Shown here one piece after another: positions 1 to 41,472 of a DNA stretch of 41,472 nucleotides. Numbering within the stretch: position 1 is the stretch's first letter; each line of letters starts with the position of its first letter. Both the position numbers and the translations under genes were made by a program. A model generated the notes under the pieces. The model did not search any database. It was not told the origin of the DNA and worked only from the letters and a program-made list of their open reading frames with translations. Source of the stretch: an uncultured bacterium (lineage in GTDB: Bacteria; Patescibacteriota; Gracilibacteria; Absconditabacterales; Absconditicoccaceae); assembly GCA_947169045.1 (NCBI GenBank), contig CAMVOC010000002.1, forward strand, positions 81,762 through 123,233. Direction: 5' to 3'.

Positions 1-229
1 AAATAATATCGGAGATTACACCGCAACAATTGAAGCTCTAAAAACCTTCATTCCAGACCTTAGAGTCGAATACAATACATGAAATATCCAATCCTGACGA
101 GACGAAAATGGAAATCCAATAACATTTGTAGAAGGAGCAGATATAACCGTAATTTTAGGAAACGATTACCTCCTCGGATCACCAACAATGTCTGGCTTAG
201 TAGAAACAAAGTTCAGTTTCAAATTATAA
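1..229 (+). CDS. C-terminal end of a LytR-like (LytR_C) protein, partial
   Basis: Open from the window edge in frame 2 to TAA at 227-229, with two in-frame TGA codons (residues before NIQS and RDEN) read as glycine. The last residues contain GADITVILGNDYL, which resembles the end of the LytR_C domain found after LytR-CpsA-Psr wall-polymer ligases or alone in membrane-anchored proteins of this lineage. Only about 75 residues are visible, so the N-terminal domain and any membrane anchor lie outside the window. If the assignment is right the protein would act at the outer face of the membrane. It lies 39 bases upstream of the PduL gene on the same strand. The domain assignment rests on a short motif and is tentative. 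Confidence 0.45.
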
Positions 230-268
230 AACAAGCCCACCAAATTTATCAATAATCACTTCATACCC

Positions 269-838
269 ATGGTTAGAATCCCTATCAGCATTTCAAATCG
301 CCACATTCATTTATCTGAAGCAGACGCCAATACGCTTTTTGGGACCGGATATCCCTTTAAAGAGATAAAAAAGCTGTCTCAACCAGGACAATTTGCTTGC
401 GAAGAAACACTGACAATCAAAGGCCCAAAGGGAGAAATTAACGGAGTAAGAATCTTATGACCATTCAGAAAATTCACGCAAGTAGAAATTCTTCAATCCG
501 ATACGTACAAACTCGGCGTACAAGCTCCCATAAGAGAATCTTGAGATTTAGAAGGAAGTTGAGCAATCACAATCAAAGGCCCAAAGGGAGAAATACAACT
601 TAATCAAGGACTCATCGTAGCACAAAGACATATTCATCTCAGCGTTGCAGAAGCTAAAGATTTTAATCTCAAAAACTGACAAATCGTCAGCGTAAAAACC
701 GTAGGAGAAAGAGCCGTCATTTTTGAAAACGTTATTATAAGAGCAGGAGACGCCTACGCTCTAGATATGCACCTTGATATGGACGAAGCAAACGCAGCTG
801 CCCTTTGAGCAGGAGCACGAGGAGAAATTCTGGCGTAA
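269..838 (+). CDS. pduL: PduL-type phosphate acyltransferase
   Basis: 189 residues, the usual length for the family. PduL transfers an acyl group between CoA and phosphate (acetyl-CoA or propanoyl-CoA to the acyl phosphate) and here would serve acetate and ATP formation in a fermenter. Two half-repeats each carry the zinc-site signature: NRHIHLS near residue 10 and QRHIHLS near residue 117. Five in-frame TGA codons are read as glycine; read as stops they would leave a 63-residue stub. No microcompartment shell gene or N-terminal encapsulation peptide is visible, so a free cytosolic Pta-like role is more likely. No own promoter is obvious; it probably shares a transcript with the gene upstream and the kinase 27 bases downstream. 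Confidence 0.85.
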
Positions 839-865
839 CATTTTACCTTTCTCGCAAAAATACCA

Positions 866-1405
866 ATGAAAATTTTAGGGATCACCTGAACTCTCGCAGC
901 AGGGAAAGGAACGGTTGTCGAGTATCTCACCAACAATAAAGGATACGTGCATTATTCAGTCCGCCAATTTCTCATAAAAGAAATAGAAAAAAGAAAACTG
1001 ACTGTAAACCGCGATACCATGCGTGAAATCGCAAACGAATTAAGAACAACATTCGGACCATCATACATTGTAGAACAGCTGTACTTACAAGCTGAAAAAA
1101 CAGGAAAAGATGCAATCATTGAATCAATTCGTGCAGTTGGAGAGGTAAAAGCTCTAAAAAAATATCCAAATTTCTTTCTTCTCGCCATTGACGCAGATCA
1201 AAAACGCAGATATGAAAGAGCTATAAGCAGAGGAAGTGAGACTGACCACATCACCCGAGAGCAATTCCAAGCTCAAGAACAAGCAGAAATGAACAATTCT
1301 GACGAGAGCAAACAAAATCTTTCTCAATGTATCCAACTTGCAGACCTTGTCATACAAAATAACGGGACAATCGAACAATTATACGAGCAATTAAAGCAGA
1401 TATAA
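866..1405 (+). CDS. small P-loop kinase, dephospho-CoA kinase or nucleotide kinase-like
   Basis: 179 residues. The ATG at 866 is chosen because it places a Walker A loop, GTLAAGKGT, at residues 8-16; the first glycine of that loop is a TGA codon. A start at the next ATG (947) would lose the nucleotide-binding site. The rest (VRQFL, a DADQKRRYERAISRG segment and an Arg-rich lid) resembles AAA_18/dephospho-CoA-kinase-like P-loop kinases. Substrate is not clear: the family includes kinases of nucleotides and of dephospho-CoA. It ends just before a bidirectional terminator. Confidence 0.7.
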
Positions 1406-1442
1406 AAAAACAGCAAGATGTGCTTTCCTCCTGCTGTTTTTT
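1406..1442. terminator. bidirectional intrinsic terminator
   Basis: AACAGCA and TGCTGTT arms flank a GATGTGCTTTCCTCC loop. The stem has A-tracts on the left and T-tracts on the right, so it can stop both the + strand kinase transcript and the - strand rpsE transcript, which converge here. Confidence 0.8.
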
Positions 1443-1463
1443 CGTATAATTTCCCAAGAAACA

Positions 1464-2231
1464 CTATTCAGCTTTTTTTGTCTTTTTAGCTGGAGCTTTC
1501 TTAGTTGTTTTTTTCTCTTTAGTCTCTACTTCTTTTTCCTTAGCTACCTCAGCAGTTGAAGTCTCTTCAGCATCCTTTGCTTTTACTTCACGAAGAGAAG
1601 AGAAATAATCTGCATGCTTATAAGAAGCCAAAGCCTTAATCGTAACTAAAGCATTATTCAACTTATTATTAGATCCAATCATCTTTGAAAGCATATTGGA
1701 ATATCCAGCCAATTCTAGCACATTACGGATAGAAGATCCAGCTTTAAGTCCAGTACCCTCTGATGCAGGCAATAAGCGAACTCTCGTAGACTTATATTTC
1801 ATCTCCAAAGGATAAGGAACAGTGTCTCCTTTCGTAATAGGAACTTGGAACAAAGATTTATATGCTTCATTCGTTGCTTTAGCAACTGCTCCTGCAACAT
1901 CATTTCCTTTCGCTACTCCAAGTCAGATTTTTCCTTTCCTATTTCCAACTAAAATCATAGCCCTAAAAGACATTCTTCTACCTCCAGTAGTAACTCTCGT
2001 TACTCTACGAACCTCCAAGAGAAGCTCATCAAATTCCTTCTTAGGTTTCTCTTTTTTATCTCCACGATCACGTCTATCGTCTCTTCTTCCTCTTCAACCC
2101 TTTCTATCTCTAGGGAAACGCTTTTCTCCAGATTCTTCACGAGGAGTTTCAGCAGACGCTTCGGTTGCTGAAGTTTCTACCTCAGTAGTTTGAACAGTCG
2201 TTTCTTCTGGTGTAAGATGTTCTGTTGTCAT
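1464..2231 (-). CDS. rpsE: ribosomal protein S5 (uS5)
   Basis: 255 residues. Small-subunit protein at the mRNA entry site, involved in decoding fidelity. The core from FDELLLEVRRVTRVTTGGRR through the AGSSIRNVLELAG region is typical S5. TGA codons encode glycine in RKGKI-G-LGVAKG, exactly where S5 has a conserved Gly, and in the N-terminal tail. The protein is much longer than the usual 160-170 residues: it has an acidic/Thr-rich then Arg/Gly/Asp-rich N-terminal extension of about 65 residues and a Lys-rich C-terminal tail of about 45. The start ATG lies 27 bases after the rplR stop. It is the last gene of block C; no L30, L15 or SecY gene follows. Confidence 0.95.
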
Positions 2232-2258
2232 ACCAAATAATAAATATAGATAATAAAA

Positions 2259-2618
2259 TTATAATTGAATTCCTCATTTCCTAAGCCCATCTGCAAACGC
2301 TTTAATTCTTCCATGATACAAATATCCATTCCTATCAAAAGCCACTTTTTGAATCTTCTTTCCTTTTAAAACTTCAGCAAAGGCTACTCCAGCATTTTCT
2401 GCTCTTTCAGTCTTTGTAGCTCCAGCTTGTCCTTTATCTGTAATAGAAGCAACCGTATTACCTTGCAAATCAATAACTTCTGCCTTAACATAAAGTAAGC
2501 TTCTAGAAACTACAACTCTAAACTCAGGATTAACGAGTTTTACTTGCGTATTTACTCTCGTCTTTCTCCTAAGATATTTTCTCTGCTTTTCTTGCAGTTT
2601 ATTTTTCAAATAAGACAT
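2259..2618 (-). CDS. rplR: ribosomal protein L18 (uL18)
   Basis: 119 residues, the normal length. Binds 5S rRNA in the large subunit. The start MSYLKNKLQEKQRK is preferred over an upstream ATG (2633) that would add five residues. Reading the TGA at 2274-2276 as glycine extends the protein to ADGLRKGGIQL, which matches the usual L18 ending (ADAAREAGLEF-like) and then meets TAA. A standard-code annotation would lose this tail. It lies 42 bases after rplF. Confidence 0.95.
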
Positions 2619-2660
2619 TATTTTTACAAACAATAAATAAAGAGATTTAGCTTTCTTTTC

Positions 2661-3206
2661 CTATTTCTTAGCACTCTTTCCAGGCTTAATCTTCACAAAT
2701 TCATCAAAGTATCTAATACCTTTTCCTTTGTATGGTTCTGGCTTTCTAAGTAATCTCATCTTAGCTGCCACTTCACCTACAAGTTCTTTATTAATTCCTT
2801 CAATGATAATGATAGTATTTCCTTTTGCATCCTGCTCTGTTTTTACCGTAAGTCCTGCAGGAATAGGGAAATTTACCTTGTGAGCATATCCAAGTGAAAA
2901 AACTACTTTATTACCGGAAACTTGAGCTCCATATCCTACTCAAATAACCAAAAGCTTTTTCACATATCCTTCAGATACTCCTACAATCATATTATTGATA
3001 AGAGTTCTAGAAAGTCCTCGAAGATTTTTAAGTTCATCACTCTCAACCTTCACTTCAATCATTCCTGCATCCTGAGTAGCAATAACCCCAGCAGGCATAG
3101 TCCATTCAAGACTTCCTTTCGGTCCTTTAACTCCTACATGAGATCCCGTAATCGTTACTTCCACCCCAGCAGGCACCGTGATTAATTTTCTTCCAACCTT
3201 AGACAT
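2661..3206 (-). CDS. rplF: ribosomal protein L6 (uL6)
   Basis: 181 residues, full length. Large-subunit protein near the factor-binding site. It begins MSKVGRKLITVPAGVEV and ends with the L6 signature KPEPYKGKGIRYFDE followed by a Lys-rich tail. One TGA (after KKLLVI) encodes glycine. It heads the third ribosomal block rplF-rplR-rpsE, which is physically separated from rpsH, its usual upstream neighbour, by about 4.2 kb of unrelated genes, and has its own promoter and a hairpin-bearing leader. Confidence 0.97.
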
Positions 3207-3228
3207 AAGTAATAAAATCTGAAATAAA

Positions 3229-3281
3229 AGCTTAGATTGACTCCAAAACCGTGCAATTTTGGAAGTTTTCAGCTAAGTCGC
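3229..3281 (-). promoter_or_regulatory. structured leader of the rplF-rplR-rpsE block
   Basis: Between the predicted start of transcription (about 3282) and rplF the RNA can form a nested hairpin. An outer CUUAG/CUAAG stem (3273-3277 with 3231-3235) encloses a long inner stem made of CCAAAA and UUUUGG arms with an AUUGCACGG loop. The inner stem is stable for DNA this AT-rich and has no U-tract, so it is not a simple terminator. Autoregulation by a ribosomal protein of the block is a reasonable guess and nothing more. Confidence 0.5.
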
Positions 3282-3288
3282 AAAATAA

Positions 3289-3316
3289 TTTATATAGAAA
3301 AGCAGAGAAAATGCAA
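3289..3316 (-). promoter_or_regulatory. promoter of the rplF block
   Basis: On the - strand, -35 TTGCAT (3316-3311), 16-base spacer, -10 TATAAA (3294-3289). The -35 is preceded by CTC, as in most promoters of this window. Confidence 0.7.
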
Positions 3317-3394
3317 GAGAAAAGCATTTAAAAAAAGCAATTGATAATACATTCATAATCTTTAAGCATAAATATTTAACCAAAATTTTTGATC

Positions 3395-4084
3395 ATGCTC
3401 GATATACTGTTTCCTCGCGAATGTGTAGGATGCTGAAAAACCGGATCTTACCTCTGCTCAAATTGCAAAAAAACCTTATACGCACACCCAGAAATCTGTC
3501 CATTTTGCCACAAAGCTTCAATACATTTTCAGACTTGTTGTTCTTGTAAAAAAGAAGGATACAACGCCATCGAAGGAATTATTGTTGGATTCGCCTATCA
3601 AGAACTAATAAAAAAGCTGATTCTCAAACTAAAATTTTATCACAAATACGATGTTACAGACTTCCTCGCTCAAAGACTAGCACTTGCCATCCAAACAACC
3701 GCTGGAATCAATAAAAATGACCCCATCATCGTAAGTTTCATTCCTTCTCATCGACGCAGACATTACTTAGAAAAAGGCTACAATCAGTCTGAGCTCCTCG
3801 CAAAAAGCCTTGCAAAAGAGCTAAATTTACCTATACTTACCATCGCTAAAAAGACAAGATATACCACATCTCAAGTCAAACTTAACAAACAAGAAAGACA
3901 AAAAAATCTGAAACAGGTTTTTATTCTCCTTGATCTTCAAAAGATCCCTACAAATGCAACGCTCCTCCTCATCGACGATATTTTAACAACAGGTTCTACG
4001 TTGCTAACACTAGCCAATAAAATAAAAGAAACGAGACCTGATATAAAAATTTGGGGAGCTGTCATTGCTAGAAATATGAAATAA
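3395..4084 (+). CDS. comF: ComF-family phosphoribosyltransferase-like protein
   Basis: 229 residues. ComF proteins are needed for natural transformation in other bacteria and act in the cytoplasm with the DNA-uptake helicase. The N-terminus has a zinc-finger-like set of cysteines (CVGCGK, LCSNC, ICPFC, CCSCKK); the glycine in CVGC-G-K is a TGA codon. The C-terminus carries the PRTase binding motif LLIDDILTTGSTL. With PilT elsewhere in the window it hints at DNA uptake. Its TAA (4082-4084) overlaps the first two bases of the tRNA-Arg gene, so mRNA and tRNA are probably cut from one transcript. It lies divergent from rplF. Confidence 0.9.
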
Positions 4085-4153
4085 GACGATAGTGTAATGG
4101 TAACACGTCGGTCTCCGAAGCCGAAAACGGGAGTTCGATTCTCCCTCGTCTTG
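4083..4153 (+). tRNA. tRNA-Arg(CCG)
   Basis: 71 bases. The acceptor AAGACGA pairs with TCGTCTT; the anticodon stem TCGGT/GCCGA holds loop CTCCGAA with anticodon CCG; the T arm is GGGAG-TTCGATT-CTCCC. The D loop is short. CCA is not encoded. The 5' end overlaps the comF stop codon by two bases and murF starts 39 bases downstream. Confidence 0.93.
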
Positions 4154-4192
4154 CAGTAAAAATTTTTGCACTTTAATTTACCAATATCTCAA

Positions 4193-5575
4193 ATGAAACA
4201 ACGTTTTCTCCACCTCTATTATACACTTCTAGGAAAACTCGCTAAACACTATCTCCGCCGTCATCAACCAAAAATCATCGGAATCAACGGAAGCGTCGGG
4301 AAAACTTCGTGTCGTATGATTATTTTTCAAACGCTTCAACAATTTTTACCAAACAAAAAAATCTCAACCTCCCCCAAAAACTTCAATGGAGAATTGGGAC
4401 TCTCTCTCTCAATCCTAGAAATCACTGAACGAGAGCCAAAAATCAGTTGCTTTCTCTCTACATTACGAAAATGCCTGTATAAAGCACTATTTGGAAGAAA
4501 ATCGTATGATATTATCGTGCTAGAATATGGGATTGATACCCCAAACGAAATGGAATTTATCCTCAATATTGCCAAACCAGATATCGGAGTTTTTACCGCT
4601 ATTGACGCAGTACATAGCGAACAATTTGGCTCTCCAGATGCCATCGCCGCAGAAGAAATCAAAATGGCCCTCAACACTAAAGAAATCGTTTTTCTGAATG
4701 CTAATGACGACTACGCAATGCAATTATATCCTCGCATCACCATAGACAAATTCACATATCAAACAGCCGCTTCACTGACTCCAAATACCAAACATAAAGA
4801 AAAAAAAGCTGACCTACGATATGACAATATTGAATTCACGCTACATCAAGAAAAAGATGCCAAGAAAAAAATTGAGATAAAATCAGCATTTTCTGCCTTT
4901 TTAAAAGGGAGACAATACAAAGTCGAAACCAATCTTCTCGGGAAAGCAAATTATGGCTACATCACGTTAGCTCTTGTCATCGCAGAGATTCTGTCAGGGA
5001 AAGCCATAGCAAACGACAACGAACAAATAAAAACAACATACAAACTCCAACCCGGAAGAATGTCCTTTTTCGCAGGAAAATACGACACACTAATCCTAGA
5101 CAGCACGTATAATGCGGCGCCTCGCAGCATGAGAGAAGTAATAAATACCGCCATCCAAATCCGTTCCCAACTCTTTCCTCAACGCGAAATCTGGCTTATT
5201 TTAGGAGATATGAGGGAATTAGGGGACTTTACCGAGCAAGAACACAGAAAACTCGCCGGCTACGTATCTCAAAGTAGCGACCAACTCTTTTTATTGGGGA
5301 CTTCCATGACAAAATTTCTAGCAGACGAATTAGAAAAAATTTGATTTGACCTCAAGAAGCTACACCTCACAAAAAAGAGAGAAAAGCTGAATGATGAACT
5401 CGATTCCTTACTCAAATCAAAACAAAAAAACGAAGAACCGCCAATTCTCGTTTTTAAAGGAAGTCAAAACACTATTTTCCTCGAAGAAAGCGTAAAATAT
5501 TTCCTTCAAGACGCCTCAGATCAACAATATCTCACTAGACAATCCTCCTTTCGACTACAAAAAAAACAAAACTAA
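4193..5575 (+). CDS. murF: MurF-like UDP-MurNAc-tripeptide:D-Ala-D-Ala ligase
   Basis: 460 residues. MurF adds the D-Ala-D-Ala dipeptide to the UDP-MurNAc tripeptide, the last cytoplasmic step of peptidoglycan precursor synthesis. Seen: the Mur P-loop GSVGKTS (residues 33-39), STSPKNFNGELGLSLSIL (MurF-type NxNNxxG region), AVHSEQFGSPDAIAAEEIK, and the C-terminal domain motif LILGDMRELG. One TGA near residue 384 is glycine; as a stop it would delete the last part of the C-terminal domain. I chose ATG 4193; a TTG nine codons earlier is possible. The gene implies that this cell makes its own wall. A MurE-like paralogue cannot be fully excluded. Confidence 0.85.
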
Positions 5576-5594
5576 TCAAAACAATGTATCCTAT

Positions 5595-5622
5595 ATTATA
5601 ATCGAAATTTTAAAAAAGTCAA
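5595..5622 (-). promoter_or_regulatory. near-consensus promoter pointing into murF antisense
   Basis: Read on the - strand: TTGACT (5622-5617), 16-base spacer, TATAAT (5600-5595). This is closer to the sigma-70 consensus than the promoter for efp 12 bases away on the other strand. No - strand gene follows before the rplF promoter, so it would make RNA antisense to the murF 3' end. Confidence 0.55.
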
Positions 5623-5633
5623 GAGATTTTTCG

Positions 5634-5661
5634 TTGCTATTGTTTAGGAAATTACTAACAT
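5634..5661 (+). promoter_or_regulatory. promoter of efp
   Basis: TTGCTA, 16-base spacer, TAACAT. It is followed by the start-proximal element GTCAGTTTTTTATTAC at about 5666-5681, just before the efp ATG. Confidence 0.5.
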
Positions 5662-5696
5662 AAAAGTCAGTTTTTTATTACTTTTTACAGATTATT

Positions 5697-6248
5697 ATGA
5701 AAATCGCAACTAACGACGTAAAAAAAGGAACTATCCTCCTCATTGAAGGGAAACTCTTTAAAGTAACTGATACTGCTCATACTCATATGGGACGCTGAGG
5801 AGCTACCGACACATTCAAGGTAAAAGATATCGTAACAGGAAAATCTAACGTCTTCACGTACAACGCAGGAACGATGCTCGAACAAGCTGAAGTAGTTACT
5901 CAAAACGCTGTATTCTTATACAACGCGGGGAATACCTATTCTTTTATGGAAAACGATACAGGAGAAATCTTTGATCTCGAAAGAGAATCTATCGAAGAAG
6001 TAGTTGATTATCTCAAAGAAAACCTCGATGTATATCTTCAAATGTATCAAGGAAACGTACTAAACGTAATCCTACCTTCTACCATTACATACAAAATTAT
6101 CTCTACCGTGCCAGGAGTCAAAGGAGATAGAGCACAAGCAGGGACAAAACCAGCAACCATCGAGACAGGACTTGAAATACAGATTCCTCTTTACAAAGAA
6201 GAAGGAGACGAAGTTACTATAAACACCTTAACAGGAGCTGTAAATTAG
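5697..6248 (+). CDS. efp: translation elongation factor P
   Basis: 183 residues, three-domain EF-P length. EF-P enters the ribosomal E site and relieves stalling at proline runs. The ATG at 5697 restores the N-terminal KOW-like domain (MKIATNDVKKGTILLIEGKLFKV). At the tip loop, where many EF-Ps have PGKGGA with the modified lysine, the sequence is HMGRGGA: arginine replaces lysine, and the glycine right after it is a TGA codon. The ending VPGVKGDRAQAGTKPATIETG is the usual C-terminal signature. It heads a short operon with the membrane protein 28 bases downstream and sits in the gap between ribosomal blocks B and C. Confidence 0.95.
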
Positions 6249-6276
6249 AATTTTTTATTTTCTAGCAGCCATCATC

Positions 6277-6705
6277 ATGAAAGACCTTTTCAAAAGAATT
6301 GTTTCCATCTCAATTTTTGGAGCGTTTTTAGCGTATCTTCTCTATCTTCTCGTTAATTACATCAAAACAAACGGAGAAATAATGCTGACTACTCCAGAAT
6401 ATGCAAGTCTAAACATTCCTCTTTTCATTATTCTAATCGGAGTTTGTATCTATTTGATTGTCTTTTACGGAATGTATCCTATCCACATCAAATTCTCACG
6501 TTCAACGCTCTTTGTAATCGGACTTGCTTTAGTAATTCTTGCACAAACAATACTAGCAAACAACGGACCTGAACACATATACGTTGGAGATTTCTTCTCA
6601 GTGATGGGAGTCTTAATCTTAATTCTCATTCCAACAAACGTTCTCACCACAGACAAAGTAAAGAAAAGCAAATCCAAAAAGAATGAAGTCGTAATAGAAG
6701 TATAG
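6277..6705 (+). CDS. small four-helix membrane protein, function unknown
   Basis: 142 residues. Four hydrophobic segments (about residues 9-28, 47-66, 76-93 and 106-122) are followed by a Lys-rich cytoplasmic tail (KVKKSKSKKNE). I recognise no family. It follows efp by 28 bases in the same direction and is probably cotranscribed. It converges with the methyltransferase gene. The AT-rich 59-base gap holds a short CGGG-AAAA-CCCG hairpin and an AAGATTTT/AAAATCTT inverted repeat that could act as a weak terminator. Confidence 0.75.
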   Translation: MKDLFKRIVSISIFGAFLAYLLYLLVNYIKTNGEIMLTTPEYASLNIPLFIILIGVCIYLIVFYGMYPIHIKFSRSTLFVIGLALVILAQTILANNGPEHIYVGDFFSVMGVLILILIPTNVLTTDKVKKSKSKKNEVVIEV

Positions 6706-6764
6706 ATGGTAACGGGAAAACCCGGCAGTATCATCAAAAGATTTTCACCAAAACATTAAAAATC

Positions 6765-7307
6765 TTAACATCTTTTCTTAATCTCAATATAGCCAATATG
6801 ATGAGTATGCGAACCTATTGGTGCATGATTTTCTTGATGAGACATTTCCTCCTTATATTCAATAAGAAAATTTTTCTGATCTAAAAAATCATCAAAAGTA
6901 TAAGAAGATAAAGGATTTTGACTCATTATTTCATCATCAGAGAAAAAGAAAGACAAAACCATCACTCAACCATCTTCTAAAAGTTCAATTAATTTAGGCA
7001 ATAACGTCTCAAGAAAAAATTTCTTTTTCAAAAAAGGAACAACATTCAACAGTAACAACAAAGAATATTTTCAATTTAAAATTGAATCCGGAAGTTCTCT
7101 CAAATCAGCTTTTATAAACGATATATTTGGATGTGATTGCAAATATTCAGGCCATAACCAACTCTCTTTAGATTGATTATCTAATGCAATAACCTTATTT
7201 CAAAAACTTGCACAAAAAATACTATATCTACCATCTCAGGCTCAAAGATCAAGAACTGTTCATTTATGATTAGAAAGAATTTTCGCCAAACGCTCACAAA
7301 AAATCAT
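6765..7307 (-). CDS. class I SAM-dependent methyltransferase, tellurite-resistance TehB-like
   Basis: 180 residues. Rossmann-fold motif I reads TVLDLGAGDGRYS near residues 17-29, followed by the acidic KVIALDNQ at the end of beta-2. In all, six TGA codons are read as glycine, two of them inside motif I (L-G-A-G-D), so a standard-code annotation would lose the gene. Later motifs include KADLRELP and LLLLLNVVPFLKK with LLPKLIELLEDGG, the usual layout for small-molecule methyltransferases. The substrate is unknown. The gene sits downstream of the terminator of ribosomal block B, so it needs its own promoter, which I do not see clearly. Confidence 0.8.
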
Positions 7308-7390
7308 AAGGATAACGACACAACGAATAAATTAAAGAAACATGAAGAAATATAAAAGAATTATTAATAAAAATAAGTTTATTTTCAATC

Positions 7391-7422
7391 AAAAAAGACA
7401 TCCGCATTGCACGGATGTCTTT
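7391..7422 (-). terminator. terminator of ribosomal block B
   Basis: A perfect 9-bp stem, AGACATCCG/CGGATGTCT, with a CATTGCA loop, is followed on the - strand by TTTTT, 19 bases after the rpsH stop. Confidence 0.88.
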
Positions 7423-7440
7423 CCAAAAATAAGATTTAAA

Positions 7441-7845
7441 CTAATAAATTTCAGCAATAAGTTCACCTCCAAGATTTCTTTTCTTTGCTTCATGAACTGG
7501 CAAAAGTCCTTGATTAGTTGAAATAATTCCAATTCCTTTTCCTCCAGCTACAAGCTTCAAATCTTTATGACCTACATACCAAGGTCTAGAAGGTTTAGAG
7601 AAAAATTTCACTTCAGGAATATCGTTGATAGGATCTTTCACCACGTTAAGTGTAATGTTGATAAGTTTCTTATTTCACTCTTCAACGATTTCATATCCCT
7701 TAACAAAATGATACTCTTTTAAAAGATCAAGTACCTTTACCTTAAATTTTGAATATACAACGCCATTAACAGCTGTTTTTCTAGCCATATATGCGTTTTT
7801 AATCCTGATAAGTAAATCATGGATAGGTGCGTTTACATAACTCAT
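7441..7845 (-). CDS. rpsH: ribosomal protein S8 (uS8)
   Basis: 134 residues, typical length. Binds the central domain of 16S rRNA. Start chosen at MSYVNAPIHDLLIRIKNA, the conserved S8 N-terminus (11 codons after an in-frame ATG). The TGA after KGYEIVEE is glycine; it joins the two halves. The C-terminal signature GKGIGIISTNQGLL is intact. Last gene of block B, followed by a strong terminator instead of rplF. Confidence 0.96.
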
Positions 7846-7894
7846 TGCTTTAAAACCTCGAAATAAAACATGTTTCACTACAAAGACTTGGAAT

Positions 7895-8110
7895 CTACCA
7901 AGAAGCCTTTCTTAATCACATAATCAAACCTTCACGAGCATATCTTCTCAAACATACACGACAGATACCAAAATCTCTCACGTACGCTTTAGATCTTCCA
8001 CACAATCTACATCTATTATAGAATTTTGTAGGTTGTTTAAGAGCAACTCCTTGAGTAAATCTCTTTTCATACATCTTAGATTGCTTTGCTTTTAATGCAG
8101 CTCTTGCCAT
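7895..8110 (-). CDS. rpsN: ribosomal protein S14, zinc-binding type (uS14)
   Basis: 71 residues. Small-subunit head protein. Two zinc-ligand pairs, CRLCG and CRVCLRR, are present. Reading TGA at 7916-7918 as glycine extends the end to GLRKASW, the nearly invariant S14 C-terminus, before TAG; a standard annotation would stop at GLIM. It lies between rplE and rpsH in the canonical order. Confidence 0.96.
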
Positions 8111-8134
8111 AATAAATAATAAATAATAAATAAA

Positions 8135-8659
8135 CTATTTGAAGATAAATCCTAACTCCTCCAAGAAAACTTGCGCTTTTTCTGGTGTCCCAGCAGTAGA
8201 AACCACAGTAACTTGCAGTCCCATAGGGATAGTAACTGCATCCACAGCAAGTTCAGGGAACAAAGCATAATTCTTAATACCGAAATTCAAATTCCCTTTT
8301 GGATCAAAACTTCTCTTAGAAATTCCCGTAAAATCTCTTACCCTTGGAAGCACCAATTTAGTCACTCTCTCCAAGAAATCCATAGCTCTCTCCTTACGAA
8401 GAGTAACATTAAGCATCACAGGCATTCCCTCACGAAGCTTAAAGTTTGAAATAGACTTCTTAGACTTACAAAGACGAGGCTTTTGACCCGTGATAATCTT
8501 CAGATTTTTTTCAAATTCCTCAAAATCTTTATGTCCTTTTCTCGTCACAAGTGATCCAATACCCATAGACACGACTACTTTATCAATTTTCGGCGTCTCA
8601 TTGATATTTTTCAGCTGAAGTCTTTCCTTCAGATGTTCAAAGAGTTCTTTCTTAGTCAT
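8135..8659 (-). CDS. rplE: ribosomal protein L5 (uL5)
   Basis: 174 residues. Binds 5S rRNA and contacts the P-site tRNA. Typical features are PKIDKVVVSMGIG near the start, ITGQKPRLCKSKKSISNFKLREG, and FPELAVDAVTIPMGLQVTVVSTA near the end. No TGA codons. The start is preceded by the TTCAGCTTTATTTATCTT start-proximal element. Canonical position between rplX and rpsN. Confidence 0.97.
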   Translation of the reverse strand: MTKKELFEHLKERLQLKNINETPKIDKVVVSMGIGSLVTRKGHKDFEEFEKNLKIITGQKPRLCKSKKSISNFKLREGMPVMLNVTLRKERAMDFLERVTKLVLPRVRDFTGISKRSFDPKGNLNFGIKNYALFPELAVDAVTIPMGLQVTVVSTAGTPEKAQVFLEELGFIFK

Positions 8660-8692
8660 CTAACAAAAACAAATAAGATAAATAAAGCTGAA

Positions 8693-8983
8693 TTAAATTA
8701 CCTTTCAAGTTTTAACGGCAATTCTTGTCTTTTTCTTTCCATCAGCAGAACGCTCAAATCTAATTCTCGTAGGAGCTTTTTGATCTGCCAAATAATATGC
8801 AACATTAGAAATATGACATGGTAAATGTTTATCTACGAAACCTTCACCTTTCTTTGCCTTTTTCACAATATTTACATCTTTTACGTAAACGAAGTCCCCA
8901 TCAACTCTTCCAATACTAGAGACTTTACCCTTATGTTTCCCAGCAATGACAATCACAGGATCTCCTTTTCTGAGTTTTTTCAT
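8693..8983 (-). CDS. rplX: ribosomal protein L24 (uL24)
   Basis: 96 residues. Assembly-initiator protein of the large subunit. A KOW motif (KGDPVIVIAGKHKGKVSSI) occupies residues 6-24. Reading TGA at 8705-8707 as glycine gives the ending TRIAVKTGKVI, which matches the common L24 ending (R-x-x-K-K-T-G-E-x-I). Between rplN and rplE as usual. Confidence 0.95.
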
Positions 8984-9035
8984 CTGAAATTAACGAAATA
9001 AATAAAAGCAATCAACAATTGAGAAATAGAGAATA

Positions 9036-9413
9036 TTAAACAACTTCTTCTGCCATGTTAGTAATATTCCTCCATCCAATATCACGAAGTTCCTTAGCAA
9101 CAGGACCAAAAACTCTTTTTCCGATAGGATTAAGATTTCCTTTCGCATCCTTAGTCAAGAGAACAACTGCATTATCTCCAAAACGAACATACGTACCATC
9201 AGGTCTAGAAATCTCTTTCTTTACTCTTACTATTACAGCAGGGACTACCTGACCTTTTTTCACTGATGCTATAGGAGAAGCCTCTTTAATAGCAACAACT
9301 ACTCTATCACCAATACTTGCAGTATCAGCATTTCCTTTAATAATTCTGATGATTTTAGCTTTTTTTGCCTGCGTATTATCCGCAACTATCACCATACTTT
9401 CTTGTTTTAGCAT
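9036..9413 (-). CDS. rplN: ribosomal protein L14 (uL14)
   Basis: 125 residues, normal length, without TGA codons. Sits at the intersubunit bridge near the factor-binding site. MLKQESMVIVADNTQAKKAKIIRI and the ending VFGPVAKELRDIGWRNITNMAEEVV are clear L14 signatures. A 54-base gap separates it from rpsQ. Confidence 0.97.
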   Translation of the reverse strand: MLKQESMVIVADNTQAKKAKIIRIIKGNADTASIGDRVVVAIKEASPIASVKKGQVVPAVIVRVKKEISRPDGTYVRFGDNAVVLLTKDAKGNLNPIGKRVFGPVAKELRDIGWRNITNMAEEVV

Positions 9414-9467
9414 GAGATACTCATTAACAGAAATATAAAACCTTTGCTACAGCATAGAATCTAGCAT

Positions 9468-9713
9468 CTATTTTACAATAGTCCACCTTACAAGTTTACT
9501 CATAGGAGGAATTGCTCTAATCTTCACAGAATCTCCCACTTTCGTAGCATTTTCTGCATCATGAGCATAATATTTTTTACGAACAATAAATCTCTTTTTG
9601 TAGAGAGGGTGCATTTTAACGCTTTTTACCATCACTACACGAGTTTTGTCCATTTTATCACTAACAACTTCTCCAACAAGTTCCTTGATACTCTTATTTC
9701 CAATAATAGTCAT
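9468..9713 (-). CDS. rpsQ: ribosomal protein S17 (uS17)
   Basis: 81 residues. Primary 16S rRNA-binding protein of the OB fold. The segment LVGEVVSDKMDKTRVVMVKSVKMHPLYKK with KVGDSVKIRAIPPMSKLVRWTIVK is diagnostic. Its ATG shares one base with the rpmC stop (TAATG), so the two are probably translationally coupled. Confidence 0.97.
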   Translation of the reverse strand: MTIIGNKSIKELVGEVVSDKMDKTRVVMVKSVKMHPLYKKRFIVRKKYYAHDAENATKVGDSVKIRAIPPMSKLVRWTIVK

Positions 9714-9916
9714 TACTTTGCAATCTTAGAAGATAAAACCGTATTAATCCTTGCGATTTTCACTCTAATTTCTCCAAGTTTATGTGTCTCTTTCAACCCA
9801 CGAATCGCATTTTTCATTTTAAGAGCAAAAAGTTCATCTTTTAACTTTTTTCTCATCGCAACAAGTTCTTTTGGAGATTTTTCTCTCAAATCTTTCATAA
9901 AGTCTCTACTTTTCAT
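9713..9916 (-). CDS. rpmC: ribosomal protein L29 (uL29)
   Basis: 67 residues. Located at the polypeptide exit, where it touches trigger factor and SRP. Start chosen at MKSRDFMKDLREKSPKEL; an earlier in-frame ATG (9976) would add 20 hydrophobic residues encoded by the leader and is rejected. It is the first gene of block B. In most bacteria rpmC directly follows rplP; here a long leader, promoter and opposite-strand gene of about 2.2 kb intervene. Confidence 0.93.
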   Translation of the reverse strand: MKSRDFMKDLREKSPKELVAMRKKLKDELFALKMKNAIRGLKETHKLGEIRVKIARINTVLSSKIAK

Positions 9917-10083
9917 AGGAAACAATAACAGAAAGGGTAAAACAAACAGTAAAAAAAATTCTGATTTCCGATCCACGAGAGCCTAGAAAGTAAGCACTCA
10001 TTTATCCACGGAAACCCCATCGCCCTCTAGCCAAATCCCATCATGAACTGGTTGTAGAGACCGACTTTTGAAACTAGATATAC
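9917..10083 (-). promoter_or_regulatory. long leader of the rpmC operon with the conserved two-domain RNA
   Basis: About 167 bases of untranslated leader. Positions 10077-9960 hold the same structured element as the tuf leader: domain P1 is closed by CUAGUU/GGCUAG with an inner CAAA/UUUG stem and the loop sequence CUACAACCAGUUC; domain P2 is closed by GGUUUCCG/CGGAAAUC with an inner GAGUGCUU/AGGCUCUC stem. The 3' strand of P2 runs into the element ATCAGAATTTTTTTT close to the start codon, so folding could affect initiation. Confidence 0.65.
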
Positions 10084-10089
10084 CCTAAT

Positions 10090-10117
10090 AATATAACAAT
10101 TTAGAAGTAAAATGCAA
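10090..10117 (-). promoter_or_regulatory. promoter of the rpmC operon
   Basis: On the - strand: TTGCAT (10117-10112), 16-base spacer, TATATT (10095-10090). The -35 lies back to back with the -35 of the orphan gene, inside the inverted repeat ATGCAA-N8-TTGCAT. Confidence 0.75.
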
Positions 10118-10125
10118 GAGAAAAT

Positions 10126-10154
10126 TTGCATTTTCTATTTTTTTTCAGTACTAT
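10126..10154 (+). promoter_or_regulatory. promoter of the 628-residue orphan gene
   Basis: TTGCAT, 17-base spacer, TACTAT. Only 8 bases separate this -35 from the divergent rpmC -35, so one bound RNA polymerase could interfere with the other. Confidence 0.65.
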
Positions 10155-10217
10155 TAGATATCGACTATCAAAAAGGATAAAATAATCAGCTTTTTATTAC
10201 TCTTTCTCTATAGTACA

Positions 10218-12104
10218 ATGAGCGATCAAAAAAACCAAAACACGGCTTTAAATGAGAAAATGTCTCTCACAAAAGCACCAGAAACTGAAAAAAGAGACGT
10301 TTTTGAGGACCAGCTGAACATCGCCAAAAATGAACAAACTCGCGAAAATATCACCAATTCCATAAAACAGGAGACCAACGACCACAAAATCGAAATTTTT
10401 AACTCTCAAGAACCTCCAATTTTCAGAAACATTCTCAATACGCCAACAGGGGATTCCCTCACGAAAACACTAATGAATCCCTATTTTGAGAATATGTACA
10501 AAGGGAAAAACGGAAATGAAAGATTACAAGCATTCATAAACCGTCTCCATAACACACTTGCTCTAACATTATATACAAATTTCGAGATGAAAAAGGGAGA
10601 AAATCCTGAACTCGACAAACTCTTCGACAAAACAATTTTACTAGGAATAGAAATGGAAATTTTATCTTCCTTGGCAAAAAACGGAACAGAAAAGAACCAA
10701 GAGACAATCCAAACCATCAAAGAAGGAATGGAAGATATTACCACAATTTTCAGCAAAATCACGACAATAACTTCCACGTTCAAAAACGGAAATAAAATCA
10801 TCTCTGCAATGAACGTCTTAGCCAACAATAAAAAAGATATTCTCAACGCTCTCAAACAAGGAAAAACCGCGGAAGCATTCAATGATCCTATCAGCTTTAG
10901 AAACAAATATCTCAATCACCCACTACGAGAACATGCAAAAGAAACCTATAAATTAACGCTTAAAGATTTTGGAATTGACCTCAATACTGAGATTAATAAC
11001 AAGCCATTAACCCAAGAGCAGCAAGCAAAAATTAAAGAGGTAGTCTGAAATATTCCTTTCAACGGAAGGCCTGAAACCCTCAACCAAATTATGAATATCG
11101 CACAAAAAGTAGACAATGCTCAAATCTATCAGCCTCAAATACAAAATAAAATCTTTGCAGGATTAGACAAAATAAGCTGAACAAAAAGGGACGTTATCGG
11201 TTTCCTTGAGGGAAATACCTGACTCAAAAACATCCTCAATATCATCGTATTTTTACTCACAGGAAATAAAGACGGAATCGACGGATTAATCAGAAAACGA
11301 TCTGCCGGAAAAATCGAAAAAAATCTCACAGCGAAAAAAGAAGATCAAATTCAGGATATTTATGCCTTTTATCAAAACAAGCATACCACTAAAACAGCTA
11401 CTACAAACAAAGAAAATCCACTAGAGACAAAAGACAAAAAAGCTGACGAAAATAACCTTAAAACTATCCTTGGGAAAAGAATTCCTAAAAATATGGAAGA
11501 GCTCTTCGACATCGATATGCCTCTATTACATACTGCTCTAATGGAAAGATCCGACGCAGAAGAATTTAGTGCAGAGACTCTCCTTGCTATGGGGAAACAA
11601 GAATTTCTCAAGAAAGAAACAATAAAACAAGGAGACAAACTCATTACTACATACAAGATAGATCCCGAAAAAATAAATGATTTGAACCGCAACAAAGAAG
11701 ATTTGATTGATGAATACTTAAGATTTATCACTGAAGATTTAGCAACCAAAGAAAGTTATCTAAAAAGTTTAAAAAAAGCTGACGATAACAAGGAAAATTC
11801 ACCTGTAGACAAGATGGTATTCACGATCATTTCTGCCCTGTATGTCCCAGAAAATGTTATCATCAATGGAATTAGAAGTGAAGTATTCCTACCTAAAAAG
11901 CCAAAACTTGCACAAGAAATCATACCTGAAACACCAAGCACAGAAAAAGAAAACATCAGAGAATGAGAAGTTATCATCTGAGAACCTACAACAATTCCAT
12001 ATAATCAGCAGAAAAAATTTAATGGGAAAGGTCAACCTTCAAAAACTATGGGGAGCAAAAAAAATAAGCAACAACGAGGGAAAGATACTGAAAAATATGT
12101 ATAA
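10218..12104 (+). CDS. 628-residue orphan protein inserted between rplP and rpmC
   Basis: Five in-frame TGA codons are read as glycine; standard reading would break it at residue 277. Lys-, Asn- and Glu-rich and mostly helical, with no signal peptide or membrane segment apart from one short hydrophobic stretch near residues 335-343 (NILNIIVFLLTG). The end is rich in Gln, Lys and Gly (KKNKQQRGKDTEKYV). I recognise no domain. The start is preceded by the ATCAGCTTTTTATTAC element. It lies opposite to the ribosomal genes and splits the otherwise nearly universal rplP-rpmC pair. Its placement beside translation genes does not by itself show a translation role. Confidence 0.8.
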
Positions 12105-12106
12105 AA

Positions 12107-12131
12107 TAAAAAAACGACCCCTCCGAGCCGT
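12107..12131 (-). terminator. terminator of ribosomal block A
   Basis: On the - strand ACGGCTC-GGAG-GGGTCGT forms a 7-bp stem (two G-U pairs) followed by a run of T residues, 46 bases after the rplP stop. Confidence 0.7.
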
Positions 12132-12176
12132 CTCTTAACCAGTATTCCTCCTTGAAAAAATAAAGAATAATAGGTA

Positions 12177-12596
12177 TTAATTTACTTCTCCTTTTGCAAT
12201 TACTCTTACCTTCACAGGAAGTTTCTTTGCAGCACTTAAAAATACTTCTTCAGCTTTTTCTCTAGGCAAACCAGTAATTTCAAATAACACTTTACCCTTT
12301 TTAATAGGAGCTGCATAAATATCTACATCAGACTTTCCAGATCCCATCGGCATCTCCAATCCCTTTTTCGTAATAGGTGTATCAGGGAAAAATCTAATCC
12401 ATACCTGTCCTACCTTCCTGGTATGACGCACAATTACCTTTCTGGCAGCCTCTATCTGTTTATTGGTAATGACTCCACTCGTTGTAGCCTTCATTCAAAA
12501 CTCACCAAAAGCAATAGTGTTTCCTCTAGCTGAAACTCCTTTCAAATGAGGTCTAAACTGTTTTCTATACTTTCGTCTTTTAGGCGTTAATAACAT
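12177..12596 (-). CDS. rplP: ribosomal protein L16 (uL16)
   Basis: 139 residues. Binds near the A-site tRNA elbow. ATG 12596 gives the canonical start [20 protein letters not shown]. In the signature GEF-G-MKA the glycine is TGA, matching GEYGLQA of other L16s. It ends block A; a 96-base gap separates it from rpsC. Confidence 0.96.
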
Positions 12597-12692
12597 CCTG
12601 ATAACTATCTAAATAAATAAAACCATTTAGCCACGATAGGGGACTGAAAGCATCAGAGCCATTCAATCTCACATATCACACGAATAATAACA

Positions 12693-13364
12693 TTATGCTA
12701 GATCTAATTTCTTATTTACATTCTTCTTCACTGAAGAATATTGCATTCCTTTTTGGATCCAGACTTTTATTCCTAATACTCCATATTTCGTCATTGCTTG
12801 CAAATAACAGTAATCAATATCAGATCTAAAGGTCTGCAATGACACTCTTCCCTGAATAAAATGTTCAGTTCTTGCAATATCAGTACCATTAAGTCTTCCT
12901 CCAATCTGAATCTTTGCTCCATCAGCTCCTTTTTCCATAATCTTTGCCAAAGTATTCTTTACCACTTTTCTATAAGGCATACGATTTTCAATCTGCGTTG
13001 CAATAAATTCAGCCATAACCTTTGCAGAAAGCTCTGGTGTACGAACCTCTTTTACATTGATTTTGAAATCCTTTCCAAATTTCTTTTTCAAACCTTGCTC
13101 TACAGCCTTCATCTTTTCTCCATTCTTTCCCATCAAAGCTCCTACTTTCGTAGCAAAAAGGATAATTTCTCCTTCTTTAGCTGTCTTTCTGATGACAATC
13201 TTAGAGATTCCCAATCTCGGAAAAGATTTTTCAATAAATTTTCTAAGTTGAATATCTTCAATAAAGAAATCAGCTCCTTGTCTCTTAGTTTTTGCAAACC
13301 ATTCAGACTGTCGAGATTTCATGATACCAACTCTCATCCCTACTGGATTAACTTTTTGTCCCAT
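12693..13364 (-). CDS. rpsC: ribosomal protein S3 (uS3)
   Basis: 223 residues. Lines the mRNA entry tunnel and has mRNA helicase activity with S4 and S5. The start MGQKVNPVGMRVGIMKSRQSEW, a KH domain (RKTAKEGEIILFATKVGALMGKNGEKM) and the C-terminal RTEHFIQGRVSLQTFRSDIDY segment are typical. No TGA codon. Ten bases after rplV. Confidence 0.97.
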   Translation of the reverse strand: MGQKVNPVGMRVGIMKSRQSEWFAKTKRQGADFFIEDIQLRKFIEKSFPRLGISKIVIRKTAKEGEIILFATKVGALMGKNGEKMKAVEQGLKKKFGKDFKINVKEVRTPELSAKVMAEFIATQIENRMPYRKVVKNTLAKIMEKGADGAKIQIGGRLNGTDIARTEHFIQGRVSLQTFRSDIDYCYLQAMTKYGVLGIKVWIQKGMQYSSVKKNVNKKLDLA

Positions 13365-13374
13365 AATGCAACAA

Positions 13375-13710
13375 TTATTTAGTAGTTAAAACGACTTTTA
13401 CATAAGTTCTATATTTTTCATAATGACTAATTCTAGAACGAGAAGTAAACCTAATTCTTTTAACCTTTGGTCCTCTTCCCACCTCAATTCTATCTATCAC
13501 AAGATCATCCAAAGCTAATTTCTCATTGGTAACTGCATTTGCCGCAGCAGATTTAAGCAATTTATAGAGAATTTTAGCTCCTTTTTTTGGTAGATGCTCC
13601 AAAATCGTGAATGCATCTGTTACCTTTTTTCCTCTGACGAGGTCCGCAATCAGATTCATTTTCTTATCTGAGAGCAAGGCATATTTTAAGGTTGCACTTA
13701 CTTGAGTCAT
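13375..13710 (-). CDS. rplV: ribosomal protein L22 (uL22)
   Basis: 111 residues. Its hairpin lines the exit tunnel. Start at MTQVSATLKYALLSDKK; an ATG four codons upstream is possible. The KSAAANAVTN and RSRISHYEKYRTYVKVVL segments are diagnostic. The gap of nearly 100 bases to rpsS holds three consecutive hairpins. Confidence 0.95.
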   Translation of the reverse strand: MTQVSATLKYALLSDKKMNLIADLVRGKKVTDAFTILEHLPKKGAKILYKLLKSAAANAVTNEKLALDDLVIDRIEVGRGPKVKRIRFTSRSRISHYEKYRTYVKVVLTTK

Positions 13711-13747
13711 AACACAAATCAATAAAAATTAAATAAATGTTGTAATC

Positions 13748-13797
13748 ACTAACAAATATAGTTAGTAGCCCTGCCAAGCGGGGACTCGCTTTTGCGA
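13748..13797 (-). promoter_or_regulatory. three tandem hairpins between rpsS and rplV
   Basis: Three adjacent inverted repeats lie within 50 bases: ACTAAC/GTTAGT (13748-13766, 7-base loop), CCCTGC-CAA-GCGGGG (13769-13783) and TCGC-TTTT-GCGA (13786-13797). None has a T-tract, so they are more likely RNA processing, pausing or regulator-binding structures than terminators. Confidence 0.6.
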
Positions 13798-13805
13798 TAT
13801 AACAA

Positions 13806-14063
13806 CTAGAAAGGATGTCCTTTAAACGTTCTCGTCAAAACGAATTCTCACAATCTATGTCCGAGCATATCTTCTGTAACATACACACTCACAAATTGCT
13901 TTCCATTGTGCACAGCAAAGGTAAACCCTACCATTTCAGGAATAATCTGACAAGCTCTATCCCATACTTTGATAACCTTTCTATCTCCCGTCTCATTCAT
14001 TTTGGTCACCTTGCGAAGAAGTTTTTCATTCACATAGAACCCTTTTTTTAGCGATCTTGCCAT
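13806..14063 (-). CDS. rpsS: ribosomal protein S19 (uS19)
   Basis: 85 residues. Binds the 16S head with S13. [19 protein letters not shown] is typical. TGA at 13848-13850 is glycine and gives the ending [18 protein letters not shown], matching the conserved GHKLGEFAPTRTFRGH; standard reading would cut the protein at GHRL. Start preceded by ATCAGATTTTTATTTGC. Confidence 0.97.
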
Positions 14064-14103
14064 AATCTAACTAACAAATAAGCAAATAAAAATCTGATAA
14101 CCG

Positions 14104-14946
14104 TTATTTTGTCCTCTTTGATACAATAAATTTCGTTGACCATTTCTTATTATTTCTCGTTCTAATTCCTGCAGCCACTCTCTTTCCTGAAAAAGATTTC
14201 TGCATCTTAAGTCCAATAGGTGAGTGAGCTTCTCCTCCTCCATGTGGATGATCTACAGGGTTCATATTTTTACCAAGTACTCTAGGCTTTTTACCCATCC
14301 ATCTTTGTCTTCCTGCTTTTCCAATTTCAACATTCTTATGTTGTTCGTTTCCAATAACTCCGATAGTAGCCCAACAATTATTATTAAACTTTCTCACTTC
14401 TCCAGAAGGCATTTTAACAAATACCAAACCTTGCGTATCATCTCTACCTGAAATCAAAGCAGAACTTCCAGCGGATTTAATAATCTTTCCAACAGAGAAA
14501 GGAGTCACCTCTAAGCAATAAATATTCATACCTTCAGGAATATCCTTAAGTTGTTTCCTATTTCCATTTGCAATAGGTGCCTGGTCTCCGGACATAATCT
14601 CATCTCCTACGTTAATTCCTTGCCAAGCCAATACATATCTTTTTTCTCCATCAGCATAATTGAGCAAAGCAATTCTCGCAGTTCTATACGGATCATATTC
14701 AATACTTGCTACCTTAGCAGGAATATTTGCCTTATCATACCCTCTAAAATCTACAAGTCTATAAAGCCTTTTATGTCCTCCTCCCATAAATCTAGAAGTA
14801 ATACGTCCTTGGTTATTTCTTCCTCCTGTTCTACCAAGAGAAACAGTCAAAGACTTTTCAGGCTTTTTAGCTGTTAAATCTGAGAAGTCGTACCCAACCA
14901 TAAATCTCCTAGAAGGGGTATACGGCTTATATTTTTTCAACGCCAT
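14104..14946 (-). CDS. rplB: ribosomal protein L2 (uL2)
   Basis: 280 residues. Needed for subunit association and the peptidyl-transferase centre. Start at MALKKYKPYTPSRRFM (an upstream ATG would run back towards rplW). The signature VDHPHGGGEAHSPIG near the C-terminus is intact. No TGA codon despite many glycines. Start preceded by GTCAGATTTATTTATCTC. Confidence 0.97.
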   Translation of the reverse strand: MALKKYKPYTPSRRFMVGYDFSDLTAKKPEKSLTVSLGRTGGRNNQGRITSRFMGGGHKRLYRLVDFRGYDKANIPAKVASIEYDPYRTARIALLNYADGEKRYVLAWQGINVGDEIMSGDQAPIANGNRKQLKDIPEGMNIYCLEVTPFSVGKIIKSAGSSALISGRDDTQGLVFVKMPSGEVRKFNNNCWATIGVIGNEQHKNVEIGKAGRQRWMGKKPRVLGKNMNPVDHPHGGGEAHSPIGLKMQKSFSGKRVAAGIRTRNNKKWSTKFIVSKRTK

Positions 14947-14980
14947 CGTAATCCAAAATAAAAGAGATAAATAAATCTGA

Positions 14981-15319
14981 CTATACACCAATTTCAATAT
15001 TCTCTTTATCAGAGAGAGTAATTACTGCCTTTTTATAGCTAGTTCTCACCAATTTTCTCTGAGAGCGACCTTTGAAAGGGACATTCACGATATTAATTTT
15101 AAGAGGATGTACCTTGTAAAGATACTCCACAGCTTGTTTTATATCATTTTTATTTGCATCGCCATGCACTTTAAACGCATATTTATGAACTTCCTGATCC
15201 TTATGAGTCTTTTCCGTTAACAAAGGAGACAAAATAATATCATAAGGAGAAAACGTTTTCAACGCTTTCGGAGCTGTGTTTTTCTTTGCTCTCTGTTGGA
15301 GTTTTTCTCTAAATGTCAT
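14981..15319 (-). CDS. rplW: ribosomal protein L23 (uL23)
   Basis: 112 residues. Exit-tunnel protein that docks trigger factor and SRP. YDIILSPLLTEKTHK, YAFKVHGDANKNDIKQAVEYLYKV and the NVPFKGR region mark it as L23. It has a basic N-terminal extension of about 25 residues. Canonical place between rplD and rplB. Confidence 0.95.
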   Translation of the reverse strand: MTFREKLQQRAKKNTAPKALKTFSPYDIILSPLLTEKTHKDQEVHKYAFKVHGDANKNDIKQAVEYLYKVHPLKINIVNVPFKGRSQRKLVRTSYKKAVITLSDKENIEIGV

Positions 15320-15396
15320 TGCTACAATAATTTGTAAGATAAATCAACCTGTTATGCTGAGTAACGCTACAAAAGACCCAATCAGCAAATAATAAC

Positions 15397-16026
15397 TTAT
15401 TTATTCTCATTAAGAGAAGCTAATGCATCTTCCAAGAATACAATTTTATCTGCATGCATCACATCTCTAGGATTCAGATAATCAAGCAAAAGATATTTAA
15501 CTTTAGGAAGATTACGAAATGATTTTTCAATACCATCTTGCTTATTTTTCATCACAAGAAGTACTTTTTTACCAGTAAGTCCTAATGCTTCAATAATAGT
15601 AGCTGCATCTTTTGTCCTAGGTTGCATCTCTGAAAGTTTCAATCCTGCAAGACCATGTTCTTGTGCTTTTAAAGTAATCAATCCATTCAAAGCCAGCTTT
15701 CTTGCCTTTTTAGTCATAAACTTCTCAAAATTTCTTTCAGAAGTAGGTCCAAACGCAACTCCTCCATGCTTACGAACAGGAGAATTCCTATCTCCAACTC
15801 TAGCATTTCCTGTACCTTTCTGTCTATAGAGCTTGCGACCAGAACCAGAAACCTCTCCTCTATTTTTAGTAGAAGCAATTACATGACGAGCATTCGCCAT
15901 CTGAAGCAAGTAGTACTCCTGAATCAGCGTTTTATTCACTTTTTCATCAGCAAAGAGTTCCGCATTAAGCTCTACCTTTGAGACTACTTTACCATTTTTA
16001 TCATAAACATCAACTGAGTAAGCCAT
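15397..16026 (-). CDS. rplD: ribosomal protein L4 (uL4)
   Basis: 209 residues. Its loop lines the exit tunnel, and in E. coli it autoregulates the S10 operon. The loop signature GEVSGSGRKLYRQKGTGNARVGDRNSPVRKHGGVAFGP is present in parts from about residue 57 to 93. Start at MAYSVDVYDKNGK; a longer start (16065) would add a hydrophobic stretch and is rejected. Confidence 0.96.
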   Translation of the reverse strand: MAYSVDVYDKNGKVVSKVELNAELFADEKVNKTLIQEYYLLQMANARHVIASTKNRGEVSGSGRKLYRQKGTGNARVGDRNSPVRKHGGVAFGPTSERNFEKFMTKKARKLALNGLITLKAQEHGLAGLKLSEMQPRTKDAATIIEALGLTGKKVLLVMKNKQDGIEKSFRNLPKVKYLLLDYLNPRDVMHADKIVFLEDALASLNENK

Positions 16027-16083
16027 TGAAACAACTAAGATAAAGAATAAATAAGTAACAAGCACCGTTTAAATATCTAACAT

Positions 16084-16695
16084 CTATTCTATCACAAACT
16101 TCAAGAGTCCATTTCTTGCTCCAGGCAAAGAACCCTTAATAGTCAATAATTGCTCATCTCCTCTCTGCAAACGATCCAAAATAGCAATCTTTTTGAGAGT
16201 GATAGCCTCATCTCCCATATGTCCTGCATGAGGATGATTTTTCATCGTTCTACGAGGTTTTCTGTTTCCCATAGATCCAATATGCCTATGAAATTTTGAA
16301 CCATGAGTTTTTGGACCTCCAGCAAGATGAAATCTTTTGATTGCACCTTGATATCCTTTTCCTTTGGTCGTTCCTTTAACCGTTACCAATTCAACGCCTT
16401 CCAAAAAAGCAGCATCCAATACGCTTCCAACCTCATGAGCGGCAACAAAAGCATCATCTACTTTGAATTCTGTCGTCATCGTATAAGCCTTTTTATGTCC
16501 TTTTGCTTTTTCTAAATCTTTTTCTTCAACACCAATCACTACGGCAGAATATCCGTCCTTATCCATAGTCTTGTATCTCAATACTTTCTGTGGCAAAACT
16601 TGTACAAGCGTTACTGGAGTCATTTTCCCATCAACCCAGAGTCTTGTCATCTCCTTTTTTGCTACAACTATACCTCATTTATTATACATTGTCAT
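16084..16695 (-). CDS. rplC: ribosomal protein L3 (uL3)
   Basis: 203 residues. Early assembly protein near the peptidyl-transferase centre. The start at 16695 (or two codons later) restores MTMYNK-G-GIVVAKKEMTRLW, aligning with the usual GxxGKKxGMTxxF beginning; this needs TGA as glycine. The next ATG (16650) would cut off 15 conserved residues. The signature RFHLAGGPKTHGSKFHRHIGSMG is intact. Confidence 0.95.
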
Positions 16696-16807
16696 ACACA
16701 ATTATAGAGTATAAAGCTGATCCTCCTTTTTTGTAACATATGATGTCGAGCGAAGCGAAGAATCCAATCTTGCTCAAACAAAAATCAAAACTAGCGTCTA
16801 AAACTTC

Positions 16808-17137
16808 TTAAAACACCTTAATATCCACTAGAATCCCCACAGGGATTGATAACGTTTGCAGATATTCTACAGTTTTTGGACCTGTTTCTGTCACATCAAT
16901 CAACCTCGTATAAGAAATTCTCTCAAACTGCTCTCTAGAACTCTTAAATTTAAAGTTTGATCTCAACACAGTATATACCTTTCTCTTTTTTGGCAGAGGA
17001 ATAGGACCTTTAACTTCAGCTCCTGACTTTATCAATAAGCTAAGTACCTTTGCAACTGCCGCCTCAAGCATTCTTACATCGTAGCTCTTTAGCTTTATTC
17101 TTAATTTTGGAGTTTGATCTTTTTTAACAGCAGACAT
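16808..17137 (-). CDS. rpsJ: ribosomal protein S10 (uS10)
   Basis: 109 residues. Head protein of the small subunit that also pairs with NusB in antitermination; a nusB gene is in this window. KLRIKLKSYDVRMLEAAVAKVL and GPIPLPKKRKVYTVLRS are diagnostic. Start at MSAVKKDQTPK. It follows tuf, with a GC-rich hairpin in the gap. Confidence 0.96.
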   Translation of the reverse strand: MSAVKKDQTPKLRIKLKSYDVRMLEAAVAKVLSLLIKSGAEVKGPIPLPKKRKVYTVLRSNFKFKSSREQFERISYTRLIDVTETGPKTVEYLQTLSIPVGILVDIKVF

Positions 17138-17182
17138 TATCAATCACTTTGAAGTATAAATAAAAGGCTGACTCTTCATCCA

Positions 17183-17215
17183 GCGGGAATACAGACACGA
17201 ACATCTGCCTCCCGC
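17183..17215 (-). promoter_or_regulatory. GC-rich hairpin between tuf and rpsJ
   Basis: GCGGG (17183-17187) pairs with CCCGC (17211-17215), with an inner CAGA/TCTG pairing. This is unusually GC-rich for the region and has no T-tract. It could tune the high tuf to lower rpsJ expression ratio by pausing, processing or mRNA protection. Confidence 0.5.
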
Positions 17216-17241
17216 CGAACAATAAATAAGTCAGTATAAAA

Positions 17242-18417
17242 TTACTCAAGAACTTTAGTTACCACTCCAGCTCCTACAGTTCTACCTCCTTCACGGATAG
17301 CGAATCTCAAACTGTCTTCGAGAGCTACAGGGTAAATCAAATCAACGATAATTTTGGCATTATCACCAGGCATAATCATTTCTACACCAGGTGCTAATTC
17401 AATATTTCCAGTTACATCAGTAGTTCTGATGAAGAACTGAGGTCTATATCCTGCCATAAATGGAGTATGTCTTCCTCCTTCTTCCTTTTTCAATACATAC
17501 ACTTCAGCTTCAAACTTATGAGCAGTTTTTACAGAACCTGGTTTACAAAGAACCTGTCCTCTTTCGATAGAGTCTTTATCAACTCCTCTAAGCAAAAGTC
17601 CAACGTTCATACCAGCTTCAGCTTGATCAAATGCTTTATGGAACATCTCTACTCCAGTAACTACTGTTTTAGTAGGTTCAGCTCCAAGACCAAGAAGTTC
17701 AACTTCTTCGTTCATTTTAACGATTCCTCTTTCAATTCTTCCTGTTGCAACAGTTCCTCTACCTTTAATAGAGAAAACATCTTCTACAGGCATCAAGAAA
17801 GGTTTTGCTGAATCTCTTTCAGGAACAGGAATGTAAGTATCCAAAGCATTCAAAAGTTCCCAAATACATTTAGCAGCTCCTTCAGCATCAGTAGGATTTT
17901 CTACTGCTTTCAAAGCAGATCCTCTAATGATAGGACAATCTTTGTCATAGTGATGTTTAGCCAAAAGATCTCTAATTTCTTCCTCAACGAGATCGATCAT
18001 ATCAGGATCGTCTACCATATCACATTTGTTAAGGAATACAACGATCTTTGGAACATTTACCTGGAAAGCCAAAAGAACGTGTTCTCTTGTCTGAGGCATA
18101 GGTCCATCAGTAGCAGCAACTACAAGGATAGCTCCATCCATCTGAGCAGCTCCAACGATCATATTTTTTACGTAATCGGCATGTCCTGGACAATCAATAT
18201 GAGCATAGTGCCTAGTTTCTGTCTCATATTCCACGTGCCTTGTAGCAATAGTAATTCCTCTTGCCTTTTCTTCAGGCGCGTTGTCGATTTGATCATAAGC
18301 CGTAGCTTGTGCAAATCCTTGCGTAGCTGCAACCGTCGTAATTGCTGCTGTCAGTGTAGTCTTACCGTGATCAACGTGACCGATAGTACCTACATTAACA
18401 TGTGGTTTTGTTGCCAT
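17242..18417 (-). CDS. tuf: elongation factor Tu
   Basis: 391 residues. GTPase that carries aminoacyl-tRNA to the ribosome. G1 is [10 protein letters not shown]3 DCPGHADY, G4 NKCD, and the C-terminal barrel ends GVVTKVLE. The ATG at 18417 gives [18 protein letters not shown]. No TGA codon is used for any of its many glycines. First gene of the large ribosomal block; strong promoter and conserved structured leader upstream. Confidence 0.99.
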
Positions 18418-18575
18418 AGTTAATAAAAATAAGTAATAAAAAGAAATCTGATTTCCTGTCCTCGATAGCTTCCAAATCAATGAGCCATCAATCAACTGCG
18501 GAAATCAAGTTTATCACTAGCCACGTTTTCACAGATGAGAACTGGTTGTAGCGACAAACGTCTAAAGACTAGAAC
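18418..18575 (-). promoter_or_regulatory. long leader of the tuf-ribosomal operon with the conserved two-domain RNA
   Basis: Leader of about 158 bases. The element at 18572-18447 shares CTACAACCAGTTC, TGGCTAG and GGAAATCAGA with the rpmC leader. P1: CUAGUC pairs with GGCUAG, inner ACGUUU with AAACGU. P2: GAUUUCC pairs with GGAAAUC, inner GAUGGCU with AGCUAUC. The paired bases differ between the two leaders but pairing is kept, which supports a real RNA structure. It ends in the ATCAGATTTCTTTTTATTAC start-proximal element. Confidence 0.68.
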
Positions 18576-18581
18576 ACTATC

Positions 18582-18609
18582 ACTATACGAATCTCCTATG
18601 TAATTGCAA
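18582..18609 (-). promoter_or_regulatory. promoter of the tuf operon
   Basis: TTGCAA (18609-18604), 16-base spacer, TATAGT (18587-18582), preceded by the CTC seen at other -35 boxes here. Confidence 0.75.
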
Positions 18610-18663
18610 GAGATTTTGACAATTTTAAGTTAAAAAATGCCTTTTTTACAGTAATACACACTT

Positions 18664-18682
18664 TAGCAGATCATATCTGCTA
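18664..18682. repeat. perfect inverted repeat TAGCAGAT-CAT-ATCTGCTA
   Basis: Two 8-base arms with a 3-base centre, about 55 bases upstream of the tuf -35 box. No T-tract follows on either strand, so a protein-binding operator or enhancer-like site is more likely than a terminator. Confidence 0.55.
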
Positions 18683-18719
18683 TATTCACAGTTCAGCTTT
18701 TGCTTTTAAAGACTTTCTC

Positions 18720-18747
18720 TTGACTTTTTAGAAAAAATGAATATAAT
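18720..18747 (+). promoter_or_regulatory. near-consensus promoter facing no gene
   Basis: TTGACT, 16-base spacer, TATAAT, the best sigma-70-like match in this gap. It faces right, toward the end of the SLH gene on the other strand, and is followed 40-odd bases later by a terminator. Confidence 0.6.
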
Positions 18748-18753
18748 ACAGAA

Positions 18754-18812
18754 TACTAACAAAAGAAAACATATCAAAAACACGCTACCCTCCTTCCAAA
18801 AGGAGATTTTTT
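18754..18812 (+). ncRNA. candidate small RNA of about 58 nt
   Basis: Begins about 7 bases after a TATAAT box and ends at an intrinsic terminator, CTCCTT-CCAA-AAGGAG followed by ATTTTTT (18790-18812). The 35 bases before the hairpin are A-rich and unstructured. No gene follows on this strand. The hairpin arm AAGGAG resembles a Shine-Dalgarno sequence and CTCCTT its complement. Predicted from promoter and terminator only. Confidence 0.4.
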
Positions 18813-18817
18813 AAATA

Positions 18818-18856
18818 CAAAAAAACTCTCCATCCCGAAGGACAGAGAGTTTTTCT
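18818..18856. terminator. terminator of the SLH gene
   Basis: ACTCTC/GAGAGT arms extended by TGTCC and GGATG around a TTCG tetraloop (- strand sense), followed by a T-tract on the - strand. The + strand side also has TTTTT, so it can work both ways. Confidence 0.85.
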
Positions 18857-18876
18857 AGAGAAGAATTTAAACTAGA

Positions 18877-21800
18877 CTATTTACCAGCTAATCTAAAGTC
18901 TCCCCATTTGATAGGATCAGCATAAGTGCTGTCGATAGCGTAAGTAAATGTTCCATCTTCATCATCGATAGAATAATTCAATCCATCGAGAGTCATAGTC
19001 TTAGAAGCATTTACATTAAGCTTCAATTCAACTGGATCATCTCCCTTTGCAAGAGTAATAGCAGAGAAAGTTCCAGTTTGTTTAGTTCCTTCAGTAATAG
19101 TAACAACATTACCAGCGATAGAAGCACCAGCAACGTTAGTAGCTACTATACTATCAAGAGTAATTGGAGTATCATATCCGTTAGAGATTTGGATAATCAT
19201 CTCGTTCTTATCAGAATTTACGCTCTTTACAGTAATAGTAGGGATAACTTTTACGAAGAAGTATTTCAAGCTAAGAGCTCCTGTCTTAGTTGCAGATCCA
19301 TCAATATCGTAGCTATCAATGGTGATTGCCGTTCCTGTTGGAGCATCAGTAGGGATGCTAGCTTTAATCTCTACAGTGTGTTTTCCTTCTGCAGCGTAGA
19401 AGTTGAATCCTGTAAAGCTAAGTTTATTTCCTGTTGTAGGTGATATAGCAGCAATAGCCTGTACATCATCTCCATCAATAAACAACTTATGAGAAGTAGA
19501 TCCAGAGAATGCACCACTTAATACAAGACCGCTAAGTTCAGCAAATCCATTAGTAACATTAATGCTGAATGTTGCCAAAGTCTTGTTAGATCCAGCTATA
19601 GCGATAGTATTAGCGCTTCCAGCATTTGAAACATTAATACTTGCAGCAGGAGAAACTTGAAGATCTACAGTAGTAACTGTATTAGACTTCGTATCATTTC
19701 CATCTAATTTTCCATCTGCGTAGATATCGAGAGCGATCTTTCCTGCAGCAGCACCATTCGTAGCGTCAAGATATGCTTCAACTTTAACTTTCGTAGGAGT
19801 TTCTCCAATAGTTCCAAGACCTTGATTTACTTTACAAGAAGTAAATGCATTACCAAGACCTTCAGTTCCACAGCTATAACTCTTTCCATTAATGTATACA
19901 GTAAGAGCTAATTTAGTATTAGCATTCAATGTGTTGCTATTAGCAGCAATCACAATAGATCTTCCTGCAACATCTCCTTTCTTTGCAACCAAGTCTCCTT
20001 CGAATACAACTCTAGTAGCAGCGTCTCCAACAACTACTTTCTGAGCTGAAAGATTAGAAGTTTCAGTAAGAGAGAAAGTAGGAGTCTTTACATTAATTCT
20101 AGCTAACTTAATTACTCCAGCAATAGCTTGTCCTGGAGCAAGAACTTCTCCATTGTTAAGGAATTCAACATTAGATGCGAAAGAACCAGCAGTAATGTTA
20201 GAGAAAGCGATTGCATTTCCAACAGCATTAGTTTCAAGATCTACTAATACTCTAACAGATGCATCACGACTTACTGCGATTTCATCAATTGTCCAAATTC
20301 CTGGAGTTGATTCATCTAATCCATATCTAGAACCAGCTACTTCAATAGACATATTCTTAATAAGTGTATTACCAGCAGGAACGCTGATAGTAAGATCTTT
20401 CAACAATACAGGTTCTGCTACTTCGAGAACACCTTTTGCAACTACAACATCGTTAGATCCTGTACCTGCATCTATAGATGTAGCGAAAGAATTGTCGTTA
20501 ACAAATCTGATCTTTCCTCCTTCTATTGCATAAACAGAAGATTTAGCTCCAGCTACAGCATCGTTAGTAGTTCTAAACTTAGTTGCTTTTTCTTCAGCTA
20601 CAAGATCAGAAGTCTTTTTAAGTTCTAAGTTAACATAAGAAGGAATTCTCTCAAGAGAGTCGATCTCTCCCATAATAGTATAGGTAGCAGTTCTTCCTCC
20701 TGCGATCTCATCGTCATCCAAAGCAATAACCATAGTTTTTCCATCAAGAGTAACATGCTTTGAAACAACTTTTCCATCTCTATATACTTGAACATTGCTA
20801 AGCAATCCTTCAAGATCGAATCCAGAAGCATTGTTCAATACTACACTTCTTATTACGATTTCTTTGTCTTCTTTTCCAGTAGTGTCGTATACATTTTCGA
20901 TTTTGAATTCTCCAAATGTGTAAGTCTTCTGAGATCCAAGCTTATAAGTAGCATCATCACCGTTTACAGCAGTAAACTTAGCAACAGCTACTGTATAGTT
21001 TACAGTCTGGTAAGTAGTAGTCTCTCCTTCTACGCTAACATTTTTAGCTGTAGAGGAAGCATCAACAAGTTTGAAAGCAACTTGAGATCCTGCAGCAGCA
21101 CCATTAAGTTCTACTACGAGATCAAGAACTTCATTAGATTTTACTGTAAATCCTCTTGTGAAGTTAACAGTTACTTTTCCATCTGAAGAAACTTTTCCTT
21201 TAGAAGAGATAGCTTCACCATCTTTCTCGAATCGAACTCCAGAGATATCAGCTCTGCTAGAAAGTCCAACTCTCTCCAAAACTATAGAATTAATAGTGAT
21301 TGCTTCTGAAGCTTTAAGAGCTACTGAGTTGAATACAACAGTTCCTTTCATAGGAGCAGATTTAATCTGTGAAGAGTAATCAGCAACAGAAACTTTTAAG
21401 TCTCCAGCCTTTACTACAGTTGTATCTATCTCATCTGCATGTTCTTTACAGATTGCAGGACATTCAGAAGTTTCAAGAGCACATGCAAGAGCAACTAAAG
21501 GATCTTTACATTGAGAAAGTCCTCCAGCGATTACGTCTTCATTAGATTCAGCTCTCTGAAGCATAATCATTACATATCCTCTAACTTCTTTCGTGTTCTC
21601 AGCATCATCGATTTTAGTCATGATACCTGCATTTTTAAGTGCATTAAGGTGAGCTAGATAATAAGGAGTACCTCCATCATTTTCATCTCCTCGGATAGCT
21701 CTAGAAAGAACAGTACCGAATTCAGCACGAGATACAGTATCAAATGGACGGAAAGCAGAAATTCCTACTCCCATAAGACCCATTTGACAAGACTTAACGA

Positions 21801-22113
21801 TCCAGTCAGCTAAGTCTCCTTTTACTGAAGCCGTGTCAGTAAATGTACAAGACTTTGAAGTGTCTGGAGTTATTCCAAGAACAGATTCAGCCCATGCTCC
21901 AAGCATTTTAGCCATTTCAGCTCTGGTCATAGCACCAAACATGTTTGCATTTTCTATTGGGTACTGAGTAGTAACCCCAGCGCTATACGCGTATGCGTAT
22001 GCATCTTCCATTTCTTCTCCGAAAACAGTTGCACCGAGCACGTTTACAGGAAGAAGTGTTTGTGCTGCAAGAATCACTCCTGAAACTGCAGCGAACATCT
22101 TTTTTAAAGACAT
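18877..22113 (-). CDS. large secreted SLH-domain protein, probable S-layer or surface protein
   Basis: 1078 residues. A signal peptide of about 27 residues (MSLKKMFAAVSGVILAAQTL, then AxA-like) is followed by three SLH-type repeats (about residues 37-80, 89-150 and 153-192; AMTRAEMAKML and TVSRAEFGTVLSRAI are typical), which bind pyruvylated wall polysaccharide. The rest is a Thr/Ser/Val/Gly-rich series of beta-sandwich-like segments with few cysteines. A monocistronic gene with its own promoter, an 80-base leader and a strong terminator. None of its dozens of glycines uses TGA, as expected for a highly expressed gene. The csaB-like gene in this window could make its anchor. Confidence 0.88.
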   Translation of the reverse strand: MSLKKMFAAVSGVILAAQTLLPVNVLGATVFGEEMEDAYAYAYSAGVTTQYPIENANMFGAMTRAEMAKMLGAWAESVLGITPDTSKSCTFTDTASVKGDLADWIVKSCQMGLMGVGISAFRPFDTVSRAEFGTVLSRAIRGDENDGGTPYYLAHLNALKNAGIMTKIDDAENTKEVRGYVMIMLQRAESNEDVIAGGLSQCKDPLVALACALETSECPAICKEHADEIDTTVVKAGDLKVSVADYSSQIKSAPMKGTVVFNSVALKASEAITINSIVLERVGLSSRADISGVRFEKDGEAISSKGKVSSDGKVTVNFTRGFTVKSNEVLDLVVELNGAAAGSQVAFKLVDASSTAKNVSVEGETTTYQTVNYTVAVAKFTAVNGDDATYKLGSQKTYTFGEFKIENVYDTTGKEDKEIVIRSVVLNNASGFDLEGLLSNVQVYRDGKVVSKHVTLDGKTMVIALDDDEIAGGRTATYTIMGEIDSLERIPSYVNLELKKTSDLVAEEKATKFRTTNDAVAGAKSSVYAIEGGKIRFVNDNSFATSIDAGTGSNDVVVAKGVLEVAEPVLLKDLTISVPAGNTLIKNMSIEVAGSRYGLDESTPGIWTIDEIAVSRDASVRVLVDLETNAVGNAIAFSNITAGSFASNVEFLNNGEVLAPGQAIAGVIKLARINVKTPTFSLTETSNLSAQKVVVGDAATRVVFEGDLVAKKGDVAGRSIVIAANSNTLNANTKLALTVYINGKSYSCGTEGLGNAFTSCKVNQGLGTIGETPTKVKVEAYLDATNGAAAGKIALDIYADGKLDGNDTKSNTVTTVDLQVSPAASINVSNAGSANTIAIAGSNKTLATFSINVTNGFAELSGLVLSGAFSGSTSHKLFIDGDDVQAIAAISPTTGNKLSFTGFNFYAAEGKHTVEIKASIPTDAPTGTAITIDSYDIDGSATKTGALSLKYFFVKVIPTITVKSVNSDKNEMIIQISNGYDTPITLDSIVATNVAGASIAGNVVTITEGTKQTGTFSAITLAKGDDPVELKLNVNASKTMTLDGLNYSIDDEDGTFTYAIDSTYADPIKWGDFRLAGK

Positions 22114-22200
22114 GTGTGTAATAAAATAATGATATAAAAGTCACAAAATTCTGACCAAACAGGGCCGTCATTCTGTCTCCACAGAAATAGACTGTCGTCT

Positions 22201-22228
22201 AAGATAAGAATATTAGACACAAATGCAA
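22201..22228 (-). promoter_or_regulatory. promoter of the SLH gene
   Basis: TTGCAT (22228-22223), 16-base spacer, TATCTT (22206-22201), on the - strand. Confidence 0.6.
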
Positions 22229-22480
22229 GACTTTTTTGGACATTTTCTGACAGCGTTGACAACCATAGGTTATCAGCGGAGTTTTCCATAGCAATCTCAG
22301 CCAAATAGCATCATGAATGAGACAAAAGACCTTCGACAGCCCTCCATCACATCCAAAATGACAATCGTGTCATACAATTCTACCCAAACGATGCCCATAC
22401 AACCACGTTTACGACAAAAGCCGACAATCGTGACAAATTAAACGTTGACTTTTTAAAATTTAGACATATTTATCACAATT

Positions 22481-22513
22481 AAAAAAAGAAAACAGACATA
22501 AAAAGCTGTTTTC
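22481..22513 (-). terminator. terminator of the pilin/PilT locus
   Basis: Perfect 8-bp stem GAAAACAG/CTGTTTTC followed on the - strand by TTTTTTT, 33 bases after the last pilin-like gene. Confidence 0.85.
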
Positions 22514-22545
22514 AAACATAAGATCAAAAGCGTTAAAACGAAGGA

Positions 22546-22881
22546 TTAAAACGTCCCAGGTCCAAACAAATTTACCACAAGTTTCACCAACGAATACGAC
22601 AAGAAACAAATTGCAATTCCAACTGCAGAGCCTAGCATTCCTGTTTTCGTCTTATCAAAATCTTTACTATTTCCCCTCGCCATAACAAGCATCACTCCAT
22701 TATAAGCTAGGAAAATAAAGCACAAAAAACCAATAAAAAACCACAAATACCCATTAATAAACGAGATAATACTCCAAATATCAGATTGTCCCGTAACAAT
22801 CGTCGAAGGAATCTCAACATCCGCTTGTAATCCATCCTTAGGAACATGTAATTGAATTCCTGCAGTTAACAGCCTTATCAT
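22546..22881 (-). CDS. small two-helix membrane protein, T4SS-pilin (VirB2-like) type
   Basis: 111 residues. Start at MIRLLTAGIQLHVPKDGL, since an upstream in-frame ATG would overlap the gene before it. Two membrane helices (about residues 41-62 and 80-100) are joined by a short polar loop (ARGNSKDFDKTKTG). This layout, with the loop pattern G-N-x-K-x-x-x-K, matches the small pilin-like proteins common in CPR genomes and VirB2/TrbC pilins. Last gene of the pilT locus, 36 bases after a second protein of the same design. Family membership is inferred from architecture. Confidence 0.65.
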   Translation of the reverse strand: MIRLLTAGIQLHVPKDGLQADVEIPSTIVTGQSDIWSIISFINGYLWFFIGFLCFIFLAYNGVMLVMARGNSKDFDKTKTGMLGSAVGIAICFLSYSLVKLVVNLFGPGTF

Positions 22882-22916
22882 CTTTTTTATAAAAAGAAAT
22901 ATAAAGATACAAAACA

Positions 22917-23474
22917 CTAAAAACTCTCCCCTAGAGCATCCCATCCCTCCTTTGCATTAGCAGAAACCCCAGAAGTCGCTTCTTCCAGATCATTTCCCGC
23001 CGACTGAAACAGCGTAACAATAGAAATACTCATCAAAGCAACTAAAATTCCAATAACAAGATATAAAAGATTATCTCTAACATCATTAGGATCCTTACCT
23101 CCTCCAGATTTAACAATATAAAGGATACCATTATAAATGATCATCGTCACCGAGATTACAATGGTAAAAGTAAGAAAAAACCTGATAACTTCAGATAATA
23201 ACGGTCCTTTTTTATTCACTTCAACCATCTTTTTATGTTCTCATCCTAGACTAATCTCAATCTCCGAAGAGTTCCTAAAAATACGGTTTCAAACCGCTTC
23301 TGGAGTATTTCCTCGATCGACAATCGTACTAGCATTCTTTGCAGCACAAAACGCCTGTTGCATCAGTTCTCCATTATCACAAAAATCTGTTTCCTGAGCA
23401 TATTGCCCCTGAGAAACAGCCACAAAAGAACAAAAAAGAAAGTTGATTGCCAACAAAGATTTCTTGACCATCAC
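22917..23474 (-). CDS. secreted-then-membrane pilin-like protein
   Basis: 185 residues, visible only when two TGA codons (after NTPEAV and ISLG) are read as glycine; standard reading breaks it into a 61-residue and a 103-residue piece. A signal peptide (VKKSLLAINFLFCSFVAVSQG) leads into a short Cys-containing region (DFCDNGELMQQAFCAAKN). Two membrane helices then surround KSGGGKDPNDVRDN, the loop typical of VirB2-like pilins of CPR bacteria. It starts 2 bases after the preceding gene, so the genes are cotranslated. Role: probably pilus or secretion channel subunit; not proven. Confidence 0.68.
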
Positions 23475-23476
23475 GA

Positions 23477-23884
23477 TTAAATCTGACTAAGTAAAGCGTC
23501 TGCTTCTTGCTCTTCTTGTTGTTTGGAAGCAGTCTCTGCTGTTTTAAGAGCTTGTTGTTGTTTTTGATATTCAGGAGAAGAAAAAACTTTTTCATATTTT
23601 TGTTTAATTTGTTCTTGCTTTTCCTGATATTTTGCTTCAATTTCTGCAAGTTTTTCCTTTTCTTTAGTTAAAATCTCACGAAGTTTAGAAATCTGCTCTT
23701 CATTCATTAAAGGATATAAATCGAACCAGCTTTGTTTTTCTTTTTCATCTGCGATAGATTTAGATTCCAGCACAAGAACTACTAAATCAGCGTACTTTTG
23801 GAGAAATTCTTCAGGAATCGTAAACTTACTAGCAAAATCCAAAAGATACGGAGGAAGATGTTTAGCAAGAAGTTCTTTATTCAT
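23477..23884 (-). CDS. coiled-coil protein in the pilT locus, function unknown
   Basis: 135 residues, soluble. The second half (about residues 60-130) is Glu/Lys/Gln-rich with heptad-like spacing and predicted coiled coil. The first half contains LPPYLLDFASKFTIPEEFLQKY. No family recognised. It is placed between a small basic protein and the pilin-like gene, directly abutting the latter. Confidence 0.7.
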   Translation of the reverse strand: MNKELLAKHLPPYLLDFASKFTIPEEFLQKYADLVVLVLESKSIADEKEKQSWFDLYPLMNEEQISKLREILTKEKEKLAEIEAKYQEKQEQIKQKYEKVFSSPEYQKQQQALKTAETASKQQEEQEADALLSQI

Positions 23885-23964
23885 TGAGACATAAATAGAA
23901 AGATAAAAGAGGTGAGTTCATATCATACAAAATATTCATAGTCAAAGGAATAGATAGGAATGAG

Positions 23965-24144
23965 TTAGGTTCAAAGTGTCGCATCCAATAGTTTTTCCAA
24001 ATTCTGAGCTTCCTTTTGATGATATTTTTGAGCTTTTTCATGAATTAAATCAACTTTTTTCATATTTCTTCTCATTTCTTCAATTTCTCTCCTCGTCATC
24101 GGACGTTTACGTTGATTACCACCAAAGTATTGTTCATTACTCAT
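23965..24144 (-). CDS. small basic protein after pilT
   Basis: 59 residues, Arg/Lys/Glu-rich and helical (RREIEEMRRNMKKVDLIHEKAQKYHQKEAQNLEKLL in part). Start at MSNEQYFGG, 20 bases after the pilT stop. Reading the TGA at 23971-23973 as glycine adds only two residues before TAA. No family recognised. The next gene begins 80 bases further on. Confidence 0.55.
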
Positions 24145-24164
24145 CGTTACCGTCAACTTAAAGA

Positions 24165-25238
24165 TTAAAGGAATCTACTATTAATCAACTGATCTACTTC
24201 TTCCTGGCTAATAAGATCCCTTTCTTGAAGCTTTCTAGCATATTGTTTCGTAGAAACCATTCCGGTTTGACTAGAAGTCTCTATAATATTAGGAATCTGA
24301 TCAAGCGTTCTCTTTTTAAGGTTATTTCTCACTGCAGTATTATTCAACAACAGTTCAAATACCGCAATTCTTCCAAGTCCATCCTTTTTCTTTACCAAAG
24401 TTTGAGAAAGGATTCCAGACAAGGAATCTCCTAATCTATCCAAAATTCCAAGCTGCATATCAGAAGGAAAGAAAGAAAGAAATCTGTTAATACTTGAAGG
24501 AGCAGAATTAGTATGTAAGGTCGAGAACACCAAATGTCCAGTCTCCGCCAAATCAAGGACTGCTTCAGCAGTTTCCACATTTCTAATCTCTCCCACAAAA
24601 ATCACATCTGGATCTTCTCTCAGAGCAGATTTTATCGCATTACTAAATGACCACGTATCATGTCCAAGTTCCCTCTGAGAAATCAACGATTTTTTTGGTT
24701 TAAAAATATATTCAATAGGATCTTCAATACTAATAATATGATAAGGCTGACTTCTATTAATTTCTTCTAACATAGCAACGATGGTAGTCGATTTTCCAGC
24801 TCCTGTAGGCCCAGTCACCAAAAAAAGACCCTTCTTTGCCTGCAAAATATTATCTTTGATAGACTGAAGTTGTGTCTGAAACATAATATCTTCCAAATTT
24901 CTTGGTTCTAGATCAATTTTCCTCAATACAGCACCTAATTTCCCTGTTTTCAAGAATGCATTTACTCTATAAGGATTTCCTCCTTTTGAAAGGTAAGCAA
25001 AATCTGCTTCTTTATCCGCTAAGAATTTATCATACCTTTGAGGATTATTACGAAAAAGTTGTCTCAAAATAATTTCCATCTGCTCGTCAGAGACTTCTCC
25101 AAAGTCTTCATACCTAGTGAGCTCGCCATTGATTCTATAAGCGAGACGTTCTCAGGCAGACACATGCAGATCGGAAATGTTTGGATTCTTTGCAACAAGA
25201 GCAAACGTTTCCTCGATATCCAGTCAAAATTTGTGCAT
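24165..25238 (-). CDS. pilT: PilT-type twitching/retraction ATPase
   Basis: 357 residues, the usual PilT length. Hexameric ATPase that retracts type IV pili, powering twitching and DNA uptake. ATG 25238 with two TGA glycines restores the N-terminal domain, including SDLHVSA-G-ERLAYRINGEL, the PilT signature; standard reading would start 53 residues late. Walker A GPTGAGKS (residues 143-150), Walker B region DPDVIFVGEIR (209-219), His box HLVFSTLHTNSA (235-246). First gene of the pilus locus, with its own promoter. With comF it suggests competence or surface motility. Confidence 0.95.
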
Positions 25239-25268
25239 TGAGATTGAGGGTAAATAAAATGCTTCTCA

Positions 25269-25297
25269 ATTGTACTGAAAATAAACAAGTTTGTCAA
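25269..25297 (-). promoter_or_regulatory. promoter of the pilT locus
   Basis: TTGACA (25297-25292), 17-base spacer, TACAAT (25274-25269): an almost perfect sigma-70 promoter about 30 bases before the pilT ATG. Confidence 0.78.
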
Positions 25298-25391
25298 ATT
25301 CTGGGCGAGTTTATTTCTTGTTCTTGTATTTTAGTCATAAATCCATATCTTTTACAATGGATTTTTATCACATTTCTCCGTGTTCTCTCCC

Positions 25392-26372
25392 ATGAAAATC
25401 CTCATCAAATGATACTATGGATACAAAAATTTTGGAGACGAAGTAATCCTTCTCTCACTTTTGAGGTGGGTGGAACAGGCACTACATCCTGAACAGATTT
25501 TTATCTCTGCTGGAAATAAAGACCGACTTGAACACCGAATCATCAGTCATAAAAAGCTGGTTCCTACAGGAATTTTAGATAAAATCGAAGTTCTAGAAAA
25601 ATCCAAAGCCATCGATCACGTAAGAAATATATGTTGAATCAATCAAAACTGGGATTTTATCGTATTTTGAGGAGGACAAGTCGTTGATGAAGAAAGAAAA
25701 TTCCCTCACGACGGACGAAATTTACCACTTTTATACAAAAGATACATCAACACAGGGAAATTTGCTCTCATTGGAGGTCTAGGAACACAAAACAAAGAGG
25801 GGACTGCTCTTCTGCACAAAATTCTCCTCGAACGTGCAAAAATCGTACTTCTCAGAGAACATTTTTCGACCGGCATCGCAGAAAAGATTTTAAACGTTTC
25901 TTCTTCCGACAAAACACTCCAAAACGAAGCAGAAACCTACCCAAAAAAGCTGAAAATGGTCGGAGATTTAAGCATCCCCATCCTCAAAGAATTTCTCAAC
26001 AACGCAGAAAAACAGCAACCACCTCACGACCCTTACGTGTTAATTAATCTTTCTCCTGCTGTAGACCTCAACACTTCAATCAAAAAAATCAAAATCTTCC
26101 TCACAAAATATCCGAAAGCGCATCCCATCTTTTTCCCAGCTCACCTTTCAGAAGATCTCCCGTTAGGAAAACGTCTCCAGGAAGACATCCCATCACTAGA
26201 AATCATCGATTGGACGAGCATGGGACTCGATCAAGCATTAAAACTATTCTATTTCGCAGAAGCAGGAATTGGAGAGAGACTTCACTTTCTCTCTACGCTT
26301 AAGCTCTTTGAAAAAGAGTATGAAGTCCTCGAAATGAGCCATAAAATCCAAGTAAATTTATTAGAATTATGA
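25392..26372 (+). CDS. csaB: CsaB-like polysaccharide pyruvyl transferase
   Basis: 326 residues; three TGA codons are glycine, including the first in MKILIK-G-YYGYKNFGDEVILLSLL (the family's GYxGxxNxGDE motif) and one in IVF-G-GGQVVDEE (the GGG motif). CsaB adds ketal pyruvate to a secondary wall polymer, the ligand for SLH domains. The C-terminal half (ALKLFYFAEAGIGERLHFL) has the Arg-Leu-His motif of the family. The SLH protein encoded 3 kb away is a plausible partner. It lies 38 bases upstream of nusB on the same strand. Exact substrate is inferred. Confidence 0.78.
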
Positions 26373-26409
26373 TAAACCTCCTTCTCTTTTATCTTTTCTC
26401 TCTTTCCCC

Positions 26410-26988
26410 ATGAACGTCCATCAAAGAATTAACGCTCGCAAACTGGTACTTTCCTATCTTTACCACTATTGTTTTCTCCAAAAGCTTACTGCCAACCTCG
26501 AGCAAGCAAACACCAATCCAGATCGAGATATAAAAGCGGAAAACGACCCTTTTTTCGACGAAAATTTCCTCGCTGACTTGCAAGATCTACGAAATAAAAC
26601 CAGCAAAGAAGGAGAAAAGTTCCAAAAAGAGATAAAAAAAATGCTGACTTCCGACGATCAACAAGAAATTCCTTACTACCTCAAATCATTCTTCGACCAA
26701 CGAAAATCCGACGATGTAGACGGTGAATATCTTGCAATAATGATTGATAAATTCCCAGAGTTCACGGAAACTATCAAACAGCTCGTCAATACACACAACG
26801 ATTCATTCCCCTACGAAGAAATGGAAGTATGTAACCAAGCGCTTTTTCTGCTCTGATATACTGAATACAAAGCACTCAAAACTCCAAAAGCCGTCATCAT
26901 CAACGAAATGGTAGAACTCGCAAAAAGATACGCCGACGACGGAGCTCCAAAACTCCTAAATGCAATTTTCGATAAAATCCTAGACTAA
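26410..26988 (+). CDS. nusB: transcription antitermination factor NusB
   Basis: 192 residues, longer than the usual 140-150. NusB binds boxA RNA with S10 during rRNA transcription. MNVHQRINARKLVLSYLYHY matches the NusB start, and TPKAVIINEMVELAKRYADDGAPKLLNAIFDKIL is its C-terminal signature. An acidic insertion sits near residues 35-90. A TGA (after NQALFLL) is glycine. It lies between csaB and tyrS. Confidence 0.88.
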
Positions 26989-27023
26989 ATCAGCTTTTTA
27001 CACCTTTATTTTTCTTTCATACC

Positions 27024-28310
27024 ATGGACCTAAAAACCGAACTTCAAGCTCGTAACCTCATTTATCAATTCACTGACGAAAAATTATTCGACCTCTACAA
27101 CCAAGGAGGACAGAAATTCTATTGCGGATATGATCCTACAGCCGACAGTCTCCACCTAGGACATCTCCTCACCATCATGACTGCAGTCAATTTTATGAAA
27201 AGAGGAAATACCTTTATTATGCTCATTGGAGGAGCAACCGGCTTCATCGGAGATCCTTCAGGTAAAAACTCAGACAGAGCGTTTCTCAACGAAGCAGAGC
27301 TAAAGCACAATCAAGAAGCTATTTCTAAGCAAATTCAACAGTTTATGGCTAATCTCAATAAAATCACCGGGAAAGAGCTTAAAGTCGAGTTTATGAACAA
27401 CTACGATTTCGTGAAAGAGATGAACCTCTTCGATTTTTTCACCAATGTCGGGAAATATATCACCGTAAACACCATGCTTACCAAAGAATCTATCAAAAAA
27501 AGAATAGAAAATCCTGAATTATCTCTCTCGTTTACCGAATTTAGCTATATGCTCCTCCAGGGGTACGATTTCCTTCACCTCAACGAAAAACACGGCGTAA
27601 AACTCCAAATCGGAGGTTCTGATCAGCGAGGAAATATGGTCACAGGAACAGAAATGATTCGTAAAAAGCTCGGAGGAGACCAAGAATGTTACGTAATGAC
27701 AATCCCTCTCATGTTGGATGCATCAGGGAAAAAGTTTGGAAAATCTGAAGGAAACGCGGTATGGCTCGACCCTCAAAAAAACAGTCCATACTTCGTATAT
27801 CAATTCTTTATGAACACGACAGACTCCGAAGTACCTAGATACCTCAAAGCATTCACCTTGATAGACTTACCAGAAATTGAAGCCATCATCACTCAACATC
27901 AACAAGCTCCAGAAAAGAGGTTAGGACAGCAAAAACTAGCATCCTATATTGTCGAAATGATTTTCTGACACGATGCAAGTGTCCAGGCGGAGAAAATATC
28001 CAAGATCCTATTCGGCGACCCTCTAGAGATTTTACCGACCATGACCTCCGATGAAATCACAGCTCTCGCCAACGAAGTAGGAAATATCAACCTCCCAGAA
28101 GGTGGCATCAGAATTCTCGAACTTCTCGTACAAACTTGACTCGCTCCTTCCAATGGAGAAGCTAAAAAACTCATTGCTTCCGGATCTATTTTCTTCAATG
28201 AACAAAAAGTAGAAGATATCCAAAAAGAGATAAAAAAAGCTGATCTTATCAATAATATTTGACTCCTTAGAAAAGGAAAAAAATCTTACAGACTGATAAC
28301 TAACCTGTAA
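27024..28310 (+). CDS. tyrS: tyrosyl-tRNA synthetase
   Basis: 428 residues. Class I synthetase: HLGH signature at 44-47 (DSLHLGHLLT), KFGKS at 237-241 in place of KMSKS, Tyr-binding region GGSDQRGN, and a C-terminal S4-like RNA-binding domain (GGIRILELLVQTGLAPSNGEAKKLIASGSI). Three TGA codons are glycine, all in the last third; as stops they would remove the tRNA-binding domain. It starts 35 bases after nusB, with the ATCAGCTTTTTACACC element in the gap. Confidence 0.97.
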
Positions 28311-28337
28311 TTATAACCGAAATTTTCAAAAAGTCAA
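28310..28337 (-). promoter_or_regulatory. near-consensus promoter pointing into tyrS antisense
   Basis: On the - strand: TTGACT (28337-28332), 16-base spacer, TATAAT (28315-28310). The -10 box overlaps the last base of the tyrS stop codon. It is a near copy (CGAAATTTT-AAAAAGTCAAGAG) of the one behind murF. Confidence 0.55.
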
Positions 28338-28349
28338 GAGGTTTTTCTC

Positions 28350-28377
28350 TTGCAAAACCTCCTGAAAAGGATATCCT
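28350..28377 (+). promoter_or_regulatory. promoter of the FKBP lipoprotein gene
   Basis: TTGCAA, 16-base spacer, TATCCT. The -35 is one arm of the inverted repeat CAAGAG-GTTTTT-CTCTTG, the other arm of which is the -35 of the opposing promoter. Confidence 0.6.
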
Positions 28378-28426
28378 TCCCAAAAGCTTTTCAGCTTTAT
28401 CTTTTATTTTTTCAGTACTATTCACA

Positions 28427-29122
28427 ATGAATACGAAACAACTCGCATTGATTGCACTAGGAAGTACCACACTTTTCCTAACAGCTTGTGGGACGCAAAC
28501 ACCAGTAGACGAAAACCTACAAGACGACACAGAACAAACGCAACAAATCGAACAAAATACCGGGGAAGACGAAACCACCCTTTTATCCAATACTTCATCT
28601 ACCATGACGTGTCCAGAAGCCGTACAAAACTATTTAGATGCCGCTTCCCTAACCGGAGAAGGAACTCAAACAGTAAAAAGCGGAGATAATATCGTTGTTG
28701 ATTACATCGGAAGATTAGCAGATGGAACTGTTTTTGATACCAGTGTAGAATCTGTAGCAAAAGCTTGTAATACCTACACTCCAGAGAGATCCTACACAGA
28801 AGGATTATCATTTAGTGCAGGAGCTGGGCAAATGATTGCAGGATTTGACGCAGGAGTATTAGGAATGAAGATCGGACAAACCAAGACCATCAATATCCCA
28901 GCAAAAGACGCTTACGGAGAAAGAAGTGAAGAAAATATCGTTACATACCCACTTTCTGAAGCACAAGAACTTGCTGATGCTAAAGTAGGAGATAAAATCC
29001 CAACTATGTACGGTACTTTAACTGTTGTAAGCAAAACCGATACAGAAATTACGCTAGATTTCAATCATCCACTTGCAGGTAAAGATCTCATCTTTGATAT
29101 CACAATCAAAGCCATCAACTAA
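28427..29122 (+). CDS. FKBP-type peptidyl-prolyl isomerase lipoprotein
   Basis: 231 residues. Lipoprotein signal with lipobox LTAC (Cys21), then an acidic Gln/Glu/Asp/Thr linker to about residue 65, then an FKBP domain (VKSGDNIVVDYIGRLADGTVFD in parts, IAGFDAGVLGMKIGQTKTINIPAKDAYGE) with an SlyD-like extension at the end (VSKTDTEITLDFNHPLAGKDLIFDI). It would help fold exported proteins, for example the abundant SLH protein, on the outer face of the membrane. No TGA codons. Confidence 0.93.
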   Translation: MNTKQLALIALGSTTLFLTACGTQTPVDENLQDDTEQTQQIEQNTGEDETTLLSNTSSTMTCPEAVQNYLDAASLTGEGTQTVKSGDNIVVDYIGRLADGTVFDTSVESVAKACNTYTPERSYTEGLSFSAGAGQMIAGFDAGVLGMKIGQTKTINIPAKDAYGERSEENIVTYPLSEAQELADAKVGDKIPTMYGTLTVVSKTDTEITLDFNHPLAGKDLIFDITIKAIN

Positions 29123-29146
29123 CGCTTTATCCGTAACCGCACGCCC

Positions 29147-29608
29147 ATGAACCTAACCGTGTACAATGGAGAACAGTTTATTAGATCAAAACTGCGATTT
29201 ATTATCTTTTTTATCATCGTTTGAGCAGTAGTCGTTGCTTCATTCCTTTCTAAAAATTGGATCGGAGCAATAATTGTTCTCATTTTTGTAGGTGGTTATT
29301 TCTTTTTCCTAAACAAAATGGATAAAGACATCATCATAAAAATAGAAGAGAACTGACTCTTTATCGATGAAAAATGCTATGAACGAAACAACTTTTCAGG
29401 ATTCGTACTAGAATATCACGTAGAAAAAGAACAAATTCAAAATATCGTATTCCTTTCCAACAAAGGAACTCTCATCTTTACCTTACATGATACCCCAGAG
29501 CACCTCGAGACATTCATCCAAAATCTCGTGAAAATAGGAGAACTCCCTCAGAAAGACAATTACGAGCAAACACTCTGGGAAAAACTTTGTAGAAAATTAA
29601 AACTCTAA
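29147..29608 (+). CDS. membrane protein with two helices and a soluble C-terminal domain
   Basis: 153 residues, two TGA glycines (residues near 26 and 67). Two adjacent membrane helices (about residues 17-35 and 40-57) are followed by a small beta-rich domain (KIEENGLFIDEKCYERNNFSGF, IVFLSNKGTLIFTLHD) resembling a membrane-anchored PH-like fold. Function unknown; 24 bases after the FKBP gene, probably cotranscribed. The gap to the flippase gene holds a C-rich/G-rich inverted repeat (TTTTCCCCC...GGGAGGAAAA, about 29635-29660). Confidence 0.7.
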
Positions 29609-29686
29609 TCGTAAAAAATCCATATCCCATTAGCATTTTCCCCCTGCTAAGGGAGGAAAAAAAGGGGCATTAAACAAGATACATCT

Positions 29687-31273
29687 ATGGACAACATTCC
29701 TTCTCATAAACTTGTAGTCAAAGATGCAGCACGACAACTCTTTGGGAGAATTATTTCTGCATTATTTGGCTTTGTCATCACAAAAATCATCTCGTCTTAT
29801 CTCTGACCGCTAAGATATGGAGACTACGGGACGATTTTTAGGTTTTTTGCACGATGGACAGCTTTAGTAGACTTTGGAATTTATGTCATCGCGCTCAAAA
29901 GATTAGGAACTATCAAAGAAACCGTAGATGAAGGGCAAAAAAGCCACAACGACGCCGATGTTTCAAATGCAAAACAAGAATTAGCAACAACCTACCACAA
30001 ATTCGTTTGAATGAGAGTGTTTATGATTATCGTAATTTATACGATAGCCATTACAACTGCTTACCTGATCCCAGCCTACACCGACAATCAATTTATCATT
30101 CGAGGACTACCGCTTGCTATGCTCTATTCTGCAAGTAATATGTTCGTAGGAATCCAGCAGCTCCCTCTCCAACTCTTCCGAAAAATGGAAAGATTGAGTG
30201 TATCACTCATCATCGCAAGATTTTCACAACTTGCCGTATTACTCCCTACTGTGTATCTATTTTTCAAAAACGTTAATTTACAAGCAGAAGGACCTGTAAC
30301 GCCAATAATGATTGTAGCCTTTTGTTTGGTAGTATTCTCCGTTACAGCAAGTTCCATCGGACAAAATATCGAAATCCACCAAAGATCAAAGAATCTCCTT
30401 CCTTTCAAGATCGACATTGACCTCTCTTTCATCAAAAATATCTTCAAAGGAAACCGAAAATACGGAACAGCATACTTCTTTTCCAGTTTTCACACCCTCA
30501 TTGTATTGATGTTTCTTGGACGATTTTTCCCGACTTCAAGCGGATTTAAATACGTTGGATTCCGAGCATTATCATTATCACTCATCGAAATTCTCCTAAT
30601 TATCCCATCGTCACTAGGAAATTCTCTCCTCCATAAAATCCCAAATTATTCCACCGAAAATAAGAAAAAAAGTTTTGGAAATCTGCTCACTCTCATCGTT
30701 TGGATTGCTGGAATTATCGCATTAAATTTCTGCATTTTTAACGACGAAATTATCCGATTTGTCTCCTCTCGTGATTTCTTAGGGACACGAGGAGATCTTG
30801 CAAACCGAGGATCCAACCAACTACTCCCTTTCCTAGGAATTGTCCTCGCTCTTTCATTTATCAAACAAGTATTCAATTACCTATTTGTCGCTGTAGATAA
30901 GCAAAATGTACTGTTTTGGAATAATCTCATTGGAGTGACCATAGGAATACTGATTGGAATTTTTCTCATCCCTCGCTGGAATCTCCTCGGAGGAGTAATT
31001 ACACAAGTTGCTATCGAATGTTTCTTCACATTTGGAGCAATAGGTATCGCCACAAAAAACAAGATTCTTCCGATCATCCAACCAAAAACAGCTTTTTTTC
31101 TCTGATGAATCTTAATTATTGCGAGTATCATCGGTGTTCTTTTCCATCATTTCTGTTTACAAGAGTTAAATGCTATCCTCTTCATCATATCTGCATTAGT
31201 ACTTAATGGAGGTATTGTCCTCGCTTCATTAAAACCTCTGAAAAAAATTATGAAAGGGTTAACCTTGGATTAA
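29687..31273 (+). CDS. oligosaccharide flippase, Wzx/MATE-type membrane protein
   Basis: 528 residues with some 12-14 hydrophobic segments. The N-terminus DAARQLFGRIISALFGFVITKIISSYLGPLRYGDYG is typical of polysaccharide-biosynthesis flippases, which move lipid-linked sugars across the membrane. Three TGA codons are glycine (first in SSYL-G-PLRYGDYG); standard reading would give a 364-residue internal fragment. The role is probably in wall polymer or glycan export and may be linked to the CsaB-modified polymer. No glycosyltransferase is adjacent. Confidence 0.85.
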
Positions 31274-31274
31274 C

Positions 31275-31302
31275 TTGATTTCAAAGATGTTTTCGATATA
31301 AA
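31275..31302 (+). promoter_or_regulatory. promoter of the IleRS-domain gene
   Basis: TTGATT, 16-base spacer, TATAAA, starting 2 bases after the flippase stop. Confidence 0.65.
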
Positions 31303-31337
31303 AAAGAGGTAAATCTTTATCTTATCTTGTCACTAGA

Positions 31338-31943
31338 ATGTCACAAAATATCCTAGAAAAATACGCAGATATCCTTCGCGAAGAAATCAATGTCAAAGAA
31401 ATTTCAGAATTTTCATCAGATACTCCCATTGTAAAAATCTATAAACCTCTCGGATCTCAGCTTTCTCAAAAATTTGGGAAAGATACAGGGCAAATCATCG
31501 CCAATGGAAAACAAGGAAACGTACGCGAAACCGCAGAAGGTATCGAGGTATTTTCTGCTAATGGGAATACACGACAGCTTGCACCAACCGATTATGAGAT
31601 CACTTATGAAGGACTAGAAGGAGACAATATTTCTCTAGAAGGAGGAACTATTGTAAAACTTGACCTCACGCTGACTCCAGAGCTTCAAAGAGAAGGTCTT
31701 GCCCGTGAAATTTCCCGTTTTCTCAACCAAATGAGAAAAGATGCTGATTTCCCTGTGGACGCAAGAGTACAGATGACATACAGCTCTTCCGACCCTGAAT
31801 TACTTGCAATATTGACAGAATTCAATGATTTTTTCAAAGAAGAAGCTCTGCTTCTTTCCATCACTTCAGCCACTCCAACAGGAGATATCATAGCAGAATT
31901 CACTTCTGAAGGCAGAAATCTCAAAATTGGACTCACAAGATAA
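31338..31943 (+). CDS. free-standing C-terminal domain of isoleucyl-tRNA synthetase (DUF5915-like)
   Basis: 201 residues. It matches only the C-terminal RNA-binding region that follows the anticodon domain in type-2 (eukaryote-like) IleRS: an EINVKEISE start, IYKPLGSQLSQKFGKD, then VKLDLTLTPELQREGLAREISRFLNQMRKDADFPVDARV. There is no catalytic domain, no HIGH or KMSKS motif and no matching upstream reading frame (an in-frame TAA lies at 31299-31301). A promoter sits directly upstream, so it is a gene of its own. It may complement a truncated IleRS encoded elsewhere, or be a leftover or tRNA-binding paralogue. Confidence 0.82.
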   Translation: MSQNILEKYADILREEINVKEISEFSSDTPIVKIYKPLGSQLSQKFGKDTGQIIANGKQGNVRETAEGIEVFSANGNTRQLAPTDYEITYEGLEGDNISLEGGTIVKLDLTLTPELQREGLAREISRFLNQMRKDADFPVDARVQMTYSSSDPELLAILTEFNDFFKEEALLLSITSATPTGDIIAEFTSEGRNLKIGLTR

Positions 31944-31982
31944 AACCAAAGAGAAACTCATTTACCCCACCTCCAGTAAAGC

Positions 31983-32837
31983 ATGAAAAAAATCAGATTT
32001 TTCTTACTCTTGACTGTTTCTCTTGTTTCTTTTTCAGTAAATCTTTCTTTTGCTGGGATCAATGACCGATTCACTAAGCATTCTCTCGACGATCTCTTCG
32101 CTGGAAATCTTACCGACCGCCAAGCAAAACAATTGCTCAATACGAGACTTTCCGAGCTCTCCAATACTGAAATCAAAATTGAAATCTACAGAATTACCAA
32201 TTACATGAAAAAAAATGGATACATAAAAGGAAAAGTTCCTAAATTCGAACTACACTTTGACAACTGTTATTCTCTACTTGGACGTTTTCGAAGAGAGGGG
32301 ACTGCCATCGCTGAAACCACCATCCGAAAACCTACAAAAATCCAATATTATTTCTGCAAAGAGCACACCTACAAAGTGCTTCTTTCCACAGTGTTGCACG
32401 AATTAGGACACGTAAACAACATCTACGACTCTGACAGTCCTTTCGACTCCACCAACAACCAATTTTCCAATATCTGCCGAAATCTTTCCAAAAAAGGAGA
32501 TACTATCACGGAAACCAAAAGTTGCCCCACCAGTGCGTTCGTAGGAAGTTACGCACAGGTTTCATCTACGGAAGATTACGCCGAAACGTTTAAATATTAC
32601 CGACTCAGGGAATACGACTTCAACATCGGCAAAGATTTCAATCCTGAAAATCCACAATTCCAAAAGAAGCTCCAATATTTCCAAAAAATGTTCGATAAAA
32701 CTACAGAAAAACAGGAAAAAAATGCAGAATCTCCCACCACAGAAACCCTCGAATACAACGGACAAATAAACAACACCGAAACTCAAGAACGAACTGAACG
32801 AACCAGCAACTACGAAATCGACCGACAAAATAGCTAA
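31983..32837 (+). CDS. secreted zinc metallopeptidase-like protein
   Basis: 284 residues. Signal peptide of about 24 residues (FFLLLTVSLVSFSVNLSFAG). The zinc motif HELGH is at residues 139-143, and STEDYAETFKYY (about 195-206) supplies the third ligand (E197 or E201) in gluzincin fashion. Four cysteines (C95, C125, C164, C181) could form disulfides. The tail from about 240 is Glu/Asn/Thr-rich and disordered. No TGA codons. It would act outside the cell on protein substrates; the specific target is unknown. No recX-related role is suggested by its position. Confidence 0.75.
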   Translation: MKKIRFFLLLTVSLVSFSVNLSFAGINDRFTKHSLDDLFAGNLTDRQAKQLLNTRLSELSNTEIKIEIYRITNYMKKNGYIKGKVPKFELHFDNCYSLLGRFRREGTAIAETTIRKPTKIQYYFCKEHTYKVLLSTVLHELGHVNNIYDSDSPFDSTNNQFSNICRNLSKKGDTITETKSCPTSAFVGSYAQVSSTEDYAETFKYYRLREYDFNIGKDFNPENPQFQKKLQYFQKMFDKTTEKQEKNAESPTTETLEYNGQINNTETQERTERTSNYEIDRQNS

Positions 32838-32863
32838 ATTTTACTCCATAATCTGCAAACAAC

Positions 32864-33304
32864 ATGGCAAGCTGCCTAGACTATGCAATGTCCTATCTCT
32901 CAAAATACCCAAAAACAGAGCAAGAGATCAGGATCCTTCTGTACAAAAAATGATATAACAGCGATCAAATCTCTGCGACGATGGAAACACTGACCAAGAA
33001 TAATTTTATCAATGACAAAAATCTTGCCACAAGTTACCTGTACTCTGAAGTCGTAAAAAAAGGAAAACCTCTCTTTCTTATCAAGCAAAAGCTCCTCCAA
33101 AAAGGAATCGATAAAAAACTCCTAGAAAAAGTCGTCGAGGAGATGAAATCAGAAATGCACGAGGGAATCCTCAAAAACATCTACAAAGAGCTTCAAAATT
33201 ATAAAAAGAAAGGCATCGATTGATTCGACGCCATTCAAAAACTGATTCGTAAAGGTCACAATATCCAAGATATCAAAGACTCTATCAAGAAAAATACGCA
33301 ATAA
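32864..33304 (+). CDS. recX: RecX-family regulator of RecA
   Basis: 146 residues, two TGA glycines (KK-G-YNSDQI and KGID-G-FDAI). RecX limits RecA filament extension. Three repeats of three helices fit the family: residues 4-50 (ALxYLSKYPKTEQEIRILLYKKG), 50-95 (NNFINDKNLATSYLYSEVVKKGKPLFLIKQKL) and 95-146. The gene ends one base before the stop codon of the convergent repeat protein, with no visible terminator between them. Confidence 0.85.
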
Positions 33305-33305
33305 A

Positions 33306-35030
33306 CTATCTATTTCTTACGGTATACGTATACCATTCATTAAAAGCAGATAAAAAGTCTGAATAATCTTTAAAGACTCTATAATAATTTCCTGAAACTA
33401 CATCTCTCATATTCGTATATAAAGAGTCAGAAAGTCTTTGCCAATAAGAATCAGTCCTCAGAGAATAGGATTTATTTTTCAGCTGATCAATAACGCTATT
33501 CCAGATTTTTGAAAGATTCGTAACTTTCCTAAGTTCAGCGTTAGTAAATCCATTCACAGAGCTAGAAGAATCAGTACTTTGGATATCAAACTGTACATAA
33601 TCTTGATTACCAGCAGAATCTTTGACATACAATCTATAAGATCCACTTTTTGCAAATCTTATAAAATTCGAAAAGCTACGATATCCGCGATCAGAACTCG
33701 TAAATTGATATCCATTTCTCAAATAAGAATCTGCCGTAAAATAAGAGCTAGAAGAAGTTCCTAATTTAGACCAAGAACTAGAAGAAGTAGATCTATATTG
33801 CACCTCAAAATCCACTCGTCCTCTGTAATCAGAAGAAGTCTCCAACGTAATATTAACATATTGATCTACATCAGGATAAGATCTATTTGTCGTAATTCTA
33901 ATATAATCATTTACCGTTGAACGAGACTCTTTCACATAAAAAGTCAGACTTCTTTCTCTTCCTGTATCATCTTCTGCAGTTAATCTATATTCTCCTGCTT
34001 CATAAAATTTTAAGAAATCATAGAATTTTTTATATCCACGATCAGAACTCGTAAATTGATATCCGTTTCTCAAATAAGTACTAGCTGAAATATCACTCGA
34101 ACTACTAGAAATCGTTTTCCAACTAGAAGAACTTGAAGATCTATATTCCAAAGAAAAATCTACTCCTCCTCTATAAGTTGAATCCGTTTCCACAGTGACA
34201 TCCACATACGTATTGAGTGATGGTGAAGTAGTAGAGGCAGAAAGACTCAAAAAGGAATTAGTAGTAGAATCTTCTTCCACAAAGAACTGAGCGTATGCCG
34301 TTCTTCCTGAGTCATCTTTTGCTACCACTCTAAACTGTCCAGCTTTCATAAAAGAAACAAAGCTACCAAAAGTCCTATATCCATCATCATAACTAGTAAA
34401 TTGATATCCATTAGTAAACGCATTAGATGCAACAAAATAAGAACTAGAAGAAACATTTTGCCAAGAATTAGAACTACTAGCTCTATACTGCATCTCAAAA
34501 GTTACCCATCCTCTATAATCACGGTCCGTTTCTGCTGTTAAATTAACATACGTATTAATACTTGGAGAAGTCTGAGAAGAACTAATAGACAAATAAGAAT
34601 TAGAGTGTGAATTACTATTACTTCCTCCTCTATTTCAATAAGAATCCCAATCTCCATAAGTAAAATCATAATAATCTACAATTCTTTCTCGATAACGACT
34701 ATTATCATACCTGACATTCAACGTTACTTTCTTATTCCCATTACAATAATTACTACTACAAGTAAATGAACCTTCACAACCACCTAAAAAATGCAACACT
34801 CCGTCCGGAGTCTCAAGTTCGCATGCCAAAGCATATCTAGAAAGGTTGGATCCTAGAGAATAAGACGCAACAGTAACATCATACGTCGTTCCGCGTTTAT
34901 CCATTGCAATACAAATGCTGTCTCCATTATCAAAAACGACGTCCAAACAATCAGTATTGGAAGCTGCACATGTAGCTCCTATTCCCAAGCATACAGAGCA
35001 AAAAGCCCAAAATCAAAGAATTTTTTTCAT
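33306..35030 (-). CDS. secreted protein with three ~106-residue beta-sandwich repeats
   Basis: 574 residues. ATG 35030 with a TGA glycine at residue 6 restores a signal peptide (MKKIL-G-FWAFCSVCLGIGATCAAS). Residues 20-125 form a Cys-rich head (eight cysteines), then a Gly/Asn/Ser linker containing another TGA glycine. Three repeats follow (about 148-252, 260-366, 374-482), each with SPSxNTYVxxTxET, YRGxVxFxxxYRSSSSxSW, LRNGYQFTSSDRGYxxF and G-x-Y/F-R-hydrophobic segments. Last comes a helical, aromatic C-terminal domain of about 80 residues. I know no family for it. Serine and tyrosine richness and tandem repeats suggest an extracellular fibre or adhesin-like surface protein. Confidence 0.8.
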
Positions 35031-35069
35031 CGCTACATAAAATAAAAGATAAAAAGCATCCTAAAACTA

Positions 35070-35097
35070 ACTCTAACGATTTTTTATTAAAAGTCAA
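35070..35097 (-). promoter_or_regulatory. promoter of the three-repeat secreted protein
   Basis: TTGACT (35097-35092), 16-base spacer, TAGAGT (35075-35070). Back to back with the tRNA-Leu promoter, -35 boxes 13 bases apart. Confidence 0.6.
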
Positions 35098-35110
35098 GAG
35101 AAAATTCATC

Positions 35111-35138
35111 TTGCATTCCATAACGAAATCCATACGAT
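35111..35138 (+). promoter_or_regulatory. promoter of tRNA-Leu
   Basis: TTGCAT, 16-base spacer, TACGAT, ending 28 bases before the tRNA. Confidence 0.6.
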
Positions 35139-35166
35139 CACAACCGCAAAATAAAAACTCCCTGAT

Positions 35167-35250
35167 GCCAGGGTGATGGAATTGGTAGACATGCTAGACT
35201 CAAAATCTGGTGACTTCACGGTCGTGTGGGTTCGAGTCCCATCCCTGGTA
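35167..35250 (+). tRNA. tRNA-Leu(CAA)
   Basis: 84 bases with a long variable arm. The acceptor GCCAGGG pairs with CCCTGGT; anticodon stem CTAGA/TCTGG with loop CTCAAAA gives anticodon CAA; T arm TGGG-TTCGAGT-CCCA. CCA not encoded. Confidence 0.95.
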
Positions 35251-35261
35251 AAAAAGCACTC

Positions 35262-35300
35262 AAAAAAATAAAGGACGACGTACGATCTCCCTTATTTTTT
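35262..35300. terminator. bidirectional terminator between tRNA-Leu and patatin gene
   Basis: AATAAAGG and CCTTATT arms (one bulge) around an ACGACGTACGATCT centre, A-tract on the left and TTTTTTTT on the right. Confidence 0.55.
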
Positions 35301-35325
35301 TTAATTTCTTAGAATTAAAATACAT

Positions 35326-36162
35326 CTATCCTTCAGAAAATAATTTCTGTTTTCCACTCGCATATCCTTGTTCAAAAGAGCTATGTCGTTTATGTTTATT
35401 AAGCTCAATGATTCAGCATTTTATATCTTCATAAAACAAATATTCCATAGCCATTTCCTCAGGAACAAAAAATCTATTAATCATAATACTATACGAATTT
35501 ACCAACGTAGAAACCAAATTTTTCGGCTTTAAACTAGTCTGAAACTTACTCAACGCCACCCCAATAAGTTTATGATCCGGATAGGCTTCCCTAGCTTCTT
35601 TTACAGGGAAATTATTAACAATTCCTCAATCATTTAATAAAAAATTCTGATATTTCACCGAAGGGAATATCCCCGGCAACGCAATGCTGCCTAAAAGAGG
35701 ACGCATCAGCTCTCCAGTACGGAACAAAATAAATTTGCCGCTTAAAATATCTGTCGCCCCAAGATAAACTGGGATTTCTGTCTCTTCAAAGGTGTGTTTT
35801 AAATCTTTTTTGAAATATTCTTCCAAAACTTCTGTCTCTAAAAGATGTTTTGTAGGACTACGAGTTAACCACTTCATCGTAGCGATCGGCAAATCCCTAA
35901 ATCTCTCCCAAATCTGTTGAGCCGACCATCCACTTGCCCAATAACTCGCAATAATCGCCCCAACGCTCACTCCATACACAGCGTCAATACGTTCTCTCAA
36001 TCCAGCTTCTTCCAAAGCTTTCAGCACTCCAAGAGCATAAAAACCCCTCAAACCACCTCAAGAGAGTACGAGTACATAACGATTCTGTTGTGCTACGTGT
36101 TGCTTTTTTTTTCATACTGAGCGAGGTCAAGCACCTTTCCTCGCAAATAAATTACGAAACAT
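35326..36162 (-). CDS. patatin-like phospholipase
   Basis: 278 residues; five TGA codons are glycine. Ser-Asp dyad hydrolase of acyl lipids. Oxyanion motif GGGLRG at residues 35-40 (G35 is TGA), nucleophile motif GVSVG with Ser66, and the Asp of DGG at 178-180 (G179 is TGA). Standard decoding would destroy both catalytic motifs and leave a fragment. ATG 36162 gives a Lys/Gln-rich lead before RYVLVLSGGG. No signal peptide, so cytosolic or exported by another route. It starts 8 bases after the rubrerythrin stop: one operon. Related proteins are bacterial RssA/YchK-type patatins; some patatins are host-targeting toxins, but nothing here shows export. Confidence 0.88.
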
Positions 36163-36170
36163 AGTAATCA

Positions 36171-36758
36171 TTAGAAATCATTTTGTAATTTTTCAAAAAA
36201 GGATTGTGGATGATCACAACTTGGACAAACCTTAGGAGCTTCCTCACCAATTACCATATATCCACATTCACGGCACACCCAAGTTTGCAGTCCTCTACCT
36301 TTAAAATAATTTCCACTTTCCACCAATTCTAATAGCTTCTCAAAATTCATTTTATGATGTTCCTCAGCATGAGCAATTGCTCTAAATTTTGCAGCAATTT
36401 CTGGATATCCTTCAGCCTCTGCCTCATCAGCAAATCTAGGATAAAGATCTGCAAATTCCTCATGTTCTCCTTTGATAGCATCTCTTAAATTTTCAGCCGT
36501 AGTCCCCAATCTTACAAGAATATCAAGATCCGTATTCAAATGAATCATATTTGCAGGTTCAGCATCTTTGTTAAGCTTTACAATAAACTCATAAAACGTC
36601 TTCCCATGCTTCTTTTCTTGTTCTGCAACCGTAGTGAAAATCTCAGCGATCTGTTCAAATCCTTCCTTTTTCGCAGCAGATGCATAAAAAGTATATCTAT
36701 TTCTTGCTTGAGATTCCCCCAAATATGCATGAATAAGATTATTAAGTGTTTTCGTCAT
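36171..36758 (-). CDS. rubrerythrin
   Basis: 195 residues. Peroxide-reducing di-iron protein of anaerobes. Ferritin-like four-helix domain (ESQARNRYTFYASAAKKEG, EEHHKMNFEKLLE) followed by a C-terminal rubredoxin domain with ligands CRECGY and CPSCDHP. No TGA codons, in line with high expression. It has its own promoter, and the start-proximal ATCAGATTTTTATTTC precedes its ATG. Cotranscribed with the patatin gene. Indicates oxidative-stress defence in an anaerobe. Confidence 0.97.
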   Translation of the reverse strand: MTKTLNNLIHAYLGESQARNRYTFYASAAKKEGFEQIAEIFTTVAEQEKKHGKTFYEFIVKLNKDAEPANMIHLNTDLDILVRLGTTAENLRDAIKGEHEEFADLYPRFADEAEAEGYPEIAAKFRAIAHAEEHHKMNFEKLLELVESGNYFKGRGLQTWVCRECGYMVIGEEAPKVCPSCDHPQSFFEKLQNDF

Positions 36759-36819
36759 GATAGATAAAAAAAAGAAATAAAAATCTGATAAGATAAAGGC
36801 ATATCAATGCTATAATTCC

Positions 36820-36847
36820 ATTGTATACGAATAATCCAGAAAATCAA
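36820..36847 (-). promoter_or_regulatory. promoter of the rubrerythrin-patatin operon
   Basis: TTGATT (36847-36842), 16-base spacer, TACAAT (36825-36820). Back to back with the promoter of the HD gene: the two -35 boxes are 9 bases apart. Confidence 0.65.
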
Positions 36848-36856
36848 GAGTTTTTC

Positions 36857-36884
36857 TTGCAAACAGAAGAAAGAACTCTACACT
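36857..36884 (+). promoter_or_regulatory. promoter of the HD-domain gene
   Basis: TTGCAA, 16-base spacer, TACACT, divergent from the rubrerythrin promoter. Confidence 0.6.
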
Positions 36885-36963
36885 AACCAAGATCGAAAAC
36901 ATAAAGCTTAACATCTAGAAAATCCCCATTCTAACATACATTTTATACCCCACAAAAAAACAG

Positions 36964-37629
36964 ATGAACTCCTCTAAAATCGACGAAATTCTCAGATTTT
37001 ATCTCTTAGCTACTCAACTAAAAGATGTAGTCCGTTCAGGACGAATTACACGAAATATCCAAAGAAAAAGAGTAGAAAGCGTTGCTGAGCACATCTACGG
37101 AACCTGCATCCTTGCAATAGCTATTCATTCTGAATTTTCCGCAGAATTAGAACACGAAATCGATTTATACAAAGTAATCGTTATGCTCGTCATCCATGAA
37201 TTAGAAGAAATCGTAATTGGCGATTTAACTCCTTACGATACCATGTCCCCAGAAGAAAGACTAAGACAAGGAAGAGAAGCTGTACAAATGGTACTAGGAA
37301 ATTTAACAAAAAAAGCTGAATACCTCGCTCTTACCGATGAATTCAACAAACAAACTACTCCCGAAGCACGTTTTGCAAAAATGTGTGATAAATTAGAAGC
37401 AGACTTACAAGTAAGAAAATATGAAGAAGAGGGAGCAATTAGCATAGAAAGAGACGTTAATAACGCACGATGACACGAGCTAATTCAACAATTCATCCAA
37501 CAAGGAGAATCCACCATTGCAGGAGTTCGAGCAGAATTTGATCGTCCAACATTCGCAGCTTCAGAAGTCTTTACAGAGATTCTAGAAACGATAAAGAAAG
37601 ATTGGAATGACGAGCGAAATCATCTCTAA
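36964..37629 (+). CDS. HD-domain phosphohydrolase, YfbR/HDDC2-like 5'-nucleotidase
   Basis: 221 residues, one TGA glycine (NNAR-G-HELIQQ). The family removes 5' phosphate from deoxynucleoside monophosphates using a metal held by HD-domain residues. Seen: SVAEHIYG (His43), VIHELEEIVIGDLTPYD (His78, Glu79, Asp87) and a later DKLEADLQ with the last acidic ligand. The canonical HD pair is HE here, a conservative change that could alter metal preference. A nucleotide-salvage role fits a reduced genome. Confidence 0.82.
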
Positions 37630-37654
37630 AGCAACTTTTCTTCAAATAAAAAAA

Positions 37655-37740
37655 CGGAAGGCATGGGATTCGAACCCACGTTACACAGAGTGTAAACACG
37701 TACTCCAAACGTGCGCCTTCAACCGCTCGGCCAACCTTCC
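37655..37740 (-). tRNA. tRNA-Ser(GGA)
   Basis: 86 bases with a long variable arm. The acceptor GGAAGGT pairs with GCCTTCC; anticodon stem CACGT/ACGTG with loop TTGGAGT gives anticodon GGA; T loop TTCGAAT. CCA not encoded. Confidence 0.95.
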
Positions 37741-37751
37741 TTAATGATTTC

Positions 37752-37780
37752 TTTATACAAAAAATCATCTAAAATTGCAA
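37752..37780 (-). promoter_or_regulatory. promoter of tRNA-Ser
   Basis: TTGCAA (37780-37775), 17-base spacer, TATAAA (37757-37752), ending 11 bases before the tRNA 5' end. Confidence 0.78.
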
Positions 37781-37832
37781 GAGAACTTGCATTTTCAAAC
37801 AAAGCACAAGATATAAAGAATACATTACGTAT

Positions 37833-39941
37833 CTACAACGAAACGAGTTCCACTCCCGGATAATACCATTGCAAAATTTGTTCAGCTTTCATTCCTTGTT
37901 TTGCAAACCACTCAGCTCACTGACCAGCTAACCCCACTCCATGACCTGCGAATTCTTTACATCCTCCAAAATCATATACAGACCTCAACCAAGGAGTATC
38001 TGTCCATCCTCGTTTTTCCTGTGCAGATAAAGTAAATCCTGCAGAGCATGAAAAATACGGCAGAATTGGCAAAATTCAATCATACAAAACAATCTGATTT
38101 TTAGTCGCTTCTAATGCTTCATATCGCTTAGTCAGCGTTTTTTCTGCTCCAGCGCCGACATATTTTTGAAACATCTCAGGACTATCAATCGCCGTATAAG
38201 CAGAGCCAGCAGGAATGCTCGGATGAATATTCCCAGCACTTTTATCCAGATAAAATAATGCATAATTCTTCGCAATGAGAGCCATAACTTTATTTTTTTC
38301 TAAAGTCTCTTGATCATTAGTTTCTACCACTCATTTCATATAATCAGAGAAAGAAAGGGTATTTTTCACCAGAGGTCCTGTCACTTTTTTACCCTCCACA
38401 GTCATATAAGTATCCGTATAAAAACTCAACTTCCCACGGAAAGTATTCCAAGGAATTCCAGCATAAGAAGCACGACTATAATTAGAAATAGTAACAAGTG
38501 CTGTATCTTGTGTATCTTGAACCGTTACGTGATCAACGCTAAAGGTATCGGATCCAACAGTTAACAAAATAGTTCATCCTTTAAACTGAATTTTCACATC
38601 AGAAGCAGATAAAGAAGTCGAAGAATCAGCTTTTTTTGCCTGATAATGTACCGTACAAAGATGTTCACATTGCAAATGAAATTCAGTATATTTGGTCGTA
38701 AGTTCATAGAGTAAAACATCCACAAGAGAAGTTTGTACCAATTGTTTAGCCTCAGCAAGCGTAATTGTTTTCAGCATTTTCTGGCTTAAATTAGTCGCTT
38801 TCGGTAACGTACCTTTATATCTCGAACGTACTAAATCACGCACTTGAACTAACAATCAAGGATTCTTTCGTTGTAAATTCGCCAATTTTTCCGAAAAAGT
38901 TTTCTTGGAAGTAGAAGAAGTTGTTGTCTTAGGAGCCTGCACCTCACCAAAAGAAGTTGTTTCTTTAGTAGTCGTTTTTGCATTAGTAGTTTGCTCTTCC
39001 GGATGCTGAGGTTGAAGATTATAAATCGTTACTTGTTTAGGAGTTTGCCCAGAAAGTCTATTCTTTACCTCTGTCCTAATAGATGGCAACAATGGATAAA
39101 ATAATTTTCCTGGACATGCAGTAGCTGCAACATCCTTATGTCCTACAATAGTAGGCAATTTTTTCGCAACAATATAGGGAGAAGTAGTCGTTGGAGAAAA
39201 GTAAAACTCAGAACCAGCAGGATCAATATTGTACTTTTTAGATAACGCAGTAATAAGGTCTGTAAGCGCATTTACTTGAGCTTGAGTCGGCGAGTAATTT
39301 TCGAAATTCCCAAGCAAAGAGATCCCAATCGTCGCCACATTATTATAAGAAGCATGCATTCCCGCAGTTCACTCTCCACCAGCACGCCCTTCATAAATAT
39401 TTCCCAAATGATCAATCAAGAAATTATAGCCAATATCACCAAAATTACGATCAATCGTATGATATTTATAAATCTGCTTCAGAGATTTAAGGATTTCAGC
39501 CGGTCCCCATGACTGATCATACGTAGTTGCTGTATGATGAACGATAATCTTTGTCTTATGATTATTAATTTGATCAGGATAAATCAGCAATTCTCCATTT
39601 AACGTATTCACCGTCTTATCATATCTCCAATCATTAGGAAAATTCATCTTCATATACGTGCTTCTAACCGAAGAAATTTGAGAGTTTTTCGTATTTGGAT
39701 CTTTAGGTTCTGTAGAAGTATTTGGATTGCTTTGATCTCCATAAGTACTTTTATACCTAATACTTTCATCAGCTCACCATTGCTCTCTAGTAATAATATA
39801 CACTCCATCTAAATTCCAACTTCCAGCCCAAGTAATAACAGGGAAAAGAAGAGAAAAAAAGCTGATGCACAACCACGTCACCCTACGAAATGAAGGAAAA
39901 TATATTCATCTGAAAGAAAAATATCTGTTAGCAAAAAACAT
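37833..39941 (-). CDS. secreted amidase-SpoIID fusion, peptidoglycan-active
   Basis: 702 residues, joined only when eight TGA codons are read as glycine. An N-terminal hydrophobic segment (about 27-45, WLCISFFSLLFPVITWAG) is a signal or anchor. Residues about 125-290 form a PGRP/N-acetylmuramoyl-L-alanine amidase domain with zinc ligands in IIVHHTAT (His135/136), GHKDVAATACPG (His268, Cys276). A Thr/Ser/Lys-rich linker (about 305-350) leads to a SpoIID-like domain (about 363-702) with NYSRASYAGIPWNTFRGKL, the Cys-containing centre and the ending GHGVGLAGQGAEWFAKQGM. SpoIID cleaves glycan strands and usually works on peptide-stripped strands made by an amidase, so both steps are on one chain. 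Target could be own or host wall. Confidence 0.87.
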
Positions 39942-39976
39942 CCTATCCTCAAGTACAAAAAAGATAAAACATCCAA

Positions 39977-40005
39977 ACTATAACATTTTTCAAAAGCCTT
40001 TTCAA
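39977..40005 (-). promoter_or_regulatory. promoter of the amidase-SpoIID gene
   Basis: TTGAAA (40005-40000), 17-base spacer, TATAGT (39982-39977), with the usual CTC before the -35. Confidence 0.72.
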
Positions 40006-40042
40006 GAGAAAAAACCATTTTTCAAAAAGCAATCAAAATGAT

Positions 40043-40069
40043 AAAGAAAAACCCTGTACAAGACAGGGA
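40043..40069 (-). terminator. terminator of the DsbA-like gene
   Basis: Perfect CCCTGT/ACAGGG stem with a 5-base loop, followed on the - strand by TTTTTCTTT. It lies 54 bases past the stop codon. Confidence 0.8.
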
Positions 40070-40122
40070 ATTCCTTTTGTTTTAGCGCTTTTATTAGCAC
40101 TATGTTTAGTTTTTGTTGAGAA

Positions 40123-41055
40123 CTAGTTAAGCAGTGTTGCAACTGCATTTTCAAAGGCAGAAACAGGTTGTGCTCCAGAAACATCAATGTATTTTCCAGT
40201 TTCTCTATCCAAAACAATATTTCCTGGAGTTCCATTTACTCCAAAAATAGTTGATCCTTCAGTATTGCTTGCTTGTACTGCAGCTTCAGCTTCAGGACTA
40301 GCATAACATTCTTCAAATTGTTTTCCAAGTCCAAGTTCTGCTCCTAAAGCCAAAATACTTTCATCAGTGAAGTTAGAGACAGCCATAGCTTTTGGAAGGA
40401 AACCATAATACGCTTCAGTTCCTCCTACCTTTCCTGCACAATACAATCCCTTAGCTCCAAGAGGTGCAGTAGGATGAAGTCCTTCAATAGGATAATTCTT
40501 GAAAACCATAGCTACATCATCAGGATGACTAGCAACTACCGTTTCCAATGTTTGATCGTTATAATGTCTCTGACAATAAGGACAAAGCAAATCTGAATAA
40601 GAAAGAATAACAATCCTTGCATCTGCATTTCCATAGAAATGAGCATCAGTCAAAACTTGAGAAATTTGATCTTGAGAAATTGTAGTAGCTGTAGCCTCAT
40701 TTCCTGCAGAAATATCAGTCTCAGTATCAGCTTGAGTATCTTTAGAAGGATTTTCTACTCCAACCATCTGATAGAAAGCTTCTATTTGAGAAGCCTGATT
40801 TTCAGTTACATAATCGATGTATTCCTGAGAAGCGTAAAGAGCATTCATTTCTTTCACATTTTCTTTTCCTCCTCCTCTAAGAATCTCCAATTGATAATTT
40901 TTATAAGAAAAGATGAAAGCTAAAATAGCAAAAACCATCGTAATAACCGTCCCTGCACAGCAAAGAATCTTTTTTACACAGCAACAGTTGCCTGCACAAC
41001 AAGCAGTTGCCTCAGAAGGTGCAGACTGAGTAGTAGCGCGTTCTTTTTTAATCAT
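40123..41055 (-). CDS. membrane-anchored DsbA-like thioredoxin
   Basis: 310 residues. One membrane helix (about 34-51), a linker, then a thioredoxin fold with active site CPYC (158-161), a helical insertion and the cis-Pro loop GVNGTPGNIVLD (Thr-Pro). It would form or shuffle disulfides in exported proteins; several secreted products of this window are Cys-rich. The N-terminal cytosolic side has seven cysteines just before the helix (C19, C20, C24-C26, C32, C33), which is unusual. No TGA codons. Second gene of an operon, 33 bases after the small membrane protein; own terminator. Confidence 0.9.
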   Translation of the reverse strand: MIKKERATTQSAPSEATACCAGNCCCVKKILCCAGTVITMVFAILAFIFSYKNYQLEILRGGGKENVKEMNALYASQEYIDYVTENQASQIEAFYQMVGVENPSKDTQADTETDISAGNEATATTISQDQISQVLTDAHFYGNADARIVILSYSDLLCPYCQRHYNDQTLETVVASHPDDVAMVFKNYPIEGLHPTAPLGAKGLYCAGKVGGTEAYYGFLPKAMAVSNFTDESILALGAELGLGKQFEECYASPEAEAAVQASNTEGSTIFGVNGTPGNIVLDRETGKYIDVSGAQPVSAFENAVATLLN

Positions 41056-41088
41056 AGAAATATATAATAAAAAATAAAAGAAAACAGA

Positions 41089-41325
41089 TTACATCCAAAG
41101 ATTCTTTCCGCTAACCATGAAAAAAATCGCTAACAAAAGGCAAAAATTCACCAAAGTAAAAAACGTTATCACAGCTACCCAAGTGAGAAATACCCCATGA
41201 GAGATGTTCCCATTAAAGAAAGAACTTTTCTGTTTTTGTAACGTTTTTGTTTCAACAATCACAGCAGGTTTTGTTGTTTTTTTCACAACAGAAACTGGCT
41301 TTTCGTTAAATCTTTTTTCAACCAT
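41089..41325 (-). CDS. small single-helix membrane protein upstream of the DsbA-like gene
   Basis: 78 residues. A basic N-terminal half (VEKRFNEKPVSVVKKTTKP) is followed by one long hydrophobic segment (about 46-71, VFLTWVAVITFFTLVNFCLLLAIFF). No family recognised. Its position suggests a partner or membrane adaptor for the DsbA-like protein. Upstream on the - strand CTCTTGTTT (about 41406-41398) and TATAGT (about 41384-41379) resemble a promoter, but the spacing is short. Confidence 0.6.
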   Translation of the reverse strand: MVEKRFNEKPVSVVKKTTKPAVIVETKTLQKQKSSFFNGNISHGVFLTWVAVITFFTLVNFCLLLAIFFMVSGKNLWM

Positions 41326-41472
41326 TCTGTCAAGAAAACATCCGAAATAAAGTCAGTTTTTCTTTTCTCTTTCCCTTTACTATAGATTCTTGATAAAAAA
41401 ACAAGAGGACTTCCGAAAAGTCACTTAAAAACTTTTGACAAACGAAATATTTATGAATATACTTATCATACA

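Follow-up and report, generated by a model that had tools for sequence, protein, structure and literature searches.

The tuf and rpmC operons of the window

The stretch of DNA analysed here (the window, 41,472 nucleotides, from the genome designated G000) carries two related RNA elements on its minus strand, one upstream of tuf and one upstream of rpmC, each the head of a run of ribosomal-protein genes (Table 1; boundaries are those of the covariance models). Each element consists of two hairpins, P1 and P2, and a U-rich tract. The tuf start codon lies 20 nt 3' of the U-tract and that of rpmC 34 nt 3' of its U8, and no promoter-like site was found between the U8 and the rpmC start codon. The sigma-70-like site upstream of the tuf element resembles by eye a site that lies 3' of the element in G003 and others. 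With a promoter-like site upstream and none before the start codon, both elements of G000 have, judged from their sequence context, the geometry of true leaders.

A first-pass annotation of this DNA had described a structured leader at 18447-18572 and a second copy, sharing five sequence blocks in the same order, at the head of the rpmC operon. Both copies, with the blocks in that order, were confirmed on the minus strand, and the second does head another r-protein operon. The tuf element lies where it was placed, but its 5' end had been set 13 nt too early and most of the U-tract had been missed.

Table 1. Elements, promoter-like sites and genes in the window.
Feature	Position	Strand	Evidence or remark
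tuf-operon element copy (P1, P2 and U-tract)	18438..18559	-	Model R1 E 8.9e-20, R2 98.4 bits (both: training-set member)
P1 hairpin, tuf copy: GUUUGUCGCUA [CAA] CCAGUU...UGG [C] UAGUGAUAAAC, asymmetric internal loop UA-CAA-Y	18509..18559	-	
P2 hairpin, tuf copy: GAUUUCC...GGAAAUC, inner GAUGGCU/AGCUAUC	18450..18506	-	
U-rich tract AUUUCUUUUU directly 3' of P2, tuf copy	18438..18447	-	
rpmC-operon element copy	9951..10065	-	R1 E 1.8e-21, R2 99 bits (both: training-set member)
P1 hairpin, rpmC copy	10019..10065	-	
P2 hairpin, rpmC copy	9963..10016	-	
U8 tract, rpmC copy	9951..9958	-	
Sigma-70-like promoter TTGCAA-16-TATAGT of tuf operon, upstream of element	18582..18609	-	Sequence scan
Sigma-70-like promoter TTGCAT-16-TATATT upstream of rpmC element	10090..10117	-	Weak alone; position and 16-nt spacer match other copies
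tuf (EF-Tu), first of tuf-rpsJ-rplC-rplD-rplW-rplB-rpsS-rplV-rpsC-rplP	17242..18417	-	Pfam
rpmC (L29), first of rpmC-rpsQ-rplN-rplX-rplE-...-rpsH	9713..9916	-	Pfam
628-aa gene between rplP and rpmC	10218..12104	+	Divergent; no Pfam match
1101-aa reading frame upstream of tuf operon	18877..22182	-	No Pfam match
Methyltransferase-like gene directly after rpsH, inside the r-protein gene run	6765..7307	-	TehB-like Pfam match

An RNA family found in one bacterial family

A seed alignment of four copies (the tuf and rpmC copies of G000, the tuf copy of G001 and the rpmC copy of G006) yielded 34 pairs in RNAalifold, 12 of them with two-sided changes. The covariance model built from it (R1) recovered tuf-upstream copies in genomes that had not been used (e.g. 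L010, L013, L022) at E-values of 3e-7 to 5e-5, which are rough, coming from a short calibration. These homologues upstream of translation genes in other genera place the similarity of the two window copies above chance and bear out the first-pass annotation. A second model (R2), run over 49 sampled genomes of the family, mostly incomplete MAGs, identified 29 copies in 27 genomes from 7 of the 22 genera, with a single copy in 25 of the 27 carriers. About half of the sampled family genomes (27/49) are therefore carriers, among them the tiny alternative-code bacterium G000. The wide occurrence in Gracilibacteria and Absconditabacteria once envisaged did not emerge: a third model (R3), over a 288-genome sample of the class, found copies in these 27 genomes, every one from this family, and in none of the 241 others.

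Simpler searches recovered less. Whole-genome BLAST with the tuf copy returned only the self-match, the second copy being too diverged, and the exact motif CTACAACCA...TGGCTAG occurs among the relatives only in G000 and G001 because it lies outside the conserved part. MAFFT alignments misplaced P2 of distant copies, and iterated covariance models were used instead.

Rfam 15 gave no relevant match (T-box, known r-leaders, 6S, SRP) over the window at the gathering threshold, nor for the tuf element and its relatives at relaxed E-values. The elements make up an RNA family that Rfam lacks, in line with the earlier remark that no known ribosomal leader or riboswitch was recognised in them. A divergent small SRP RNA was considered, since RF00169 was not found in G000, and was rejected, the features of SRP RNA not being seen. 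RF00169 has no match in the whole G000 genome and matches in 11 of 14 control genomes.

Two hairpins supported by covariation, and a U-tract

The two-domain architecture of the first-pass annotation is borne out by covariation, as is its claim of selection on RNA structure: pairing in 12 and then in 29 sequences beat all 500 shuffles on five measures. The covariation score was 0.652 for 12 copies (0.250 shuffled, 0.07-0.18 with slid partners) and 0.608 for 29 copies (0.235 and 0.09-0.16 respectively). Changes on both sides were seen in 30 of the 34 pairs across the 29 copies, comprising 10 of 11 pairs in P1 helix 1 (91% of cells paired), all six in P1 helix 2 and 14 of 17 in helices 3 and 4 of P2; the 29-copy alignment was fitted to the model and is biased toward structure to that extent, and the raw sequences show the matched changes too.

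The covarying P1 pairs GUUUGUCGCUA with UAGUGAUAAAC in the tuf copy and GUCGGUCUCUA with UAGAGGGCGAU in the rpmC copy. The P1 originally drawn (CUAGUC/GGCUAG with inner stem ACGUUU/AAACGU) is rejected: forcing it worsens the fold by 6.1 (tuf), 5.6 (rpmC) and 8.2 kcal/mol (G001 tuf), and CUAGUC is absent upstream of both G006 copies. P1 contains an asymmetric internal loop that recurs among the copies and is flanked by a U-A and an A-U pair; for the most part its 5' side reads UA-CAA-Y (with AAA, UAU, UAA or CAG for CAA in some copies) and its 3' side R-(AU, C or A)-UA, i.e. R-N1-2-UA. For P2 the original drawing of closing and inner stems agrees with the supported fold, and across the family this hairpin is closed by GGUUUC/GAAAUC-like pairs around a GAUAGC/GCUAUC-like inner stem.

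P2 runs into the U-tract, a feature that had gone unremarked. A U-rich tract stands directly 3' of P2 in all 29 copies, 18 of which have T7 or longer (background 0.85% per 18-nt window); the remaining tracts are U4-U5 or UUUUGUUU, the last replacing U8 in genus g13. P2, with its AU-rich base, was not detected by a simple terminator scan. Folding of truncated leaders revealed no conserved switch between P1 and P2: the mean alternative P1:P2 pairing over the 29 copies is 0.04, and a single copy (L089) exceeds 0.2. On this measure a conserved folding switch, suggested at the outset, is rejected, and so is a conserved antiterminator. In L086 (G009) the 3' strand of P2 has a second potential partner nearby, CAUUUCG; the resulting hairpin, CAUUUCG-UC-CGAAAUG, may be an alternative specific to this lineage.

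Position relative to genes and promoters

All 29 copies head translation operons: 26 precede tuf (including that of G004, which stands at the end of its contig, tuf being deduced from the overlap of this end with the contig that begins with tuf), two rpmC and one rplB. Upstream of most tuf copies is tRNA-Pro, often together with tRNA-Phe and tRNA-Ile. A TTGnnn-16/17-TAnnnn site lies between U-tract and gene in 25 of the 29 copies. In G000 (twice), G001 and G009 the promoter-like site is upstream of the element instead, with none in the 20-73 nt that separate the element from the start codon, while both copies of G006 and those of G036 and G048 are flanked by such sites on both sides. Single sites are weak when set against shuffles, and it is their regular position and spacing that make them believable as promoters. 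The distance from element to start codon ranges from 20 to 176 nt, and in none of the copies does element sequence overlap the start region.

The leader position assigned by the first-pass annotation, which had not recorded the downstream site, appears to hold for the two G000 copies; the majority of relatives have the element upstream of the tuf promoter-like site and outside the proximal 5' UTR. Where that site stands 3' of the U-tract, as it does for 25 of 29 copies, the element may be missing from the main tuf transcript. The promoter appears to have switched sides relative to the element between lineages, which provides a natural experiment.

Operon breaks and a probable duplication of the element

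Operons are broken at different points, and some fragments have retained the element and others not, which offers further natural experiments. G001 has rpmC directly after rplP with no element between them. In G000 the 628-aa gene splits the operon at this junction, and rpmC after the split has its own promoter-like site and its own element. The tuf-S10 operon of G006 is in at least four pieces (L180, L181, L186), of which rplB-rpsS-rplV-rpsC-rplP and rpmC-rpsQ-rplN each have an element, and tuf, standing alone, and rpsJ-rplC-rplD-rplW have none. Since the lone tuf lacks the element and the rplB-rplP and rpmC-rplN pieces each carry one, the element appears tied to the r-protein genes. By eye, the region upstream of tuf in G006 (L009) resembles a transposase remnant. 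Nearest to each other are the rpmC-operon copies in G000 and G006 (67% identity) and, likewise, the tuf copies in G000 and G001 (66%), against 63% between the two copies within G000, which suggests that the duplication of the element predates the split of G000 and G006 and that both copies stayed structured.

A proposed mechanism and its alternatives

Covariation, the U-tract and the linkage to tuf/S10-type operons, all evident from comparison of the copies, incline us somewhat towards a clade-specific leader of r-protein operons that works in cis and attenuates transcription through P2 and the U-tract. The element would then probably be a brake on ribosomal-protein synthesis by transcription control. 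In the scheme of ligand binding, termination and read-through that we infer, an operon-related factor, most likely an r-protein in excess over rRNA, would bind P1 and stabilise RNA polymerase paused at P2, and transcription would end in the U-tract; with the factor taken up by rRNA, polymerase would read through into the r-protein genes. As no conserved P1/P2 switch was found, we prefer a direct hairpin/pause mechanism, like that of L4 and NusA on the Escherichia coli S10 leader and lacking a conserved antiterminator, over an antiterminator. Both tuf and rpmC of G000 appear dependent on read-through. For the majority of relatives, gating by the element would be limited to transcription that arrives from the tRNA operon or an upstream promoter, and a second promoter would feed tuf directly. 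The promoter-like sites 3' of the U-tract in 25 copies, the g13 tracts, with UUUUGUUU in place of U8, and the AU-rich base of P2, missed by the terminator scan, are points against an attenuator.

One strand of P1, UACAAU(G), corresponds to what we take to be positions ~1235-1241 of 16S rRNA, spanning the contact of S7. That contact is A1238-U1240 (PMC3548175). The 16S rRNA of the relatives reads AUACAAUGGG at the UACAAUG stretch, and a 7-nt match of this kind has a chance probability of ~9% per 16S. Several copies differ from the S7-binding site of 16S rRNA and str mRNA in reading UAUAUC, UAAAAC or UACAACC, the partner strand has no clear match and the junction is not matched. The resemblance to the S7 site is a lead only.

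Because most elements lie between tRNA-Pro and the tuf promoter-like site, a free-standing small RNA stays a candidate, unlikely but to be taken seriously. Such an RNA of ~110-160 nt, comprising P1 and P2 as its terminator, would be transcribed either from a promoter of its own or together with tRNAs. It would act in trans, for instance through contact with an r-protein, and its adjacency to r-protein operons would be an inherited neighbourhood. The single copy in nearly all carriers fits this reading, as do the promoter-like sites 3' of the element or on both sides of it and the usual position after tRNA-Pro with an end in U-runs. It would, however, put highly expressed genes behind a terminator in G000 (twice), G001 and G009, and it sits poorly with the second copy that G000 and G006 each carry at the head of a further r-protein operon. 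A dual-use RNA, which we regard as rather unlikely, would serve some lineages as a leader controlled by read-through and others as a separately transcribed small RNA located before the promoter. It would sense an r-protein (perhaps S7, by way of the rRNA-like UACAAUG loop) and set the levels of EF-Tu and r-proteins.

The arrangement of tRNA-Pro upstream and a tuf promoter-like site downstream would also suit a plain constitutive terminator or insulator between the tRNA operon and tuf, with P1 as a 3'-end processing or stability hairpin. We consider this improbable: the rpmC and rplB copies have no upstream tRNAs, some copies have no downstream promoter-like site, and the recurrent loop and covariation of P1 would be superfluous for a terminator. 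Translational control, in which a protein bound to the element blocks initiation at a nearby start codon, is a common mode among r-leaders (PMC7247131, PMC10931766) and would be compatible with the close start codons of G000; across the copies, however, the variable distance to the start, the promoter-like site that usually intervenes and the lack of overlap with the start region make it very improbable.

Comparison with known leaders

The nearest mechanism in the literature to the cis-acting attenuator is that of the E. coli S10 leader, where L4 acts with NusA (PMC10931766). Both stand at the head of an S10-type operon and have an upstream structured domain followed by a hairpin and U-tract, and, as a further likeness, no conserved alternative antiterminator was found in the present element. 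The E. coli leader combines attenuation with translation control. The present element differs in that it has no Rfam match, has tuf as the first gene of its operon and often lies upstream of a second promoter-like site. It heads an L4-encoding operon in G000 (tuf...rplD), but the rpsJ-rplC-rplD-rplW fragment of G006 is free of it, which weakens simple autoregulation by L4 and argues against L4 as the sole autoregulator.

The rpsL-leaders are attenuators before rpsL-rpsG-fusA-tufA, with antiterminators proposed in each type and a precedent for two similar leaders inside one operon (Naville and Gautheret, 2010, PMC2965389). They share with the present family a hairpin and U-run before a translation operon and the occurrence of two similar elements at two sites of one operon, but the present element has no conserved antiterminator and belongs to a tuf-S10 operon rather than to str. 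A covarying structure that precedes r-protein genes and is confined to a single clade is likewise a property of the r-leaders of Eckert and Weinberg (2020, PMC7247131), whose main text contains no occurrence of CPR or tuf; the variable order of promoter and element sets the present family apart. We found no report of an r-protein leader in this lineage, with its TGA = Gly alternative code, in the open-access literature searched, and the 29 aligned copies offer a ready model for the study of how ribosome synthesis is balanced in minimal candidate phyla radiation genomes with this code.

The tuf leader in genus g18 (L023, L024) has no match to the element models. It consists of a promoter-like site followed by a classical hairpin (UUUGC-GAGAA-GCAAA) and then U8 ahead of tuf, an arrangement with the look of an independent, putative attenuator of the same operon.
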